From: Cellulomonas fimi ATCC 484
Lineage (GTDB): Bacteria > Actinomycetota > Actinomycetes > Actinomycetales > Cellulomonadaceae
NCBI RefSeq assembly: GCF_000212695.1
Contig: NC_015514.1
Span: 806,001 to 870,000, forward strand
Direction of reading: 5' to 3'
DNA length: 64,000 nucleotides
A program made the translations under genes and the position numbers. Below are positions 1-64,000 of this stretch, one piece after another. Below the pieces are notes generated by a model. The model ran no database searches and had not been told where the DNA came from. It was given only the letters and a program-made list of their open reading frames with translations. Position 1 is the stretch's first letter, and every line of letters starts with the position of its first letter.

Positions 1-1
1 G

Positions 2-478
2 CTGCGCTACGCGGTCGACCCGGTCGGCACGCCCAACGACACCGTGACGATCACGTGGGTCAACCCGGGCGGCGCGAGCATCGTGCAGTCCGGCCTCCCG
101 CTGACCGGCACGGTCCTGTGGCCCGGCGCCGTCGTCGGCCCCGACGGCAAGGGCGCGGACTGGCCCGGCTGGACGCAGCTCGCCGACGGTTCGTGGGTCG
201 AGGGCGACGAGTTCGACTGGGTGCGCCCGTCCGTGACCGTGAACTTCGCGGTCAACCCCGAGGTGTCGATGGCCGTGGCGTACCCGCCGTCGAGCCCGGT
301 GTGCGTCACCGACCCTCCCGGTGAGGAGGTCCTGGCGGCGCCCGTCTCGAACCAGGTCCTGTCCGCCACGGGCAGCGAGGTCGGCCCGCTCCTGTGGGCC
401 GGTGCGGCCCTGCTGGTCGTGGGCGTCGGCACAGTCGCCGCCGTGACCCTGGTGCGCCGCCGGCACGAGGCGGCCTGA
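2..478 (+). CDS. C-terminal part of a surface protein with an LPXTG-like anchor (5' truncated)
   Basis: The open frame runs in from the left window edge with no start, so only the last 158 residues are visible. The visible part is beta-rich, with no motif I can name. The end is a cell-wall sorting signal: LSATG at the place of LPXTG, a hydrophobic stretch of about 20 residues (LLWAGAALLVVGVGTVAAVTL), then RRR and the stop. Such LxATG variants are common sortase substrates in high-GC actinobacteria. The protein is therefore probably exported and attached to peptidoglycan by a class E-type sortase. A strong hairpin terminator follows 48 bases later. The function of the missing ectodomain cannot be judged. 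Confidence 0.8.
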   Translation: MRYAVDPVGTPNDTVTITWVNPGGASIVQSGLPLTGTVLWPGAVVGPDGKGADWPGWTQLADGSWVEGDEFDWVRPSVTVNFAVNPEVSMAVAYPPSSPVCVTDPPGEEVLAAPVSNQVLSATGSEVGPLLWAGAALLVVGVGTVAAVTLVRRRHEAA

Positions 479-525
479 CGCGGCACCGGGACCGGTCGGA
501 GGGGACCGGTCCCGGATGTCACGCA

Positions 526-566
526 CGACGACGCCCGCTCCCGTCCGACGGGAGCGGGCGTCGTCG
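526..566. terminator. Perfect 19-bp hairpin between convergent genes
   Basis: Arms CGACGACGCCCGCTCCCGT and ACGGGAGCGGGCGTCGTCG enclose a 3-nt loop. It lies after the surface-protein gene and faces serC, so it may serve as a terminator. It has no clear T tract, which is usual at this GC content. Confidence 0.8.
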
Positions 567-577
567 CGTGCGCGGTG

Positions 578-2663
<2,086 letters not shown>

Positions 2664-2833
2664 GGCGCCTGCGGCCACGGGGTGGCCGTGCAGGGGGTCC
2701 GGGTGAGATCCGGCACGTGCGCGTGCGCGCGCTCCCACGGGCGTCCGAGGCGTCCTCCCAGGTGGTTCCGGCGTGTCGCGGCGACACGCCGGACGGGTGT
2801 CCAACACAAGCCGTATCTGGCCGTGATCGGAAC

Positions 2834-2863
2834 GTGACAATCACCCGAACGCTCCTGTACGTT
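2834..2863 (+). promoter_or_regulatory. Promoter of the riboswitch-controlled NlpC/P60 gene
   Basis: GTGACA (2834-2839) as -35 and TACGTT (2858-2863) as -10 are spaced by 18 bp and predict a start near 2870, about 40 nt before the riboswitch. The nonamer ACCCGAACG inside the spacer region (2843-2851) recurs upstream of the VWA lipoprotein gene at 30801-30809. Confidence 0.45.
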
Positions 2864-2908
2864 CAACCTGCTTCTCGGAACCCTCCTCCGTGGAAGCCCT
2901 CGAGCGGA

Positions 2909-3084
2909 ACGCCTAACCCTGCCGCCGCCCCGAGGTCCGTACGAACCGCCGGCAGGGGCGGGGGACCCACGTTTTGTGGTCCACCGGAGACGGTGACCTT
3001 GGGGTGAAGCCCAGGTGGCAGCAGGACCGCCGCCCAGGCCGAGTGTTCTCCCACTCGAACCCGACAGCTCACCTCGCAGGCGAC
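2909..3084 (+). ncRNA. c-di-AMP riboswitch (ydaO-yuaA motif)
   Basis: The leader carries the conserved ydaO blocks in order: ACGCCTAACCCTGCCGCC at the 5' side, GGGGGACCCA, then TTGGGGTGAAG, GGTGGCAGCAGGACCGCC, CCACTCGAACCCGACAGCT and CACCTCGCAGGCGAC at the 3' end. These correspond to the conserved elements of the B. subtilis ydaO leader. It ends 14 nt before the start codon, overlapping the ribosome-binding region, so ligand binding may control termination or translation. In actinobacteria this class typically sits before NlpC/P60 and Rpf-type cell-wall hydrolases, as here; c-di-AMP binding usually turns expression off. Confidence 0.92.
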
Positions 3085-3098
3085 AGGAGAGGCACCTA

Positions 3099-3857
3099 GT
3101 GACCGTGAGCACCACACGCGCCCGGCATCGGGCAGCGCGTCGTCCCTCGACGCCCCTGTCCGAGCTGGCCTCCGCCGCCTCGGAGCAGATGGGCACCGCC
3201 GGCCGCCGCACCGCCGTCGTCGCGGCGTCGTCCGGCCTCCTCGTCACGATGATCGGCGCCCCCGCGGGTGCCGCGTCGGACAACGCCGGAGCCCTGAACT
3301 CGGTCGACACCGCAGCACTCACCGCCTCCGCGCGTGCCGTGCTCAACACGTCGCCCGTCGTCAGCTCGCCCGCCGAGGCCGCCTGGACGTTCGACGCCCC
3401 GGCCGTCACGGCCGTGAAGCCGACGCCCCCGCCGGCCCCCGAGCGCCGCACCACCACGACCGCGTCGCGCAGCACCACGCGCACCGCGGCCACCACGAGC
3501 AACGCGCCGATCCCGCAGTCGGTCGCCGGCAACGCGGTCCTCGAGGTCGCGGCCCGCTACGTCGGCACGCCGTACCTCTCGGGCGGCACGACCCCCGAGG
3601 GCTTCGACTGCTCCGGGTTCGTCTCCTACGTCTACGCGCAGCTCGGCATCTCGCTGCCGCGCACGAGCTCGGGCATCAAGGCCGCCGCGACGGTCGTGTC
3701 CCGCGCCGACGCGCAGCCGGGCGACCTCATCTGGAGCCCCGGCCACATCTCGATCTACGCCGGCGGCAACCAGCAGATCGACTCGCCGCGTCCCGGCAAG
3801 ACGATCCAGTTCCGCGAGATCTGGCAGAGCTCGCCGGTCTTCCTCCGCGTCGGCTGA
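3099..3857 (+). CDS. Secreted NlpC/P60 peptidoglycan endopeptidase
   Basis: Cell-wall hydrolase expected to cut peptide stems of peptidoglycan outside the cell. The 252-residue protein has an Arg-rich N-terminus, a hydrophobic export segment at about 38-60 ending in GAPAGAAS, a Pro/Thr-rich linker (about 105-135), and an NlpC/P60 domain from about 140. The catalytic cysteine is C171 in GFDCSGFVSYVY and the histidine is H216 in SPGHISIYAG. Start GTG at 3099 follows GGAGAGG closely and directly follows the c-di-AMP riboswitch; an upstream in-frame start would run through the riboswitch and is rejected. A hairpin terminator follows at 3880. Confidence 0.93.
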   Translation: MTVSTTRARHRAARRPSTPLSELASAASEQMGTAGRRTAVVAASSGLLVTMIGAPAGAASDNAGALNSVDTAALTASARAVLNTSPVVSSPAEAAWTFDAPAVTAVKPTPPPAPERRTTTTASRSTTRTAATTSNAPIPQSVAGNAVLEVAARYVGTPYLSGGTTPEGFDCSGFVSYVYAQLGISLPRTSSGIKAAATVVSRADAQPGDLIWSPGHISIYAGGNQQIDSPRPGKTIQFREIWQSSPVFLRVG

Positions 3858-3879
3858 CACCGACCGGCTCGGTCCACCG

Positions 3880-3913
3880 AGGCCCCCGACGACGTCCGCG
3901 TCGTCGGGGGCCT
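3880..3913 (+). terminator. Terminator after the NlpC/P60 gene
   Basis: Arms AGGCCCCCGACGACG and CGTCGTCGGGGGCCT form a 15-bp perfect stem with a 4-nt loop, 22 bases after the stop codon. No gene is seen in the following bases up to 4069; a -10-like TACTCT at 3992-3997 may serve the next gene. Confidence 0.8.
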
Positions 3914-4069
3914 CGTCGTTGCCCCCACCGCGACGGCGCCGTTCACCCGTGGCACGGCCGCTCCCGTGGTGGACGCCCGCCCACCGCCGCGTACTCTGGT
4001 CGCGCACCACGCTGTCGCTTCGCCGGTCCGGCAGCCAGCCGGTCCGACTTCCGAGGTCGGGAGGACGCC

Positions 4070-4672
4070 GTGCTGACCGAGACCGTCACGCTCGCCGCCG
4101 GATCGGGCACGGGGCGTGCCCCCGCCGCCACCGGCACCGGCCCCGCCGCCTCCCGCGCGCCGGCACCCGTCCTGTCCTCCGGCGCCCGCTCCCTGCTGCT
4201 CAACGCGAGCATGGAGCCCCTGTGCATCGTGAGCCTCCGCCGGGCCGTCCTGCTCGTCATGAGCGGCAAGGCGACCGTCCTGGAGACCGACGGCCGCCTG
4301 CTGCATTCCGAGCACGCGTCGGTGCCGCTGCCCGTCGTGCTGTGCCTGACGCGGTACGTGCACGTCCCGGTGCGCCGTCCGGTGCCGCCGACGCGTCGCA
4401 CGGTCCTGCAGCGCGACAGCCACCGGTGCGCCTACTGCGGCGGCGGTGCGGACACCGTCGACCACGTCCACCCCCGCTCGCGCGGAGGGCGGCACGAGTG
4501 GACGAACGTCGTGGCCGCGTGCGTGCGGTGCAACCACCGCAAGGCGGACCGGCTGCTGCACGAGATCGGCTGGGAGCTCGGGTTCGCGCCCCGCGCGCCA
4601 CGCTGGTCGGTCACGTTCGGGACGGCGGCGGCCCGCTCCGAGCCGCTGTGGGCGGCGTACGTGCCCGCCTGA
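4070..4672 (+). CDS. HNH endonuclease-like protein
   Basis: The 200-residue protein carries an HNH zinc domain at about 118-160: C120-x2-C123, the DH pair at D131-H132 in TVDHVHPRSRGG, an Asn-containing middle, and C151-x2-C154 in AACVRCNHRKADR. Residues 40-105 resemble the N-terminal part common to standalone actinobacterial HNH proteins (LNASMEPLCIVSLRRAVLLVMSGKA). The first 38 residues are low complexity. Start GTG at 4070 follows GGTCGGGAGG. A shorter paralogue lies at 39120-39569 and aligns through both the N-terminal segment and the HNH core. The true substrate is unknown. There is no neighbouring phage or restriction gene. Confidence 0.85.
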   Translation: MLTETVTLAAGSGTGRAPAATGTGPAASRAPAPVLSSGARSLLLNASMEPLCIVSLRRAVLLVMSGKATVLETDGRLLHSEHASVPLPVVLCLTRYVHVPVRRPVPPTRRTVLQRDSHRCAYCGGGADTVDHVHPRSRGGRHEWTNVVAACVRCNHRKADRLLHEIGWELGFAPRAPRWSVTFGTAAARSEPLWAAYVPA

Positions 4673-4817
4673 CCTCCGGCTGTTCCGGTCCCGGGTCAAG
4701 GTTGTGCCAAACTGCGGTATCGCCGCCGTCTCGTAGGAGCGCGTCGGCGGCCCCGGGGCCACACTGGTGCCAGGGGTCCCGAGGCCGGGCGGCGCGACGA
4801 CGAGCAGGGAGGCCCCG

Positions 4818-5750
4818 ATGGAGCGAGACGACGTTGTCCTCGTCGGGCTCGACGGCTCAGCCGCGAGCCTGCACGCGCTCGACTGGGCGGCCGAGGAGGC
4901 CGCGACCCACGGCTGGGGGCTGCAGCTGGTCTGCGCGTACTCCCTGCCCTCGTTCACCGCGGCGTCGCTCGACGGGGGTTACGCCGCGCTCGACGACACG
5001 GCGATCCAGCAGGGCGCCCGCGCGGTCCTGGCCGAGGCGTCGGCGCGCGTGCACGGGTTCGGCATCCCGGTCACGGCCACCGTCCAGACGGGCGACGCGG
5101 CCGGGGTGCTGGTCGACCTGTCGCACCACGTCCGGATGGCCGTCGTCGGGACGCGCGGTCGGGGCGGGTTCGCGGACCGCCTGCTCGGCACCGTCTCGTC
5201 GGCGCTGCCGGCGCACGCGCACTGCCCGACGGTCGTCGTCCCGCTCCGCGAGGGCGGACGAGCGCTGGCCGACGACGCCGTGCTGCCCGCGGTCAAGCCC
5301 GTGCGGCGGATCGTCGTCGGTGTCGACGGGTCGCCGCAGGCGGAACGGGCGCTCCGGTTCGCGCTCGCCGAGGCGCAGGCGTGGGGTGCCGAGGTGCACG
5401 CCGTCGCCGGGGTGCCCGCGAGCTCGCTCAGCGGGATGCTCGCGTGGCTGCCGGACACGGTCGACCACGACCAGGTGCTCAAGGACGTCGGCGAAGGGCT
5501 CGACGTCGTCGTGGACCGGGCGCTGGCCGACTACCGCGGCGTCGAGGTGCGGCGGTACGCGCTCGACGGCGGCGGTGCCGAGCTGCTGACCGAGTTCTCC
5601 GTCGCGACCGACCTCATCGTCGTCGGGTCGCGGGGTCGGGGCGGGTTCGCGGGGCTGCTGCTCGGGTCGACGAGCCAGGCCGTGCTGCACCACTCCGAGT
5701 GCCCCGTCATGGTCGTCACCAACCGGTGCGGCCCGCAGAAGCAGGCCTGA
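4818..5750 (+). CDS. Tandem-domain universal stress protein
   Basis: Two UspA domains in one 310-residue chain, about 1-145 and 160-305, the usual actinobacterial arrangement. Both domains keep the ATP-binding loop G-x2-G-x9-GS/T: VVGTRGRGGFADRLLGTVSS in the first and VVGSRGRGGFAGLLLGSTSQ in the second. Both start with the VGxDGS strand. Such proteins bind ATP and are induced under hypoxia or stasis in relatives. Start ATG at 4818 has AGGGAGG 5 nt upstream; an earlier in-frame ATG lacks such a site. The stop lies 3 bases from the end of the convergent Lrp gene, leaving no space for a terminator. Confidence 0.92.
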   Translation: MERDDVVLVGLDGSAASLHALDWAAEEAATHGWGLQLVCAYSLPSFTAASLDGGYAALDDTAIQQGARAVLAEASARVHGFGIPVTATVQTGDAAGVLVDLSHHVRMAVVGTRGRGGFADRLLGTVSSALPAHAHCPTVVVPLREGGRALADDAVLPAVKPVRRIVVGVDGSPQAERALRFALAEAQAWGAEVHAVAGVPASSLSGMLAWLPDTVDHDQVLKDVGEGLDVVVDRALADYRGVEVRRYALDGGGAELLTEFSVATDLIVVGSRGRGGFAGLLLGSTSQAVLHHSECPVMVVTNRCGPQKQA

Positions 5751-5753
5751 CGC

Positions 5754-6263
5754 TCAGACCCCGGCCGGCGGGACCGCCTCCTGCGCCGCCAGGTCCGCGG
5801 GCACGTCGGGGCGCCGCACGAGCGCCGAGAGCACGACCGTCGAGCGGGTCCGGGACACGAACGGCTCCGCAGCGAGGCGCTCGACGACCCGCTCCAGGTG
5901 GCGCATGTCGCGCGCCCGCACCTGCACCACGAGGTCGACGTCGCCCGTGACGGTGCTGGCCGCCACGACCTCGGGGTACTGCTCGACCGCGTCGCGCATC
6001 GTCGCCGGGCTCGTCGACCCGTGGCAGAACAGCTCGACGAACGCCTCGGTGTGCCACCCCATGGCCGCCGGGTCGAGGCGCACCGTGAACCCGCGGATCA
6101 CGCCGGACTCGCGCAGCCGGTCGACGCGTCGCTTCACCGCGGGCGCGGACAGGGAGACCTGCTGCCCGACCTGCGCGTACGTCGCGCGCGCGTCGCGGGA
6201 GAGCACGCGCAGGATCGCCGCGTCGAGGGCGTCGGTGCCGGTGTCGTCACGCACGCGGACCAT
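5754..6263 (-). CDS. Lrp/AsnC family transcriptional regulator
   Basis: A 169-residue regulator: N-terminal winged helix (LDAAILRVLSRDARATYAQVGQQVSLSAPAVKRRVDRL) and a C-terminal RAM ligand-binding domain (VVAASTVTGDVDLVVQVRARDM). Members respond to amino acids as octamers. The ATG at 6263 was chosen because the helix-turn-helix starts about 10 residues later as in the family; codons further upstream are Arg/Pro-rich with no homology. In relatives such regulators lie beside ddaH and rocD; here a CAP-domain gene separates them, but control of the ddaH-rocD pair is the natural guess. A GCAAC-GCCG-GTTGC inverted repeat upstream of ddaH could be its site. Confidence 0.9.
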   Translation of the reverse strand: MVRVRDDTGTDALDAAILRVLSRDARATYAQVGQQVSLSAPAVKRRVDRLRESGVIRGFTVRLDPAAMGWHTEAFVELFCHGSTSPATMRDAVEQYPEVVAASTVTGDVDLVVQVRARDMRHLERVVERLAAEPFVSRTRSTVVLSALVRRPDVPADLAAQEAVPPAGV

Positions 6264-6446
6264 CTTCCCGGACGGCGGCCCGCGACGGGACCGCGTGCCC
6301 GCTCGGGTGGCGACATCGGGGCGCACCCGACACCCTGGCGGAGATCGAACGAAAGGGAACGGATCGCTCAAGCGGGACACGGCACGTGCCGATGCACACG
6401 AGTGACGCCCTCACCCGACCGGGGAGGGTCCGTCGGGGGGAGACGT

Positions 6447-7556
6447 ATGGACGTGGACGCGAAGGACACCGTGACGCCGACGCTGACGGACGCGACCCGC
6501 ACGGGGACGCGTCCGGCGCCTGCCGGGACCATCCCGACGCAGCGCGACCGCTCGGGCGGTCCGCGCGGCACCGCACGCACCCGCCGGTCCTGGGTGGTCG
6601 TCGCCGGGGGAGTCGCGCTCCTCATGGCCGGCGCCACGACCGGGATCGCCGCGCAGCGCGCTGCCGTCGAGCGCGAGGAGGCGCGGGCCGAGGCGCGCGA
6701 GCGGGTGACCGCCGTGCTGCCCGCCGCGACGCAGGACGGTGCCGTGCAGGAGGCGCTCGACGCGCGCGAGTCGGCCGCGGTGTACGCCGCCGCCCGCTCG
6801 GCCGCGACGGCGGGCGCGCAGCGGACCGTCGACCAGGCCACCGCGACGCTCGCCGCGTCGGCGCAGGCCGGCGACGGACCCCGTCAGCAGCTCGCCACGG
6901 CGGCCGGCGCCGTGAGCACCGCCCTCGCGGGGCCGCACGTGAGCCTCACCGCGCTGCGCACCGTGACCGCGGGCGTCGCCGCGCCGCAGCAGGCGGTCGT
7001 CGACGCGCAGGCCGCCTGGGTCGCCGCCGAGCAGGCCCGGATCGCCGCCGAGCAGGCCGCTGCGGCCGAGGCCGCCCGGCAGGCGGCCGCCCGGGCGGCC
7101 ACGACCACGAGGTCCGGCACGACCACCACGCGGCGGGCCGCCACGCAGGCGCCCGCGACGGGCGGCGCCGCCGCCCCCGCCCCGACGACGGGCGTCCCGG
7201 CCGGCGGGAAGGTCTGCGCGGGGTCGGGCGGCGGTGCGGCCGAGGCGAGCGCGAGTGCGATCGGCGAGGCGATCAACGCGTACCGGGCGAACAACGGGCT
7301 CAGCACGCTGTCCGTGTCGCGGTCCGGTGGACTCACGTCGCACGCGCTCGACATGGCGTCGGCCGGCGGCATCTGGCACTCCGGGTCGGACAACATCGTG
7401 GGCTGCGTGAGCAACGGCAGCGCGTCCTCGCTCGTCTCCGCATGGTCCCGGTCGTCCGGCCACAACGCGCAGATGCTGCGCACGGACGTCTCGTCCATGT
7501 CCGTGGGTGCGGCGACCAGCGCCGGCTGGCTGTTCGGCGCGGTCCGCTTCAGCTGA
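6447..7556 (+). CDS. Membrane-anchored CAP-domain (SCP/PR1-like) protein
   Basis: 369 residues. The cytoplasmic N-terminus is Arg/Thr-rich, with one transmembrane segment at about 49-68 (VVVAGGVALLMAGATTGIAA). A long Ala/Glu/Gln-rich probable coiled coil runs over about 70-225, then a Thr/Pro linker, then a CAP-like domain over the last 120 residues: AINAYRANNGLSTLSVSRSGGLTSHALDMASAG. The signature stretch resembles bacterial YkwD-type proteins, though only part of the usual CAP motifs is obvious. Function outside the cell is unknown. Start ATG at 6447 has GGGGGGAG 5-11 nt upstream. It sits between the Lrp gene and the ddaH-rocD pair, and is followed by a GC hairpin. Confidence 0.8.
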   Translation: MDVDAKDTVTPTLTDATRTGTRPAPAGTIPTQRDRSGGPRGTARTRRSWVVVAGGVALLMAGATTGIAAQRAAVEREEARAEARERVTAVLPAATQDGAVQEALDARESAAVYAAARSAATAGAQRTVDQATATLAASAQAGDGPRQQLATAAGAVSTALAGPHVSLTALRTVTAGVAAPQQAVVDAQAAWVAAEQARIAAEQAAAAEAARQAAARAATTTRSGTTTTRRAATQAPATGGAAAPAPTTGVPAGGKVCAGSGGGAAEASASAIGEAINAYRANNGLSTLSVSRSGGLTSHALDMASAGGIWHSGSDNIVGCVSNGSASSLVSAWSRSSGHNAQMLRTDVSSMSVGAATSAGWLFGAVRFS

Positions 7557-7571
7557 CCACCGCGCGCTCGA

Positions 7572-7600
7572 CGCGCCGCGCCGGGAGGGGGCGCGGCGCG
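7572..7600. terminator. GC-only hairpin between convergent genes
   Basis: Arms CGCGCCGCGCC and GGCGCGGCGCG with a 7-nt loop lie between the CAP-domain gene and the rocD stop. No T tract. Confidence 0.6.
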
Positions 7601-7684
7601 CCGGGCGTGGCGGTGCGTCCGTCCGTGCTGCCGTCCGGGAGACACCACCGGCGAGCCCGGGCGGGAGCCGGTCCGTAGGCCCCG

Positions 7685-8911
7685 TCAGGACGCGGCGTGC
7701 AGCGCGTCGACGAGCCGGTCCAGCGCGTCGTCGAGGTCGTCCCGGGTGATCGTCAGGGGCGGCGCGAGCCGCAGCGTGCGGCCGTGCGTGTCCTTCGCGA
7801 GGACGCCGCGGGCCAGCAGCCGCTCGCACAGGTCGCGCCCGCTCGTCGGGCCGCCGGGCCGGCCCGGGGCCACGTCCAGCCCCGCCCACATCCCGACGCG
7901 GCGCACGGCTGCCAGCGACCCGTCCGCGACGAGCGGGTCGAGGCGGGCGCCGAGGTGCTCGCCGAGCTCGCGGGCCCGGGCCTGCGGCTCGCCGCTCTCC
8001 AGGAGCCCGATGACGGCGAGCGCGACCGCGCACGCGAGCGGGTTGCCGCCGAACGTCGACCCGTGCGTGCCCGCGGTCAGCACCCCGAGCACGTCGTCGC
8101 GCCCGACGACCGCCGACACGGGCACGACCCCGCCGCCGAGCGCCTTGCCGAGCGTCACGAGGTCCGGCCGGACTCCCCAGACCTCGCACGCGAGCGTCGT
8201 GCCGGTGCGGCCGAGGCCGCTCTGGATCTCGTCGGCGACGAGCAGCACGTCGGCGGCGGTGCACGCCGCACGGACCGCCGGCAGGTAGCCCGCGGGCGGC
8301 ACGACGACGCCCTGCTCACCCTGCACGGGCTCGAGCAGCACCGCGACGGTCCGCTCGTCGAGGGCTGCCTCGAGGGCCGCCGCGTCGCCGTAGGGCACGC
8401 GCACGAACCCCGGGGTGTACGGCCCGAAGCCGCCACGCGCGTCGGGGTCGGACGAGAACGACACGATCGTCGTGGTGCGGCCGTGGAAGTTGCCGTCCGC
8501 GACGACGATGCGCGCCTGCCCGTCAGGGACGCCCTTGACGTCGTACCCCCACTTGCGCGCGGCCTTGATCGCGGTCTCGACGGCTTCGGCCCCGGTGTTC
8601 ATCGGCAGCACCATCGGACGCCCGACGAGCAGCGGCCCGACGAGCGCCGCGAGCCGGTCGGCGAACGGGTGCAGCAGGTCGTGGTCGAACGCGCGCGACG
8701 TGAGCGTGAGCCGGTCGAGCTGCGCGTGCGCGGCGGCGACGAGCGCCGGGTGCCGGTGCCCGAAGTTGAGCGCCGAGTACGCCGACAGCAGGTCGAGGTA
8801 GCGGCGGCCCGCGGTGTCCGTGACCCAGGACCCCTCCGCCGACGCGACCGTCACCGGCAGCGGGTGGTAGTTCGGCGCGAGCGTCGTGGCGTCCTGCTGC
8901 ACCGCGGTCAC
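7685..8911 (-). CDS. rocD: Ornithine aminotransferase
   Basis: PLP class-III aminotransferase making glutamate-5-semialdehyde from ornithine; cytoplasmic, in arginine and ornithine catabolism. At 408 residues it is normal length. Marks: N-terminal NYHPLPVTVASAEGSWVTDTAGRRYLD, MNTGAEAVETAIKAARKWGY, D227 in LLVADEIQSGLGRTG, and the PLP lysine K256 in LVTLGKALGGGVVPVSAV. Start GTG at 8911 has GGAGG upstream. It begins 16 bases after the stop of ddaH, so the two form an operon. The pairing with a DDAH-family enzyme suggests a route from arginine derivatives through ornithine or citrulline to glutamate. Confidence 0.95.
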   Translation of the reverse strand: MTAVQQDATTLAPNYHPLPVTVASAEGSWVTDTAGRRYLDLLSAYSALNFGHRHPALVAAAHAQLDRLTLTSRAFDHDLLHPFADRLAALVGPLLVGRPMVLPMNTGAEAVETAIKAARKWGYDVKGVPDGQARIVVADGNFHGRTTTIVSFSSDPDARGGFGPYTPGFVRVPYGDAAALEAALDERTVAVLLEPVQGEQGVVVPPAGYLPAVRAACTAADVLLVADEIQSGLGRTGTTLACEVWGVRPDLVTLGKALGGGVVPVSAVVGRDDVLGVLTAGTHGSTFGGNPLACAVALAVIGLLESGEPQARARELGEHLGARLDPLVADGSLAAVRRVGMWAGLDVAPGRPGGPTSGRDLCERLLARGVLAKDTHGRTLRLAPPLTITRDDLDDALDRLVDALHAAS

Positions 8912-8927
8912 GGTCGCCTCCGTCGCG

Positions 8928-9773
8928 TCAGGGGTGGCTGGGGGCCGCGGCGCGGATCTCGAGCGTGCAGCACTTCGCGCCGCCGCCGCCCTTGAGCAGC
9001 TCCGTGGTGTCGACGGGCAGCGGCGTGTAGCCGCGCTCGCGCAGCGCGCCCTGCAGGTCGGTGGCCGCCGGCGCGACGACGACGTTCTGGCCGTCCGAGA
9101 CGGCGTTCAGGCCGAGCGCCACCGCGTCCTGCTCGGTCGCGACGACCGCGTCGGGGAACAGCTGGCGCAGCACGGCCTGCGAGCCCGCGGAGAAGGCGGG
9201 CGGGAAGTAGGCGATCTGGGGGTCGGCCGGGTCGCTCGAGAGCACCGCCAGCGCGGTGTCGAGGTGGTAGTAGTGCGGGTCGACGAGCTCGAGCGAGACG
9301 ACGGGACGCCCGAACAGCTCCTGCGCCTCGGCGTGCGCGGCCCGGTCGGTGCGGAAGCCCGTGCCGGCGAGCACCATGTCGCCGACGACCAGCATGTCGC
9401 CCTCGCCCTCGTTGACCTGGGCTGCGGTGTGCGTGACGTACCCGCGGTCGGCGAACCACTTCTGGTAGGCCGGGCCCTCGGCGGCGCGCTCGGGGTAGCG
9501 GAACCGCGCGGAGTAGACGACGCCGTCGACGACGGTCGCGCCGTTCGCCGCGTAGACCATGTCCGGCAGGCCCTCGAGCGGGTCGATCGTCTCGACCGTG
9601 TGCCCGAGGTCCAGGTAGGTGTCGCGCAGGGTGCGCCACTGCTGCACGGCCCGCTCGACGTCGGTGTACCGCGTCTTGTCCATCCACGGGTTGATCTCGT
9701 ACGACACCGTGTAGAAGCGCGGCTCGCACATGAGGTAGTGGCGGCGGGTGGCACCGGGGGCGGTCGTCGACAT
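8928..9773 (-). CDS. ddaH: Dimethylargininase-family amidinohydrolase
   Basis: Guanidine-modifying enzyme of the DDAH/arginine deiminase fold, 281 residues. The fold marks are CEPRFYTVSYEINPWMD, the E/D stretch EGEGDMLVVGDMVLAG, the catalytic histidine H170 in DPHYYHLDTAL and the nucleophile cysteine C268 or C269 in GGGGAKCCTLEIR near the C-terminus. Substrate may be dimethylarginine or another guanidino compound; sequence alone does not decide. Start ATG at 9773 has GAGGAG just upstream. It is first in an operon with rocD. An inverted repeat 63-76 nt upstream is a candidate operator. Confidence 0.88.
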   Translation of the reverse strand: MSTTAPGATRRHYLMCEPRFYTVSYEINPWMDKTRYTDVERAVQQWRTLRDTYLDLGHTVETIDPLEGLPDMVYAANGATVVDGVVYSARFRYPERAAEGPAYQKWFADRGYVTHTAAQVNEGEGDMLVVGDMVLAGTGFRTDRAAHAEAQELFGRPVVSLELVDPHYYHLDTALAVLSSDPADPQIAYFPPAFSAGSQAVLRQLFPDAVVATEQDAVALGLNAVSDGQNVVVAPAATDLQGALRERGYTPLPVDTTELLKGGGGAKCCTLEIRAAAPSHP

Positions 9774-9835
9774 CGTGCTCCTCGTGACGTGGCGGCAGTC
9801 AGGTCGAGCCTAGGGCCGGCTCCGGGCGCACTTGA

Positions 9836-9849
9836 GCAACGCCGGTTGC
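9836..9849. promoter_or_regulatory. Inverted repeat upstream of ddaH, candidate Lrp-type operator
   Basis: GCAAC-GCCG-GTTGC is a perfect 5-4-5 inverted repeat, 63 nt before the ddaH start. Two further GTTGCGTC copies lie to its right, near 9867 and 9898, in the same 60-bp gap. The link to the Lrp gene at 5754 is inference. Confidence 0.35.
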
Positions 9850-9903
9850 GCGCCCGGGGGCGATCTGTTGCGTCGCGCAGGGGGATCGTGAAGATCCGTT
9901 GCG

Positions 9904-10359
9904 TCAGAGGTGGTGCGCCCGCTCCTGCCGGGCCTCGTCCGCGGCCATCCGAAGGGCGCGCCGGACCATCGCGGCGAGCACCGGCGCGCCGACGGCAGCG
10001 GTGAGCCGGCGCGGCAGCGGCCCCGCGAGGTGCACGTCCTCGCGCCAGCGCACGCGCGCGGCGTCCGGCCCCGCGGGCGTGACCTCGATCCGCGCGGAGC
10101 CCAGGAGCACCCGCCCCACCTTGACGAACTCGGCCACCCCGGGCCGGCCGCCCGACGGCGGGTCGAACCGGTCGACCCGCATCCGGTCCACGAGGCCCCG
10201 ACCGCCGCGCCGGGCCCGCGGGCCGGTCACGGCGACCACCTCGCCGTCGATCACGTCGACGCGCGTGAACGGCACCCAGCGCGCGTGGTTGCGGGCGTCC
10301 GCGACCAGGTCCCACGCGCGGTCGGCCGGCAGGGGCAGCGTGCGGGTCACCGTCGGCAT
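9904..10359 (-). CDS. SRPBCC (START-like) family protein
   Basis: 151 residues with the SRPBCC pattern: MPTVTRTLPLPADRAWDLVADARNHARWVPFTRV at the N-terminus, central strands and a long C-terminal helix (APVLAAMVRRALRMAADEARQE). The family forms a hydrophobic ligand pocket and includes polyketide cyclases and AHSA1-like proteins; the ligand here is not predictable. Start ATG at 10359 has GGGAGG with a 5-nt spacer. It is transcribed toward ddaH with about 130 bases between, so it is probably a separate unit. Confidence 0.82.
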   Translation of the reverse strand: MPTVTRTLPLPADRAWDLVADARNHARWVPFTRVDVIDGEVVAVTGPRARRGGRGLVDRMRVDRFDPPSGGRPGVAEFVKVGRVLLGSARIEVTPAGPDAARVRWREDVHLAGPLPRRLTAAVGAPVLAAMVRRALRMAADEARQERAHHL

Positions 10360-10478
10360 CAGGCCTCCCAGCCGGGGGTCCGCCGGTCGGCCGCCGCCGC
10401 GCTCGGGCGGGTGGCGGCGTCGGCGGACGGTGTCGCGCGTGCGCGGACGGCACGCCCGACCACGGTAGCGTCGGGGGC

Positions 10479-11471
10479 ATGGAGACGCGTGTGCTGGGAC
10501 GGACGGGGCGGTCCGTCGGGGTCGTGGGGCTCGGCTGCTGGCAGCTCGGCGGCGACTGGGGTGACGTGGGCGACGAGACCGCCCTGGGCGTGCTCGAGGC
10601 CGCGGTCGACGCGGGCGTCACGTTCCTCGACACCGCGGACGTCTACGGCGACGGGCGCTCCGAGCGCCTCGTCGGGCGGTTCCTCGCGGCGCGCGGCGGT
10701 GCGGGCTCCGGGCTCACGGTCGCCACCAAGATGGGCCGCCGCGCCGACCCGCACGTCGCGGACGCGTACACGCTCGACGCGTTCCGCGCGTGGACCGACC
10801 GGTCCCGCGGCAACCTGGGCGTCGACACGCTCGACCTCGTCCAGCTCCACTGCCCGCCGACCGCCGTGCTGTCCCGGGAGTCGACCTACGACGCGCTCGA
10901 CACGCTCGTCTCGGAGCAGCGGATCGCGGCGTACGGGGTGTCGGTCGAGACCGTCGACGAGGCGCTCACCGCGATCGCCCGCCCGCACGTCGCGAGCATC
11001 CAGATCATCCTCAACGTGTTCCGCCGCAAGCCGCTCGAGCAGGTGCTGCCCGCGGCCGCCGAGGCCGGCGTGGGGATCGTCGCGCGCGTGCCGCTCGCGT
11101 CCGGGCTGCTGTCCGGGAAGTACGACGCAAGCACGCAGTTCGCCGAGAACGACCACCGCAGCTACAACCGGCACGGCGAGGCGTTCGACGTCGGCGAGAC
11201 GTTCTCCGGCGTGCCCTACGACGTCGGCGTCGCGGCCGCCCGTGAGGTCGCCGCGCTCACGCCGGACGGCGCCACGACCGCGCAGCTCGCGCTGCGCTGG
11301 ATCGTCGACCAGCCCGGCGTCTCCGTCGTCATCCCGGGCGCGCGCAACCCCGAGCAGGCGCGCGCCAACGCCGCCGCCGCGGACCTCGCACCGCTGCCGC
11401 AGGACACGAGCGACCGGCTGCGGGCGATCTACGACGAGCGCATCCGGGAGCACGTGCACGGCTGCTGGTGA
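10479..11471 (+). CDS. Aldo/keto reductase
   Basis: NADPH-dependent oxidoreductase of the AKR superfamily, 330 residues, (beta/alpha)8 barrel. The catalytic tetrad is visible: D51 or D54 and Y56 in FLDTADVYGDGRSE, K84 in VATKMG, H124 in DLVQLHCPP. The C-terminal cofactor region VSVVIPGARNPEQARANAAAADL is typical. Substrate unknown. A -10 box TAGCGT lies exactly 7 nt before the ATG, so the message is probably leaderless; no Shine-Dalgarno is seen. It converges on the EcsC-family gene. Confidence 0.92.
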   Translation: METRVLGRTGRSVGVVGLGCWQLGGDWGDVGDETALGVLEAAVDAGVTFLDTADVYGDGRSERLVGRFLAARGGAGSGLTVATKMGRRADPHVADAYTLDAFRAWTDRSRGNLGVDTLDLVQLHCPPTAVLSRESTYDALDTLVSEQRIAAYGVSVETVDEALTAIARPHVASIQIILNVFRRKPLEQVLPAAAEAGVGIVARVPLASGLLSGKYDASTQFAENDHRSYNRHGEAFDVGETFSGVPYDVGVAAAREVAALTPDGATTAQLALRWIVDQPGVSVVIPGARNPEQARANAAAADLAPLPQDTSDRLRAIYDERIREHVHGCW

Positions 11472-11484
11472 CGGCCGCGCGGGC

Positions 11485-12336
11485 TCAGGAGTCGCCGCTG
11501 GGCGGGTTCTGGTCGGGGATCTTCGGGGCCCGGCGGTTCGCCAGGCCGCGGAAACGGCGCGGCGCGTTGCGCTGCTCCGGGACCGCGGTGATGCCGACCC
11601 GGTCGGGCGGGGTGCGCCCGAGGAGCTGCTCGGCCGTCTCGCGCTCGGCCGTGAGCACCTTCGGCAGCGCGTCGCGCGTCGCGACCTGAAGGACGTGCGG
11701 GAAGTGCGCGGGCGGCGGCCCGAACGCGGCGCGCGCGCCCTGGATCACGTTCCGTCCCAGCGCGCGGCCGCCCGTGAAGCCGACGACGGCGCCGATCCCG
11801 TACGGCACGAGCCGCCCGATCGCGAGCCCCGCGTGCCGCGTGACCTGCGTGCGGACCAGCTTGCGGGTGAGCGTCGAGTTGACCTTCTTCACCGTCGCCA
11901 TCGGCATGCGCGTCAGCAGCACCCGCGCGACGTTCGCGGTCGAGATCTCCGCGGCGTCGCCGAGCGCCTTCGCCCCGGACTCGCCGAGGATCGTCGCGAG
12001 GAGCAGCGCACGGCGCCGCTCGACGTCCTCGACGTCGATGCCGTGCACGCTCGCCACGGCCAGCGCGAACGCGGCGGACGCGCCGAAGAACGTCGCCACG
12101 TCGCTCGCCGTGAGCGTGAGCGCGACACCCGTGCCGACGGCCGGGGCCGCGGCGGCCGCACCGACGGCGCCACCCGCGGTCGCGACGACGACGAGGTACT
12201 CCTTCTCGAGCAGCCGCACGAGCTCCTCGGGCGACGCCTCGGGGTTGCGGCGGCGGAGCGCGTCGACGTGCGCGTGGATCGTCGACGACGGGACGGTCAC
12301 CGCCTTGGCGAGGGCGGCCTCGACGATGCGCGGCAC
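11485..12336 (-). CDS. EcsC-family protein
   Basis: 283 residues with the features of the EcsC family: Ala/Gly-rich membrane-associating helices in the middle (VGTGVALTLTASDVATFFGASAAFALAVASVHGI) followed by DVERRRALLLATILGESG, and later IPYG-like VPYGIGAVVGFTGGRALGRNVI. The family is named after a B. subtilis ABC-transporter-linked protein but its biochemical role is unknown. I chose GTG at 12336, 5 bases after the OsmC stop, with GGGGAG inside the end of OsmC as ribosome site; a longer frame would read back through OsmC. The two genes are therefore translationally linked. The C-terminus is Pro/Arg-rich. Confidence 0.8.
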   Translation of the reverse strand: MPRIVEAALAKAVTVPSSTIHAHVDALRRRNPEASPEELVRLLEKEYLVVVATAGGAVGAAAAAPAVGTGVALTLTASDVATFFGASAAFALAVASVHGIDVEDVERRRALLLATILGESGAKALGDAAEISTANVARVLLTRMPMATVKKVNSTLTRKLVRTQVTRHAGLAIGRLVPYGIGAVVGFTGGRALGRNVIQGARAAFGPPPAHFPHVLQVATRDALPKVLTAERETAEQLLGRTPPDRVGITAVPEQRNAPRRFRGLANRRAPKIPDQNPPSGDS

Positions 12337-12341
12337 CGTGG

Positions 12342-12863
12342 TCAGCGCTCCCCGGTCACGGTCAGGGTGACGGTGGCCCCGTGCTCGAGCGTGCGCCCGA
12401 CCGTGCAGTGCTGGTCGACCGCGCGGTGCACGACCGTGAGCAGCCGCTCGCGCGCGGCCGGGTCGAGGCTCGACAGGTCGACGACGAGCTCCTCGGCGAG
12501 CGCCGGGTACCGGTCCTCCGTGTCGTGCGCCATGCCACTGACGTTGATCGTGACGTCGACGTCGTCTCCGAGCCGGTGCGCGAGCGCCGCGTCGGACGAC
12601 AGCCCGCTGCACCCGGCGAGCGCGATCTTCAGCAGCTCGCCCGGCGTGAACCGGCCCTCGTCGCCGACGGAGCCGATGAGCACCTCGGCGCCGCGCGACG
12701 AGCGACCCATGTACTGCCGCTTGCCCGTGCGCTCGACCCACAGCCGGGTGTCACCGGCGTTGCGGGTCACGTCCGGGGTCGTGCTCACCGCGGGCACCGG
12801 GGCGGGGGTGGCGGCGTCGTCGGGCACGGCGGGGGTGGCCTGCACCGTCTGGTCCGTGGTCAT
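12342..12863 (-). CDS. OsmC/Ohr-family protein
   Basis: 173 residues, OsmC fold. The two redox cysteines are C85 in IALAGCSGLSSD and C153 in DQHCTVGRTLEHGA, at the usual spacing. OsmC proteins reduce organic hydroperoxides. The first 35 residues are a low-complexity Ala/Pro/Thr extension not found in the core family. It is the first gene of a two-gene unit with the EcsC-family gene. A CAGGAT sequence 7 nt before the ATG may be a leaderless-type -10 box. Confidence 0.9.
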   Translation of the reverse strand: MTTDQTVQATPAVPDDAATPAPVPAVSTTPDVTRNAGDTRLWVERTGKRQYMGRSSRGAEVLIGSVGDEGRFTPGELLKIALAGCSGLSSDAALAHRLGDDVDVTINVSGMAHDTEDRYPALAEELVVDLSSLDPAARERLLTVVHRAVDQHCTVGRTLEHGATVTLTVTGER

Positions 12864-12928
12864 GCGCCCGATCCTGCCACGCGCTCCTGAGCCTGACCGC
12901 TCGGGCCGGGCGGAGTCCCGCGGGGTGG

Positions 12929-14263
12929 TCAGCCGCGGCGTCGGCGCAGCACCTCACGGACGGGGGGCACGACGACGCCCGCCTCGCGCATGACGGCGCG
13001 CGTGCGGCGACGGCTCACCAGCACGCCGACGACGCCCACGACCCACGGGACCAGCAGCACGGTGAACGCGAGCCGGTAGGCGTCGAGGGAGTACGTGCCC
13101 GCGCCGTCCGGCTCGACGAGCTGCAGCACCACGCCGACGCCGAGCAGGCCGAGGATCGTCGAGGAGAAGCCGCCCGTGTTGACGAACCCGCTGGCGGTGC
13201 CGAGCGACGCGGGCGGCGCGAACGTCCGCGCGAAGTCCATCCCGACGAGCGACACCGGTCCTCCCGCACCGACGAGCACGACGAACACCACGAGCTGCCA
13301 CATCGGCCGCGGCCCCGACGGGACCAACAGCCACACCCACGCGAGCAGCGTGACCACGCAGCTCGCGAGCACCGACCACGACCGGCGCAGCGGGTGCCGC
13401 GCGGTGAACCGCCCGACCACCGGCCCGACGAGCATCGCGGTGAGCGTGAGGACCGTGAGCAGGGCGCTCGCCTCCGCCGGGGTGCGGCCCTGCGCGGTGA
13501 CGAAGAACGGCACGCCCCACAGCAGCGCGACGACGTTGGCGCTGAACGGCGTCGCGAAGTGGCTCCAGAACCCGAGCCGGGTCCCCGCGGGCCGCACCGC
13601 CGCGAGCACCGCGGGCGCGAACCGTTCGTGCGGCCGGACCTCGCGCGGCTCCGGGCTGCGGATCCCGAGGAACGCGACGCACGTCGCCACCGCGCCCAGC
13701 ACGGCCAGCAGCACGAACGTCGTCGTCCAGCCCTGCCGGTGCAGCACCCAGGCGACGCCGATCGCCGACGCGAGGTTGCCCGACTGCCCGATGAGTCCCG
13801 TGAGCTGCACGAGCACGGGGGCGCGCCGCGGCGGGAACCACGCGTCGACGAGCCGGACCGCAGAGATGAAGATCCCCGCGTCGCCCGTGCCGAGCAGCAC
13901 ACGCGCGACGAGCGCCTCGGGCACGGAGTCCGCGAACGCGAGCAGCAGCTGCCCGCCCGCCATGACGAGCGACCCGACCGTGATCACGGCGCGCGCGCCG
14001 AACCGGTCCAGCAGCCGCCCGGCGGGGATCTGCATGAGCGCGTAGAAGGCGAGCTGCGCGACGACGAACCACGACAGCGCGGTCGCGCCGATCCCGAACC
14101 GCTCGACGGCCTCGACGCCCGCGACCCCCATCGCGGTGCGGTGCACGACGGCGACCACGTACGCGAGCAGCGCCGCGACGAAGACCGCGACGGCCCGGCG
14201 GGAGACCTCGGGTGCGGCGGGTGCGCCCGATCGCGCCGGGTCGGGCGCGGGCACGCGAGTCAC
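12929..14263 (-). CDS. Major facilitator superfamily transporter
   Basis: 444 residues with about 12 hydrophobic segments. The loop between TM2 and TM3 carries the MFS signature GRLLDRFGARAVI, and the TM1 region has AVVHRTAMGVAGVEAVERFGIG. A long internal loop follows TM6 (RSPEPREVRPHERFAP). Overall form resembles MFS proteins of the organic anion or nitrate/sugar-phosphate type, but the substrate cannot be named. Start GTG at 14263 has GGAAGG upstream. It diverges from the methylase gene by 150 bases. Confidence 0.9.
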   Translation of the reverse strand: MTRVPAPDPARSGAPAAPEVSRRAVAVFVAALLAYVVAVVHRTAMGVAGVEAVERFGIGATALSWFVVAQLAFYALMQIPAGRLLDRFGARAVITVGSLVMAGGQLLLAFADSVPEALVARVLLGTGDAGIFISAVRLVDAWFPPRRAPVLVQLTGLIGQSGNLASAIGVAWVLHRQGWTTTFVLLAVLGAVATCVAFLGIRSPEPREVRPHERFAPAVLAAVRPAGTRLGFWSHFATPFSANVVALLWGVPFFVTAQGRTPAEASALLTVLTLTAMLVGPVVGRFTARHPLRRSWSVLASCVVTLLAWVWLLVPSGPRPMWQLVVFVVLVGAGGPVSLVGMDFARTFAPPASLGTASGFVNTGGFSSTILGLLGVGVVLQLVEPDGAGTYSLDAYRLAFTVLLVPWVVGVVGVLVSRRRTRAVMREAGVVVPPVREVLRRRRG

Positions 14264-14413
14264 GAGGAACCTTCCGGGAGCCGGCGCCCGCGACGACAGC
14301 GCGCGGGACGACCGGGGGACCGGCCCAGCCTACGTCCGCGCCGCCGGCGACCCGTCCGCGCGCCCGCGGGGCGGACCCGTCCGGCCGCGCACCCGCCGCC
14401 TACGATGGCCCGC

Positions 14414-16306
14414 ATGCCCGCTGCCCCCCGAGCGAGCCTCGGTGAGGCGTTCCGCGGCCTGTACTACTACCTGTACGCGAACGGCCAGGCCAGCAGGGCC
14501 GAGCGCATCGTCGAGGACATGACGCTCGCGCTGCTCGCCAAGCTCGCGGTCGAGCGCACGGCGTCGATGCGCACCTACGACGAGGTCCTCGACGGCGCGT
14601 CGCCCGACGTGCTGCTCGACCTCGTCGCCGCGCAGTTCCCCGGCGCGATCCGGCCCGAGGAGCGGTTCAACAACGACGCCGCCGCGGTCCGCGACGCGTT
14701 GCGCGCGCTGCGGGACGTCGAGCTGAGCGACGCGCCCGCGCACGTCGTCGGCGAGGCGTTCCAGGCGGTCGTCGGGCCGCGCGTCCGCGGCGAGAAGGGC
14801 CAGTTCTTCACGCCGCGCTCCCTGGTCGCGGCGATGGTCGCGATCGTCGACCCGCAGCCCGGCGAGAAGGTCGTCGACCCCGCCGCGGGGTCGGGCGGGT
14901 TCCTCGTGGAGGCGCACGCGCACGCCGCCGGTCGTGGGGGAGCGGCGACCGTCGTCGGCGGCGACAAGGACTTCGACCTGTTCCGGCTCCAGACGGCCCT
15001 GCTCGCCATGGTCGCGGGCGACGACGCGCACCCGCACCACCAGAACTCGCTCGACCTCGACGCGTGGTCCCACGTCGCGGCCGGCGGTCTCGGCACCTAC
15101 GACGTGGTCCTCGCGAACCCGCCGTTCGGCGCGCGCATCGGCGTCGAGGACCAGGCGCTGCTCGGCCGCTACGACCTCGCGCACGTCTGGAGCCGCGACC
15201 CGCGCACCGGCGGGTGGCGCCGCACGGACACCGTCGACCGCAGCCGGGACCCGCAGATCCTGTTCCTCGAGCTGTGCGTCCGGCTGCTGCGCCCCGGCGG
15301 GCGGATGGGGATCGTGCTGCCCGAGGGCGTGTTCGGCAACGCCGGCTCCGCGTACGTCTGGGAGTGGCTGCGCACCCAGGGCGCGATCGAGGCGCTGCTC
15401 GACTGCCCGCGCACGACGTTCCAGCCGGGCACCGACACCAAGACGAACGTGCTGTTCTTCCGCAAGGACGCGCCGCAGGGACCGACGTGGGTCGCGTCCG
15501 CGCTGCACTGCGGGCACGACCGGCGCGGGCGTCGGGTCGACGCCTCCGGGCGCTCCGTCGCGGACGACTTCCCGGCGCTCGCGGCCGAGCACGCGCAGCG
15601 CGGCACCGACGGCTCCCGCTGGCAGCAGGCCGACCTCACCGACGCGACGTACCTCGTCCCGCGCTACTTCGAGCGTCCCGCACCGCGGACCCCGCAGGAG
15701 GCCCGGCTCGTCGAGGGCGCCCGCTGGGTGTCGCTCGGCGACCTCGTCCACGACGGCGCGCTCACCGTCCGCAAGGGCCACGAACCCGGCTCCGACGCCT
15801 ACGGCACGGGCGACGTGCCCTTCGTCCGCACGTCCGACGTCGCCAACTTCGAGGTGTCCACCGACCCCACCAAGTCCGTGTCCGAGGAGGTCTGGGCCCG
15901 CTACCGCGACTCCCAGGCGCTGCGCCCCGGCGACCTGCTCATGGTCGTCGACGGCCGCTACCGCATCGGCACCGCCGCGATGGTCACGCAGCGGACCGTC
16001 CGCAGCGTCATCCAGAGCCACCTGCGGATCCTGTCCGTCACGCCCGGCACTCCCGACCTCGACCCGTACGCCCTGCTGTACGCGCTCACGCTCCCGTCGG
16101 TGCGCCTGCGTGTCCGCGACCTCGTGTTCGTCCAGAGCACCCTCGGCACCCTCGGCGCGCGGCTCTTCGAGCTCGAGGTCCCGCTCCTCGGCGGCGACGG
16201 GCCGTGGCGGGGGAGCGTCGAGGCGTTCCGGCGCGTCCTCGACGGCCGCGACGCGCTCCTCACCGAGCTCGAGCGCGCGACCGCGGGGGAGACGTTCGAG
16301 CTGTAG
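14414..16306 (+). CDS. N6-adenine DNA methylase fused to an HsdS-like recognition domain
   Basis: 630 residues. The N-terminal 115 residues resemble the helical HsdM N-domain, then GQFFTP (129-134), SAM motif I DPAAGSGGF (155-163) and catalytic NPPF (235-238). This is a gamma-class m6A methylase like HsdM. Residues about 445-610 (RWVSLGDLVHDGALTVRKG, GDVPFVRTSDVANFEV, LRPGDLLMVVDGRYRIGTAAMV, LRILSV) look like one target-recognition half of HsdS. No nuclease motif or adjacent hsdR is visible. ATG at 14414 lies 7 nt after -10 box TACGAT, suggesting a leaderless message; an in-frame ATG at 14405 is an alternative. It ends 63 bases before the SWIM operon. Confidence 0.87.
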   Translation: MPAAPRASLGEAFRGLYYYLYANGQASRAERIVEDMTLALLAKLAVERTASMRTYDEVLDGASPDVLLDLVAAQFPGAIRPEERFNNDAAAVRDALRALRDVELSDAPAHVVGEAFQAVVGPRVRGEKGQFFTPRSLVAAMVAIVDPQPGEKVVDPAAGSGGFLVEAHAHAAGRGGAATVVGGDKDFDLFRLQTALLAMVAGDDAHPHHQNSLDLDAWSHVAAGGLGTYDVVLANPPFGARIGVEDQALLGRYDLAHVWSRDPRTGGWRRTDTVDRSRDPQILFLELCVRLLRPGGRMGIVLPEGVFGNAGSAYVWEWLRTQGAIEALLDCPRTTFQPGTDTKTNVLFFRKDAPQGPTWVASALHCGHDRRGRRVDASGRSVADDFPALAAEHAQRGTDGSRWQQADLTDATYLVPRYFERPAPRTPQEARLVEGARWVSLGDLVHDGALTVRKGHEPGSDAYGTGDVPFVRTSDVANFEVSTDPTKSVSEEVWARYRDSQALRPGDLLMVVDGRYRIGTAAMVTQRTVRSVIQSHLRILSVTPGTPDLDPYALLYALTLPSVRLRVRDLVFVQSTLGTLGARLFELEVPLLGGDGPWRGSVEAFRRVLDGRDALLTELERATAGETFEL

Positions 16307-16369
16307 CGGTCGGGTGGCGCTGCGGGGGGCGGGGTGGGACTGTCCGTGCACGCCGCTACGGTTCGGTCC

Positions 16370-17686
16370 GTGCAACCGCGGTGGACGACCGAGCAGGTCC
16401 TGGCCCTCGCCCCGGACCCGGCGTCCGCGACGGCCGGCCGCAGGCTCGCCACGCCCGGGCCGTGGAGCGAGCTCGGCGCAGGTGCCGGCACGTCCGCCGT
16501 CTGGGGGCTGTGCGCGGGGTCCGGGAAGACCCCGTACCGGGCCTGCGTCGACCTGTCCGGCCCGGCGTTCTCGTGCTCGTGCCCGTCGCGCAAGTTCCCG
16601 TGCAAGCACGCGCTCGCGCTGCTCCTGCTGTGGGCCGACGGCACCGTCCCCGACGCGACCGAGGTCGCCCCGCACGCCGTCGCGTGGCTCGACGGTCGCC
16701 GGGACCGCGCCGCGAAGGCCGCCGCGAAGAAGGACGAGGCCGCGACGCCCGACCCGGTCGCAGCGGCCCGCCGTGCCGAGCGGCGCGCGGGCAACGTCGG
16801 CGCGGGGCTCGAGGAGCTGCGCACGTGGCTGCGCGACCAGGTCCGGACCGGTCTGGCCGGGACGGACCGGGCCGGCTACGGGCACGTCGACCGGGTCGCG
16901 GCGCGCATGGTCGACGCGCAGGCCCCCGGACTCGCGACCGCCGTGCGTGCCGTCCCGTCGCTCGCCGCGAGCGGACCGGACTGGCCCGTGCGGGTCCTCG
17001 ACCACCTGGCGCTCACCCACCTGCTCACGACGGCGCACGCCCGGCTCGGCGAGCTCCCGGACGAGCTCGCCGACGTCGTCCGCAGCCGCGTGGGGTACCC
17101 CACGCGCACCGAGGACGTCCTCGCGACGGCGCCCGTGCGCGACCGGTGGGACGTGTGGGCGATGCACGACTCCGTCGACGGGCGCCTGGCCGTGCGCCGG
17201 ACGCTGCTGCGCGGTGCGTCGACCGGTCGCACCGTCGCCTTGGTGTCGTTCGCCGCGGGGAGCCAGCCGTTGGACGTGACCGTCCCCCCGGGCGTCAGCA
17301 TCGACGCCGACGTGCACCTCTACCCGGGAGCGCCGACCCGGGGCGTGCTCGGCGAGCGCCACGGCGAGCCGGGTCCGCCGAGCACCGACGCCGGGGTGTC
17401 GGTCCTCGACGCCACCGCCGCGTGGGCCCGGGCGCTGGCAGCCGATCCGTGGACCACGCAGGTGCCGGTCGTGCTCGCGGGCGTCGTGCCGGTGCCCGCC
17501 GACTCCTCGGACCGTGGCTGGGTGCTGCGCGACGAGACCCACGCGCTGCCCGCGGTCGCGTCCCCGCACCTGTGGCGCGTGCTCGCCGTCAGCGGCGGCC
17601 GCCCCGTGAGCGTCGCCGGCGAGCACACGAGCGACGGGGTCCTGGTGTGTGCGGTGCGGGGCGAGGACGGGCTGGTGACGTGGTGA
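16370..17686 (+). CDS. SWIM zinc-finger protein, first gene of a MoxR/VWA operon
   Basis: 438 residues. A SWIM finger lies at 69-80: C69-x-C71-x6-C78-x-H80 in FSCSCPSRKFPCKHAL. SWIM domains bind nucleic acid or protein. An Ala/Lys/Arg-rich helix follows (about 105-140), then a large domain I do not recognise. Start GTG at 16370 is 7 nt after -10 box TACGGT, so the operon message is likely leaderless. The DUF5691 gene follows 22 bases later. This gene order (SWIM, DUF5691, MoxR, DUF5682, VWA) is one I recall as recurring in actinobacteria, which suggests a joint complex; its biological role is not established as far as I know. Confidence 0.85.
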   Translation: MQPRWTTEQVLALAPDPASATAGRRLATPGPWSELGAGAGTSAVWGLCAGSGKTPYRACVDLSGPAFSCSCPSRKFPCKHALALLLLWADGTVPDATEVAPHAVAWLDGRRDRAAKAAAKKDEAATPDPVAAARRAERRAGNVGAGLEELRTWLRDQVRTGLAGTDRAGYGHVDRVAARMVDAQAPGLATAVRAVPSLAASGPDWPVRVLDHLALTHLLTTAHARLGELPDELADVVRSRVGYPTRTEDVLATAPVRDRWDVWAMHDSVDGRLAVRRTLLRGASTGRTVALVSFAAGSQPLDVTVPPGVSIDADVHLYPGAPTRGVLGERHGEPGPPSTDAGVSVLDATAAWARALAADPWTTQVPVVLAGVVPVPADSSDRGWVLRDETHALPAVASPHLWRVLAVSGGRPVSVAGEHTSDGVLVCAVRGEDGLVTW

Positions 17687-17708
17687 GCGCGAGGCGGAGC
17701 GAGGACGG

Positions 17709-19229
17709 GTGGGCAGCGTGGTGAGTGCACCGCTCGGCGAGGACCTCGTCACCGCCGCCCTCATGGGCACGGCGCGCCGCGCGCCGGACCTCGCCACGAT
17801 CCCCGGCGCCGCGGGCGACCTGGCGCGACGGATCGACGAGGCCGACCCGGCCGGTGCGCTGCTCGACGCGGCCGCGCTCGTCGCGGTCACGCGCCGGGCC
17901 GGCACACCCGCGAGGCGCGCCCCGGAGGCACCCGAACCGGCAGCGCCGGAGACGCTGGCCTCCGTCCCGCCCGCCGCCGCGCAGCGGCTGGCCGGGCTGC
18001 TGGTGGCTCCCGGCGCGACCGCCGACCCGGCGCTGCTCACGTGGCTGGACGCCGCGGCCGCCGCCGGGTACCGGGCCCCCGCGCAGCACCTGCCCGCGCT
18101 GCTGGACCTCGCGTGCACGCCGTCGACCGGGGCCGCCGTGCGCGACGCGGTCGTCGCCGTCCTCGGCGAGCGCGGCCGCTGGCTCGCCGCGCAGCGCGAC
18201 GACTGGGCCGCGCGGATCGACCCGGCCCCGCCCGCCGGAACCGGCGACGTCTGGGACCACGGCACCGACGCCCAGCGTGCCGCGCACCTGTCCCACGTGC
18301 GGGCCCGGGACCCGCAGGCCGGCCTCGACCTGCTCGCAGGCACGTGGAAGAAGGAGAAGGCCGACACCCGTGCCGCGCTGCTGCGTCGCCTGGGCACCGG
18401 CCTCTCGGCGGCCGACGCGCCGTTCCTCGAGGCGGCCGTCGCGGACCGGTCGGCGGGCGTCCGGGCGCTCGCGGTCGAGCTCCTGTCGCTCCTGCCCGAC
18501 GCGCCGTTCACGCGCGCCGTCACGGCCCGCGCCCTGGCGAGCGTCCGGGCGGAGCGTCGGCTCGTGCGGCGGACCCTGGCGCTGACCCTGCCCGAGGCCC
18601 ACCCCGGCGATCCCTTCCCGCCGCCGCGGACCGGGCACGCACCGTCCGTGTGGCTGCTCACGGAGCTGGTCGCCGCGACCCCGCTCGCCGCCTGGACCGC
18701 GCACCTCGGCGGCTCGCCGGCCGACCTGGTCGCGATGACCGCCAAGGACGCCGAGCTCGACGTCCTGCGCCGCGGCTGGACCCGGGCCGCGCGCACCCAG
18801 CGTGACCCCGTCTGGGCGGCCGCGCTCCTGGCGGCCGGCGTCGACGCGCTCGACCTGGTCGACGTGCTCGCGCCCGACGCCCGTGCCCGTCACCTGGCCG
18901 GCCTGCTCGCGCGGGACGGCTCGGGACCGGCCAACCGGTCGTCCGCCGAGCTGGCCGGCCTCCTCGCCCGGGCGGGCGACCCGTGGCCGGACCTGCTCGT
19001 CGCGGCGGTACTGACCTGGGCCGCCGGTGCCGGTCGGCGCCAGCACGACTGGTACGCGAACGGGACGCTCACCGAGGCGGTGCAGCACCTGCCGCCGCGT
19101 GCCGACGTCGAGGCGACCCTGCGGGGCGCCGCGGACCGGCTCGACCCCGCCCACACCTGGCGCCATGCGCTGCACCGCGCCGCCGACACCCTGCACACCC
19201 GCCGCGTGATCCTCGAGGAGCTCAGATGA
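17709..19229 (+). CDS. DUF5691-family helical-repeat protein
   Basis: 506 residues, very rich in Ala, Leu, Asp and Arg. Repeated amphipathic helices give a HEAT/ARM-like look (AALLRRLGTGLSAADAPFLEAAVADRSAGVRALAVELLSLLP). I assign DUF5691 from this pattern plus position in the SWIM-MoxR-DUF5682-VWA operon. No catalytic motif is visible; a scaffold or adaptor role for the MoxR ATPase is inference. Start is uncertain: GTG at 17709 follows GGAGCGAGGAC, while GTG codons at 17718 and 17721 are also possible. Its stop overlaps the MoxR start as ATGA. Confidence 0.78.
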   Translation: MGSVVSAPLGEDLVTAALMGTARRAPDLATIPGAAGDLARRIDEADPAGALLDAAALVAVTRRAGTPARRAPEAPEPAAPETLASVPPAAAQRLAGLLVAPGATADPALLTWLDAAAAAGYRAPAQHLPALLDLACTPSTGAAVRDAVVAVLGERGRWLAAQRDDWAARIDPAPPAGTGDVWDHGTDAQRAAHLSHVRARDPQAGLDLLAGTWKKEKADTRAALLRRLGTGLSAADAPFLEAAVADRSAGVRALAVELLSLLPDAPFTRAVTARALASVRAERRLVRRTLALTLPEAHPGDPFPPPRTGHAPSVWLLTELVAATPLAAWTAHLGGSPADLVAMTAKDAELDVLRRGWTRAARTQRDPVWAAALLAAGVDALDLVDVLAPDARARHLAGLLARDGSGPANRSSAELAGLLARAGDPWPDLLVAAVLTWAAGAGRRQHDWYANGTLTEAVQHLPPRADVEATLRGAADRLDPAHTWRHALHRAADTLHTRRVILEELR

Positions 19230-20335
19230 CCACGACCACCCCCGCCGAGCCCTCGAGCGACCTGCTGCGCCCGCACGCCGAGCAGGCGTTCGCGCACGAG
19301 CTCGCCGCGCTCGCCGCGGCCGACGACCGCCCGCGCCCGCCGGGCTGGCAGCTGTCGCCCGCCGCCGTCGTGAGCTACCTGCTCGGCGGGACGCTGCCGG
19401 ACGGCACGGTCGTCACCCCGAAGTACGTGGGCCCCCGCCGTCTCGTCGAGGTGGCCGTCGCGACCCTCGCGACCGACCGCGCGCTCCTGCTGCTGGGTGT
19501 CCCCGGAACGGCGAAGACGTGGGTGTCCGAGCACCTCGCCGCCGCGATCAGCGGCACGTCCGCGCTGGTCGTGCAGGGCACGTCAGGCACGGGGGACGAC
19601 GCGCTGCGGTACGGGTGGAACTACGCGCGCCTGCTCACCGAGGGCCCGACGCCTGCGGCCCTCGTCGAGTCGCCGGTGATGAGCGCGATGCGCACCGCAC
19701 GGATCGCGCGCATCGAGGAGCTCACGCGCATCCCGTCCGACGTGCAGGACGCGCTCATCTCGATCCTGTCCGAGAAGTCGCTGCCCGTGCCCGAGCTCGC
19801 GACCGAGGTCCAGGCGGCCAAGGGGTTCAACGTCATCGCGACCGCGAACGACCGGGACCGCGGCGTCAACGACCTGTCGTCGGCGCTGCGCCGCCGCTTC
19901 AACACCGTGGTCCTGCCGCTGCCCGCGACCGAGGACGAGGAGGTGGAGATCGTGGCCCGCCGCGTGGCGCAGCTCGGCTCGTCCCTGGAGCTGCCGACCG
20001 CCCCTGCCGCCGCGGAGGAGATCCGGCGGGTCGTCACGGTGTTCCGCGAGCTGCGCTCCGGGCGCACGAGCGACGGGCGCACGCAGCTCAAGTCCCCGTC
20101 CGGGACGCTGTCGACCGCCGAGGCGATCTCCGTGCTGACCGGTGGTCTCGCGCTGGCCGCGCACTTCGGCGACGGCGTGCTGCGGTCCGCCGACGTCGCG
20201 GCCGGGATCCTCGGCGCCGTCGTCAAGGACCCCGTCGCCGACAAGGCCGTCTGGACCGAGTACCTCGAGGCGGTCGTGCGCGAGCGGTCCGGGTGGGCCG
20301 ACTTCTACCGCGCGTGCCGCGAGGTCAGCGGATGA
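19226..20335 (+). CDS. MoxR-family AAA+ ATPase
   Basis: 369 residues. Walker A is GVPGTAKT (91-98, K97), the Walker B region is RIARIEEL (about 159-166), sensor 1 is NVIATANDRDRG, and the arginine-finger region is LSSALRRRFN. MoxR ATPases usually work with VWA-domain partners as chaperones or metal-chelatase-like machines; the partner here is encoded two genes downstream. The N-terminal 70 residues precede the ATPase core and are specific to this subfamily. Both ends overlap neighbours by ATGA (19226-19229 and 20332-20335), indicating translational coupling and fixed stoichiometry. Confidence 0.92.
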   Translation: MTTTTPAEPSSDLLRPHAEQAFAHELAALAAADDRPRPPGWQLSPAAVVSYLLGGTLPDGTVVTPKYVGPRRLVEVAVATLATDRALLLLGVPGTAKTWVSEHLAAAISGTSALVVQGTSGTGDDALRYGWNYARLLTEGPTPAALVESPVMSAMRTARIARIEELTRIPSDVQDALISILSEKSLPVPELATEVQAAKGFNVIATANDRDRGVNDLSSALRRRFNTVVLPLPATEDEEVEIVARRVAQLGSSLELPTAPAAAEEIRRVVTVFRELRSGRTSDGRTQLKSPSGTLSTAEAISVLTGGLALAAHFGDGVLRSADVAAGILGAVVKDPVADKAVWTEYLEAVVRERSGWADFYRACREVSG

Positions 20336-22830
20336 CGACCGGCACGGCCGCCGACGCCCCTCCGGACGTACCGCCTGACGCCGCGTCGACGGCACCGGTC
20401 GTGCGCGTGATGGGTGTGCGGCACCACGGACCCGGCTCGGCGCGGGCGGTCGCCGCCGCCCTCGAGGAGCTGCAGCCGGACGTCGTGCTGATCGAAGGTC
20501 CCGCCGACGCCGACCCGCTCGCCGTGCTCGCCGCCGACCCCGACCTGCGCCCTCCGGTCGCGCTCCTCGCCTACGCGACCGACGCCCCGTCGCAGGCCGC
20601 GTTCTGGCCGTTCGCGGTGTTCTCCCCGGAGTGGCAGGCCCTGACCTGGGCGGCGGCCCACGAGGTGCCCGTCCGGTTCTGCGACCTGCCGTCGGGCGCC
20701 GTGCTGGCCGCGCGCACGGATGGGCGCGACGCACCGGCCGCCGATGGCGATGCGGACGGCGCGGACGGGGCCCGCGAGGCAGACGGGGCCGACGGGGCCG
20801 GCGCCGACCCGGCTGCCGATGGCGACGCGGCCGGCACCGACCGGGCCGCCGGCGCCGACGCGGACGGCGCCGACCAGGACGCCGACGCGCCCCGCGACGC
20901 CGACGGGGGCGGGCCTGACGCGGGTGACCCGGAGCCGAGCACCGGGGGCGACGTGCCGCCCGCGCGCGACGGCCACGCCCTGCGGACCGACCCGGTCGCG
21001 CAGCTCGCGTCCGCCGCCGGGTACACCGACCCGGAGCGCTGGTGGGAGGACGTCGTCGAGCACCGCCGCGACGGTGCCGCCCCGTTCGCCGTCCTCACCG
21101 AGGCGATGGCAGCGCTGCGTGAGGCCGCGGAGCCGCTGCCCGCCCACGAGGCCGAGCACGAGGAGCGCCGTGAGGCGCACATGCGCCAGACGCTGCGCGC
21201 CGTGCTCAAGTCCGGCGCCCGGCGGGTCGCGGTCGTCTGCGGCGCCTGGCACGCGCCCGCGCTCGACGGGAAGCTGCCGCCGGCGTCCCACGACGCGAAG
21301 GTGCTGCGCGGCCTGCCCAAGCGCCCGACCGCGACGACGTGGGTGCCGTGGACCGCGTCCCGCCTGGCGTTCGCGTCCGGGTACGGCGCCGGCGTCACGT
21401 CGCCCGGGTGGTACCACCACCTGTTCACGACCGAGACGGACGTGACCGCCCGGTGGATGGTCAGGGTCGCGGGGGTCCTGCGCGCGGAGGACCTGCCCGT
21501 GTCCTCCGCGCACGCGATCGAGGCCACGCGGCTGGCCGACGCGCTCGCGGTCATGCGCGGCCGCCCGCACCCCGGCCTGGAGGAGGTCACCGAGGCCATC
21601 CGGGCGGTGATGTGCGACGGGGACGACCTCCTGCTCGAGCTCGTCACGGGGCGGCTCGTCGTCGGGGAGGCGCTCGGCACCGTCCCCGGCTCCGTCCCGA
21701 CCGTCCCGCTCGAGGCCGACCTGCGCGCGACGGGGCGCCGCCTGCGGCTCAAGCTCGACGCCGTCCCGCGCGACCTGGCGCTCGACCTGCGCAAGGACAC
21801 CGACCGGGACCGGTCGACGCTGCTGCGCCGCCTGCGGCTGCTGGGTGTCCACTGGGGCACGCCCCAGACGTCCGCCGTGCGGTCCACGGGGACGTTCCGT
21901 GAGACGTGGTCGCTCGCGTGGAAGCCCGAGCTGTCGGTCGCCGTCGTCGACGCCGCGATGTGGGGCACGACCGTCCCGGGCGCCGCCACGGCGAAGGTGG
22001 TCGACACCGCCGGCAACGCGGCGCTGCCCGCCCTGACCGGCCTGGTCGAGGACGTCCTGGCCGCGGACCTGCCCGACGCGCTCGGCGCCCTGCTGTCTGA
22101 GCTCGACGCCCGGGCCGCCCGCGACGTGGACACCGCGCACCTGATGGCCGCACTGCCGGCCCTGGTGCGCGCCGAGCGGTACACCGACGTGCGCGGCACC
22201 CGCACGACCGACCTGACCCGCGTCGTCGACGCGCTGGTGATCCGCACGTGCGCGGCGTTGCCCGCGGCCGTGAGCAGCCTGGACGACGACGCGGCGGCCC
22301 GGATGCGGGACGCGGTCGACGCCGTCCACGCGGCGGTGATGCTGCGCGACCCCGGGCACACCCGCGACCTGTGGCTCGCGACGCTCGCGGGCCTGGCCGA
22401 CCGCCCGGACCTGGCGGGCGTGCTCGCGGGCCGGGTCACGCGTCTGCTGCGCGAGACGGGGACGCTCAGCACGCAGGACGCCGCGACCCGCTTCGGCCGG
22501 GCCCTGTCCGTGGGCGCGACGCCGCCCCACAAAGCCGCATGGGTCGAGGGCTTCCTCGCCGGCACCGGTCTGCTGCTGGCCCGCGACACCGACCTGCTCG
22601 ACCCGCTCGACACCTGGGTCGCGACCCTCGACGAGCAGGAGTTCACCGACGTCCTGCCGCTGCTGCGTCGCACGTTCGGCGGGTTCGCGCCCGCGGAGCG
22701 CCGTGCGGTCGGGGACGCCGTCCGCCGCACCACCCGTCCCGGCGCGACGCTCGCCCCGGTCGACGTCGACGAGGACCTCGCGGCGCCCGCGCTGGCCGCA
22801 GTCGCCCTGATCCTGGGAGTGAGCCGATGA
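20332..22830 (+). CDS. DUF5682-family protein, possible TIKI/TraB-like enzyme
   Basis: 832 residues. The N-terminus reads VMGVRHHGPGSARAVAAALEELQPDVVLIEGPADAD, with H31-H32 and E55; a later strand VAVVCGAWHAPAL carries H308. The order GxxHH, E, GxxH resembles the metal-binding pattern of the TIKI/TraB/EreA-like fold, so hydrolase activity is possible; this is inference. An Asp/Ala/Gly-rich acidic insert of about 80 residues (129-212) interrupts the N-terminal domain and is probably disordered. The C-terminal half is helical and unrecognised. It overlaps both neighbours by ATGA. It is the largest protein of the operon and its likely effector or client-binding subunit. Confidence 0.82.
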   Translation: MTTGTAADAPPDVPPDAASTAPVVRVMGVRHHGPGSARAVAAALEELQPDVVLIEGPADADPLAVLAADPDLRPPVALLAYATDAPSQAAFWPFAVFSPEWQALTWAAAHEVPVRFCDLPSGAVLAARTDGRDAPAADGDADGADGAREADGADGAGADPAADGDAAGTDRAAGADADGADQDADAPRDADGGGPDAGDPEPSTGGDVPPARDGHALRTDPVAQLASAAGYTDPERWWEDVVEHRRDGAAPFAVLTEAMAALREAAEPLPAHEAEHEERREAHMRQTLRAVLKSGARRVAVVCGAWHAPALDGKLPPASHDAKVLRGLPKRPTATTWVPWTASRLAFASGYGAGVTSPGWYHHLFTTETDVTARWMVRVAGVLRAEDLPVSSAHAIEATRLADALAVMRGRPHPGLEEVTEAIRAVMCDGDDLLLELVTGRLVVGEALGTVPGSVPTVPLEADLRATGRRLRLKLDAVPRDLALDLRKDTDRDRSTLLRRLRLLGVHWGTPQTSAVRSTGTFRETWSLAWKPELSVAVVDAAMWGTTVPGAATAKVVDTAGNAALPALTGLVEDVLAADLPDALGALLSELDARAARDVDTAHLMAALPALVRAERYTDVRGTRTTDLTRVVDALVIRTCAALPAAVSSLDDDAAARMRDAVDAVHAAVMLRDPGHTRDLWLATLAGLADRPDLAGVLAGRVTRLLRETGTLSTQDAATRFGRALSVGATPPHKAAWVEGFLAGTGLLLARDTDLLDPLDTWVATLDEQEFTDVLPLLRRTFGGFAPAERRAVGDAVRRTTRPGATLAPVDVDEDLAAPALAAVALILGVSR

Positions 22831-24041
22831 CCGAGGTGCCCTCGCCCGTCGACGACCAGGTCGCCGTCCGCGTCGACGACGCCACCCGGCTGCGCCGGTG
22901 GCGCCTGCTCCTCGGCGGCGAGGCCGGCGACCTGGCCGGGCCGCTGCACGGCGACGCGGCCGCGATGGACGCCGCGCTGGCCGCCCTCTACGACACGGGT
23001 GCCGGGGGTGCGCGCGGCGCGGGCGGCTCACGCTCGGCCGGGCTGGGCGGGTCGGCACCCCGGGTCGCGCGGTGGCTCGGCGACATCCGGACCTACTTCC
23101 CGTCGACCGTCGTGCAGGTCATGCAGAAGGACGCGGTCGACCGTCTCGGGCTGGCCCGCCTGCTGCTCGAGCCCGAGCTGCTGTCCACCGTCGAGCCGAA
23201 CGTCAACCTCGTCGGCACCCTGCTGTCGCTGAACCGCGTCATGCCCGAGCAGACGAAGGCCACCGCCCGGCAGGTCGTCGCCCACGTCGTCGACGAGATC
23301 GAGCAGCGGATCTCGACCGCCACCACGTCCGCCGTGACGGGCGCCCTGCGCCGGGGCGAGCGCACGCACCGCCCACGGCCGCGGGACATCGACTGGGACG
23401 CGACCATCCGCGCCAACCTGCGTCACTACCTGCCCGAGCACCGGACCGTGATCCCGCAGCGGCTCGTCGGGGAATCGCGCCGGCACTCCGTCGTCGCGCG
23501 GGACGTCGTGCTGTGCATCGACCAGTCCGGCTCCATGGCCGAGTCGGTCGTCTACGCGTCGGTGTTCGGCGCGGTGCTCGCGTCGATGCGTGCGCTGAAG
23601 ACGTCGCTGGTCGTGTTCGACACGGAGGTCGTCGACCTGACCGACCGGCTGGCCGACCCCGTCGACGTCCTGTTCGGCACGCAGCTCGGCGGCGGGACCG
23701 ACATCAACCGCGCCATCGCGTACTCGCAGTCCCTCATCACGCGCCCGAACGACTCCCTGTTCGTGCTCATCAGCGACCTCTACGAGGGCGGGGTCCGCGA
23801 CGAGATGCTCCGGCGGGTCGCGACGATGCAGGCCAGCGGCGTCCAGGTCGTCGTGCTCCTGGCGCTGTCCGACTCCGGCGCCCCCGCCTTCGACCACGAG
23901 AACGCGGCCGCTCTCGCGGCCCTCGGCGTCCCCGCGTTCGCCTGCACACCCGACGCGTTCCCCGACCTGCTCGCCGTCGCACTGTCCCGCGGCGACGTCG
24001 GCCGGTGGGCGCAGAGCACCCTGGGAGTGCCGACGGGCTGA
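22827..24041 (+). CDS. VWA-domain protein, partner of the MoxR ATPase
   Basis: 404 residues. The helical N-terminal half (about 20-215) is CoxE-like. The C-terminal VWA domain has a full MIDAS: D232-x-S234-x-S236 in CIDQSGSMAES, T291 in GGGTDINRA and the later DLYEGG. VWA proteins of this type bind a divalent metal and are driven by MoxR ATPases. It is the last of the five coupled genes; its ATG overlaps the DUF5682 stop by ATGA. A Gly/Ala/Arg linker lies at about 58-78. No signal peptide, so it acts in the cytoplasm. It ends 46 bases before the PH-like gene. Confidence 0.9.
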   Translation: MTEVPSPVDDQVAVRVDDATRLRRWRLLLGGEAGDLAGPLHGDAAAMDAALAALYDTGAGGARGAGGSRSAGLGGSAPRVARWLGDIRTYFPSTVVQVMQKDAVDRLGLARLLLEPELLSTVEPNVNLVGTLLSLNRVMPEQTKATARQVVAHVVDEIEQRISTATTSAVTGALRRGERTHRPRPRDIDWDATIRANLRHYLPEHRTVIPQRLVGESRRHSVVARDVVLCIDQSGSMAESVVYASVFGAVLASMRALKTSLVVFDTEVVDLTDRLADPVDVLFGTQLGGGTDINRAIAYSQSLITRPNDSLFVLISDLYEGGVRDEMLRRVATMQASGVQVVVLLALSDSGAPAFDHENAAALAALGVPAFACTPDAFPDLLAVALSRGDVGRWAQSTLGVPTG

Positions 24042-24087
24042 GCCCGACGCGCGACCGGCCGGGAGGACCGACCGAGAGAGGAGCACC

Positions 24088-24462
24088 ATGGCCGATGTCC
24101 CGCACGACAAGCCCGACCAGCTCGCGAAGATCATGAGCGGGCTGCTGCAGGGGGAGCAGCTCTACGCCGTCTACGACTGCATCGGCGTCGGGACGGGTTT
24201 CGTCGGGCTGACCGACAAGCGCGTGATCTTCCAGGACAACAGCTTCGTCGGGAAGAAGGTCGCGATCACGTCGGTGCCGTACGGGCAGATCCGCTCGGTG
24301 TCCATGGTCGCCAACAAGTCGTGGGCGGGGAGCTTCTACTCGACGTCCTCGATCGCCCTCGACGTCGGTGGCAGCGTCCGTGAGGCCGACTTCCGCGGCG
24401 AGCAGAAGGCCCGGCACGTGCACGACGTCATCCTCTGGAAGATCACGGGAGGCGGCGCCTGA
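24088..24462 (+). CDS. Small PH-domain-like protein
   Basis: 124 residues matching the bacterial PH-domain pattern: a short helix, then LTDKRVIFQDNSFVGKKVAITSVPYGQIRSVSM with the turn-rich strands and a C-terminal helix HVHDVILWKITG. Bacterial PH domains bind lipids or proteins; no ligand is known here. Start ATG at 24088 has AGAGAGGAG 4-12 nt upstream. It may belong to the MoxR/VWA operon as a sixth gene or may be independent. Confidence 0.8.
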   Translation: MADVPHDKPDQLAKIMSGLLQGEQLYAVYDCIGVGTGFVGLTDKRVIFQDNSFVGKKVAITSVPYGQIRSVSMVANKSWAGSFYSTSSIALDVGGSVREADFRGEQKARHVHDVILWKITGGGA

Positions 24463-24525
24463 CGCGGGCGTCACCGCAGCAGGCCACTTCGTCGGGCTGG
24501 CGACGGGTGACGGGCGTCGACCGGG

Positions 24526-24598
24526 TGGGCCCCGTGGGGATCGAACCCACAACCCGCGGATTAAAAGTCCGCTGCTCTGCCGATTGAGCTAGAGGCCC
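24526..24598 (-). tRNA. tRNA-Lys (anticodon TTT)
   Basis: Reading the minus strand from 24598 gives a complete 73-nt cloverleaf: acceptor GGGCCTC with GGGGCCC and discriminator A, D arm GCTC-AATCGGCA-GAGC, anticodon arm GCGGA-CTTTTAA-TCCGC, and T arm GTGGG-TTCGATC-CCCAC. Anticodon TTT reads Lys. The CCA end is not encoded. Confidence 0.97.
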
Positions 24599-24946
24599 GG
24601 GTGATGAGGGGATTCACTCGTGGAACCCACGGGACAACACCCGTGTCGTCCGCGTGCGGGCCGTGGGGCCCCGCGGCTGACGCACCGACGGTACAGCCTG
24701 GTGAAGGCGGTGGCGGGCCTGCCAGCGGGGCGGCGGTGCGTGATTCGTCGCGGTGTTCCGTCGGTGGAACCCTCGGGATACAGCGCTGGGTTTCAGGGAC
24801 GGCGAGGGCCCCCGTCGCGTCGCCCGGGCTGAGGCGACTGGGGCCCTCGTGAGGTAGAGGTGGGGTGGCCTCGAAGCTGTGTGCGTGCTCGGCCGGGCTG
24901 GTGCTCGGCGTGCGGGGCTTTCGCCGTACGACGGGGGAGCGGACGT
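24599..24946. other. Gene-free stretch upstream of tRNA-Lys
   Basis: About 350 bases with no convincing gene. The part nearest the tRNA holds its promoter region, which I cannot resolve. The only structure is the strong hairpin at 24803-24849. Confidence 0.5.
24803..24849. terminator. Long hairpin, probable terminator of the minus-strand gene to its right
   Basis: Arms CGAGGGCCCCCGTCGC (24803-24818) and GCGACTGGGGCCCTCG (24834-24849) pair over 15 of 16 positions with a 15-nt loop. It is the first such structure downstream of the 25095-25640 gene. Its distance of about 245 bases from that stop supports the idea that the transcript or gene once extended further. Confidence 0.6.
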
Positions 24947-25085
24947 CTACCGGGCGAGCCGGGCCGCACCCGGATCGGCGACGGAGAGCACCTCCGACTC
25001 CAGGGACGACTCGGCCTGGCGGAGCGCGAACCGTCGCGCGTCGGCGATGCCACCGGCGGTGTGCTCAGGGCCTCGCCCGTCGGAT
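24947..25085 (-). pseudogene. Possible 3' gene remnant or frameshifted tail of the next gene
   Basis: In one minus-strand frame, about 45 codons before a TAG at 24947-24949 have strongly GC-biased third positions and give a plausible helical peptide containing ADARRFALRQAESSLESEV. No start codon and no ribosome site precede it; upstream in this frame the sequence looks like the shadow of the 25095 gene. It could be the tail of that gene after a frameshift near 25095, or the end of a deleted gene. I do not recognise the family. Confidence 0.35.
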
Positions 25086-25094
25086 CTCGCCTCG

Positions 25095-25640
25095 TCACCG
25101 TTGGGCGTCCGCGGGGGCGGCCTTGCCGTGCTCGGCGTCGGCGAGCGACGACCACTGCCCGAACTCGGGGCGGTCGACCCACAGGCCGGAGACGTTCGCG
25201 TCGGTGAACTGGCCGAGGTCCGTGCCTGACGCACCCTTGTCCCGCGTCTCGACCGCGCCGGTGCCGTCGGGACGGAAGAAGAAGCGCGTCAGCCGCGTGC
25301 ACTGGTTCTCGAGGTAGAACACCTCGCCGTCGGGATAGGTGTAGTCGTAGACGTGCGCACGAAAGAGTCGACCGTCGTGCGGCTCGTAGTCCGAGCTGCG
25401 CCACGTGCTGCCGGCCGGGTTGTAGAACGTGGTCCGGACGAACCCGTTGGAAGCGAAGCCGATCGACCATCGCGGGTGGGGCCTGCCGTCTGGGTCGGTC
25501 TCGGCCGCATCGAGCACCTCGATGAAGTCGCCGCCGCACTCGTAGATCTGCCTCGCGCGCGACGGGTCGATCCACGTGTGGCCGGGGAACGGTCGACGCG
25601 TCTGTCGGCTCCAGCGCTGGACGTACAGCACGCGGTTCAC
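25095..25640 (-). CDS. Unrecognised protein of 181 residues
   Basis: I do not recognise this family. The protein is rich in aromatic and charged residues: IYECGGDFIEVLDAAETDPDG, GFVRTTFYNPAGSTWRSSDYEPHDG, VYDYTYPDGEVFYLENQCTRLTRFFF. The YTYPDGEVFYLENQ and TTFYNPAGS segments suggest repeated beta hairpins. There is no signal peptide or membrane segment. Start GTG at 25640 has a perfect AGGAGG with a 6-nt spacer, which overrules longer in-frame starts. It stands alone beside a tRNA gene. An open frame immediately past its stop may be a frameshifted tail. Confidence 0.65.
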   Translation of the reverse strand: MNRVLYVQRWSRQTRRPFPGHTWIDPSRARQIYECGGDFIEVLDAAETDPDGRPHPRWSIGFASNGFVRTTFYNPAGSTWRSSDYEPHDGRLFRAHVYDYTYPDGEVFYLENQCTRLTRFFFRPDGTGAVETRDKGASGTDLGQFTDANVSGLWVDRPEFGQWSSLADAEHGKAAPADAQR

Positions 25641-25652
25641 CGGATGCCTCCT

Positions 25653-25957
25653 GGATGGTTCGGCGAGTGGACAGGATCGACAGCCCACGCAGAGGACTGC
25701 CGAGGACGCCGTACGCAGCCCCGGCTGCGCGGCGTCACCTGGGGCGTCGGCGACGAGCATGACCGAGCCTTTCGAGAAGACCTCCTGACGCCCCAGCGGG
25801 TGCGCCGAGGCGCCGGCGGCGCACCCGCCGTCGTGCGCGGAGCTCCGGAGGGTGAAACGCCGCTCGCGGGGTTCTTGAGCATGCCACGCGACCCCTAACG
25901 TGGACAAAACAGACACCGTGGCTCGCACGGTGCCCGTTCGTCGACTCAGGGGGACCC
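25653..25957. other. Intergenic stretch with a hairpin
   Basis: About 300 bases between divergent genes. It holds a hairpin at 25796-25828 with arms GCGGGTGCGCC and GGCGCACCCGC. Candidate promoter elements for the plus-strand gene are TTGAGC (25875-25880) and TAACGT (25896-25901), spaced only 15 bp. No gene is supported here. Confidence 0.5.
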
Positions 25958-26284
25958 ATGGCTCGTCTACGTCTGTCACTCACCGCAGCCGCGCTCGCGG
26001 GCGCCACGCTGCTCGCCTCGGCCGGACCGGCCGCGGCGTGCCGGCCCGACCCGCAGGCCGACCCGACGACGTGGGAGTACGGCGGCGTGTACGACTGCAC
26101 GAAGGCGACCGTCGGCCACGGCGTCCGCACCTACACGAAGCCGTCCCCCGTGGCGTTCGTCGTCATCAAGACGGGCAGGACGTACTTCGTGAGCGAGCTC
26201 GGAGACGCCAACGAGGGCGACCGCACCTACACGTTCGACAAGCCCATCCGGTTCGTCATCACCTGCAACTTCACGGACGCGTAG
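25958..26284 (+). CDS. Small secreted protein
   Basis: 108 residues. A clear signal peptide (MARLRLSLTAAALAGATLLASAGPAAA) ends near residue 27, leaving a mature domain of about 80 residues. Three cysteines are seen, the first right after the signal (ACRPD), one in VYDCTK and one in VITCNFTD; the last two could form a disulphide. I do not recognise the family. Start ATG at 25958 follows AGGGGGAC. It converges on the secreted repeat-protein pair, and the first paralogue's stop is 22 bases away. Confidence 0.7.
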   Translation: MARLRLSLTAAALAGATLLASAGPAAACRPDPQADPTTWEYGGVYDCTKATVGHGVRTYTKPSPVAFVVIKTGRTYFVSELGDANEGDRTYTFDKPIRFVITCNFTDA

Positions 26285-26306
26285 GACCCGCAGGGGCGCA
26301 CGCTCG

Positions 26307-27422
26307 TCAGTCGCAAGGGGTCCAGAGGTGAGGGTGCGCGCCGACGCGCAGGAGGGTCTGGTGGCCGTCGTTGACCGCCTGAGGAACGGTGGGCAGCGCC
26401 GTGCCGTCCTGGTCGACGAGGAGCCGGAACCCGGAGTGCGCGTCGTACAGGAAGGGACGCAGCGGCGGGGTGGCCCGGGCGTCGTAGGTCGCACCGAGGA
26501 CCGTCCCGTCGGCGTCGGCGTCGCTCACCTGGAGTTCGACCGGCGACCCGTCCGGCGTCGGTGCCGGGACGACGACGTAGCCGCCGGCGGCGGTCCAGGT
26601 CACGACGGCGTCCCCACGACCGTCCGACCGTGTCCGGTACCCGATGACACGGCCGTCGTCGGCGAGCGCGACGGGGACCAGCTGCGCGCCGTCGGCGAGC
26701 GGCGGCAGGGCCGTGACCGCACCGGTCGGCGACCACAGCAGCACCTGCCGACGGAAGGAGCCGGTCGCGTCGGTCCCCGCGCCCCACCCCAGGACCCAGC
26801 CGGACGCGTTGATCGCGAGGGCCTCGGTCGAGCTCCATGCGCCTGGGGGTGGGGCGAGCACGCGCCGCTGGTCGGCCCACACGAAGGCCTCGGTGCGGCC
26901 GGGGGACCCGACGGGGTCGCTCGCGCCCACGACGGTGTTGGCGTCGTTGACGGCTCGGACGCTGTCGTAGCGGCTCGGCGACCGGTCGACGGGGACCAGC
27001 GGGAGGGGACCGTCGACGCGCACGGCCTTCGCGATCTCGTACCGCTCGCCCCGGACGTGGGCGACGCCCGCGACGCGACCCCCGGGCGACACCGCGGTGA
27101 GCTCGGAGCGCAGGCCGCCCTCGATGCCGCCGTACCAGCGGGTGTCGCCGGTCGCGGCGTGCCACGACATCGTGCGGAGCCGGGTGTCGTAGCCGACGAC
27201 GAACCCGTCGTTCCCCAGGTCGAGGGCGAACGGGACCGGCACGCGGGTCAGCGTGCCGCAGGCGGTCCCGGTCCAGCCCGTCGCGGGCGTCGCGTCGGCG
27301 CGGGCGGGCGTGGCCAGGGCCCCGACGAGAACCAGCGCGACGAGCGCGCCCGGGGCGGCTCGCCGGCGTCGGCGGGGAGCGGGACCGCGCGCCGGCGACG
27401 GGCGGCGCGCGAGCCGGGGCAC
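26307..27422 (-). CDS. Secreted repeat protein (HAF-like), paralogue B
   Basis: 371 residues. An Arg-rich N-terminus precedes a hydrophobic export segment (APGALVALVLVGALATPARA). The mature part repeats short units of the form (I/V/L)N-x2-G-x-V-(V/I/L)G: DLGNDGFVVGYD, AVNDANTVVGASD, AINASGWVLGWG, LADDGRVIGY, DADADGTVLGA. This is like HAF-type repeats that form beta-propeller-like secreted proteins of unknown role. It is a clear paralogue of the gene just upstream and shares GWxGxxCGT, RWYGGI(E/D)GGL, KAVRV(D/E)GPLPL and the HLWTP C-terminus. I chose GTG at 27422, 5 bases past the upstream stop; GTG at 27443 would overlap it. Confidence 0.75.
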   Translation of the reverse strand: MPRLARRPSPARGPAPRRRRRAAPGALVALVLVGALATPARADATPATGWTGTACGTLTRVPVPFALDLGNDGFVVGYDTRLRTMSWHAATGDTRWYGGIEGGLRSELTAVSPGGRVAGVAHVRGERYEIAKAVRVDGPLPLVPVDRSPSRYDSVRAVNDANTVVGASDPVGSPGRTEAFVWADQRRVLAPPPGAWSSTEALAINASGWVLGWGAGTDATGSFRRQVLLWSPTGAVTALPPLADGAQLVPVALADDGRVIGYRTRSDGRGDAVVTWTAAGGYVVVPAPTPDGSPVELQVSDADADGTVLGATYDARATPPLRPFLYDAHSGFRLLVDQDGTALPTVPQAVNDGHQTLLRVGAHPHLWTPCD

Positions 27423-27427
27423 CGTGC

Positions 27428-28483
27428 TCAGCCGGCCGGGCACGTCGGGGTCCACAGGTGCGGCCGCTGGTCGGTCATGAGCAGCACCTGGCCGGCCTCG
27501 CTCATGCCGTAGGGCACCCCGCGCAGCAGCGCGCCGCCGGGCTCCGCGAGACGCCGGAAGCCGGTGTCCGGGCGGTACAGGAACGGCAGCGCGGACCCCG
27601 TCGTCGGGTCGATGACCGTCCCGACCGCCCCGCCGCGGTCGTCGGCGGCGATGACCTGGAGGTCGCCGCCGGGAGACGGCACGAACGTGTACCCCGAGGT
27701 CGGCGACCACGTGACGAGCGCATCGTTGGTCCAGTCCGGGCTGAGGTGGTGGCCGATCACCCCGCCCTGCTCGTCGATGTGCTCGGCGACGAACATGCCG
27801 CCGTCGGGGAGCGGCGGGAGCACGGTCACGGTCCGGTCGGGGCGCCACACGAGCACCTGGTAGTGGTAGACGCCCCGCGCGTCGAGGCGGTAGCCCGAGC
27901 CGAGCACCCAGCCGGCCTCGTTCACGGACAGCGCGTGCACGAGCACGTACGACGGGTCGGGCGTCGCCAGGACGTGCCGGCGGTCGGTCCACACGAACGC
28001 CTCGGTGGCACCCTGGCCGCCGACGATCTCGCTCGTGCCGACCACGACGTTGGCGTCGTTGACGTCCTGCACCTGGTCGGAGGTTCGCAGCGAGCGGTCG
28101 ACGGGTCGCAGGGGGAGTGGCCCCTCGACCCGCACCGCCTTGGCCGGGTCGAGCGTGGGTCCGTCGACCTGGGCCGCGCCGGCGACGCGCCCGCCGCCGC
28201 TGATCGCGCTGATCTCCGAGGAGAGGCCGCCGTCGATGCCGCCGTACCAGCGATAGGTGCCGGTCCGGGAGTCCCAGGAGGCGGCCCGCGAGCGCTGGTC
28301 GTGGCCGACGACGAGCCCGGAGTCGTCCACGTCGCGCGCGACGCTGAGCGGGATCACCGTGCGCGTGCCGCACACCGGGCCCTGCCACCCCGGCGGGGGT
28401 GGTTCCACGGCGGCGGCCGGCGCCGCCACGGGCACGGTCAGCGCGGCCACCAGGACCGCGCCCGGCATGATGCGACGTCGCAC
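27428..28483 (-). CDS. Secreted repeat protein (HAF-like), paralogue A
   Basis: 351 residues, signal peptide at 1-30 (GAVLVAALTVPVAAPAAA), then the same repeat plan as paralogue B: DVDDSGLVVGHD, DVNDANVVVGTSE, SVNEAGWVLGSG, DEQGGVIGHH, MSEAGQVLLM. It ends in RPHLWTPTCPAG, with one C-terminal cysteine likely bonded to the N-terminal VCGT cysteine. Start GTG at 28483 has GGGGGAG with a good spacer. The pair almost certainly arose by tandem duplication and is co-transcribed. Function unknown; the neighbour across the divergent gap is a DUF4253 gene. Confidence 0.78.
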   Translation of the reverse strand: MRRRIMPGAVLVAALTVPVAAPAAAVEPPPPGWQGPVCGTRTVIPLSVARDVDDSGLVVGHDQRSRAASWDSRTGTYRWYGGIDGGLSSEISAISGGGRVAGAAQVDGPTLDPAKAVRVEGPLPLRPVDRSLRTSDQVQDVNDANVVVGTSEIVGGQGATEAFVWTDRRHVLATPDPSYVLVHALSVNEAGWVLGSGYRLDARGVYHYQVLVWRPDRTVTVLPPLPDGGMFVAEHIDEQGGVIGHHLSPDWTNDALVTWSPTSGYTFVPSPGGDLQVIAADDRGGAVGTVIDPTTGSALPFLYRPDTGFRRLAEPGGALLRGVPYGMSEAGQVLLMTDQRPHLWTPTCPAG

Positions 28484-28674
28484 GAGCTTCTCCCCCTGCA
28501 CAGGGTCGCCCCAGCCGCGGTCGACCGTCGGTGCCGTCGACGGGCACGACACCCGTCCCCGTCATGCTGAGGCTGACGTCGCGGTGCGGCGACCCGGACC
28601 TGTGTCCATGAGCCGGGGCGCGCTCGGGAGGCGAGTCGCCCCTGCCGTCGCGTGCGGTGTGGTGCGATGACGTC

Positions 28675-29514
28675 GTGGCCTGGTGGAAGACGTCTCGCAG
28701 CAGCCCGTCCCGCTCGGTGCGCCCCGGTGCGCCCGGCGCCGCGTCCGGACGGGAGATCACCCGAACGGCCGTGCTCGGGCAGGCGCCGCCGACGTTCGTG
28801 CTGGGCACGACGAGCACGGGCGACGTCCTGGCGTTCCGGGCCGCCGCCCAGGACCTCGTGGCGTGGTGGCACCGGCTGCGCGCCGAGCACCCGACGACCG
28901 GCCTGTGGCCCGTGCTCCTCGGGGACGGGCCCGGTGACCTGTGCGCCGCCCTGCCGGGTGCCGTGCGCGACGACTACGACCCGGCGGCGGAGCTCGTCCG
29001 CGCGCACGGCATGTCGCTGGCGGACCTGCGTGCCCTGCGGGCGCAGCGGCTGGCGCAGTACGCGGACCTCGGCGGTGACGACTCGTTCCGTGACGACGAG
29101 GACGACGACGCGCTCGCGATGGTCGAGCCCGACGCGCTGGCCCGGTACGAGGCGACGTTCACCGCCGCCCGGACGGACGGCCTCGTCGCGCTCGTGCCCG
29201 CCGCCCACGCCTGGCAGGTGCCCGTCCTGCTCGGCTGGGACGGTGGGCTGAACTACGACCTGGAGCCCGTCGACCACGCGGTCGTCCTGCGCGACTGGCA
29301 GGAGCGGTTCGGTGCCCAGCTCGTGACGCTCGGCAACGAGCAGGTCCTCGAGCTGTGGGTCGACCACCCGCCGACCGACCCCGCCCAGGCCCTCGCCGTG
29401 GCCCGCGAGCAGTTCGAGTACTGCTACGACAGCGTCTACCAGGGCGTCGGCTCGCTCACCGAGCTGGCGCGCGACCAGGTCGGCTCGCAGTCCTGGTACT
29501 TCTGGTGGGACTGA
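28675..29514 (+). CDS. DUF4253-domain protein
   Basis: 279 residues. The C-terminal 110 residues fit DUF4253: VPAAHAWQVPVLLGWDGGLNYDLEPVDHAVVLRDWQERFGAQLVTLGNEQVLELWVDHPP, ending GSQSWYFWWD. The family has unknown function and often occurs in bacteria next to contact-dependent or immunity genes, but no toxin gene is visible here. Residues 90-150 are acidic (GGDDSFRDDEDDD). Start is uncertain between GTG 28657 and GTG 28675; a TGCGAT 6 nt before the latter resembles the leaderless -10 boxes of this genome. Confidence 0.75.
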   Translation: MAWWKTSRSSPSRSVRPGAPGAASGREITRTAVLGQAPPTFVLGTTSTGDVLAFRAAAQDLVAWWHRLRAEHPTTGLWPVLLGDGPGDLCAALPGAVRDDYDPAAELVRAHGMSLADLRALRAQRLAQYADLGGDDSFRDDEDDDALAMVEPDALARYEATFTAARTDGLVALVPAAHAWQVPVLLGWDGGLNYDLEPVDHAVVLRDWQERFGAQLVTLGNEQVLELWVDHPPTDPAQALAVAREQFEYCYDSVYQGVGSLTELARDQVGSQSWYFWWD

Positions 29515-29670
29515 CGGCCTGCCGGAGCGAGCGCGAGCGCGGGGCGGCGCACGCGCCCGTGCCCACCGGCGAGGTGTGACCCGCTCGATGCGCCGGAGTG
29601 AGCGACGTGGGCGACGGGCGACGACGGGATGCTCGCCCGGCCTCGTGGCATGGCGCGCCGGACGCGGGCG

Positions 29671-30366
29671 TCAGGAGCTGGACGACGTCGACGCGGCGAT
29701 CACGGCGGACGCGGTGATCGCCGCGGTGGCGCTCTCCGCGGCCTGCAGGGCACGGCGCACGGCCTCCCCGCCGACGTCACCCTTCGCGATCGCGGCGGCG
29801 CGCCGCCGCACCTCCGAGCGGGACAGGCCGACGTCGCCGACGGCGCCGGGCACCCGGCCGAGGGCGTGCAGGACGGCGACGAGGGTCGCGTCGCGCGCGT
29901 CGGGCTGCCGGGAGCCCACGACGACCTCGCGCAGCCGCTGACGCAGCACGGCGGACGGCCCGGCCGGGTCGACGACGGGGTGGCGCGTCGTCCACGTGAT
30001 GCCGAGGAACCGCACGGGTACCGGGCGCAGCACGCCCGCGTCGACGAGCCGTTGCTCGATCGTCGCGCGCAGCCCGCGCGCGAGGACGGGGACCACCTCC
30101 TGCGGGCGGCGGTGCCGGCGCCAGGCTGCGATCTGACGCAGCGCGTCGTCCAGGTCCGGGTCGGGGTGCCGTGCCGTGGCGGTGACGACGACGCGACCCG
30201 GCGCGAGCTGCGGGTGGCCCTTGCCGGTGATCTCCACGAGCCCGTCCTGGACGAGCTCGACCAGGACGGAACCGGCGAGCGCGAGCCCGGTGCGCTGCCC
30301 GGAGTCGAGCGACCGCCCGGTCGTCGGGTCGGTCAGCAGCAGCAGTGTCGCCTCGGCCAGCAGCAT
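29671..30366 (-). CDS. GPP34/GOLPH3-like phosphoprotein
   Basis: 231 residues. MLLAEATLLLLTDPTTGRSL at the N-terminus, ALAGSVLVELVQDGLVEI, and the long helical C-terminus match the bacterial GPP34 family, related to eukaryotic GOLPH3/Vps74, which binds phosphoinositides. Bacterial members are common in actinobacteria and have no firmly known role. The ATG at 30366 lies exactly 7 nt after -10 box TACGGT, so the gene is probably leaderless; upstream codons are Arg-rich and lack homology. The C-terminus is a Ser run (STSSSS). Confidence 0.85.
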   Translation of the reverse strand: MLLAEATLLLLTDPTTGRSLDSGQRTGLALAGSVLVELVQDGLVEITGKGHPQLAPGRVVVTATARHPDPDLDDALRQIAAWRRHRRPQEVVPVLARGLRATIEQRLVDAGVLRPVPVRFLGITWTTRHPVVDPAGPSAVLRQRLREVVVGSRQPDARDATLVAVLHALGRVPGAVGDVGLSRSEVRRRAAAIAKGDVGGEAVRRALQAAESATAAITASAVIAASTSSSS

Positions 30367-30892
30367 GACGCCGACCGTAGCGCCCCGGGCCCGGCGCCGG
30401 GTGTGGTCGTCGCTCGTCGGCACGGGCGACCGCGGCCGCCCGCTCGCGCCGGCTGCTGGAGGTCGCCGAGACCGTTCACGCCGGGGGTGGCCCGTGACGG
30501 ACCGCGCGGCGCACCCCAGGGCGGGCCACGAGGGTGTGGCAACGGCAGCGACCGAGAATTGTGTGCGGTGTGTGAAGATCGGGGGAAGTCTCGCCGATCC
30601 GCGCGCGGGTGGATTTCTAGTCGGGCATTCTGGCGGGTCGACAATGTGGCGGGTCGACGGTCCGGCGTGTTTTCTCGGGCGGACGAGTGCCGCGCCGGTG
30701 TGCGGCCCGGGTGCAGCCCGCCGTGTGCCGGACGCAGGTCGCCGCAGGTCAGGAACGTGCCGCCGAACGGATGACGCCGTGACGACAATGTGACGTCGTT
30801 ACCCGAACGGGACATTCGTGTGACCGCCCTGTGCTGGTCGGAGGTCGATCCCGGCCGGGAGGCTTCAGTCCTCGAACAATGGAGGACGGCTG
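30367..30892. promoter_or_regulatory. Long divergent intergenic region upstream of the VWA lipoprotein
   Basis: 526 bases without a gene, visibly less GC-rich between about 30550 and 30700. It holds a 12-bp direct repeat TGGCGGGTCGAC (30631-30642 and 30647-30658), a decamer CGACAATGTG twice (30639-30648 and 30783-30792), and ACCCGAACG (30801-30809), also present in the NlpC/P60 promoter. This looks like a complex promoter; the factor is unknown. Confidence 0.45.
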
Positions 30893-32509
30893 ATGCGTGG
30901 TAGGTCGATGACGAGGTCCAGGATTTCGTCGACGAACGGTATTCGTGGTGTTGCGGGGAATGCGGGCGCGCGGCGTGTCGTGGGTGCGCTGGCGGCAGTG
31001 GCGCTCGCCGGGTCGCTCGCGGCCTGCTCGTCGGACGGGACGAGCGACGGTGCGGTCGCACCTGACGGTGCCTACGAGGACGCGTTCGCGCCGGACCAGT
31101 GGCGCGACGTCCCGACGGACCCGCAGGAGGAGTACGACGACTCGCCGGAGCAGCCGTTCCAGGACGTGACGACGAGCCCGCTGTCGACGTTCGCGTCGGA
31201 CGTCGACACGGCGTCGTACAGCAACCTGCGCCGCCAGCTCCGCCAGGGCGTCGAGCCGGAGGGCGTCCGGATCGAGGAGCTCGTCAACTACTTCGACTAC
31301 GACTACCCGGCGCCGGAACCGGACGCGGAGGACCCGTTCACGGTCACGACGCAGGTCGCGGACGCGCCGTGGGCGCCCGGCCACCAGCTCGCGATGATCG
31401 GCGTGCAGGCGACGGACGTGAAGCCCACGACGCGCGGCAACAACGTCGTCTTCCTGCTGGACGTGTCGGGATCGATGGACGAGCCGAACAAGCTGCCGCT
31501 GCTCGCCGACTCGTTCGCGCTCCTGGTCGAGCAGCTCGACGAGGACGACACGGTCTCGATCGTGACCTACGCGGGCAGCGACCAGGTGCTCGCGGACTCG
31601 GTGCCGGGCGACCGGCGCGGGGAGATCGTCGACATCCTGCGTGAGCTGCGGGCCGGTGGCTCGACGGGCGGCGCGCGCGGGCTGGAGACGGCGTACGAGC
31701 TCGCGGCGAAGAACTTCGTCGAGGGCGGCAACAACCGCGTCATCCTGGCGACGGACGGCGACTTCAACGTCGGCCCGTCGACGCCGGAGCAGCTCACCGA
31801 GCTCATCGAGGAGCACGCCCGGACCGGCGTCTACATCTCGGTGCTCGGCTTCGGGATGGGGAACCTCAAGGACAGCACGATGGAGGCGATCGCCGACCAC
31901 GGGAACGGCAACTACGCGTACATCGACACGCTCGACGAGGCGCGCAAGGTCCTCGTGGACGAGTTCGACTCGACGATGTTCGTCGTGGCGCAGGACCTCA
32001 AGGTGCAGGTGGAGCTCAACCCCGCGACGGTGTCGCAGTACCGCCTGCTCGGCTACGACAACCGCCGGCTGGAGGACGAGGAGTTCGCCGACGACACGAA
32101 GGACGCGGGCGACGTGGGCGCCGGGCACGAGGTCACGGCGTTCTACGAGCTGGTCCCGGCGCAGGGGTCGGGCGGCGACGACGGCTTGGACTACCAGGAC
32201 GTCGAGCCGGGCTCGTCGGGCGACTTCCTGACGGTGCACGTGCGCTACAAGGACCCGGGTGCGACCGAGAGCACCGAGGTCGTCTTCCCCGCGGGCGCCG
32301 ACACGTACACGACCCGCCCGACGAGCGACTTCCGGTTCGCGTCCGCGGTGGTCGAGTTCGCGCTCGCGGCGACGGGATCGCAGCACGCGGGCGACGCCGA
32401 CCCGGCGCGGGCCCGGGAGCGGGCGGGTGCCGCCCTCGGCGAGGACCCCTACGGCCTGCGGGCGGAGTTCGTCACCCTCGTCGAGGAGTACCTGGAGCTG
32501 ACCGCCTGA
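30893..32509 (+). CDS. YfbK-type VWA lipoprotein
   Basis: 538 residues. Lipobox LAGSLAAC with C45 marks a lipoprotein after an Arg-rich signal. The N-terminal domain (about 90-170: PLSTFASDVDTASYSNLRRQL, VRIEELVNYFDYDYP) is the von Willebrand-associated domain of YfbK-like proteins. The VWA domain follows with MIDAS D190-x-S192-x-S194 in FLLDVSGSMDEPNK, TDGDFNVG and the threonine in GGSTGGARGL. The C-terminal DUF3520-like part reads TFLTVHVRYKDP-type DFLTVHVRYKDP and GLRAEFVTLVEEY. Role unknown, probably an adhesion or assembly factor at the outer face of the membrane. Start ATG at 30893 has GGAGGA with a 6-nt spacer. It is unrelated to the MoxR-linked VWA gene at 22827. Confidence 0.9.
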   Translation: MRGRSMTRSRISSTNGIRGVAGNAGARRVVGALAAVALAGSLAACSSDGTSDGAVAPDGAYEDAFAPDQWRDVPTDPQEEYDDSPEQPFQDVTTSPLSTFASDVDTASYSNLRRQLRQGVEPEGVRIEELVNYFDYDYPAPEPDAEDPFTVTTQVADAPWAPGHQLAMIGVQATDVKPTTRGNNVVFLLDVSGSMDEPNKLPLLADSFALLVEQLDEDDTVSIVTYAGSDQVLADSVPGDRRGEIVDILRELRAGGSTGGARGLETAYELAAKNFVEGGNNRVILATDGDFNVGPSTPEQLTELIEEHARTGVYISVLGFGMGNLKDSTMEAIADHGNGNYAYIDTLDEARKVLVDEFDSTMFVVAQDLKVQVELNPATVSQYRLLGYDNRRLEDEEFADDTKDAGDVGAGHEVTAFYELVPAQGSGGDDGLDYQDVEPGSSGDFLTVHVRYKDPGATESTEVVFPAGADTYTTRPTSDFRFASAVVEFALAATGSQHAGDADPARARERAGAALGEDPYGLRAEFVTLVEEYLELTA

Positions 32510-32522
32510 GCGGGCGCTGAGC

Positions 32523-33215
32523 TCACGACGCCGCCGTCGGGCCGTGCTGGGCCCGGCGGCGGCGTTCCAGGCCGTCGAGCACGATGTCGAGGCCGAACTC
32601 GAACTCCGTCTGGTCGTCGCACCAGCCGAGCGTCTGCTCGGGGGCGTCGTGCACGACCTGGGCGAGCATCGCGCTGAGGTGCGGCGCGGCGGCCGCGAAC
32701 AGCTCCATGTCGATGTCGGCGGTGCCGTTGTCGTCGAGCGGGAGCTCCTGCGTGAAGCCGAACATGCGGCTCCCGAGCGCGTGCAGCGCGTGGTGCGCGA
32801 GGTCGTGCGAGAACCCGCCGGCGAGCATGACGCCGACGGTGGCGTCGACGTAGCGCACCATCGACGGCGAGATCGCGGACCGCTGCTCGAGCAGCCCGGC
32901 GAGCCAGCGGTGGCGGAGCAGCACGCGTCGCGCGCCCAGGGCGCGGGCCCGCAGAGCCGGCTGCCACGCGCCTGCCTCGAGCGGACCCGGGTCGCCGACC
33001 TCGGCGACGATCTCGTCGAAGCCGAGCTCCACGAGGCCGTCGAGGATGGCGTCCTTGTTCGGCAGGTGGTGGTAGAGCGACATCGCCTCGACCCCGAGGT
33101 CCTCGGCGAGGCGCCGCATGGTGAGGGCGTCGATCCCGTGGCGGTCGGCGAGGTCGCGCGCCGCGGCGAGGACGCGCTCGCGGGTCAGCGTCGGCCGATC
33201 CGTGCGTGCGGGCAT
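32523..33215 (-). CDS. TetR-family repressor
   Basis: 230 residues. N-terminal helix-turn-helix: LTRERVLAAARDLADRHGIDALTMRRLAEDLGVEAMSLYHHLPNKDAILDGLVELGF, then an all-helical ligand domain of the TetR_C_1 type. Start ATG at 33215 has AGGAGG with a 5-nt spacer; the GTG two codons earlier would lie inside that site. The gene diverges from an MDR oxidoreductase; a double palindrome covers that gene's -10 region, so the repressor most likely controls it, and perhaps itself. Confidence 0.93.
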   Translation of the reverse strand: MPARTDRPTLTRERVLAAARDLADRHGIDALTMRRLAEDLGVEAMSLYHHLPNKDAILDGLVELGFDEIVAEVGDPGPLEAGAWQPALRARALGARRVLLRHRWLAGLLEQRSAISPSMVRYVDATVGVMLAGGFSHDLAHHALHALGSRMFGFTQELPLDDNGTADIDMELFAAAAPHLSAMLAQVVHDAPEQTLGWCDDQTEFEFGLDIVLDGLERRRRAQHGPTAAS

Positions 33216-33251
33216 CCCCACCTCCTGTCGCGCCCACGGTAACGCGGGGTC

Positions 33252-33280
33252 TGGACGGGTCCGTCCACCAGGTCTACCTT
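33252..33280 (+). promoter_or_regulatory. Promoter of the MDR oxidoreductase gene
   Basis: TGGACG (33252-33257) and TACCTT (33275-33280) are spaced by 17 bp. The -35 is also the left arm of an inverted repeat TGGACG-GGTC-CGTCCA (33252-33267). Confidence 0.55.
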
Positions 33281-33304
33281 ACGACGTAAGACTTACGACG
33301 TAAG
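33278..33304. promoter_or_regulatory. Double palindromic TetR operator
   Basis: Two identical copies of the 13-bp palindrome CTTACGACGTAAG (33278-33290 and 33292-33304) lie one base apart, with centres 14 bp from each other. The pair overlaps the -10 box and start point of the oxidoreductase promoter and ends just at its ribosome site. This fits a TetR protein binding as two dimers. Confidence 0.85.
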
Positions 33305-33314
33305 GGGAGCCGAG

Positions 33315-34316
33315 ATGGACGTCCAGACACTGCCGAAGACGATGCGTGCCGCGGAGATCGACCGGTTCGGTGCCCCGGAGGTCGTGCACCTCGCGGTGGT
33401 CGACCGGCCCGACCCCGGCCCGGACGAGGTGCTCGTCCGCATGCGTGCCGCGTCCCTCACCGTCGCGGACCACCGCATGCGTGCGCGCGACCTGCCCGCG
33501 GGATGGGGGCTCGTGGGCCCCCTCATGCTCGGGATCCGCCGGCCGCGTACGCGCCGCCTGGGCGTCGACGGTGCGGGGGTCGTCGTCGCGACCGGCGCCG
33601 GCGTCACCGCGTGGGCGCCCGGCGACGAGGTGCTCGTCGCGAGCGGCCTGGCGATGGGGTTCCACGCCGAGTACGTCGTCGTGCGAGCCGACCGCGGGAT
33701 CGCCCGCAAGCCCGCGGGCACCACGTTCGAGGAGGCCGCCGCACTGCCCTTCGGTGCGGTGACGGCCCTCGTCTTCCTCGCGCGCGCCCAGGTCGGACCG
33801 GGCACGAGGGTGCTGGTCAACGGGGCGTCCGGTGCGGTCGGGACCGCGGTCGTCCAGCTCGCGCACGCCGCGGGCGCCCACGTGACGGGCGTGTGCAGCG
33901 GGCGCAACGCGGACCTCGTGCGCAGCCTCGGGGCCGACCGCGTCGTCGACTACACGACGACCGACTTCGCGCGCGAGGGCGAGGTGTACGACGTGGTCGT
34001 CGACTGCGTCGGCAACGCCCCGGTGTCGCGCGTCGCGCCCGTGGTCCGTCGCGGCGGGGCCGTCCTCGCGGTCGTCGGGACGCCGGCGAGCATGGTCCTC
34101 GCGCCGCTCCACGGCCTGCGCGTGCGGGGCACGGTCGCGGTGCGCGGTGCCACGATCCCCCTCGCCGAGCAGCTGCGGCAGGTGACCGCCGCCGTCGAGG
34201 CCGGCACGCTGCGGCCCGTCGTCGACCGCGTCTTCGACTTCGACGACGTCGTCGAGGCGCACCGGTACGTCGACACCGGGCGCAAGCGCGGCAACGTCGT
34301 GCTGCGCCTCGCCTGA
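33315..34316 (+). CDS. NAD(P)-dependent MDR-family quinone/zinc-type oxidoreductase
   Basis: 333 residues, medium-chain dehydrogenase/reductase fold. N-terminal catalytic domain: MRAAEIDRFGAPEVVHLAVVDRPDPGPDEVLVRMRAASLTVADHRMRAR, then LGVDGAGVVVATGAGVTAWAPGDEV. The cofactor site is VLVNGASGAVGTAVVQLAHAAGAHVTGVCS. Catalytic-zinc ligands are not evident, pointing to a quinone-reductase-like member. The substrate is unknown; TetR control suggests a xenobiotic or quinone response. Start ATG at 33315 follows AAGGGGAG, which overlaps the second operator copy. Confidence 0.92.
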   Translation: MDVQTLPKTMRAAEIDRFGAPEVVHLAVVDRPDPGPDEVLVRMRAASLTVADHRMRARDLPAGWGLVGPLMLGIRRPRTRRLGVDGAGVVVATGAGVTAWAPGDEVLVASGLAMGFHAEYVVVRADRGIARKPAGTTFEEAAALPFGAVTALVFLARAQVGPGTRVLVNGASGAVGTAVVQLAHAAGAHVTGVCSGRNADLVRSLGADRVVDYTTTDFAREGEVYDVVVDCVGNAPVSRVAPVVRRGGAVLAVVGTPASMVLAPLHGLRVRGTVAVRGATIPLAEQLRQVTAAVEAGTLRPVVDRVFDFDDVVEAHRYVDTGRKRGNVVLRLA

Positions 34317-34536
34317 GACGCCCCGGCGGGACCAAAGGACCTCGCGCCACGGCCCCGTCGGAGGACGGTGGAAAGGGTAGAGGGGCCGAGCAGATCGAGT
34401 CGGGCCTGCGCGTGCAGGGTCACCGGGCAGTACGTCCCCTGAGCGGGGTCGCTCGTACGTCGCGTCACTCGACCGCGTCGTCGTCCGGAGCGGGCGACGC
34501 ACGACCGCCCCGGCGGTCGGTCCCGGAGGAGGAGTC

Positions 34537-35121
34537 ATGACAGGTCGTGCCCGCGCAGCCGTCGTCGTCGGCCTCGGCTCGGCGGCCCTCGTCGCCGTGC
34601 TGCGCAGCCGCCGACGCGCGACGAGCGACCGCCCCGCGGTGGAGGTGACGCACCCGCCGCGGTGGGTCGTCCGGGCCGCCGACCCCGTGATGCGCCGGCT
34701 GCTGTCGTCGCCGCGCACCGCCGGCCGGATGGGTGACGAGCTGCTCCTCGTGCACGTCACCGGGCGCCGCACGGGCCGGACCTACGACGTGCCCGTGGGC
34801 TGCCGCCCCGGCCCTGACGGGCGTCTCGTCGTCGTCACGCACGGTCGCTGGCGGGTCAACCTGCGTGACCTGCCCGACGTCGAGGTCACCTGGCGCGGCC
34901 TGCGCCGCCCGGCTCGTGCCGAGCTGGTCGAGGACCCGCAGGCGGTCGCCGAGGTGTACCGCGGGCGCATCGACCCGCTCGCGCCGCGGGCGTCGGCGCG
35001 GCGCACCGGGCTGCGGCTCGCGCACGACAGGGTGCCGGCGACCGAGGAGGTCGTCGACGCGGTGCGTCGCGCGCACGTCGGGGTCGTCCGCCTCGACGTG
35101 GGGGAGCCCCGCACGGCCTGA
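34537..35121 (+). CDS. Deazaflavin (F420)-dependent nitroreductase-family protein (DUF385)
   Basis: 194 residues. The core LLLVHVTGRRTGRTYDVPVGCRPGPDGRLVVVTHGRWRVNLRDLPDVEVTWRG matches the Ddn/FDOR split-barrel family, which binds F420 in actinobacteria. An N-terminal hydrophobic segment (RAAVVVGLGSAALVAVL) may anchor it to the membrane as in Ddn. Substrate unknown. Start ATG at 34537 has GGAGGAG upstream. It has its own 220-base leader region, in which I see no gene. Confidence 0.85.
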   Translation: MTGRARAAVVVGLGSAALVAVLRSRRRATSDRPAVEVTHPPRWVVRAADPVMRRLLSSPRTAGRMGDELLLVHVTGRRTGRTYDVPVGCRPGPDGRLVVVTHGRWRVNLRDLPDVEVTWRGLRRPARAELVEDPQAVAEVYRGRIDPLAPRASARRTGLRLAHDRVPATEEVVDAVRRAHVGVVRLDVGEPRTA

Positions 35122-35157
35122 TCGGCGCCGCCGGTCGGCCCGACCCGTCCGCGCCGT

Positions 35158-35640
35158 TCAGGCGGGCGGTGCGGACGCGTGCTCCGTCGCCGTCCGGGTC
35201 ACGGTGTCGAGCATGCGGCCGAGGACGGCGAGCTCGTCGTCGTCCAGCCCGAACGCGGCCCCGATGTGCGCGGGCACGTGAGCGACCTGGGCGCGCAGGT
35301 CGCGGCCGGCGTCGGTGAGCGTGACGGTCACCGACCGCTCGTCGTCGGCGCGGCGACGACGTTCGACGAGTCCGCGCGCCTCGAGCCGCTTGAGCAGGGG
35401 TGACACCGTCCCGTAGTCGAGGTGCAGGAGGTCGATGACCTGCCGGACCGTCTGGTCGCCGCGTGTCCACAGCACGACGAGGACGAGGTACTGCGGGTAG
35501 GTGAGGCCGAGCGGGTCGAGCAGGCCGCGGTACACCGACGTCATCGCGCGGGACGCGGAGTAGAGGTCGAAGCACAGCATCGTCGCCAGGGAGATGCCGT
35601 CCGTCTGCGCCGGGTTCTCCTGCCGGCCGTCGTCGGTCAC
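35158..35640 (-). CDS. ohrR: OhrR-type MarR-family regulator
   Basis: 160 residues. N-terminal LATMLCFDLYSASRAMTSVYRGLLDPLGLTYPQYLVLVVLW is the OhrR signature, including the single peroxide-sensing cysteine C23 of the one-Cys type. The winged helix follows: TVRQVIDLLHLDYGTVSPLLKRLEARGLVERRRRADDERSVTVTLT. Organic hydroperoxides oxidise the cysteine and release DNA. Start GTG at 35640 lies exactly 7 nt after -10 box TAGACT, so the message is likely leaderless. It diverges from an alpha/beta hydrolase rather than from an ohr gene; the OsmC protein at 12342 is the nearest peroxidase-type gene. Confidence 0.9.
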   Translation of the reverse strand: MTDDGRQENPAQTDGISLATMLCFDLYSASRAMTSVYRGLLDPLGLTYPQYLVLVVLWTRGDQTVRQVIDLLHLDYGTVSPLLKRLEARGLVERRRRADDERSVTVTLTDAGRDLRAQVAHVPAHIGAAFGLDDDELAVLGRMLDTVTRTATEHASAPPA

Positions 35641-35662
35641 GAGGATCAGTCTACGGCGAGGA

Positions 35663-36596
<934 letters not shown>

Positions 36597-36606
36597 CCGC
36601 TGCCCC

Positions 36607-36641
36607 GAACGCCCTCCCGTCACCGCGACGGGAGGGCGTTC
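36607..36641 (+). terminator. Terminator after the alpha/beta hydrolase
   Basis: Arms GAACGCCCTCCCGTC and GACGGGAGGGCGTTC form a 15-bp stem with a 5-nt loop, followed by TCGCCC. Confidence 0.85.
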
Positions 36642-36730
36642 TCGCCCACCCACAGGGAGCTGTCGACCTCGGCCGTCACGGGGAACCGGTCAGCGGAGCT
36701 CCGGACCGAACGGGTCCGCCGGTGCCCCTC

Positions 36731-37813
36731 TCAGGAGCCCTGGCACACGACGCCGACGCACTGCGGGTCGTTGCCGTTGCCGGCCGCGCGGTTGCCACCG
36801 AGGTCCGTCGCGTTCGGGGTGTGGATACCCCAGCCGCTGTTCGCGTTCGCGGTGTTGCGGCCGAGTGCCAGCTCGGCGGCGTCGGAGACGATCGCGTCGC
36901 CGTTGTGCACGAACGTGTTGCGCACGAGCGTGTCGACGGGGCCGCCGTCGCCGTCGGTCGTGAAGCCCGTGCCGTTGTCGCGGAACGTGCTGCGCTCCAG
37001 GCGCAGGTCCAGCTCGAAGCCGCCGACGACTCCTACGCCGTTCGACGTGAACGTGTTGCCGGTCAGCCGCGCGACGGACATGCCGCCCTGGTACCCCGTG
37101 CCGTTGTCGGAGAGCACGCTGCTGCTGAGGTCGAGCTCGCCGGCGTCCTGGAAGACACCCTCGTACTCGTTGCCCGTGAACGTGCTGCCGGTGACGGTGC
37201 AGGTCACGCTGCACACGACGCCCGTGGAGTTGCCCTCGACGGTGGTGGTCGAGACGACCGCGACGCCGGCCCACGCGAACTGCGCGCCCCAGTTGTTGTC
37301 GACGATCGTGCTGCGCGAGACCTCGACCCGGTGCAGCCACGCGGTCGAGACGCCGTCGATGTTGCCCCGCAGGGTCGAGCGCACGATGCGCAGGTCGGCC
37401 GGGTTCTCCTCGAACATGTCGCCGAAGGCGGCGACGCCGTGCGAGTTGTCCTCGGCCGTGACCGAGCGCACCGTCTTCGTGCCCGGCCCGTAGGCGTACA
37501 CCCCGTTGTAGAAGCCGGTGATGCGGCCGTTGCGCACCTCCGCGGCCCCGTCCCCGCCGAGCGCCACGCCGGTGCCGCCCTGGGCCGCCCCCGGGCCGCT
37601 GATGGTCCGACCCCGCAGGTCGAGCGTGCCTCCGCCGAGCACGGTCACGCCGACCTCGGTACAGGTGAGGTCCTGCGCGAGGTACGCCGGTCCTGTGACC
37701 TGCTGCCCGCACTCCGTCACCGGCGTCGGGCCGGGTCCGGCCGCCTGGGCGGGAGCGGCGAGCAGGGCCGCGGCCCCTGCGAGGACGGTGACGACGACGG
37801 ATCGACTGCGCAT
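36731..37813 (-). CDS. Secreted right-handed beta-helix protein
   Basis: 360 residues. Signal peptide (MRSRSVVVTVLAGAAALLAAPAQAA), then many short rungs of parallel beta-helix type: GGGTLDLRGRTISGPG, AAEVRNGRITGFYNGVYAYG, RSTLRGNIDGVSTAWL, SRSTIVDNNWGAQFAWAG, GNTFTSNGVGVVGGFEL, RNTFVHNGDAIVS. The Asn ladder and NOSD-like pattern fit the right-handed beta-helix superfamily, often polysaccharide-binding or -cleaving. No pectate-lyase catalytic set is evident. Cysteine pairs (ECGQ/LTCT and VVCSVTCT, plus QCVGVVCQ) suggest disulphides. Start ATG at 37813 has GGGGGA upstream. Confidence 0.85.
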   Translation of the reverse strand: MRSRSVVVTVLAGAAALLAAPAQAAGPGPTPVTECGQQVTGPAYLAQDLTCTEVGVTVLGGGTLDLRGRTISGPGAAQGGTGVALGGDGAAEVRNGRITGFYNGVYAYGPGTKTVRSVTAEDNSHGVAAFGDMFEENPADLRIVRSTLRGNIDGVSTAWLHRVEVSRSTIVDNNWGAQFAWAGVAVVSTTTVEGNSTGVVCSVTCTVTGSTFTGNEYEGVFQDAGELDLSSSVLSDNGTGYQGGMSVARLTGNTFTSNGVGVVGGFELDLRLERSTFRDNGTGFTTDGDGGPVDTLVRNTFVHNGDAIVSDAAELALGRNTANANSGWGIHTPNATDLGGNRAAGNGNDPQCVGVVCQGS

Positions 37814-38088
37814 CGGTGTTCCCCCTTGTGCGCCCACGCCCTGTGGGCTTCGCGCACCACAATGCTGACGAGCGTCCGGCTTGTCCGGGTCTGCGCGGGT
37901 TTTCACCCGGGTGGAACCGGCGAAAGCCGCCCGACGGCACCGTGGTGGCAAGGACGGGTCCGCGCCCTCCCTGAACCTCGCGCACGTCGTGACCGCACCG
38001 CTCGCCGGCGGGGCAGTGACGCCGCGTCGCGGTCGAGGCGGACGACCGGCCGACGACGCGCGCCGCTGCTCGCCGGACCGGGCGCCCG

Positions 38089-38343
38089 TCAGGACCGGCG
38101 GCGGCCCAGGGCGTAGCCGGCGACGGCTCCCACACCGAGGGCGCCGACCAGCACGAGGAGGGTCGGGAGGCGGGTCTCCCATGCGCCGCCGCCGTAGGTG
38201 ACCTGGCTCAGGGGCGCGTACGCGAACCAGCCGAACGGCACCGTCCACGTGCGCCACAGGCCGACGACCAGGAGGGTCGTCGAGACGAGCAGGATCCCGG
38301 CGAGCACGGCTCGGCGGCGGGTGGGGGCGGGCGTCGTCGGCAT
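38089..38343 (-). CDS. Small membrane protein
   Basis: 84 residues with two hydrophobic segments: about 12-29 (AVLAGILLVSTTLLVVGL) and about 61-78 (LLVLVGALGVGAVAGYAL), joined by a loop rich in aromatics (RTWTVPFGWFAYAPLSQVTY). The C-terminus is basic. Family not recognised. No Shine-Dalgarno is obvious before the ATG. Between its left neighbour (the beta-helix gene, starting at 37813) and its stop lie 275 bases with no gene seen. Confidence 0.65.
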   Translation of the reverse strand: MPTTPAPTRRRAVLAGILLVSTTLLVVGLWRTWTVPFGWFAYAPLSQVTYGGGAWETRLPTLLVLVGALGVGAVAGYALGRRRS

Positions 38344-38503
38344 GGCGGCATCGTCGTCGGCGCACAGTCCGACGGCAACGGGCTCGGCGCGGCGCGGGAG
38401 AAATGCGTGGCGGGCGGCGCCGGGACAGGGGCACCCTACGTGCGGCGCGCGGCCGGTCGGACGGCCGGGACGCGTGCCCATCCGCAGCGAGAGGAGGACC
38501 TCG

Positions 38504-38632
38504 ATGACCGTCGCGTACCCCACGTGGCAGGCCGGGACGTCCCTGCTCGCCTGCTCGACGGACCCGACGGGCCACGGCCCGGTCGCCGGCCCGACGGACG
38601 TGCGACCCGAGGTGCCCCTCGTGCCGGCCTGA
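38504..38632 (+). CDS. Possible small protein of 42 residues
   Basis: A short frame starting MTVAYPTWQAGTSLLACS and ending PEVPLVPA. It has a strong GAGGAGG 5-11 nt before the ATG, nearly every codon ends in G or C, and a hairpin terminator follows 20 bases after its stop. These three signs together support a real gene. One cysteine; no membrane segment. Family not recognised. Confidence 0.5.
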   Translation: MTVAYPTWQAGTSLLACSTDPTGHGPVAGPTDVRPEVPLVPA

Positions 38633-38651
38633 TCCTCCCGACCAGGTCGCC

Positions 38652-38688
38652 ACGAGGGCCGTTCCCCGACACGGGGGACGGCCCTCGT
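38652..38688 (+). terminator. Terminator after the 42-residue gene
   Basis: Arms ACGAGGGCCGTTCCCC and GGGGGACGGCCCTCGT pair with one G-T wobble around a 5-nt loop, followed by CGTCGTC. Confidence 0.7.
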
Positions 38689-38710
38689 CGTCGTCCCACC
38701 CGCGCGAGAG

Positions 38711-38810
38711 AAGGAGACCGCCGGGGCCCGCAGGGCTCCGGTGCAGAGGTTCGAGTCCTCTGCTCGCGACCCACCCCAGACCACCGCTCAGCCGTGCAGG
38801 AAGGAGACCG
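38711..38810 (+). repeat. Direct repeat AAGGAGACCG flanking a tRNA-like T-arm hairpin
   Basis: The decamer AAGGAGACCG occurs at 38711-38720 and again at 38801-38810, where it is the ribosome site of the next gene. Between them is a hairpin CCGGGGCCC-GCA-GGGCTCCGG and then GCAGAGG-TTCGAGT-CCTCTGC (38743-38763), which is the stem and canonical loop of a tRNA T arm. No D arm or proper acceptor stem can be built, so this is not a working tRNA. It may be a tRNA remnant or a structured leader. Confidence 0.45.
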
Positions 38811-38812
38811 TC

Positions 38813-39043
38813 GTGGTCCGCATCGTCAACGAGTCCCTGGCCGCCGGTGGCGGCCACCTGTCCGTCGCCGACCGGCGCCGGGCCGCCCGCCGTCTGGAAC
38901 GCCGCCAGGCCGCGAACCCGCTGCGTCGCGTGCAGCTCGCGTGCGAGGAGCACACCCAGCGTGACGCGGTCGCGGTCGTCGGCGACCACGTGTGGTGCGA
39001 CGCGCACGGCGACTTCTCGCGCGTCGTGCACGTCGTCGAGTGA
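38813..39043 (+). CDS. Small protein with a possible Cys/His metal site
   Basis: 76 residues, basic N-terminal half (VADRRRAARRLERRQAANPLRRVQL) followed by CEEHTQRDAVAVVGDHVWCDAHGDF, where C-x2-H, H-x2-C and x2-H could bind a metal. Family not recognised. Start GTG at 38813 has AAGGAG with a 6-nt spacer. The HNH gene follows after 76 bases in the same direction, so the two may be co-transcribed. Confidence 0.7.
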   Translation: MVRIVNESLAAGGGHLSVADRRRAARRLERRQAANPLRRVQLACEEHTQRDAVAVVGDHVWCDAHGDFSRVVHVVE

Positions 39044-39119
39044 ACCCGGCCCGCGGGTCAGCGGGCGAGCCGCCGGGACGGTCCCGGGCGGTCGTGTCGT
39101 GCGACGAGGAGGTGAGCGC

Positions 39120-39569
39120 ATGTCCGGGGTGCTGGTCCTGAACGCGGGGTACGAGCCGCTGCAGCGCGTGAGCCTCGCGCACGCGGTCCGGATGCTGCAC
39201 CGGCAGGTCGCGGTCGTGGAGCAGGCCGTCGAGGGGCGGATGTTCGGGCCCTACCCGCTGCCGGCGGTGCTGCGGCTCGTGCGGTACGTGCAGATGCGCT
39301 GGCGGCACGCGCACGGCGCCCCGCAGTGGTCCCGGACGGGGCTGCTGCTGCGGGACGGCCGGACGTGCGCGTACTGCGGTGCGCGGGGGGCGGACACCGT
39401 CGACCACGTGCGGCCGCGCAGCCGCGGGGGCGCCGACTCGTGGCTCAACACCGTGACCGCGTGCGGGCGGTGCAACAACCGGAAGCGGGACCGCACGCCC
39501 GAGGAGGCCGGGATGCGGCTGCGGTACGCGCCGCGCGTCCCGACGTTCGCCGAGCTGCTCGGCACCTGA
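39120..39569 (+). CDS. HNH endonuclease-like protein, short paralogue
   Basis: 149 residues. N-terminal LVLNAGYEPLQRVSLAHAVRMLHRQVAVVE, then the HNH zinc domain: CAYCGARGADTVDHVRPRSRGGADSW, with two C-x2-C pairs (CAYC and CGRC) and the DH pair. It aligns with the protein at 4070-4672 but lacks that protein's 35-residue low-complexity N-terminus. Start ATG at 39120 has AGGAGG with a 7-nt spacer. The stop codon is part of a terminator stem. DNA target and role are unknown. Confidence 0.87.
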   Translation: MSGVLVLNAGYEPLQRVSLAHAVRMLHRQVAVVEQAVEGRMFGPYPLPAVLRLVRYVQMRWRHAHGAPQWSRTGLLLRDGRTCAYCGARGADTVDHVRPRSRGGADSWLNTVTACGRCNNRKRDRTPEEAGMRLRYAPRVPTFAELLGT

Positions 39570-39608
39570 TCCCGTGGCCCGGGTCCGTGCGACCGGGGCC
39601 ACGGGATC
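39568..39608. terminator. Hairpin overlapping the HNH stop codon
   Basis: Arms GATCCCGTGGCCC and GGGCCACGGGATC pair around a loop of about 15 nt containing a further GGTC/GACC pairing. It lies between two convergent genes and may act both ways. Confidence 0.75.
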
Positions 39609-39614
39609 CGTGCG

Positions 39615-40691
39615 TCAGGGGCGCGCGAGACCCGCGAGCAGGTCGAGGACCGTGCGGCCCACGACCGACTCCTCCTGCGGGACGCCCGGGTCCTGCGCGA
39701 GGAGCGCGGCCACGGCCGCCCCGGACCGCAGGTCGACGCGCACCTGGCCCTGGAACCCGACGCCCCAGCCCTGCGTCATGACGCGTGCCACGGGCGAGCC
39801 GCCGACGAAGACGCCGAGACCCACTCCGAGGTCGTCCGGGTCGGACAGCATCGCCGCCGCGGTCCCGGGGTCGAGCACGACGGCACGTGCGTCGCCCGTC
39901 CACGCGCGCAGCAGGTCCTCGAGGAGCACGGCCACGTCCGTCGGCGCGGACCACAGCCCGGACGCGGCCGGGCCGGCGTAGTGCACGCGCCCGCCGTCGA
40001 CGCGCGTCCCGTCGGCGTGGTGCCCGGCGCAGGCGGACCCCGCGACACGGGCCAGGGTCGCCGCGCGCGGGCCGCCGGTGACCGTCTCGCCGGCCCAGAA
40101 CGCGGTGCGCAGCAGACCCAGCGGCTCGACGACCGCCCGGTGCATCGCGTCGGCGAACGGCTCGCCCGTGGCGACCTCCACGACCCGCTCCACGAGGCAG
40201 TAGCCGGCGTCCGAGTACGCGAAGGCCGTGCCGGGCGGGCGGGTCACGCGGACGGGGCCGTCGTGGTGGGCCGTCGACCCGGCGAGCACGTCGGCGGTCC
40301 GGGGAGCGGGGGAGGCCGTCGGCGTGAAGGAGCCCGGCGCGTCCTCGACGCCGCCCCGGTGGGCCAACAGCTGGCGGACGGTCGGGCCGACGCCGTGCGG
40401 CACCGCGACGTCGACGACGTCGCGCACGTCGGCGTCGAGGTCCAGCACACCGTCGCGCGCGAGGCGCAGGACGCCGACAGCCGTCACCGTCTTGGCCATG
40501 GAGCACAGGTGGAAGGGGGTCGTCGCGTCGGCGGCGCGGCCCGAGCGCACGTCCGCCGAACCTGCGACGCGGATGCCTCCGCGGCCGTCGAGCGTGACCG
40601 CGACCGTCGCGAGAGCAGGTGACGGACAGGGGGCCTCGGGGGTGCTGGGCGGGGTGTCCACGACCGGCAGTGAAGCACCGGGCGCCGACAT
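39615..40691 (-). CDS. Serine hydrolase of the beta-lactamase/esterase family
   Basis: 358 residues, class-C beta-lactamase-like fold. The nucleophile motif is S64-M-A-K67 in FHLCSMAKTVTAVGVLRL. The second motif is Y159-S160-D161 in FAYSDAGYCLVERVV. The third, usually HxG or KTG, is probably within QGWGVGFQG. Helical context LLAHRGGVEDAPG is typical. There is no signal peptide, so it is likely a cytoplasmic esterase or D-aminopeptidase-like enzyme rather than a true beta-lactamase. Convergent with the HNH gene. Confidence 0.88.
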   Translation of the reverse strand: MSAPGASLPVVDTPPSTPEAPCPSPALATVAVTLDGRGGIRVAGSADVRSGRAADATTPFHLCSMAKTVTAVGVLRLARDGVLDLDADVRDVVDVAVPHGVGPTVRQLLAHRGGVEDAPGSFTPTASPAPRTADVLAGSTAHHDGPVRVTRPPGTAFAYSDAGYCLVERVVEVATGEPFADAMHRAVVEPLGLLRTAFWAGETVTGGPRAATLARVAGSACAGHHADGTRVDGGRVHYAGPAASGLWSAPTDVAVLLEDLLRAWTGDARAVVLDPGTAAAMLSDPDDLGVGLGVFVGGSPVARVMTQGWGVGFQGQVRVDLRSGAAVAALLAQDPGVPQEESVVGRTVLDLLAGLARP

Positions 40692-40799
40692 CGCCGCACG
40701 TCACCGCACATGACCGCCCGGGCCGGGCGGGTCCGGCGGCGGCGTGGCGAGGGTTGACCGACCGCTCGCCGAGGAGTTGGGTCGGCGACGGGGGTGGTG

Positions 40800-41408
40800 A
40801 TGAGCCGCGACGACCGCGTCGCCTACTGGGACAGCCAGGCGCCGAGCTACGACCGCACGACGGCGTGGCTCGAGCGGCGCGTGCTGGAGGGCGCGCGTGC
40901 GTGGGTCGGCGAGCGGGTTCGCGGTCGCACGCTCGAGGTCGCCGTCGGCACCGGCGCGACCGTGCCGCACTACGCCGACCGTGCCGACGAGGTCGTCGCG
41001 GTGGACCAGAGCCCCGCGATGCTCGACCTCGCCCGACGGCGCACCCGCGGGCTGGGCGCGGTGACGCTGCTCCGGGCCGACGCGGCCGCGCTGCCGTTCG
41101 AGGACGCCACGTTCGACACCGTGGTGTGCACGTTCGCGCTGTGCTGCGTGGACGACGAGGTCGCCGTGCTGCGCGAGCTCGCGCGCGTCGTGCGTCCGGA
41201 CGGTGCCGTCCTCCTCGCGGACCACGTGGTGTCGTCGGCGGCGCTGCTGCGTGGTGTCCAGCGCCTGCTCGACGTCGGCGGTCGCGCGCACGGCGAGCAC
41301 CACCGGCGACGGCCCCTGGACCGGCTGGCCGAGGCCGGGCTGGTCGCGACCGAGCACTCCGCGACGCGCTACCGGATCGTCGAGCGGGTCGCCGCGCGAC
41401 GTGCCTGA
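40800..41408 (+). CDS. Class I SAM-dependent methyltransferase
   Basis: 202 residues. Motif I is LEVAVGTGATVPHYA, followed by DEVVAVDQSPAMLDLARRR and the post-motif LLRADAAALPFEDATFDTVVCTFALCCVDDE. This is the Methyltransf_11 pattern found in UbiE-like and small-molecule methyltransferases. The substrate cannot be named. ATG at 40800 was chosen over two GTG codons just before it, since GGGGGTGG lies directly upstream. Confidence 0.88.
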   Translation: MSRDDRVAYWDSQAPSYDRTTAWLERRVLEGARAWVGERVRGRTLEVAVGTGATVPHYADRADEVVAVDQSPAMLDLARRRTRGLGAVTLLRADAAALPFEDATFDTVVCTFALCCVDDEVAVLRELARVVRPDGAVLLADHVVSSAALLRGVQRLLDVGGRAHGEHHRRRPLDRLAEAGLVATEHSATRYRIVERVAARRA

Positions 41409-41473
41409 GCACGGCCGCCGCGGTCCAGCAGGCAGCGGCGCGGCCGCGCCGACGGTGGCCCGCGGGCCGGGCC

Positions 41474-41962
41474 TCAGGGCAGCGGGCGGCGCATCGCGAA
41501 GTTCGTGAGGCTCACACCCCGGACCACCGGCTGGTGCTCGCGTTCCACGCGGAACCCGTGCGCCTCGAAGAACGGCCGTGCGGTCAGGCTCGCCCGCGTC
41601 GTCATCGACGTCGCACCGAGCCGGACGGCCTCGTCGTGCGCCCACGCCAGCAGCGCGCGCCCCACGCCGCGCCGGGCGGCGTCCGGGTCGACGAACATCA
41701 TGTCGACGTACCCGTCGGCGTCGACGTCCGTGAACCCCACGACCCGGCCGTCGAGCGTGGCGACGACCGTCCGCCGGGCGGCGCGGCGCACGGCCCACGC
41801 GGCCAGGTCGGGGTCGGCCGGAGCCCACGCGGCGAGCTGCTCGGGCGTGTAGTCGGCGGCGGCGGTCACGTGGACCGCGCGGCGGAAGACGGCGAGGGTC
41901 GCCGCGTCGTCGGGGACCCCGGCAGGGCCGTCGGGGTCGTAGGGGCGGACGAGGATCGGCAC
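41474..41962 (-). CDS. GNAT-family N-acetyltransferase
   Basis: 162 residues. Acetyl-CoA site in VDMMFVDPDAARRGVGRALLAWAHDEA (R-x2-G-x-G/A) and a final strand FFEAHGFRVEREH. The N-terminus ILVRPYDPDGPAGVPDDAATLAVFRRAV fits the family. Substrate unknown. Start GTG at 41962 lies 6 nt after -10 box TACCGT, so the message is probably leaderless. Confidence 0.9.
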   Translation of the reverse strand: MPILVRPYDPDGPAGVPDDAATLAVFRRAVHVTAAADYTPEQLAAWAPADPDLAAWAVRRAARRTVVATLDGRVVGFTDVDADGYVDMMFVDPDAARRGVGRALLAWAHDEAVRLGATSMTTRASLTARPFFEAHGFRVEREHQPVVRGVSLTNFAMRRPLP

Positions 41963-42026
41963 CCGGTCACGGTAACGGCGGAGGCCGCCCGGTCGGTGTC
42001 GCACCGTCGCCGTCCGCGCAGACGCC

Positions 42027-42058
42027 GACGGCGGCGCCCCGGAAGGAGCGCCGCCGTC
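42027..42058. terminator. Hairpin after the lipoprotein gene
   Basis: Arms GACGGCGGCG and CGCCGCCGTC form a 10-bp stem between the acetyltransferase start and the lipoprotein stop. Confidence 0.6.
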
Positions 42059-42079
42059 AGCGGTGAGTCGGGAGGACCG

Positions 42080-42883
42080 TCAGAACGGCATCTCCGTGGT
42101 GATCTGGTCCGCCGGGGGCGCCTCGACCGGCGCGCCCGCGCCGAAGTTGGAGAACGTCGTCGTGGTGGTCGTGCCGGCCACGTCGAACGCGACCTGACGG
42201 ATCAGGTCGTCCGCGTCGATCCAGTACGTGTACGTGATGGTCTCGGGCAGCGCGGCCGCACCGTCGGCACCGAGCGACGACTGCAGCTCCGGCGCGATCT
42301 TCGTGGTGTCGACGACGACCTCGTAGACCTGCGTGTCCGTGCCGTCGATCGCCTCGGAGTCACCCGTCGCGGTCACGCTGACCAGGGCCGCCTCGAGGTT
42401 CGCGACGCCGGCCGACGCCGACAGGTCCTCGCCGAGCGTCGAGAACGCCGCACCGAACGGGTTCGACGGGTCGTTGGGGTCGACCTGCAGGAACAGACCG
42501 CCCGACAGCTCCGCGAGGTTGAGGTAGAGCATCCCGCCGACCATGCGGACCTCGATGTCGCCGGTCTCGGCCGTCGACATGCGGATCGCCATGTCCTGCT
42601 TGCCGTCGGCGGTGCTGACCGAACCCGTCGCGGAGCTGGCGGCCGCGCCCGTCGTGGTCATCGCGATGTCGTAGGACGTCACGTCCTTCTGCGCCGCGGT
42701 GAGGCGGGCGACGAAGTCCTCGGTCGTCAGCTCGGCGACCTCGGGGGTCGGCGTCGGCGTGGACTTCTCCGACGAGGCCGAGGTCTTCTCGGCGGACGGG
42801 CTGTCGGAGCCACCACCGCACGCGGCGAGCGTGGCGGTGAGGAGCACAGCGGCGGGCAGGGCGAACAGACGCGAACGAAGCAC
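42080..42883 (-). CDS. Lipoprotein of LppX/LprG-like type
   Basis: 267 residues. Signal LFALPAAVLLTATLAAC ends in a lipobox cysteine, then a Ser/Thr/Pro linker and a domain of about 210 residues: VARLTAAQKDVTSYDIAMTTTGAA, GDIEVRMVGGMLYLNLAEL, YEVVVDTTKIAPEL, TYTYWIDADDLIRQVAFDV. The concave-sheet pattern and IDxxDLIRQ near the end resemble the LppX/LprAFG family, which carry lipids in mycobacteria; the lipid role here is inference. Start GTG at 42883 follows AGGAGACTT. It diverges from the ECF sigma gene. Confidence 0.82.
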   Translation of the reverse strand: MLRSRLFALPAAVLLTATLAACGGGSDSPSAEKTSASSEKSTPTPTPEVAELTTEDFVARLTAAQKDVTSYDIAMTTTGAAASSATGSVSTADGKQDMAIRMSTAETGDIEVRMVGGMLYLNLAELSGGLFLQVDPNDPSNPFGAAFSTLGEDLSASAGVANLEAALVSVTATGDSEAIDGTDTQVYEVVVDTTKIAPELQSSLGADGAAALPETITYTYWIDADDLIRQVAFDVAGTTTTTTFSNFGAGAPVEAPPADQITTEMPF

Positions 42884-43170
42884 TGAGAAGTCTCCTGGAT
42901 GAACGCCGCGACGTCGGGCGGACACCCCCACGGCCGCACGGCGGCGCGGCGCACGACGGTCAACATCCTGCCACCTGTGAGAACGCTGTGACAGCCCGTT
43001 TCGTCCGTCTCACCCGGTCGGCCGACGCCGCCGCCGGCCCGCCCCGCAGGCTGCGGTGGTGTCGCGACGCCCGGCGTGTCCGGTACGGTCCTCCGTCCGT
43101 ACCCCCGCGCGCGGTCGACCGACGGCGGCGCACGCCGGGGCCCCGGAGCGGCGAGGGAGGTGCGCGTGCG

Positions 43171-43743
43171 GTGCACGGGACGGGCGCGACGCCCGTGATC
43201 GAGCGGTTCGACGACGTCCTCGCCGCCGCGCGCGACGGGTCCGGCGACGCGTTCACCGTCATCTGGCACGACCTCGTGCGTCCCGTCGCCGCCTTCCTGC
43301 GCTCGCGCGGCGTCGACGACGTCGACGACCTCACCAACGAGGTGTTCCTGTCGGTGTTCACCGGGCTCGCGCGCTTCCGGGGCGACCAGGCCGCGTTCCG
43401 GTCGTGGGTGTTCACGATCGCGCACCGCCGCGCCGTCGACTCCTGGCGCCGTCGCGCCCGGAGCGTCGCGGTCGAGCCGCTCGGCGACGACGACGAGGGC
43501 ACGCCCGTGCCGAGCGCCGAGGACGGTGCGCTCGACACGCTGTCGCGCGAGCGGGTGCTCGCGGTGCTCGGCACGCTCACCGAGGAGCAGCGGGACGTCC
43601 TGACGCTGCGCGTCGTCGCGGACCTGACGATCGAGCAGGTCGCGGAGGTCGTCGGCAAGCAGGTCGGCGCCGTCAAGGCGCTGCAGCGCCGTGGTCTGGC
43701 GGCGGTCCGCCGGACCCTGGAGCGGGAGGGCGTACCCCTGTGA
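43171..43743 (+). CDS. ECF-family RNA polymerase sigma factor
   Basis: 190 residues. Region 2: LVRPVAAFLRSRGVDDVDDLTNEVFLSVFTGLARFRGDQAAFRSWVFTIAHRRAVDSWRR. Region 4: RVLAVLGTLTEEQRDVLTLRVVADLTIEQVAEVVGKQVGAVKALQRRGLAAVRRTL. There is no extra C-terminal domain. Start is uncertain: GTG at 43171 has GAGGGAGG 10 nt upstream, while GTG at 43195 is also in frame. Its TGA overlaps the GTG of the next gene (43740-43743), the standard layout for a sigma/anti-sigma pair. The stimulus is unknown. Confidence 0.92.
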   Translation: MHGTGATPVIERFDDVLAAARDGSGDAFTVIWHDLVRPVAAFLRSRGVDDVDDLTNEVFLSVFTGLARFRGDQAAFRSWVFTIAHRRAVDSWRRRARSVAVEPLGDDDEGTPVPSAEDGALDTLSRERVLAVLGTLTEEQRDVLTLRVVADLTIEQVAEVVGKQVGAVKALQRRGLAAVRRTLEREGVPL

Positions 43744-44573
43744 GCCGGTTCGACGATGACCAGGACGTGCGGCACCTCCACGACGACGATCTGCTGGCCG
43801 GCCGGGACGTCCCGGGCGAGCCGGCGCTGTCGTCGTTCCTCGCCGCGCTGCGCTCGACCGCGCACGACGAGCCGCCCGCACCGTCGGCCGCGCTCGCGGC
43901 CCTGCTGCGCGACGGGCTGACGCCCGGCGCTGACGGCACCGTGGCCGGGGGTGCCGAGGCTGCGGGCCTCGGGGCCGACGGTGGTGCCCGGGTCGTGGAC
44001 CTCGCGGAGCGCTCGCGGGCACGCCGCCCCGGACGCCGCACCGCTCGCCGTGCGGGCGCCGCCGCCGCGGCCGCGCTCGTGCTCAAGGTCGGCATCGGGG
44101 CGGCTGCCGCCGCCGCGGCCGTCGTGGGCACCGCGCAGCTCGACGGCGCCCCGGCCGTCGTGCGGGAGCCGGCGCGGGCGGTCGTCGGTGCCGTGGTCGA
44201 CGCATGGCACGGTGTCACGGGCGTCCCCGCGTCCCCGGCGCCCGTGGCACCGAGCCCGTCGGGCCCGGCCGCCGTGCCGGTCGAGCCGGTGCCCGCGTGC
44301 GGCAACGCGTGCCCCGACCCGGGTGCGCCGTCGCCCGCGCCGACGCCCGCCGCACCCGGCGCGGGCGAGGAGCGCGGACGCTCCGAGGACGCTCCCCGTC
44401 CGGCCGTCCCCGGCGCCCCCGTGCTGCCCGAGCCCGCACCGGCCGACGCACCGGGTGGTGCGCCGCAGGACGCGCCCGGCCAGGACGGGCGGCCCACGGC
44501 CGTCCCGACGCCGCGCGCCGACGTCCGGGACGAGGGCGGGGCCGCGGGGCGCAGCGCTGAGGGCCGCGGCTGA
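43740..44573 (+). CDS. Putative membrane anti-sigma factor
   Basis: 277 residues. The cytoplasmic N-terminal part (SRFDDDQDVRHLHDDDLLAGRDVPGEPALSSFLAALRSTA) lacks the HxxxCxxC zinc motif, so it is not a ZAS-type anti-sigma. One hydrophobic segment lies at about 107-133 (Ala-rich). The outer half is a Pro/Ala-rich low-complexity tail with two cysteines (PACGNACPD). The anti-sigma role rests on the 4-bp overlap with the sigma gene and the topology. The tail may be a wall-spanning linker. Confidence 0.65.
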   Translation: MSRFDDDQDVRHLHDDDLLAGRDVPGEPALSSFLAALRSTAHDEPPAPSAALAALLRDGLTPGADGTVAGGAEAAGLGADGGARVVDLAERSRARRPGRRTARRAGAAAAAALVLKVGIGAAAAAAAVVGTAQLDGAPAVVREPARAVVGAVVDAWHGVTGVPASPAPVAPSPSGPAAVPVEPVPACGNACPDPGAPSPAPTPAAPGAGEERGRSEDAPRPAVPGAPVLPEPAPADAPGGAPQDAPGQDGRPTAVPTPRADVRDEGGAAGRSAEGRG

Positions 44574-44735
44574 CCGTCGGCACCGGCCGTGCCGGACGGG
44601 TTCCCGCCTCCCGCGAAAGTCGTCGGCCCGCACCCGTACCCCTGGCGCAGGTCGCCACGATGACGTGGGTGAGAGGTGCGGTCCCCACCCCGACCGGGGT
44701 GGCGCGGGGCGGCACCCGACACGGGAGGTAACCGC

Positions 44736-45266
44736 ATGAGCTCCACGACCCTCGCTGCCGTCACGGCGAAGCTGGCCGCACTCGGTCTGCCCGCCAAGGC
44801 CGCAGGCGTGGCCGTGGTCGTCGGTGTGGGCGTCGGTGTGCCCGGCGTCGCGTACGGCGTCTCCGCGTCGCAGGACGTCCCGCCGGCCGTCGAGCAGCCC
44901 GCCCCCGAGGCGACGGCGCCCGAGCAGGCCGCGACCGACGCGCCGACGGACGCCCCGACCGGCACCCCCAGCGCGTCCCCCGAGGCGACCGCGTCGCCCA
45001 CCGACCTGCCGGAGGCCTCCGAGTTCGGCCAGCGGGTCGCGCAGGACGCGCGCGACGGCGGCGTGGACGGGCAGGTCATCTCCCAGGAGGCGCGCGAGCG
45101 CGCAGGCGTCACGCTGCCCGAGCAGGCCGCCGACCACGCCGGCCAGACCGGGCCGGACGCGCTGCCCGAGCAGGCGCAGACCGGTGCCGAGCAGCGCACC
45201 ACCCCCGACGCCCCGTCGACCGAGGCCCCTGCACCGGTCGACGCGGGTGCCCGCGCCGAGGGCTGA
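44736..45266 (+). CDS. Exported or membrane-anchored Pro/Ala/Thr-rich protein
   Basis: 176 residues. One hydrophobic segment at about 22-41 (AAGVAVVVGVGVGVPGVAYG) follows a short N-terminus, and the rest is Pro/Ala/Glu/Thr-rich and low complexity (PEATAPEQAATDAPTDAP). A segment FGQRVAQDARDGGVDGQVISQEARERAG recurs in similar actinobacterial proteins but has no function I know. It resembles the outer half of the upstream anti-sigma-like protein in composition, and both may be linked to the ECF factor. Start ATG at 44736 has GGGAGG with a 7-nt spacer. The 162-base gap before it has no gene. Confidence 0.7.
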   Translation: MSSTTLAAVTAKLAALGLPAKAAGVAVVVGVGVGVPGVAYGVSASQDVPPAVEQPAPEATAPEQAATDAPTDAPTGTPSASPEATASPTDLPEASEFGQRVAQDARDGGVDGQVISQEARERAGVTLPEQAADHAGQTGPDALPEQAQTGAEQRTTPDAPSTEAPAPVDAGARAEG

Positions 45267-45320
45267 CCTCGGCACCGTCCGCGAGCCTCCCCCCTTCCCT
45301 CCGGGGCTCGCGGACCACGG

Positions 45321-45352
45321 CGGCGGGCCGGCCGGCACGAGCCGGCCCGCCG
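45321..45352. terminator. Hairpin between convergent genes
   Basis: Perfect 12-bp arms CGGCGGGCCGGC and GCCGGCCCGCCG with an 8-nt loop. Confidence 0.7.
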
Positions 45353-45355
45353 CCC

Positions 45356-45868
45356 TCAGCGGTCGGTCGACCGCCGCGCCCCGACGGGACGCTCCAGGAG
45401 CGTGTTGGCGTGGCTCCCCAGGTCCCGGCGGCCCACGGCCCGGAAGCCCTGGCCCTCGTAGTACCGGCGCAGCGCCGGGTTGCTCTCGCGGCAGTCGAGG
45501 CGCAGCAGCGTGGCACCGGCGTCGCGTCCCCGCGCGGCCGCCCACGCGAGCAGGTCGCCGCCCAGGCCCGACCCCGCGCGCCGGCGGTCCACCATCAGCC
45601 CGTGCACGTACGCGGCCGGGGTCGGGTCGTCGCCCCAGTACTCCGGGTCGGACCACAGCAGCCGCACGGTGCCGGCGACCTCGATCTCCGGGTCCGGCAC
45701 GACCCACCACTGCCCGTCGGCGACCTGCGCCTCGACGCGCTCGCGCGGCATCGACCCCTGCGGCCACTGCACCACGCCCGCGGCCGCCATCCGGTCCTCG
45801 AGCGACCGGCGCAGCGCGTGGATCGCGTCGACGTGCTGCGGGCCGGCGGGGACGGGCGACGCGGTCAT
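45356..45868 (-). CDS. GNAT-family N-acetyltransferase
   Basis: 170 residues. The acetyl-CoA site is VHGLMVDRRRAGSGLGGDLLAWAAARGRDAGATLLRLDCRESNPALRRYYEGQGFRAVG, a classical GNAT motif A/B. The N-terminus has the IHALRRSLEDRMAAAGVVQWPQG pattern seen in small GNAT enzymes. Substrate unknown. The ATG at 45868 lies 8 nt after -10 box TATCGT on the minus strand, so it may be leaderless. Confidence 0.92.
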   Translation of the reverse strand: MTASPVPAGPQHVDAIHALRRSLEDRMAAAGVVQWPQGSMPRERVEAQVADGQWWVVPDPEIEVAGTVRLLWSDPEYWGDDPTPAAYVHGLMVDRRRAGSGLGGDLLAWAAARGRDAGATLLRLDCRESNPALRRYYEGQGFRAVGRRDLGSHANTLLERPVGARRSTDR

Positions 45869-45958
45869 GGTGACCGACGATAGGCCGCCGCACTGCTCAC
45901 ATCCGCGCCCGCCCTGCCGATCACGTGGGCGACAGCCCCCGCACGAGATCGGCCCGCC

Positions 45959-47575
45959 GTGTCCTCCTGGAACAGCCAGACCATCGGAGCGCGGATGACC
46001 GCGCTCTTCACCATCCTCGTCACCGTCCTCATCGGGATCATCGTCCTCGGCGTGGTGACGGCCCAGGTGCAGCGCGGTTTCGCGGACCGGCTCGCGGAGA
46101 CGGACCGGATCTCCCGGCTCGCGGAGGAGGCCCGCTTCCAGATCGCCGACGCGACCGGGTGGCAGGCGCTCGTCGCGGCCGACGTCGCGGCCGTGGGGCC
46201 GCAGGAGGCGCTCGCGGACGACGCGGGCAACCGGTCCGCGCTGCTCGCGCTCCGCGCGGACGTCGAGGCGTGGCTGGACGATCTCGACCTCACGGGGACG
46301 ACCCCCGCCGAGCGCGCCGCGTTCGAGGGGCTCGCCCCGGCGTGGGACTCGTTCTTCGCGGGGGACGCGGAGGTCGTCGCGCTGCTCGCCACGGGTGAGC
46401 CCGAGGACTACGTCGCGGCGATGACGTCGATCAACGACGGGGCGGCCGGCGAGTCGTACGGGCAGGTGCTCGCGCTCGTCGACGAGGTGCAGGCGTCGGC
46501 GCAGAGCCGCACCGAGGAGCTGCGTGCGGGCCAGCGCGCGGCGGAGGAGCGCGGACGGCTCGGGCTCGTGGGCATCGGGGTGCTCACGGCGGCGTTCATG
46601 GTGTTCGCGGTCCGCAAGGTCACGCGGGACGTCGCGCAGCCTGCGGGCCGCATCTCGCAGGTCGCGGACGCGCTGGCGCGGGGTGACCTCACGCAGCGCA
46701 CCGGCCTGCGCGGCGGCGGGGAGATCTCGCGCGCGGGTTCGGCGCTCGACGCGGCGGTCGACGCGGTGTCGGTGCTCGTCGGGCAGGTGACGACCAACGC
46801 GACGCAGACCGACGCCGCCGTCGGCGAACTGCGCGACGTGACGGCGCAGGGCGCCCGGGCGGCGCACGACACGAGCGCCCGTGCCGGCGAGGTCGCGGCC
46901 GCCGCGGAGCAGGTGTCGCGCGACGTGCAGACGGTCGCCGCGGGCGCCGAGCAGATGGGCGCGAGCATCCGCGACATCGCGCAGAACGCCGCGCAGGCCG
47001 CCGAGGTCGCGGCGCAGGCGATCCGGGAGGTCGCGGCGACGAACGACACGGTGTCGCGGCTCGGGACGTCGTCGCAGGAGATCGGCAACGTCGTCAAGCT
47101 CATCACCTCGATCGCCGAGCAGACCAACCTGCTCGCGCTCAACGCCACCATCGAGGCCGCGCGCGCCGGGGAGTCGGGCAAGGGGTTCGCGGTCGTGGCC
47201 GGCGAGGTCAAGGAGCTCGCGACGGAGACGGCCCGCGCGACCGAGGACATCGCGCGCCGCGTCGAGGCGATCCAGGGCGACACGCACGGGGCCGTCGCCG
47301 CGATCGACGGCATCTCCCGCACGATCGCCCGCATCAACGACTACCAGCTCACGATCTCGTCGGCCGTCGAGGAGCAGACCGCGACCACGGCGGTCATGAG
47401 CCGCGGGGTCGCGGACGCCGCGGCGGGTGCGGGGGAGATCGCGCAGGGCATCACGTCGGTCGCGTCCGCGGCGGAGACGAGCGCCCGCGCGCTCGAGCGG
47501 GTCGACGGGCGCGTGGAGGAGGTCGCCGGCACGTCTCGCGAGCTCGCGACACGGATCGCCGCCTTCCAGGTCTGA
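45959..47575 (+). CDS. Methyl-accepting chemotaxis protein
   Basis: 538 residues. TM1 at about 14-36 ([20 protein letters not shown]), a helical periplasmic-side sensor of about 165 residues, TM2 at about 200-220 ([17 protein letters not shown]), a HAMP domain, and the cytoplasmic signalling domain whose hairpin tip reads [37 protein letters not shown]. This is the invariant CheA/CheW contact region. The ligand is unknown. Start GTG at 45959 lacks a clear ribosome site; ATG at 45995 has GGAG 5-8 nt upstream and is an alternative. No che genes are in the window. The phytochrome gene follows in the same direction. Confidence 0.93.
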
Positions 47576-47604
47576 CCCCGCGGGTGCCCGCGGGCGCCAT
47601 GGGT

Positions 47605-47610
47605 TAGCGT
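47605..47610 (+). promoter_or_regulatory. -10 box for the phytochrome gene
   Basis: TAGCGT at 47605-47610, giving a leader of about 44 nt. The gene also has GGGAG upstream of its ATG. Confidence 0.4.
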
Positions 47611-47660
47611 GGCGGCGGTCCTGTGCCCGGCCGGGGCCGGCGGACGTGAGGGAGTCGCGC

Positions 47661-49922
47661 ATGACCGAGGCCACGTTCCTCGCCCCCGGCGAGCCCGTGG
47701 ACCTCGACAACTGCGCACGTGAGCCGATCCACGTCCCCGGCAGCGTCCAGCCGCGTGGCGTCCTGCTGGCCGTCTCGGAGCCCGACCTCGTCGTCGCGCA
47801 CGTCTCGGAGAACGTCGCCCACCTGCTCGGGGTGGCGGTCGAGGACGCGCTCGGCAGGCCGCTCGACGCCACCGTGGGCGCACGCAGCGCCGCCGCGGTC
47901 CGGCAGCACGTCGCCGCGTGGGGGAGCCTGCGCGAGCGCAACCCGTTGCAGCTCCTCGTCCCGACGCCCGGCGGCGACCTCGAGGTCGACGCCGTGCTGC
48001 ACCGGGTGGTCAGCGGCGACACGACGCTGCTCGTCATCGAGCTGGAGCCGGCGACCGGTCCACGGCCGTTCTCGTTCCCGAACACGTACCAGGCGGTGCG
48101 CGGGGTGGTCGAGCAGCTGAACCGCGCGCACGAGCTCACCGAGATGTACGACATCACCGCGCGCGAGGTCCGGGCGCTCACGGGGTTCGACCGCGTGATG
48201 GTCTACCGGTTCGACGCCGAGTACAACGGCGAGGTCGTGGCCGAGGCGCGCCGCGACGACCTCAACGCGTTCCTCGGCCTGCACTACCCGGCGTCCGACA
48301 TCCCGCCGCAGGCCCGCGCGCTGTACGAGAAGAACTGGGTGCGGCTCATCTCCGACGTCGCGTACACCCCGGCCCGGATCGTGCCGGGGATCGACGGACG
48401 CACCGGTCTGCCGCTCGACCTCACGCACGCGGTGCTGCGCAGCGTCTCGCCGATCCACTGCGAGTACCTGGGCAACATGGGCGTCGCCGCGTCGATGTCG
48501 ATCTCCCTGCTGCGTGACGGCCGGCTGTGGGGCCTCATCGCGTGCCACCACTACGCGGGCCCGTTCGAGCCGCCGTACGGCGTGCGCGCCGCGGCCGAGT
48601 TCCTCGGCTCGACCCTGTCGCTGCGCCTCGTGGCGCGCGTCGAGGAGGACGAGCTCGCCGACCGGCTCGCGTCGGCGGAGGTCCTCGGCCGGCTCGTGGA
48701 GAACGCGCGCGACGAGGACCGGCCGCTCGCGCAGGCCCTGCTCGACCCGCCGAGCCTGCTCGACCTCGTCCCGGCCGACGGTGCCGTCGCGCAGGTCGAC
48801 GGGGCGGTGCTGACCGCGGGCGACGTGCCGCGCGGCGTGGGCGCGCTGCTCACGTGGGTCGCGGAGCAGCCCGACGACGTCGTGGTCCGGACCGCGCTCG
48901 CCGACGAGGAGCCCGACCTCGCGCGGCACGTCCCCGAGGTCGCGGGGGTGCTCGCCCTGCGGCTGCCCGACGGGCAGTCGGCCGTGTGGCTGCGTCGCGA
49001 GCAGGTGCATCACGTCGACTGGGGCGGCGACCCGCACAACAAGGCGATCGCGCGTCGCGAGGGCGGCACCGTGCGCCTGAGCCCTCGCCTGTCGTTCGAG
49101 CTGTGGCGCGAGACGGTGCGGGGACGCAGCGCGCCGTGGGAGGACCGCCACGTACGGACCGCGACCGAGCTGCGGGCGCGCCTGCTCGAGGTGCTCGTGC
49201 TGCGGAGCCGGACCCGGCTGCGGGCTGCCCAGACCGTCCAGCGCAGCCTGCTGCCCGCGAGCCTGCCCGTGCTGGACGGGTGGAGCGTCGACGCGCGGTA
49301 CGAGCCCGCGGCGGGCGGACGCGTCGGGGGCGACTGGTACGACGCGCTGCTGCTCCCCGACGGCCGGCTCGCGGTCGTCGTCGGCGACGTCGCGGGGCAC
49401 GGGCTGGAGGCCGCCGCCGCGATGGGCCAGCTGCGTAACGCGCTGCGTGCCTACCTGCTGCGCGGCGACGGGCCGGCCCAGGTGCTGCGGGGGCTCGACC
49501 ACGTCGCGCGCTGGACCATGCCGTTCGAGATGGCGACCGTCGTGGTCGCGGTCGTGGACCCCGTCACGGGCGACGCGGACGTCGCGGTCGCCGGTCACCC
49601 CCGACCCGTCGTGCTGCACGCCGACGGCCGGGCCGAGCTCGTGCAGCTGCCCGTCGACCGGCCGGTCGGCGTCGGCAGCGGCGACCCGCCCGCCGGGAGG
49701 CTGCACGTGCCCGCGGGCGGTGCGCTCGTGCTGTACAGCGACGGGCTCGTCGACTCGCGCGCGACGCGGCTGCGCGACGGGCTCGCGCGGCTGCGTGCCG
49801 CGGTGGACCGCACGGACGACCCGGCCCGGCCGCTGCGCATCGACGACGTGCTCGACGCGTGCCGCGAGGAGGGCTCGGTCGACGACCTGACGCTGCTCGT
49901 GCTCTGCCGCGACGCCGCCTGA
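47661..49922 (+). CDS. Bacteriophytochrome fused to a SpoIIE/PP2C phosphatase
   Basis: 753 residues. The PAS part carries the biliverdin-binding cysteine C18 in DLDNCAREPIHVPGSVQPRG. The GAF part keeps D213-I-P in HYPASDIPPQAR, H266 in SPIHCEYLGNMG and H296/H297 in IACHHYAG, close to D. radiodurans numbering. The PHY part has the tongue motif PRLSF followed by W-x-E (about 470-480). Instead of a histidine kinase there is a helical linker and a PP2C domain from about 540: QRSLLPASLP, GGDWYDALLLPDG, VVGDVAGHGLEAA, YSDGLVDSR and a final VDDLTLLVL. It should be a red/far-red light-gated Ser/Thr phosphatase, probably acting on an anti-sigma-antagonist type partner. No haem oxygenase gene is nearby. 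Start ATG at 47661. Confidence 0.93.
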   Translation: MTEATFLAPGEPVDLDNCAREPIHVPGSVQPRGVLLAVSEPDLVVAHVSENVAHLLGVAVEDALGRPLDATVGARSAAAVRQHVAAWGSLRERNPLQLLVPTPGGDLEVDAVLHRVVSGDTTLLVIELEPATGPRPFSFPNTYQAVRGVVEQLNRAHELTEMYDITAREVRALTGFDRVMVYRFDAEYNGEVVAEARRDDLNAFLGLHYPASDIPPQARALYEKNWVRLISDVAYTPARIVPGIDGRTGLPLDLTHAVLRSVSPIHCEYLGNMGVAASMSISLLRDGRLWGLIACHHYAGPFEPPYGVRAAAEFLGSTLSLRLVARVEEDELADRLASAEVLGRLVENARDEDRPLAQALLDPPSLLDLVPADGAVAQVDGAVLTAGDVPRGVGALLTWVAEQPDDVVVRTALADEEPDLARHVPEVAGVLALRLPDGQSAVWLRREQVHHVDWGGDPHNKAIARREGGTVRLSPRLSFELWRETVRGRSAPWEDRHVRTATELRARLLEVLVLRSRTRLRAAQTVQRSLLPASLPVLDGWSVDARYEPAAGGRVGGDWYDALLLPDGRLAVVVGDVAGHGLEAAAAMGQLRNALRAYLLRGDGPAQVLRGLDHVARWTMPFEMATVVVAVVDPVTGDADVAVAGHPRPVVLHADGRAELVQLPVDRPVGVGSGDPPAGRLHVPAGGALVLYSDGLVDSRATRLRDGLARLRAAVDRTDDPARPLRIDDVLDACREEGSVDDLTLLVLCRDAA

Positions 49923-49937
49923 CCTGCCGGGCGCGCG

Positions 49938-51047
49938 TCAGCGCGTGCGGGCCCCGAGGCGCAGCTCCAGGCCGAGCCACCGGGCCAGGTCCTCGATCTC
50001 GTCGGCGACGTCCGCCCGGACGGCCGGGGACCACGCGCCGTCCTCGTGGACGGCGTCGACGCGCAGCACGCCCGCCGCGTGGTCCGCGGTCGCGTCGACC
50101 TTGCCGACGAGCCGGTCGCCGTGCAGCACGGGCAGCGCGTAGTACCCCCACCGTCGCGCCGCGGCCGGCTTGAACATCTCGAGGGCGTAGTCGAACGCGA
50201 ACAGCTCGGCCATGCGGCGGCGGTCGTGGACGAGCCGGTCGAACGGCGACAGCAGCGCGGTGCGGCCGGTGAACGGCGCGTCGAGCAGGGCGGGGTCGAC
50301 CCGCCACTCGCCGCGGACGCCGTCGACGACCGCGGGTTCGCCCGCCGTACCCACGTCGACCGGCTCCACCGGGCACTGCGCCCCGCGGGACCGGGCGATG
50401 CCGAGCGCGTGCAGCCGGCGCTCGTCGCGCAGCCGTCGCGCGTCCTCGACGGGCACGGGGTCGTCGGCGGGGTAGACGCGCTCCGCGAGGTCCCACAGCC
50501 GGTCCCGGCCACGGCGTCCGGCCGCGGCGACGTCGCCCGACTCGACCAGCAGCTCGAGCATCATCGGCACGTTGCGGTTCGCGTTCCAGCCGCTGGACCG
50601 CCACGGCCGCACGGTCGTGTCCGGCAGCTCCCGGGCGGTCAGGGGCCCGTCGGCGCGCAGGGCGTCGAGGATGTCCTGCCGGCAGCCCGCGTTGTCGCGC
50701 AGCCAGCCGGCGCGCGACGCCTGCCACGGCTGCGGGTCCGGGCCGGGCCACTGCGCCATCTCGGCGCGGTAGAGGACGAGGTCCTCGGCGGGCCGGATCA
50801 TGCCCTGCACGTCGAGCAGCGCGAGGCCGTCGACCGCGTCGGCCAGCTCACCCGGGTCGTACCGCGAGCCGAGGCGGCTCCACAGCACGAGGTCGGCGCT
50901 CGGGGCGACGGAGGCGGTGTGGTCGACCTGGAGCATCGTGAGGCCGCGGACCGTCTCGAGGACGCCCGCCGGGCGCTCGGCCGTGAGGAGCTGCGCGCGG
51001 ACGGCGAGCCGTCGTGCGTCGGTGCGGGACAGGTGGTGCACCGTCAT
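49938..51047 (-). CDS. Winged-helix protein of the YcaQ/AlkX DNA glycosylase-like family
   Basis: 369 residues matching the crosslink-repair glycosylase-like family: LSRTDARRLAVRAQLL at the start, MLQVDHTASVAPSADLVLWSRLGSRYDPGEL, LLDVQGMIRPAEDLVLYRAEM, RPWRSSGWNANRNVPMMLELLVESGDVAAAGRRGRDRLWDLAERVYP, and SPFDRLVHDRRRMAELFAFDYALEMFKPAAARRWGYYALPVLHGDRLVGKVD. Family members unhook interstrand crosslinks (YcaQ) or are uncharacterised paralogues; which applies here is open. The stop lies 15 bases from the convergent phytochrome gene. Confidence 0.88.
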   Translation of the reverse strand: MTVHHLSRTDARRLAVRAQLLTAERPAGVLETVRGLTMLQVDHTASVAPSADLVLWSRLGSRYDPGELADAVDGLALLDVQGMIRPAEDLVLYRAEMAQWPGPDPQPWQASRAGWLRDNAGCRQDILDALRADGPLTARELPDTTVRPWRSSGWNANRNVPMMLELLVESGDVAAAGRRGRDRLWDLAERVYPADDPVPVEDARRLRDERRLHALGIARSRGAQCPVEPVDVGTAGEPAVVDGVRGEWRVDPALLDAPFTGRTALLSPFDRLVHDRRRMAELFAFDYALEMFKPAAARRWGYYALPVLHGDRLVGKVDATADHAAGVLRVDAVHEDGAWSPAVRADVADEIEDLARWLGLELRLGARTR

Positions 51048-51090
51048 GACACCGGGAGCCTACGGACCGGGTCCGACACCCGGGCGGCCG

Positions 51091-52191
51091 TCAGCCCCCG
51101 GCGACCGCCGCGGCCGGCGCGGGGGACGGCCCGCCCGGCTCCCGCGGGACCGGCGTGGCGGCGCGCAGGCGCTGCACGACGAGCAGCGCGAGCAGCGCCG
51201 GGAGCCAGCCGTACAGCAGGCCGGCGGCACCGCCGTCGGTGGGCCCGAGCTGCAGGAGGTCCTGCTGGCGCAACCAGCGCCCGTCGCCCGTGGGGTCGAG
51301 GCCGTCGCCGACGAGCGCGGTGGGCAGGGCACCCCACAGCGCACCTGCGACGCAGGCGGCCCAGACCCCGAGCACGAGGACGGTGCGGCCGTGCGTGGCA
51401 GCCGCCGTGCGCGCGGCGAGGTAGGCGAGCCCGCCCGTGATCGCGGCGACGAGGCCGCCGCACGCGAGCAGCGCGCCCGTCGACGCCTCCCCGGCGGTGG
51501 TCACGGGGGCGAACCAGTCGGCGGTCGTCGAGACCGTGATCGCGAGCGTCGAGCGGCCCGTCGTGGCGTGCGTGGCGACGGTCCGGTCGACCCACGCGTG
51601 CACGGCGGCGGCCACCGTCCACCCCGCGCCGGCGACGAGCCCGGCCACCACGGCGGCGGCGGTGGCGACCGGCCGGGCCACGGTCGGCTGCTCCGGGCGG
51701 TCCTCGTCGCGGCGGGCCAGGGCGACGACCGCGAGCCCCACGAGCCAGCCCCACGTCGCGCCCCAGCCCGTGCCGCGGCGGATGGGCTCGAACCAGCCGA
51801 ACATCAGCAGCGGGACGGTGCCGTCGCGGCCCTGCCCGAGCGCGTGCACGGTCGCGGGCCAGCCCGTGAACAGTGCCGCGGCGGCCCCGGCGACGACCAC
51901 CGCGAGCCACACGGCCAGGACCCGGCCCGCGTACCCGGTGCCCGCGGCGCGCAGCGCCGGCAGCACGAGGAACCCGACGGCGACGACGAGGGTGGCCGCG
52001 GCGAGCAGCGCGGCGCCGACGGAGCCGTGCGCGAGGCCGACCGCTGGGGTGGACGGCGCGACGAAGCCCACGAGCCCGGCCGGGACGTCGAGGCGAGCCA
52101 GCAGCACGTGCAGCACACCGGTGAGGAGCCACACCGTCAGGGCCGCCGCGCTCGCGAGCAGGGCGAGGCGAATCGTCCGGATCGTCAGCAT
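51091..52191 (-). CDS. Multi-pass membrane protein
   Basis: 366 residues with about eight hydrophobic segments separated by short loops (LALLASAAALTVWLLTGVLHVLL, AALLAAATLVVAVGFLVLPAL, VLAVWLAVVVAGAAAALFTGW, and others). The C-terminal tail is Pro-rich. Family not recognised. The ATG at 52191 lies exactly 7 nt after -10 box TAGCGT on the minus strand, indicating a leaderless message. Confidence 0.75.
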   Translation of the reverse strand: MLTIRTIRLALLASAAALTVWLLTGVLHVLLARLDVPAGLVGFVAPSTPAVGLAHGSVGAALLAAATLVVAVGFLVLPALRAAGTGYAGRVLAVWLAVVVAGAAAALFTGWPATVHALGQGRDGTVPLLMFGWFEPIRRGTGWGATWGWLVGLAVVALARRDEDRPEQPTVARPVATAAAVVAGLVAGAGWTVAAAVHAWVDRTVATHATTGRSTLAITVSTTADWFAPVTTAGEASTGALLACGGLVAAITGGLAYLAARTAAATHGRTVLVLGVWAACVAGALWGALPTALVGDGLDPTGDGRWLRQQDLLQLGPTDGGAAGLLYGWLPALLALLVVQRLRAATPVPREPGGPSPAPAAAVAGG

Positions 52192-52346
52192 CCGCGCGAC
52201 GCTAGCAGCGCGCTCACGGCGGCCGGGCGGGATCCGGGCAGGTTCGTCCGGTCGTGGGACGGCCGGGCCGCACGGCGCCCGGCTCCCGTCCGGTGCGCAC
52301 GACGCGGACGGGTCGGGGCCCGGAGCGGCGCCGCGGAGCCGTCGGG

Positions 52347-53156
52347 TCAGTGCCCGCGCGCGGGTGCCTTCCAGTAGCCGCAGAACGTCACGTGCGTCTT
52401 CGGGACGCCGCGCTCGCTGACCAGGAGCCGGCGCGCGCCGGTGGCGAGCCGCGACTCGCCGACCGCGAAGGCGCGCACCACGCCGTCCGGCCACGGCAGG
52501 TCGCGCAGCGCGGCGAGCGCGAGGTCACCCACCGCCTCGCCCCGCGTGCGGGGCAGCCAGTGCACGGTCATCCCCGCCGGGGCGTCGACGGGCTGGGCGT
52601 CGGCGGCGTCGGGCAGCTCGACGAACGCGTGGCCGGTCGTGTCCCGCGGCAGGTCCCGCAGGACGCCGGCGACGGCGGGCAGCCCGCTCTCGTCCGCGAG
52701 GAGCAGCACGTGGTCGGCCGGCACGTGCACCCACCCGCACCCCTGGTCGATGAACGCGACGTCGACGCCGGGCTCGACGGTGTCGGCCCAGGGGCCTGCG
52801 ACGCCCTGGTCGCCGTGCCGGACGAAGTCGATGTCGATCTCGGGGGTGCCGTCGGGGCCCGACGCCCGGTGGTCCCGGATCGTGTAGCTGCGGATGACGG
52901 GCCGCGTGGCGCGCGGCAGCGTGAGGTAGCGCAGGTAGCCGCGGGTGTCGAAGCGGTCGGACAGGTTGTCGAAGCGGGTCTCGTCGTGCACGGGGACCGC
53001 GAGCCGGACCCACTGGTCGAAGCCCTGGTACACGAAGCGGCGCAGGTCCTCGCCGCCGAGGGTGACGCGGACCATGTGCGGGGTGACGCGCGCGGTGCGG
53101 ACGACGGTCGCGCGGACGACGCCGCTCGGGGCGTGCGTGACGGTGATCTGCGACAA
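52347..53156 (-). CDS. Siderophore-interacting FAD/NAD(P)H reductase (SIP/ViuB type)
   Basis: 269 residues. FAD-binding barrel with RSYTIRDHR, the flavin motif of SIP proteins, followed by EIDIDFVRHGDQGVAGPWADTVEPGV, then the NADPH-binding part VLLLADESGLPAVAGVLRDLP and the C-terminal THVTFCGYWKAPARGH. Such enzymes reduce ferric siderophores in the cytoplasm and release iron. The start is a rare TTG at 53156; GGAG lies 8 nt upstream. An IdeR-type iron box lies 19-37 bases upstream. No transporter genes are beside it. Confidence 0.93.
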   Translation of the reverse strand: MSQITVTHAPSGVVRATVVRTARVTPHMVRVTLGGEDLRRFVYQGFDQWVRLAVPVHDETRFDNLSDRFDTRGYLRYLTLPRATRPVIRSYTIRDHRASGPDGTPEIDIDFVRHGDQGVAGPWADTVEPGVDVAFIDQGCGWVHVPADHVLLLADESGLPAVAGVLRDLPRDTTGHAFVELPDAADAQPVDAPAGMTVHWLPRTRGEAVGDLALAALRDLPWPDGVVRAFAVGESRLATGARRLLVSERGVPKTHVTFCGYWKAPARGH

Positions 53157-53174
53157 CGGGAGCTCCGGGGACGA

Positions 53175-53193
53175 AGGAGTGAGGCTCGCCTAA
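53175..53193 (-). promoter_or_regulatory. Iron box (IdeR/DtxR operator-like)
   Basis: On the minus strand the 19-mer TTAGGCGAGCCTCACTCCT matches 12 of 19 positions of the usual TTAGGTTAGCCTAACCTAA. A second, overlapping half-match lies next to it up to about 53212, as seen where two dimers bind. It sits directly upstream of the SIP gene. Confidence 0.65.
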
Positions 53194-53285
53194 GTTAGCA
53201 ATGCCTCACTTCGGTGCCCAGCCCCCGTCCACGACGCGCACCGCAGAAAGAGACCGAAAACACCGAAACCCATTGCGGCCCGATG

Positions 53286-53323
53286 GAGTGCCGTGTCACT
53301 CTCGCCGAGAACACCGCATTCTC
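53286..53323. promoter_or_regulatory. Two small inverted repeats before the glycoside hydrolase operon
   Basis: GAGTG-N6-CACTC (53286-53301) and GAGAA-N7-TTCTC (53307-53323) lie 23-60 bases before the start codon. They may be operator sites for a sugar-responsive repressor. No regulator gene is adjacent. Confidence 0.35.
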
Positions 53324-53345
53324 AACGTAGAGAGGCGTTTCGGAC

Positions 53346-56300
53346 GTGACCTCACCGCGCGTGGCACGCAGGCGTGCCGTGGTTCCCTCCCTCACCGCAC
53401 TCGCCGTCGTCGCCGTGGGGCTCCTGCCCGTCGCCGCCGCGGCCGTCCCCGGCGACGAGACGCCGCAGAGCACCCTCGGCTACCCGACGTTCCGCGGCTC
53501 CGAGACCCCCGTCCCCGCGACCGGCGTGGGCTACGCACCGTCGCCGTACCTGCACCGGGTCTTCGACGCCGACGTCGCCGCCGGCGCCGGCAGCGCCCCC
53601 GGGAACGACTTCTGGGTCGACCGGACGCTCGCCCGCACCGGGCCCGCGTTCGACGGCACGGAGAACCTCGTGGCGTTCACGCGCGGCCGGGCCGTCTTCA
53701 TGAAGACGCACCAGCCCGCGCGGCTCGGTTGGGACGGCGACGTCGCCTACGGGGAGTCGCTCGGAGGCGGCGGTGCGTTCACGTTCACCGTGCACGTGGG
53801 CGGCGACGCCGTCACGCTCACCGAGCAGGCGTCGCTCCGGCGGCAGACGCCCTCCTACTTCCAGTCGGTCTTCACGGGCGGCGGGCTGCGGCTGACGCAG
53901 ACGAAGTTCATCACCGACCAGGACGTCCTGGTCGCGGACGTCGAGGTCACCGACACCTCCGGGGCCGCGCGTGCCGTCACCCTGCGCGCCACGTCGCCGC
54001 ACGCCGGCACGGTCGAGGGCGACGAGCTCGTCGGGACCGTGCGGGCGTACAACGACCTCACGACGATCAGCCCGCGCCTGTCGGGCGACGGGTTCACGGC
54101 CGACCCCGGCGCCGCCGCGCTCGTCCGCGACCTCGCCGTCCCCGCGAACGGCGCCGCGACCACCAAGCTGCAGCTCGGCATGCTCACCGACGAGCGCCCC
54201 GCGACCGCCGCCGAGTACGCGGCCTACCGCGCCGCGAGCCCGGCCGAGGCGTTCACGACGCACGTCACCGCGTACAACAGGTGGTGGGCGGACAACGTGC
54301 CCTACCTGGACACGCCGTCGGACGACATCGACAAGACGCTGCTGTACCGCTGGTGGCTCATGCGGTTCAACTTCCTCGATGCCGACATCCCGGGGAACGA
54401 CTACCAGTTCCCGACGTCGATGGAGGGTGTGCTCGGCTACAACAACGCGATCGTGCTGACCGTCGGCATGTTCGTCGACGACCTCAAGTACTTCCGCGAC
54501 CCGACGTACGCGTACGGGCCCGCGCTCGCGGTGGGGGAGACGTCGAAGCGCGGCAAGTTCGTCGACAACCCGGGCGACCCGGCCAACTGGTCGAACTCGT
54601 ACACGCAGTACATCACCGAGGCAGCGTGGCGCGCGTACGAGCTGCACGGCGGCCCGGGCGCGATCGGCGCGACGCTGGGGCAGCACTCGATGGACGACGT
54701 CGAAGGGCTCCTGGACGCGTACGACGGCAACGGCAACGACCTCATCGAGTACTCCTGGGGCGCGATGACGGGCAACGACGCCGACGCGGTGTCGTTCCAC
54801 TGGCCCGGCCACGGCGGCAACATGGACCGCACCGAGAGCGCGTACCTCTACTCGAACGCCAAGGCCGCGGCGGAGTTCTTCCGCGTCGCGGGGCAGACCG
54901 AGAAGGCCGCCCACATGGAGGCGCTCGCGGAGCGCGTCAAGGCCGCCGTGCTCGAGCACCTGTGGGAGCCCGCGCAGACGACGCCCGACAAGGTCGGCCT
55001 GTACGGGAACCTGCTCAAGCACCGCATGACGCAGGACGGGACGCTCAACCCGTACAAGGAGATCAACAACTACTACCCGTTCACCGTCGGCCTCGTGCCG
55101 AAGCCCGGTGACCCGGACTACGACCAGCCGTACACCGAGGCGCTGCGGCTGTTCGCCGACGCCGACCAGTACCCCGTCTTCCCGTTCTTCACGGCCAACC
55201 AGGTCGACAAGGCGGACTCGCCCGAGGAGGGGTCGAACAACTTCTCCGTCATCAACTCGACCGTGTTGTTCCGCATGTTCTCCTCGGTGCTGCGCGACTA
55301 CCCGAGCGACTACGTCACGCCGGAGATGTACAAGCAGCTCCTCTACTGGAACGCGTTCGCGCACTACCAGGGCGGCGACAACCGGCTGCCGAACCAGAAC
55401 GAGTTCTGGGCGAACGGCTCCGCGGCCGACGGCGGCTCGATCGGGTACCGCTCGTGGATCCACCACACGATCCTCGGTGCGACCAACTTCACCGTCATCG
55501 AGGACGCGATGGGCCTGCGCAGCCGGGCCGACGGCAAGATCGAGCTCGACCCGATCGACGTCGACTGGCCGTGGTTCACCGCGAACAACGTGCGGTACCA
55601 CGACCGCGACCTCACGGTCACCTGGGACGAGACGGGCGACCACTACGGCGACGACGTGCCCGCCGGGTACTCCGTGTTCCTCGACGGCTCTCTCGCGTTC
55701 ACCGTGGACGACCTGTCGCACGTCGTCTACGACCCGGCCACCGGGTCCGTCGAGGTGCTGGAGGGCGACGCAGCCGTCGTCACCGCCGACGTCGCCGACC
55801 TCGCGACCGCCTCCGACGTGCGGTTCGCCGCGGGCGACCGCGTCGTCGACGTGTTCGCCAAGGCGGGCACGGACGTCGCGACGGAGTCGACGGGGTCTGC
55901 GAACCTCGCCGCGGGCCGCCCGGTCACGGCGTCGTTCTCCGCAACGGGGCGCGCGCCCGAGGGTGCCGTCGACGGCACCACCGTCAACGAGCCGTTCTGG
56001 GGAACCGCGGGCTCACCGAACGCGACGGACTCGATCGAGGTCGCACTCGACGGCACGCAGGCCGTCGACGACGTCCGCGTCTACTTCTACCGCTCGTCCA
56101 CGAGCGCCACGGTGCAGGGGTACGCGGCGCCCGAGCTGTTCACGGTCGAGTACCACGACGCCGCGGGCTGGCACCCCGTCCCCGGACAGGCCCGATCGCC
56201 CGTCTACTCGACGGCCAACCTCAACCGCGTGCAGTTCCCCGAGGTGCAGGCCGACGCGCTGCGCGTCACCGTCCAGCACGCCGCGGGCTTCCGCACGGGC

Positions 56301-59300
56301 GTCAAGGAGGTGCAGGCGTTCGCGACGGGTGTCGAGGCGCCGCCGTCGACCAACGCCGCGCCGAAGGTCACGGTCTACCAGGACCCGACGTTCGACCAGC
56401 CGGCCCAGGTCCGCCTGGTCGGGACCGTGTCCGACGACGCGCAGCCGTCCGGCACGCTCACGTCGGCGTGGACCGTCGTCAGCGCGCCCGAGGGGGCGCA
56501 GGCCGTCGTCGCGTCGCCGGCCCAGGCCACGACCGTCGTGCAGTTCGACACGACCGGCCGGTACGTCCTGCGGCTGACGGCGTCCGACGGCGAGCTCACG
56601 ACGAGCCGTGACGTGACCGTCGACGCCGAGGTCAGCGGCACCGCCAAGACCAACGTCGCGCCCGACGCGAGCGCGTCCGCGTCGGCCGTCACGAGCTGGA
56701 ACCGCGTCGCCGCGATCAACGACGGCCTCGCGAGCTACCCGGTCGCCGCCGAGTCCGACGCGTGGGGCACCTGGGGGACCGCCGCCGGCGTGGGCAGCAC
56801 GTACTGGGCGAGGCTGACCTGGCCGGAGCCCGTGCGCGTCGACGAGTCGCGGATCCTCTTCCACTCCAACCGGGACCCCGGCGGCGTGCTGCCGCCGTCG
56901 TCGTGGACGCTCGAGTACCTGGCCGACGACGGCTCCTGGCAGCCTGTGCCGGACCCGAGCGGCTACCCGACCGAGGACGGGTCGTCCAACGCGGTGACGC
57001 ACGGTGCGGTCACGACCACGTCGCTGCGCGCGACGCTCGTCCGCAACGGGTCGTCGTACCCCGGCATCATCGAGTGGCAGGCGCTCGCGGAGGAGCCCGT
57101 CGCGGTCGAGGACGTGTCCGTCCGGACGCTCGTCGGCGTCGCGCCGGTGCTGCCCCCGTCCCTCGAGGTCGTCTTCGCCGACGGGTCCCGCGTGGAGCGG
57201 GCCGTCGACTGGCAGGACGTGCCCGCCGACGCGTACGCCGCGCAGGGCGAGTTCACCGTCCCGGGCTTCGTCGACGGCACCGCGAAGCTGGCCCGCGCAA
57301 CGGTCTTCGTCCGGCCGACCGACGCCGTGCAGATCAACACCTTCGAGCCCGCCGCCGTGACCACGGTCGCCGGGACGGCCCCGGTGCTGCCGGCCCGCGT
57401 CGTCGCGACGTACAACGACGGCTCGGAGGCGTCGCTGCCGGTCACGTGGGACGCGGTCGACCCGTCGGCCTACGCCTCGGCGGGCGAGCTCACGGTCGAG
57501 GGCACCGTCGCGGGCACCGACAAGCGGCCGACGGCCGTCGTCACCGTGACGTCGGGCGCCCCGCAGGCACCCGTGGTCACGCTCAGCACCGACCCGGAGC
57601 GTCCGGCGTCCGGCTGGTTCACCGGCCCGGTCGACGTCACCGTCACCGCGACCGACGACACCGACCCGTCGCCGACGGTCGAGGCGCAGGTCGACGGGGG
57701 TGCGTGGACCACGGTCACCGGGCCGGTCACGGTCAGCGGCGACGGGCGGCACACCGTCCGCGGCCGCGCCACGGACTCCGGCGGCCTCGTCTCGCCGGTC
57801 CAGTCCGCGGCGGTCGACATCGACGGCACCGCACCCGTCGTGACCGCGTCCTTCGACGAGTCGCGGCGTCGCCTCACCCTGGCGACGACCGAGACCGGCT
57901 CGGGCGTCGCGTCGGTCGAGTACCGCGTCGACGGCGGCGCGTGGACGGCGTACGGCACGGGCGCGACGATCGCCACCGCGGCGACCGTCGAGCACCGGGC
58001 CACCGACCGGGCGGGCAACGTGTCCGTCGTCGGGACGATCGAGGTCCCGGCGCCCGACCCGGAGGCGCCCGTCAACATCGCGCCCAACGCGGCCGTGAGC
58101 GTCTCCGCCACGACCACGTGGAACCGCGCCGCGGGCATCACCGACGGCGTCGCGGACCACCCCGTCACCTCGCAGGCCTCCGCCTGGGGCACGTGGAACA
58201 TCGCGGGCGACACGCAGTGGGCGCGTCTCGACTGGCCGACGCCGGTCACGACCGGCACCAGCCGGCTGCTGTTCTTCGACGACGGCGGCGGCATGCGCGC
58301 CCCGGCGTCGTGGACGCTCGAGCACCTGCTCGACGACGGCGTCACGTGGGCGCCTGTCCCGGACGCGTCGCCGTACACGACGACCGTCGGCCAGCTCGAC
58401 ACCGTCACGCACGCCCCGGTCACCACGACCGCGCTGCGCGCGACGCTGACCAAGCCGCCGACCGGGTGGGTGGGCATCGTCGAGTGGGAGGTCCTGAGCG
58501 CGCCCGTCGCGGCGACGACCCTCACCGTCCCGACGGACCCCGTCACCGCCGGGGACGCGTTCGACGCGACGCTCACGGGCGGCACGCCGGACACCGCGTA
58601 CGCGGTCACGGTCGAGCCTGGCGCGGTCGCGCTCGGGACGCTCGTCACCGACGCCCAGGGCACCGGCACGTTGCGCACGGCGCCCCTGCCGCGGGGCCTC
58701 GGGGGCGGGTCGTACACCGTCCGGGCGGCCGCGGGCGGCTCCGTGGTCGAGGCGCCGCTGACCGTGGTCGCCGGACCGGGAGAGGCCGTCGTCACCGCCG
58801 GGACCGTCGAGGTCGCCGGGGTTCCCACGGTCGGGCAGGCCCTGCTCGCGCAGACCGCCGGCTGGGGACCCGAGGGCGTCGAGCTCGCGTACCGGTGGTC
58901 CGTCGGCGGCAAGGCCGTCCGCGGGGCCACGGGAGTCGAGTACACGCCGACGCAGAAGGACCTCGGCACGACGGTCACCGTCGAGGTCACCGGGTACCTG
59001 GACGGCTGGGAGAGCGTCTCGGTCACGTCGTCGCCCACCGCGGCGGTCGTGAAGCCCACCGTGCAGGCCGGGACCGCCGCCGTCGCCGGGACCGCCGTCG
59101 TCGGCAGCACCGTGCGGGCGCAGACCACGGCCTGGGCCGACGGCGTCCGGCTCGAGCACCGTTGGCTGCTCGACGGGCAGGTCGTCCGCGGCGCGACGTC
59201 GACCGGCTACCGGATCCCGGCGTCGGCGGCCGGGAAGGTCCTCACGGTCGAGGTGCGCGGGACCGCCGAGGGTCACGAACCGTCGACGTGGACCTCGTCA

Positions 59301-59591
59301 CCGCCGACCACGGTGCAGCCCGGCACTCTCACGGCGCGCGACGTGCGGATCGTCGGCACGGCGAAGCCGCTCAAGGTCGTCACCGCCGTGCACGGGGCCT
59401 GGGGACCGTTCCCGGTGCGCACGACGTACCAGTGGTTCTCGGACGGGGAACCCGTCGACGGAGCGACCCACCCCCGGTACGTCGTCCGCACCGCCGACCG
59501 CGGCGCCGTCCTCACCGTCGAGGTGACCGGCACCAAGGACGGCTACACCCCGACCACGCGCACCTCCGACGGCATCAAGGTGGGACGTTGA
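53346..59591 (+). CDS. Very large secreted (alpha/alpha)6 glycoside hydrolase-like protein
   Basis: 2081 residues, signal peptide 1-33. Catalytic region about 50-850, resembling MGH1/GH63-like (alpha/alpha)6 barrels: LLYRWWLMRFNFLDADIP, QFPTSMEGVLGYNNAIVL, ANWSNSYTQYITEAAWRAY, DLIEYSWGAMTGNDADAVSF, TESAYLYSNAKAAAEFF. The exact CAZy family is not certain. Then come an F5/8 C (discoidin-like) module, a PKD-like module, a second F5/8-like module (NVAPDASASASAVTSWNRVAAINDG), two bacterial Ig (BIG_4) modules, an OmpL47-like stretch, a third F5/8-like module (NIAPNAAVSVSATTTWNRAAGITDG) and three C-terminal Ig-like repeats. No anchor is seen. Start GTG at 53346 has GAGAGG about 10 nt upstream. It heads an operon with the GH43 gene 2 bases downstream. 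Confidence 0.85.
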   Translation: MTSPRVARRRAVVPSLTALAVVAVGLLPVAAAAVPGDETPQSTLGYPTFRGSETPVPATGVGYAPSPYLHRVFDADVAAGAGSAPGNDFWVDRTLARTGPAFDGTENLVAFTRGRAVFMKTHQPARLGWDGDVAYGESLGGGGAFTFTVHVGGDAVTLTEQASLRRQTPSYFQSVFTGGGLRLTQTKFITDQDVLVADVEVTDTSGAARAVTLRATSPHAGTVEGDELVGTVRAYNDLTTISPRLSGDGFTADPGAAALVRDLAVPANGAATTKLQLGMLTDERPATAAEYAAYRAASPAEAFTTHVTAYNRWWADNVPYLDTPSDDIDKTLLYRWWLMRFNFLDADIPGNDYQFPTSMEGVLGYNNAIVLTVGMFVDDLKYFRDPTYAYGPALAVGETSKRGKFVDNPGDPANWSNSYTQYITEAAWRAYELHGGPGAIGATLGQHSMDDVEGLLDAYDGNGNDLIEYSWGAMTGNDADAVSFHWPGHGGNMDRTESAYLYSNAKAAAEFFRVAGQTEKAAHMEALAERVKAAVLEHLWEPAQTTPDKVGLYGNLLKHRMTQDGTLNPYKEINNYYPFTVGLVPKPGDPDYDQPYTEALRLFADADQYPVFPFFTANQVDKADSPEEGSNNFSVINSTVLFRMFSSVLRDYPSDYVTPEMYKQLLYWNAFAHYQGGDNRLPNQNEFWANGSAADGGSIGYRSWIHHTILGATNFTVIEDAMGLRSRADGKIELDPIDVDWPWFTANNVRYHDRDLTVTWDETGDHYGDDVPAGYSVFLDGSLAFTVDDLSHVVYDPATGSVEVLEGDAAVVTADVADLATASDVRFAAGDRVVDVFAKAGTDVATESTGSANLAAGRPVTASFSATGRAPEGAVDGTTVNEPFWGTAGSPNATDSIEVALDGTQAVDDVRVYFYRSSTSATVQGYAAPELFTVEYHDAAGWHPVPGQARSPVYSTANLNRVQFPEVQADALRVTVQHAAGFRTGVKEVQAFATGVEAPPSTNAAPKVTVYQDPTFDQPAQVRLVGTVSDDAQPSGTLTSAWTVVSAPEGAQAVVASPAQATTVVQFDTTGRYVLRLTASDGELTTSRDVTVDAEVSGTAKTNVAPDASASASAVTSWNRVAAINDGLASYPVAAESDAWGTWGTAAGVGSTYWARLTWPEPVRVDESRILFHSNRDPGGVLPPSSWTLEYLADDGSWQPVPDPSGYPTEDGSSNAVTHGAVTTTSLRATLVRNGSSYPGIIEWQALAEEPVAVEDVSVRTLVGVAPVLPPSLEVVFADGSRVERAVDWQDVPADAYAAQGEFTVPGFVDGTAKLARATVFVRPTDAVQINTFEPAAVTTVAGTAPVLPARVVATYNDGSEASLPVTWDAVDPSAYASAGELTVEGTVAGTDKRPTAVVTVTSGAPQAPVVTLSTDPERPASGWFTGPVDVTVTATDDTDPSPTVEAQVDGGAWTTVTGPVTVSGDGRHTVRGRATDSGGLVSPVQSAAVDIDGTAPVVTASFDESRRRLTLATTETGSGVASVEYRVDGGAWTAYGTGATIATAATVEHRATDRAGNVSVVGTIEVPAPDPEAPVNIAPNAAVSVSATTTWNRAAGITDGVADHPVTSQASAWGTWNIAGDTQWARLDWPTPVTTGTSRLLFFDDGGGMRAPASWTLEHLLDDGVTWAPVPDASPYTTTVGQLDTVTHAPVTTTALRATLTKPPTGWVGIVEWEVLSAPVAATTLTVPTDPVTAGDAFDATLTGGTPDTAYAVTVEPGAVALGTLVTDAQGTGTLRTAPLPRGLGGGSYTVRAAAGGSVVEAPLTVVAGPGEAVVTAGTVEVAGVPTVGQALLAQTAGWGPEGVELAYRWSVGGKAVRGATGVEYTPTQKDLGTTVTVEVTGYLDGWESVSVTSSPTAAVVKPTVQAGTAAVAGTAVVGSTVRAQTTAWADGVRLEHRWLLDGQVVRGATSTGYRIPASAAGKVLTVEVRGTAEGHEPSTWTSSPPTTVQPGTLTARDVRIVGTAKPLKVVTAVHGAWGPFPVRTTYQWFSDGEPVDGATHPRYVVRTADRGAVLTVEVTGTKDGYTPTTRTSDGIKVGR

Positions 59592-59593
59592 CC

Positions 59594-62500
59594 ATGACCA
59601 CGCACCAGACGACACGCAGGTCCGTCGCCGCCGCGCTGGCCGGTGCCCTCGTCGCGACGGCGGTGGCGGCCTGGCCGTCGGCCGCCGTCGCGGCGGACCC
59701 GCCCCCGCCGACGCGGTCCTTCCACACGGACGGCAACCCGATCCTCGGGGACGGCTCGTCCTACACCGCCGACGCGGCGCCGCTGTCGGTCGACGGACGG
59801 CTGTACGTCTACGCCGGGCACGACGAGGCCGCCGAGCAGCAGGCCGGGTTCGAGATGCACGACTACCAGGTGCTCGCGACGGACGACCCGTCGTCGGGCG
59901 ACTGGGACCTGTACGCCGAGAACCTCGACCCCGACGCGGTGTTCGGCTGGGCGACCGGTGACGCGGCCTTCGCGGGCCAGGTGACGACCGGCGCCGACGG
60001 CCGCTTCTACTGGTACGCGCCCGTGCAGTGGGAGGACACGACCGTGCCGAACCGCATGGCGATCGGCGTCGCGGTCTCCGGGTCGCCCGTCGGGCCGTGG
60101 ACCGACGCGATCGGCGCACCCCTGCTGACCTGGACGGACGTGTTCGGGTCGTCGACCAGCGGCCAGGAGGTGATCGACCCGCACGTCTTCACCGACACCG
60201 ACGGGCGCGTCTACCTGTACTGGGGCTCGTGGGGCGTCGCGCGCGTCGTCGAGCTCGAGCCGACGATGACCGCACGCACGGGCGAGATCCGGACGATCTC
60301 CGGGCTCACCGGCTTCTTCGAGGCGCCGTGGGTGTTCGAGCGGTCGGGCACGTACTACATGGCGTACGACTGGAAGCAGGGCGGCTCGGAGTGCACGCCG
60401 TCGAACTACCAGGCGTGCATCGCCTACGCGACGGCCCCGTCGGCGCTCGGCCCGTGGACCTACCAGGGGATCATCCTCGGCGGGACGTCCGCGACGACGG
60501 TGCACCCGTCGGTCGTCGAGCACGAGGGCCGCTGGTGGATCACGTACCACACCAAGGACGCCGTGGGCGGCGGGCACTTCCGCCGGTCCGTCGCGATCGA
60601 CGAGGTGCGCTGGGACGGCGACCGGATCCTTCCGGTGCAGCAGACGCTCGCCGACGACCCGGACCACCGGCTCACCGACAACGTCGCGCTCGCGGCCGAC
60701 GTCTCCGCCTCGTTCACCGAGCAGCCGCCCATGCGGCTCGGCGCCGTCAACGACGGCTTCCGCCGCACGACCGCGCTGCTGCCGCCCGACCAGTGGGGCA
60801 ACTACCGCGGCACGACCTCGTCGCACCCGTCGGACTGGGTGCAGTACACGTGGGACGCGCCCGTGCGGACCGGCTCGGTGGGCATCGAGCTCCACCGCGA
60901 CGGCAGCTGGATCCGACAGCCGTCCTCGTGGGTCGTGGAGTACCTCGACGACGCGGGCGCGTGGCAGCCGGTCACCGGCGCGACGTACCCGACGGCGACC
61001 GACACGTGGCACACCGTCACGTTCGACGTCGTCTCGACGACCGCGCTGCGCGCGACGTTCCGCGGGCTCGACGAGGGCCCGTACGTGCACTCCGTGTCCG
61101 TCTCGGAGTGGGAGGTGTACGCGGTCGCCGCGGACGCGGTGCCCGACGTCGAGGTCGCGACGCCCGTCGGCACCGCGCCGACGCTGCCCGCCGCGGTGCG
61201 CGCGTCGTACGGCTCGGCGTCGGCGTGGCTGCCGGTCAGCTGGCGGCCCGTCGATCCGGCGGACTACGCCGCCGAGGGGACGTTCACCGTCGAGGGCCGG
61301 GCGCTCGGTCAGAAGGCCGGCTACGTCACGGCGACCGTGCGCGTCGGCGGCACCGTCGACCCGGGCGGCGACGACACGACCGCGCCGGTCGTCTCGGTGT
61401 CGGCGTCCGGCACGTCCGGCGACGACGGGTGGTTCTCGTCGCCGGTCACCGTCCGCGTGGCCGCCGACGACGACACGTCCTACCTGACGACGATCGAGAC
61501 GCGCGTCGGCTCCGGCGCGTGGACCCCGACGGCAGACGCCCGGAACGTCGACCTGCCGGTGGCGGCGCAGGGGGAGACGGTCGTCAGCGGCCGTGCCACC
61601 GACGCGGCGGGCAACGTGTCCGCCGAGGTCAGCAGGACCGTGAAGGTCGACACCGAGGCGCCGGCCGTGACGGCCACGCTCGACGAGGCCGCCCGCGCGG
61701 TCACGCTCGGCGCGACCGACGCCCTCTCCGGGGTCGCAGCGGTCGAGTACCGGTTCGACGGCACGGGCGACTGGGTGGCCGCGGCCGACGGCGCCGTGGT
61801 GGAGGCGCCCGACACGCTCCCGCACGAGCTCGTCGTGCGCGCCCGCGACCGCGCCGGCAGCACCGCGACCGCCACGGTCGGCATCCCGCTCGGCGACGGC
61901 GCGTCGCTCACCGGCAACGTCGCGCCGTACGCGACCGCGTCGGCGTCCTTCACCTCCGGGTGGGAGGACGTCGGCGGGATCAACGACGGCACGACCGCCT
62001 GGGGCGAGGACGACGCCACGAAGGTCGGCGCGTCGTGGGGCACCTGGGACCGCGTCGGCGAGCAGTGGGCGCAGCTCACGTGGGACTTCGACGTGACCGT
62101 CGACCGCGCGAACGTGTGGTGGTACCAGAACGTCCCGGACGCGCAGGGCGAGGGCCTCATCGCGCCGCGGTCGTGGGTGCTGCAGCACCTCGACGCCGAC
62201 GGCACCACCTGGCGCGACGTGGCACTGACGTCCGGCGAGTACGCGCGGACGTCGACGGGCTTCGTGCCCGTGGGCTTCGAGCCCGTCACCACCCGCGCCC
62301 TGCGCATCGTCGCGCAGTCGTGGGGCGCGGCCGCCGGGCAGGGGTCGGTCGGGATCCACGAGTGGCAGGTCGGGGCCGCCGAGGAGGCGGGCGTCGTCAC
62401 ACCGGCCGCGCCGACGTTCACGCCCGCCGCGGTGTGCACCGACGGCGTCCCCGAGAAGGCGCGCGTCGTCGTCCCGTCCACCGACGGGGTCGTCTACGCG

Positions 62501-63244
62501 ATCGACGGCGAGGACGTGACCGGCACGGTCGAGGTCGCGGCCGACGCCGCGGTCGTCGTCACGGCCCGCGCCGCCGACGGGTACACGCTGGCCGACGGCG
62601 CGACGACCGAGTGGGAGCACCGGTTCGTCGCCCCCGACTGCCCGGTCGAGGACGTCGTCGTCACGCCGACCGCCCCCGCGTACACCGGCCCGGTGTGCAC
62701 CGACGGTGCGGCGGGCGACGCCTCGGTCGTCGTGCCGGCCGTGGAGGGCGTCGCGTACCGCGTCGACGGCTCCGCGGTGACCGGACCCGTCGCCGTCGCG
62801 CTCGGGTCGGTCGTCACGCTGACGGCCGTCCCGCTCGACGGGTACGCGTTCCCCGCCGGTCCGCAGGCCGTCTCGTGGGCGTTCCGCGCCGACGCCCCCG
62901 ACTGCTCGCCCGCGACGGCCGTCGTGCCGGGCACCGTCGAGATCACGGGCGCGGTCCGCGTCGGCCGCACGCTGCGGGTCGAGGTCGACGGGTGGGAGCC
63001 CGGCGACGTCCGGCTCGCGTACACCTGGTTCGCCGACGGGGTCCGCCTCGACGGCGTCACCGGTGACCGCCTCGAGCTCCCCGCGGAGCTCGAGGGAGCG
63101 ACGGTCACGGTGAAGGTCACGGGCTTCGGCACCGGACTGGTCACGGCGTCGGCCACCTCCGACCCTGTCGGCCCGGTCCTCCCGCCGAAGAAGGGCTGGG
63201 ACTGGCCCTGGTCGGGCGGCGGCTGGCGCTGGCCGTGGTCCTGA
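59594..63244 (+). CDS. Secreted multidomain GH43-family glycosidase
   Basis: 1216 residues, signal peptide to about 34. Five-bladed propeller at about 40-345: first-blade D60 in YTADAAPLSVDGRLYVYAGHD, GQEVIDPHVFTDTDGRVYLYWGS, acid Glu in GFFEAPWVFERSGTYYMAYD and the HPSVVEHEGRWWITYH blade. This fits GH43, usually arabinan or xylan side-chain hydrolases. After it come an F5/8-like module, a BIG_4 module, OmpL47-like stretches, another F5/8-like module, two copies of a VCTDG-starting repeat (about 935-1110), one Ig-like repeat and a Trp-rich C-terminus GWDWPWSGGGWRWPWS. Its ATG follows the upstream stop by 2 bases, with AAGGTGGG as ribosome site, so the two enzymes act together outside the cell. 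Confidence 0.9.
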   Translation: MTTHQTTRRSVAAALAGALVATAVAAWPSAAVAADPPPPTRSFHTDGNPILGDGSSYTADAAPLSVDGRLYVYAGHDEAAEQQAGFEMHDYQVLATDDPSSGDWDLYAENLDPDAVFGWATGDAAFAGQVTTGADGRFYWYAPVQWEDTTVPNRMAIGVAVSGSPVGPWTDAIGAPLLTWTDVFGSSTSGQEVIDPHVFTDTDGRVYLYWGSWGVARVVELEPTMTARTGEIRTISGLTGFFEAPWVFERSGTYYMAYDWKQGGSECTPSNYQACIAYATAPSALGPWTYQGIILGGTSATTVHPSVVEHEGRWWITYHTKDAVGGGHFRRSVAIDEVRWDGDRILPVQQTLADDPDHRLTDNVALAADVSASFTEQPPMRLGAVNDGFRRTTALLPPDQWGNYRGTTSSHPSDWVQYTWDAPVRTGSVGIELHRDGSWIRQPSSWVVEYLDDAGAWQPVTGATYPTATDTWHTVTFDVVSTTALRATFRGLDEGPYVHSVSVSEWEVYAVAADAVPDVEVATPVGTAPTLPAAVRASYGSASAWLPVSWRPVDPADYAAEGTFTVEGRALGQKAGYVTATVRVGGTVDPGGDDTTAPVVSVSASGTSGDDGWFSSPVTVRVAADDDTSYLTTIETRVGSGAWTPTADARNVDLPVAAQGETVVSGRATDAAGNVSAEVSRTVKVDTEAPAVTATLDEAARAVTLGATDALSGVAAVEYRFDGTGDWVAAADGAVVEAPDTLPHELVVRARDRAGSTATATVGIPLGDGASLTGNVAPYATASASFTSGWEDVGGINDGTTAWGEDDATKVGASWGTWDRVGEQWAQLTWDFDVTVDRANVWWYQNVPDAQGEGLIAPRSWVLQHLDADGTTWRDVALTSGEYARTSTGFVPVGFEPVTTRALRIVAQSWGAAAGQGSVGIHEWQVGAAEEAGVVTPAAPTFTPAAVCTDGVPEKARVVVPSTDGVVYAIDGEDVTGTVEVAADAAVVVTARAADGYTLADGATTEWEHRFVAPDCPVEDVVVTPTAPAYTGPVCTDGAAGDASVVVPAVEGVAYRVDGSAVTGPVAVALGSVVTLTAVPLDGYAFPAGPQAVSWAFRADAPDCSPATAVVPGTVEITGAVRVGRTLRVEVDGWEPGDVRLAYTWFADGVRLDGVTGDRLELPAELEGATVTVKVTGFGTGLVTASATSDPVGPVLPPKKGWDWPWSGGGWRWPWS

Positions 63245-63257
63245 CCCGCCCGTGACG

Positions 63258-63295
63258 GACGAGGGGTGGCGCCTCCGTGGCGACCACCCCTCGTC
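63258..63295 (+). terminator. Terminator of the glycoside hydrolase operon
   Basis: Arms GACGAGGGGTGG and CCACCCCTCGTC, 12-bp perfect stem, 14-nt loop. Confidence 0.8.
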
Positions 63296-63360
63296 GCCGT
63301 CGGCGCGACGGCGACGGGGTCCGACGGTGTCGCCACCCGTCCGGGTGAGATCGGTGGGCC

Positions 63361-63378
63361 TGTCGCAGGACTGCGACA
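63361..63378. promoter_or_regulatory. Perfect palindrome upstream of the repeat lipoprotein
   Basis: TGTCGCAG-GA-CTGCGACA is a perfect 8-2-8 inverted repeat 56 nt before the gene start. Further half-sites TGTCGC near 63329 and GCGACA near 63384 flank it. It is a likely operator for an unknown regulator. Confidence 0.55.
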
Positions 63379-63433
63379 GCGTTGCGACACCCGGGCGACC
63401 GGCGCGGGAGACCGGTCCACGTAGTTTGTCCGT

Positions 63434-64000
63434 ATGCAGCCCCAGCGAACCCCGCGTCGCCGCACGTCAGGCCCGCTGTCCGTCGTGGCCGTGCTGGCGC
63501 TGACGGCGGCGTGCGGCAGCCCGGCCGCGCCCGAGTCCTCCGCCGCCCCGAGCCGCACGCCGCGGTCCACGCCCTCGGCGTCGCCCACCTCGGCCGTCCC
63601 TGTCGTCGCCGGCTACGACGTCGGCGAGATACCGCCGGTGCCGCTGTTCGTCCTGCCCGACCTGTCGATGCTCGACGCGTCGCTCGCGGGCTTCGCGATC
63701 ACCGTGGACCAGGCCGTCGGCGACCTGCCGGGGGTCCGCGTGGAGCCGCAGCGGTGCGACGCGCAGGCCGCCTCGCCCGGCGTGCTGCTCGCGTACGGCG
63801 ACGGGTCGGGGACGCTGACCGGCCCGGACGGCACCGTGACGAACTACGGCGACGGCTCGGGCACGTACAGCCTCAACGGCACCGAGGTCACCGTCTACGG
63901 CGACGGCTCCGGCACCTACGCCGACGGCACCACGACCGTGTCGAGCTACGGCGACGGCTCGGGCAGCTACGACGACGGCACCACGAGCGTGACCCTGTAC
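63434..64000 (+). CDS. Lipoprotein with 17-residue YGDGSG tandem repeats (3' truncated)
   Basis: The first 189 residues are visible; the frame is open at the window end. Arg-rich signal with lipobox LTAAC (C27), a Ser/Pro linker, a short domain (VPLFVLPDLSMLDASLAGFAITVDQAVGDLPGVRVEPQRCD), then four consecutive 17-residue repeats each starting YGDGSG: YGDGSGTLTGPDGTVTN, YGDGSGTYSLNGTEVTV, YGDGSGTYADGTTTVSS, YGDGSGSYDDGTTSVTL, and the first Y of a fifth. The repeat suggests a beta-solenoid or hairpin ladder with Asp-Gly turns that may bind calcium. ATG at 63434 lies 6 nt after -10 box TAGTTT (63422-63427), so it is probably leaderless. Confidence 0.82.
   Translation, partial: MQPQRTPRRRTSGPLSVVAVLALTAACGSPAAPESSAAPSRTPRSTPSASPTSAVPVVAGYDVGEIPPVPLFVLPDLSMLDASLAGFAITVDQAVGDLPGVRVEPQRCDAQAASPGVLLAYGDGSGTLTGPDGTVTNYGDGSGTYSLNGTEVTVYGDGSGTYADGTTTVSSYGDGSGSYDDGTTSVTLY

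Follow-up and report, generated by a model that had tools for sequence, protein, structure and literature searches.

What does an operon do that joins a SWIM zinc-finger protein, a DUF5691 protein, a MoxR AAA+ ATPase, a DUF5682 protein and a VWA protein? The question is raised by a 64,000-nucleotide stretch of the Cellulomonas fimi ATCC 484 genome (the window), in which the initial annotation saw a single functional unit built around the MoxR-VWA pair, perhaps active in stress or phage conflict. Pfam assigned the five families to the window ORFs, and the genes form a same-strand run at the positions originally given, preceded by a promoter-like site:

16340..16362, + strand: promoter-like site CTGTCCGTG-N8-TACGGT, with 2 mismatches to the PafBC/P1 consensus, 7 bases before GTG 16370
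16370..17686 (alternative start 16334), + strand: SWIM zinc-finger gene (DdrT equivalent; YehQ counterpart), with SWIM domain, helical middle and two putative OB-like domains
17709..19229, + strand: DUF5691 helical protein, a presumed scaffold (DdrU equivalent; Pfam PF18944, 366.8 bits)
19226..20335, + strand: MoxR AAA+ ATPase, YehL type (DdrV equivalent; AAA_5, 126.3 bits)
20332..22830, + strand: DUF5682 protein, 832 aa (DdrW / YehM equivalent; Pfam DUF5682, 889.9 bits)
22827..24041, + strand: CoxE-type VWA protein (DdrX / YehP equivalent; VWA_CoxE, 178.3 bits)

The compact layout was confirmed, with a gap of 22 bases (17687-17708) between the SWIM and DUF5691 genes and three ATGA overlaps at 19226, 20332 and 22827. 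For the SWIM gene, the start at 16370 is favoured over 16334 on sequence grounds, because only 7 bases separate it from the end of the promoter-like motif and the family consensus opens with WT..QVLALAPD.

Going by families and gene order, the operon is the actinobacterial counterpart, gene for gene, of Deinococcus ddrTUVWX (Deide_18730-Deide_18690): SWIM, DUF5691, MoxR, DUF5682 and CoxE-like VWA genes follow each other on one strand in this order. The earlier statement that the function of the set is not established was correct, but the set already has a name, ddrTUVWX, given to a Deinococcus operon that is induced by radiation (PMC5552922). The main text of that paper describes Deinococcus deserti Deide_18730 (SWIM) as more than 10-fold radiation-induced, IrrE-dependent and preceded by an RDRM, and Deide_18720, 18710 and 18690 as more than 5-fold induced and IrrE-dependent; Deide_18700 is not named there. 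A damage-type promoter before the SWIM gene is thus reported for Deinococcus as well (PMC5552922), although its operon is controlled by IrrE/DdrO via the RDRM, in place of which the window carries a P1-like site. The Deinococcus taeanensis locus (L167) contains the five families in the same order and differs from the window by a 78-aa ORF between MoxR and DUF5682; because an extra ORF of 78 aa between ddrV and ddrW has been described (PMC9510100), we identify this locus with ddrTUVWX. Its sequence identity to the window is 70% for MoxR, 55% for VWA, 41% for DUF5682 and 37% for SWIM, and for DUF5691 it is 33% over only 69 aa.

A MoxR-DUF5682-VWA core is also found in E. coli yehL-yehM-yehP, with 40% identity to the window for MoxR (over 361 aa, E 1e-76) and 37% for VWA. 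The SWIM protein YehQ, recognized by Pfam and missed by our own SWIM profile, is encoded in the same gene run. The E. coli genes differ by having no visible DUF5691, by a WGR protein (YehF; WGR is a nucleic-acid-binding domain) and a DUF4132 protein (YehI) encoded upstream, and by the position of the SWIM gene, which comes last instead of first. With this similarity and with DUF5682 and VWA partners, the window MoxR falls in the YehL subfamily, as judged by pairwise comparison with YehL and RavA only; RavA gave no match to it at E 1e-3. The literature searches listed no functional study of the E. coli yeh genes.

The initial annotation had proposed a gene-neighbourhood search, and this revealed that the adjacency of the five families exceeds chance. 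Of 81 loci, 50 carry all five in line on a single strand, and in another 24 the SWIM-DUF5691 block diverges from the MoxR-DUF5682-VWA block; the relatives' loci are the best 80 of at least 584, a sample that leans towards the window operon, and second DUF5691 profile matches over SWIM (shadow frames) were left out of the counts. DUF5682 is present in 10 of 149 genomes of the phylum, and the nine genomes in which DUF5691 exceeds its cut-off all encode DUF5682 too, the two genes lying no more than about 5 kb apart (Fisher p 1.3e-13 for co-occurrence, kinship ignored). SWIM and DUF5691 are fused in two loci (L026 and L138), and DUF5682-VWA fusions also exist among relatives. Gene order, fusions and co-occurrence all back the single functional unit. 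In some loci the set is looser or smaller: SWIM-DUF5691 lies about 6.5 kb away from MoxR in L045, VWA was not found in L052 and L088, and neither MoxR nor VWA in L092, despite room on the contigs. The five-family set is not limited to actinobacteria and keeps the same make-up across several phyla; going by record names, the families of the machine occur in seven phyla, and some copies are plasmid-borne. The distribution is patchy, with DUF5682 absent from all four other Cellulomonas searched.

The MFS gene beside the window operon is kept in congeners, where its surroundings are not syntenic in the four regions taken. Two other flanking genes were rejected as operon parts, an N6-methylase gene upstream (14405-16306) and a bPH gene downstream (24088-24462), since phmmer found no homologue of either in the ORFs of 81 loci. 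The MFS gene also had no phmmer homologue there with default filters. Some loci nevertheless encode MFS-type family proteins, so the test picks up close homologues and no others.

The evidence on regulation comes from the region upstream of the SWIM gene. The PafBC/P1 consensus is tTGTCRgtg-N8-TAnnnT (PMC5656591). In the window, one of the two mismatches is in the core, and such sites have a density of 0.038 per kb in the remainder of the loci. The window's own P1-like site is weak alone; it is backed by strong matches at the same position in relatives. Of 62 actinobacterial loci, 33 have a site with at most one mismatch before SWIM, against none of 13 others, counted over 75 of 80 loci (the remainder had no SWIM match or fewer than 80 upstream bases); the 33 loci are not independent because 20 of them are Streptomyces. 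Upstream of SWIM, sites with at most one mismatch reach 1.214 per kb, versus 0.00436 per kb in the rest of these loci. Where MoxR is divergent, its operon has its own P1 copy, with up to 2 mismatches in 26 loci and up to 1 in 24. In Streptomyces, the regions before SWIM and MoxR carry the box TTGTCAGTG. Other DUF5682 systems have exact P1 matches upstream (L131, L133 and L134) or a one-mismatch site (L132). Within the window's genome, 13 P1 motif sites were found, eight of which had their downstream ORFs scanned with Pfam; recA, uvrB and a uvrD-type helicase are among the genes with the motif in front, and the genome further encodes a WYL protein pair, one with HTH_PafC. No site with up to 2 mismatches was found near SWIM in Rhodococcus (0/3), Actinoplanes (0/3), or Gordonia, Actinomyces, Symbioplanes, Antrihabitans and the listed Cellulomonas (0/1 each). 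An initial search for the M. smegmatis PafBC motif suggested that it is not conserved in S. venezuelae (PMC9380542).

With the RDRM pattern TTATGN7CATAA, sites with up to 2 mismatches occurred in 4 of 83 upstream regions (shuffle mean 3.8), including one with 1 mismatch in the D. taeanensis locus. There was none upstream of the window SWIM gene, and the operon is therefore not claimed as a member of the Deinococcus RDR regulon. The actinobacterial SOS box GAACN4GTTC was absent from all 83 upstream regions, and the respective SOS patterns had no exact match upstream in the E. coli, Comamonas, Rhizobium and cyanobacterial loci, the single one-mismatch site in that scan lying before yehF. The damage circuit acting on the window operon is probably PafBC, versus IrrE/DdrO in Deinococcus. 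This probable control by two unrelated damage circuits points to a DNA-damage response and supports the suggested role in stress, and we are confident, short of certainty, that the operon works in a DNA-damage context.

The phage-conflict proposal would give the operon a role in defence against phages or plasmids, much like the MoxR-vWA ternary conflict systems, whose operons combine MoxR and vWA with one further, constant component (PMC7159879). Besides this common core, the patchy distribution and plasmid copies fit such a role, as do the N6 DNA methylase gene just upstream, which resembles the defence-system protein MAD2 below the cut-off (197.6 bits, cut-off 720), and the MoxR score of 45.7 bits to MadB (cut-off 475). 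However, the third component here is DUF5682, and a Pfam scan of the five proteins shows no VMAP, iSTAND, FtsH or beta-propeller domain. PADLOC 2.0.0 gave no match for SWIM, DUF5691, DUF5682 and VWA, and for MoxR weak matches only (E 0.006-0.05; bpMoxR 21 bits, cut-off 27). The five-family make-up is constant over several phyla, phmmer found no homologue of the window methylase in the 81 loci, and no extra effector domain was found on the window's VWA protein. Among 50,697 phage records a single one matched DUF5682, and the 36 viral contig stretches selected by pattern matching encode no relative. The proposal was therefore not borne out, and we regard a defence function as improbable.

The MoxR Walker A motif (GVPGTAKT) and arginine region are intact, while Walker B reads EE instead of DE, as in all 80 aligned sequences. 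The VWA protein has an intact MIDAS (DQSGS, GGGTD, SD). Among solved structures MoxR matches midasin and NorQ; the VWA protein gave no meaningful match to solved-structure sequences. A MoxR AAA+ protein with a CoxE-type VWA partner and intact MIDAS resembles NorQ-NorD and CoxD-CoxE, and for NorQD a mechanism with a VWA finger in the pore and ATP-driven twisting has been described (PMC13036017). This resemblance, together with the proposal that MoxR proteins serve dedicated complexes (PMC3893208), could mean that the pair is a maturation chaperone for another metalloenzyme or membrane complex, as are RavA-ViaA, CoxD-CoxE and NorQ-NorD, with DUF5682 as co-chaperone or adaptor and the damage link reflecting general stress. 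The clients of NorQ-NorD and CoxD-CoxE are respiratory or molybdenum enzymes, however, and none is linked here; the EE form of Walker B is a further difference from these chaperones. The six cross-genus flank clusters scanned (MFS and ABC transporters, GAF/histidine kinase, aldo-keto reductase, SDR, DUF6350) include no recurrent client-like neighbour, and the DNA-damage promoters and the SWIM module favour a nucleic-acid context. We consider the chaperone role rather unlikely, at perhaps one chance in a few.

The SWIM assignment (27.9 bits, cut-off 19.6) agrees with the CxCx(n)CxH pattern, C81, C83, C90 and H92 being invariant in 38 sequences. The C-terminal half of the protein may consist of two OB folds, a reading near the detection limit. 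The SWIM domain and the OB-like signal make the nucleic-acid-type zinc finger of the initial annotation a possible one. The SWIM and DUF5691 profiles gave no meaningful match to solved-structure sequences.

For DUF5682, the candidate architecture is an alpha/beta domain (about 20-345) with a disordered insert (137-217), followed by HEAT-like helical repeats (about 457-804). The N-terminal domain resembles the TraB/PrgY/GumN and ChaN families in strand and helix order and in the motif order G..H, E, R[ED]..M, G..H; the motif residues are invariant, with conserved His31, Glu55 and His307 (window numbering). It differs from them by the added HEAT-like C-terminal half, and its resemblance to them in sequence lies at the limit of detection. 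A profile of motif-selected sequences (51 of 60, each kept because a motif pattern was found in it, a choice that favours the very motifs being tested) scored 30.8 with ChaN+TraB, which none of 60 block shuffles reached (maximum 23.3); the real score was reached by 2 of 60 shuffles for ChaN alone, 14 of 60 for Erythro_esteras, and none of 60 for ChaN+Ere or TraB. HHalign probabilities with TraB/ChaN/Ere were 0.3-5.1%, with the unrelated DUF5691 giving 0.7 and 1.0%, and 0.3-0.9% for the unselected profile (insert residues 136-214 left out); known pairs gave 95.7 (ChaN-Ere), 79.5 (ChaN-TraB) and 0.4 (TraB-Ere). The DUF5682 profile had no meaningful match to solved-structure sequences. In a Foldseek search of viral structures, the rank 2 match of DUF5682 (prob 0.99, E 0.069) belonged to the TraB family; against the PDB, whole DUF5682 matched helical repeats, so this search gives no reading on the N-domain. 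DUF5682 may thus combine a TraB/ChaN-type hydrolase domain with HEAT-like repeats, in line with the possible hydrolase suggested earlier.

ChaN and Erythro_esteras, putative distant relatives, act on haem or esters. DUF5682 might likewise act on small molecules, esters or haem in a desiccation-stress system in which nucleic acid has no part, and the Deinococcus operon does belong to a radiation/desiccation regulon (PMC5552922). The presence of SWIM and OB-like domains among the five proteins, and of WGR and DUF4132 proteins adjoining the yeh-type core, argues against this, and we give it little credence.

Because the Deinococcus counterpart is radiation-induced and a damage promoter motif is found in many relatives, the operon most likely encodes an ATP-driven DNA-damage-response machine, not a phage defence. 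The full description, an actinobacterial ddrTUVWX encoding a DNA-damage-induced AAA+ machine, we put at even odds. In actinobacteria, PafBC would switch the operon on from a P1-type promoter. With DUF5691 as the scaffold that holds it, the SWIM-OB-OB protein would bind nucleic acid or nucleoprotein at damage sites; that the substrate lies on nucleic acid is a tentative proposal, with somewhat less than an even chance. A MoxR hexamer and VWA would act as NorQD does, with the VWA finger in the pore and ATP-driven twisting. Their client could be DUF5682, read as a metallo-hydrolase of TraB/ChaN type carried on a HEAT-like arm; MoxR and VWA might supply it with metal, open it or push it against its substrate. 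Chances that the pair acts on DUF5682 appear equally balanced. In one specific and doubtful version, the machine would clear DNA-protein crosslinks or stalled nucleoprotein: the damage-induced SWIM-OB protein would find nucleic acid blocked by a protein, which MoxR-VWA would pull or twist and DUF5682, as a TraB-type metalloprotease, would cut. The SPRTN/Wss1-p97 pair would be the functional counterpart of such a clearance machine.

The operon is widespread. A damage promoter in many actinobacteria, independent of Deinococcus IrrE/DdrO, narrows the question to one testable phenotype class, and the E. coli yeh genes join the same functional question. If DUF5682 is indeed of TraB/ChaN type, specific residues stand out as candidates. 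Should the crosslink-clearance reading be true, the operon would encode a bacterial functional counterpart of SPRTN/Wss1-p97, wired independently into two unrelated damage circuits.

The window operon is the ddrTUVWX operon, which has already been named in Deinococcus, without an established function. In D. deserti, it corresponds to Deide_18730 to Deide_18690, a five-gene operon without assigned function in which a SWIM zinc finger product comes first and a CoxE-like VWA protein last. Radiation induces Deide_18730 more than 10-fold and 18720, 18710 and 18690 more than 5-fold; this induction is IrrE-dependent and an RDRM lies in front (PMC5552922). The Deinococcus operon was described as conserved in various species, with a chaperone system proposed for its MoxR-like and VWA proteins (PMC2669436), and ddrTUVWX is counted among the regulon members of unknown function (PMC8072749). 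The D. taeanensis operon contains a 78-aa ORF between ddrV and ddrW (PMC9510100). Accordingly ordered, our D. taeanensis locus encodes SWIM, DUF5691, AAA ATPase, the 78-aa ORF, DUF5682 and VWA, with 70% (MoxR), 55% (VWA), 41% (DUF5682) and 37% (SWIM) identity to the window proteins, and 33% over 69 aa for DUF5691. An RDRM-like site with one mismatch ends 19 bases before the SWIM start of this locus and is the only such site in its 19 kb.

All five window products scored over the Pfam cut-off (SWIM, DUF5691, AAA_5, DUF5682 and VWA_CoxE). The initial annotation had placed the genes at 16370..24041 with three ATGA junctions and a first gap of 22 bases; the coordinates agree, the overlaps lie at 19226, 20332 and 22827, and the gap is as described. 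For SWIM, a start at 16370 is more likely than one at 16334: it agrees with the family consensus N-terminus, and 7 bases 5' of it ends a promoter-like site, which also fits. The Walker B motif of MoxR (19709-19720) reads RIEE, versus the usual DE; all 80 aligned MoxR sequences share the EE, and YehL has it too.

The operon is real and conserved across phyla. Scanning GTDB genomes with a DUF5682 alignment gave at least 584 loci; the best 80 of these, together with E. coli, were scored for gene order with iterated profiles. The neighbourhood check proposed earlier found the five families collinear on the same strand in 50 of 81 loci. In another 24, from Streptomyces and relatives, SWIM-DUF5691 lies on the strand opposite MoxR-DUF5682-VWA; the two blocks are about 6.5 kb apart in one of these (L045), and another (L088) showed no VWA in the remaining 1.7 kb of its contig. 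The seven partial loci comprise that of E. coli, loci truncated at contig ends, L052, in which profile scoring gave no VWA, and L092, in which it gave DUF5682 alone. Loci L080 and L085 have more than 1 kb of additional space between MoxR and DUF5682. Among the groups named in locus titles are Actinomycetes, Cyanobacteria (an Obscuribacterales MAG among them), Chloroflexi, Bacteroidota, a Phycisphaerales and Comamonas. All five genes are also present on a Rhizobium etli plasmid; for a Hymenobacter radiodurans plasmid, SWIM, DUF5691, an AAA ATPase and DUF5682 in three pieces are listed, VWA not being among those listed. The sole DUF5682 match in a phage collection, MT835988.1 (10638-12755), is 14 kb long, unannotated and derived from faecal samples; it may be a bacterial fragment.

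DUF5682 occurred in 10 of 149 phylum genomes. DUF5691 exceeded the cut-off in nine, all with DUF5682 encoded nearby; a tenth match, under the cut-off, was in a genome without DUF5682 (G049), and one genome had DUF5682 without DUF5691 (G124). Because DUF5682 was found in 22 of 81 genomes of the family sample and in none of its four other congeners, the five-gene set is an accessory unit.

SWIM and DUF5691 form a single ORF in loci L026 and L138, as do DUF5682 and VWA in L132 and L134, and these fusions are evidence for joint action of the products. A second class is represented by E. coli yehL-yehM-yehP-yehQ, encoding MoxR, DUF5682, VWA and SWIM (the last assigned by Pfam), in which DUF5691 was not found. 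YehL, whose subfamily name is from PMC3893208, shares 40% identity with window MoxR, which gave no match to RavA; window VWA is 37% identical to YehP, and window DUF5682 matches YehM. WGR (YehF) and DUF4132 (YehI) proteins adjoin the E. coli core; similarly, a WGR-DUF4132 protein lies beside the yeh-type core in L131, and L135 has a DUF4132 protein.

NorQD exemplifies how a MoxR-VWA-type pair can work: a finger of the VWA protein occupies the AAA+ pore, and the proposed role of hydrolysis is to twist the partner, allowing metal entry into the target (PMC13036017). The target of MoxR-VWA would here be DUF5682, since its gene lies between theirs and, in some genomes, is joined to that of VWA. 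After damage, SWIM-OB and DUF5691 may direct the complex towards nucleic acid; a bond-cutting activity of DUF5682 is putative.

Control by damage was examined with the P1 (PafBC) promoter consensus, tTGTCRgtg-8 nt-TannnT (PMC5656591). Among 83 upstream regions of 350 b (SWIM genes and the methylase), 46 contained P1 with at most two mismatches, against a shuffle mean of 0.70. At most one mismatch gave 1.214 sites per kb 5' of SWIM in the 80 loci versus 0.00436 per kb elsewhere. At distances of up to 120 b from the SWIM profile start, such sites occurred in 33 of 62 actinobacterial loci, which are not independent because Streptomyces contribute 20 (of 21 Streptomyces loci), and in 0 of 13 others; with two mismatches allowed, the counts were 43 of 62 and 0 of 13. 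Three of six Nocardia had a site with at most one mismatch, as did at least one locus each of Nonomuraea, Amycolatopsis, Nocardiopsis, Sphaerisporangium, Catenulispora, Kitasatospora, Wenjunlia, Actinacidiphila and a Propionibacteriaceae. None was found near SWIM, even at two mismatches, in Rhodococcus, Actinoplanes, Gordonia, Actinomyces, Symbioplanes, Antrihabitans or the Cellulomonas locus. Divergent MoxR carries a separate site (26 loci at up to two mismatches, 24 at up to one). Other actinobacterial DUF5682 systems have exact sites 5' (L131 2939-2961, preceding the WGR-DUF4132 gene; L133 3549; L134 1388); the DUF5682 system of L132 has a one-mismatch site 5' of the cluster. Against P1 control stand the two mismatches in the P1-like site of window SWIM and an initial search, reported in PMC9380542, suggesting that conservation of the PafBC motif does not extend to S. 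venezuelae.

The window's genome has 13 P1 sites with at most one mismatch, versus four for a reversed control pattern, and a WYL pair, one member with HTH_PafC. Eight ORFs 3' of these sites were scanned with Pfam: three are RecA, UvrB and UvrD helicase, and the others two Glyoxalase_6 proteins, DUF5680, a sigma-70 factor and an EamA transporter. The sites lie 6-7 bases before the two Glyoxalase_6 genes and the DUF5680 gene (L188, L190 and L179), which are candidate damage-regulon members. Levels of glyoxylase-family proteins, of MoxR1/2 and of a von Willebrand factor protein are reduced in M. smegmatis lacking pafBC (PMC5656591); those MoxR and VWA proteins may or may not belong to the present family.

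Three further window features are:
14405-16306, + strand, N6 DNA methylase of 633 aa with a specificity-like C-terminus, ending 27-63 bases 5' of SWIM
30998-32509, + strand, second VWA gene, of YfbK type, unrelated to the operon VWA by domain make-up
47646-49922, + strand, phytochrome-SpoIIE phosphatase domain fusion

The methylase has only partial matches (31-39%) in four of ten other congeners, and no close homologue was found in the 81 operon loci. Clustering of the remaining flank genes gave mainly genus-level synteny; among the clusters shared between genera, examples of six were scanned, and these encode MFS, ABC, GAF/histidine kinase, aldo-keto reductase, SDR and DUF6350 proteins.

In the open-licence literature, no paper was found with the words DUF5682 or DUF5691, and the matches listed included no functional study of the five-gene set and no link to PafBC. 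New here are the assignment of the window operon to ddrTUVWX, the kinship with yehLMPQ, the fusions, tentative readings of the domains in DUF5682 and in the SWIM protein, and the putative actinobacterial damage promoter before the operon.
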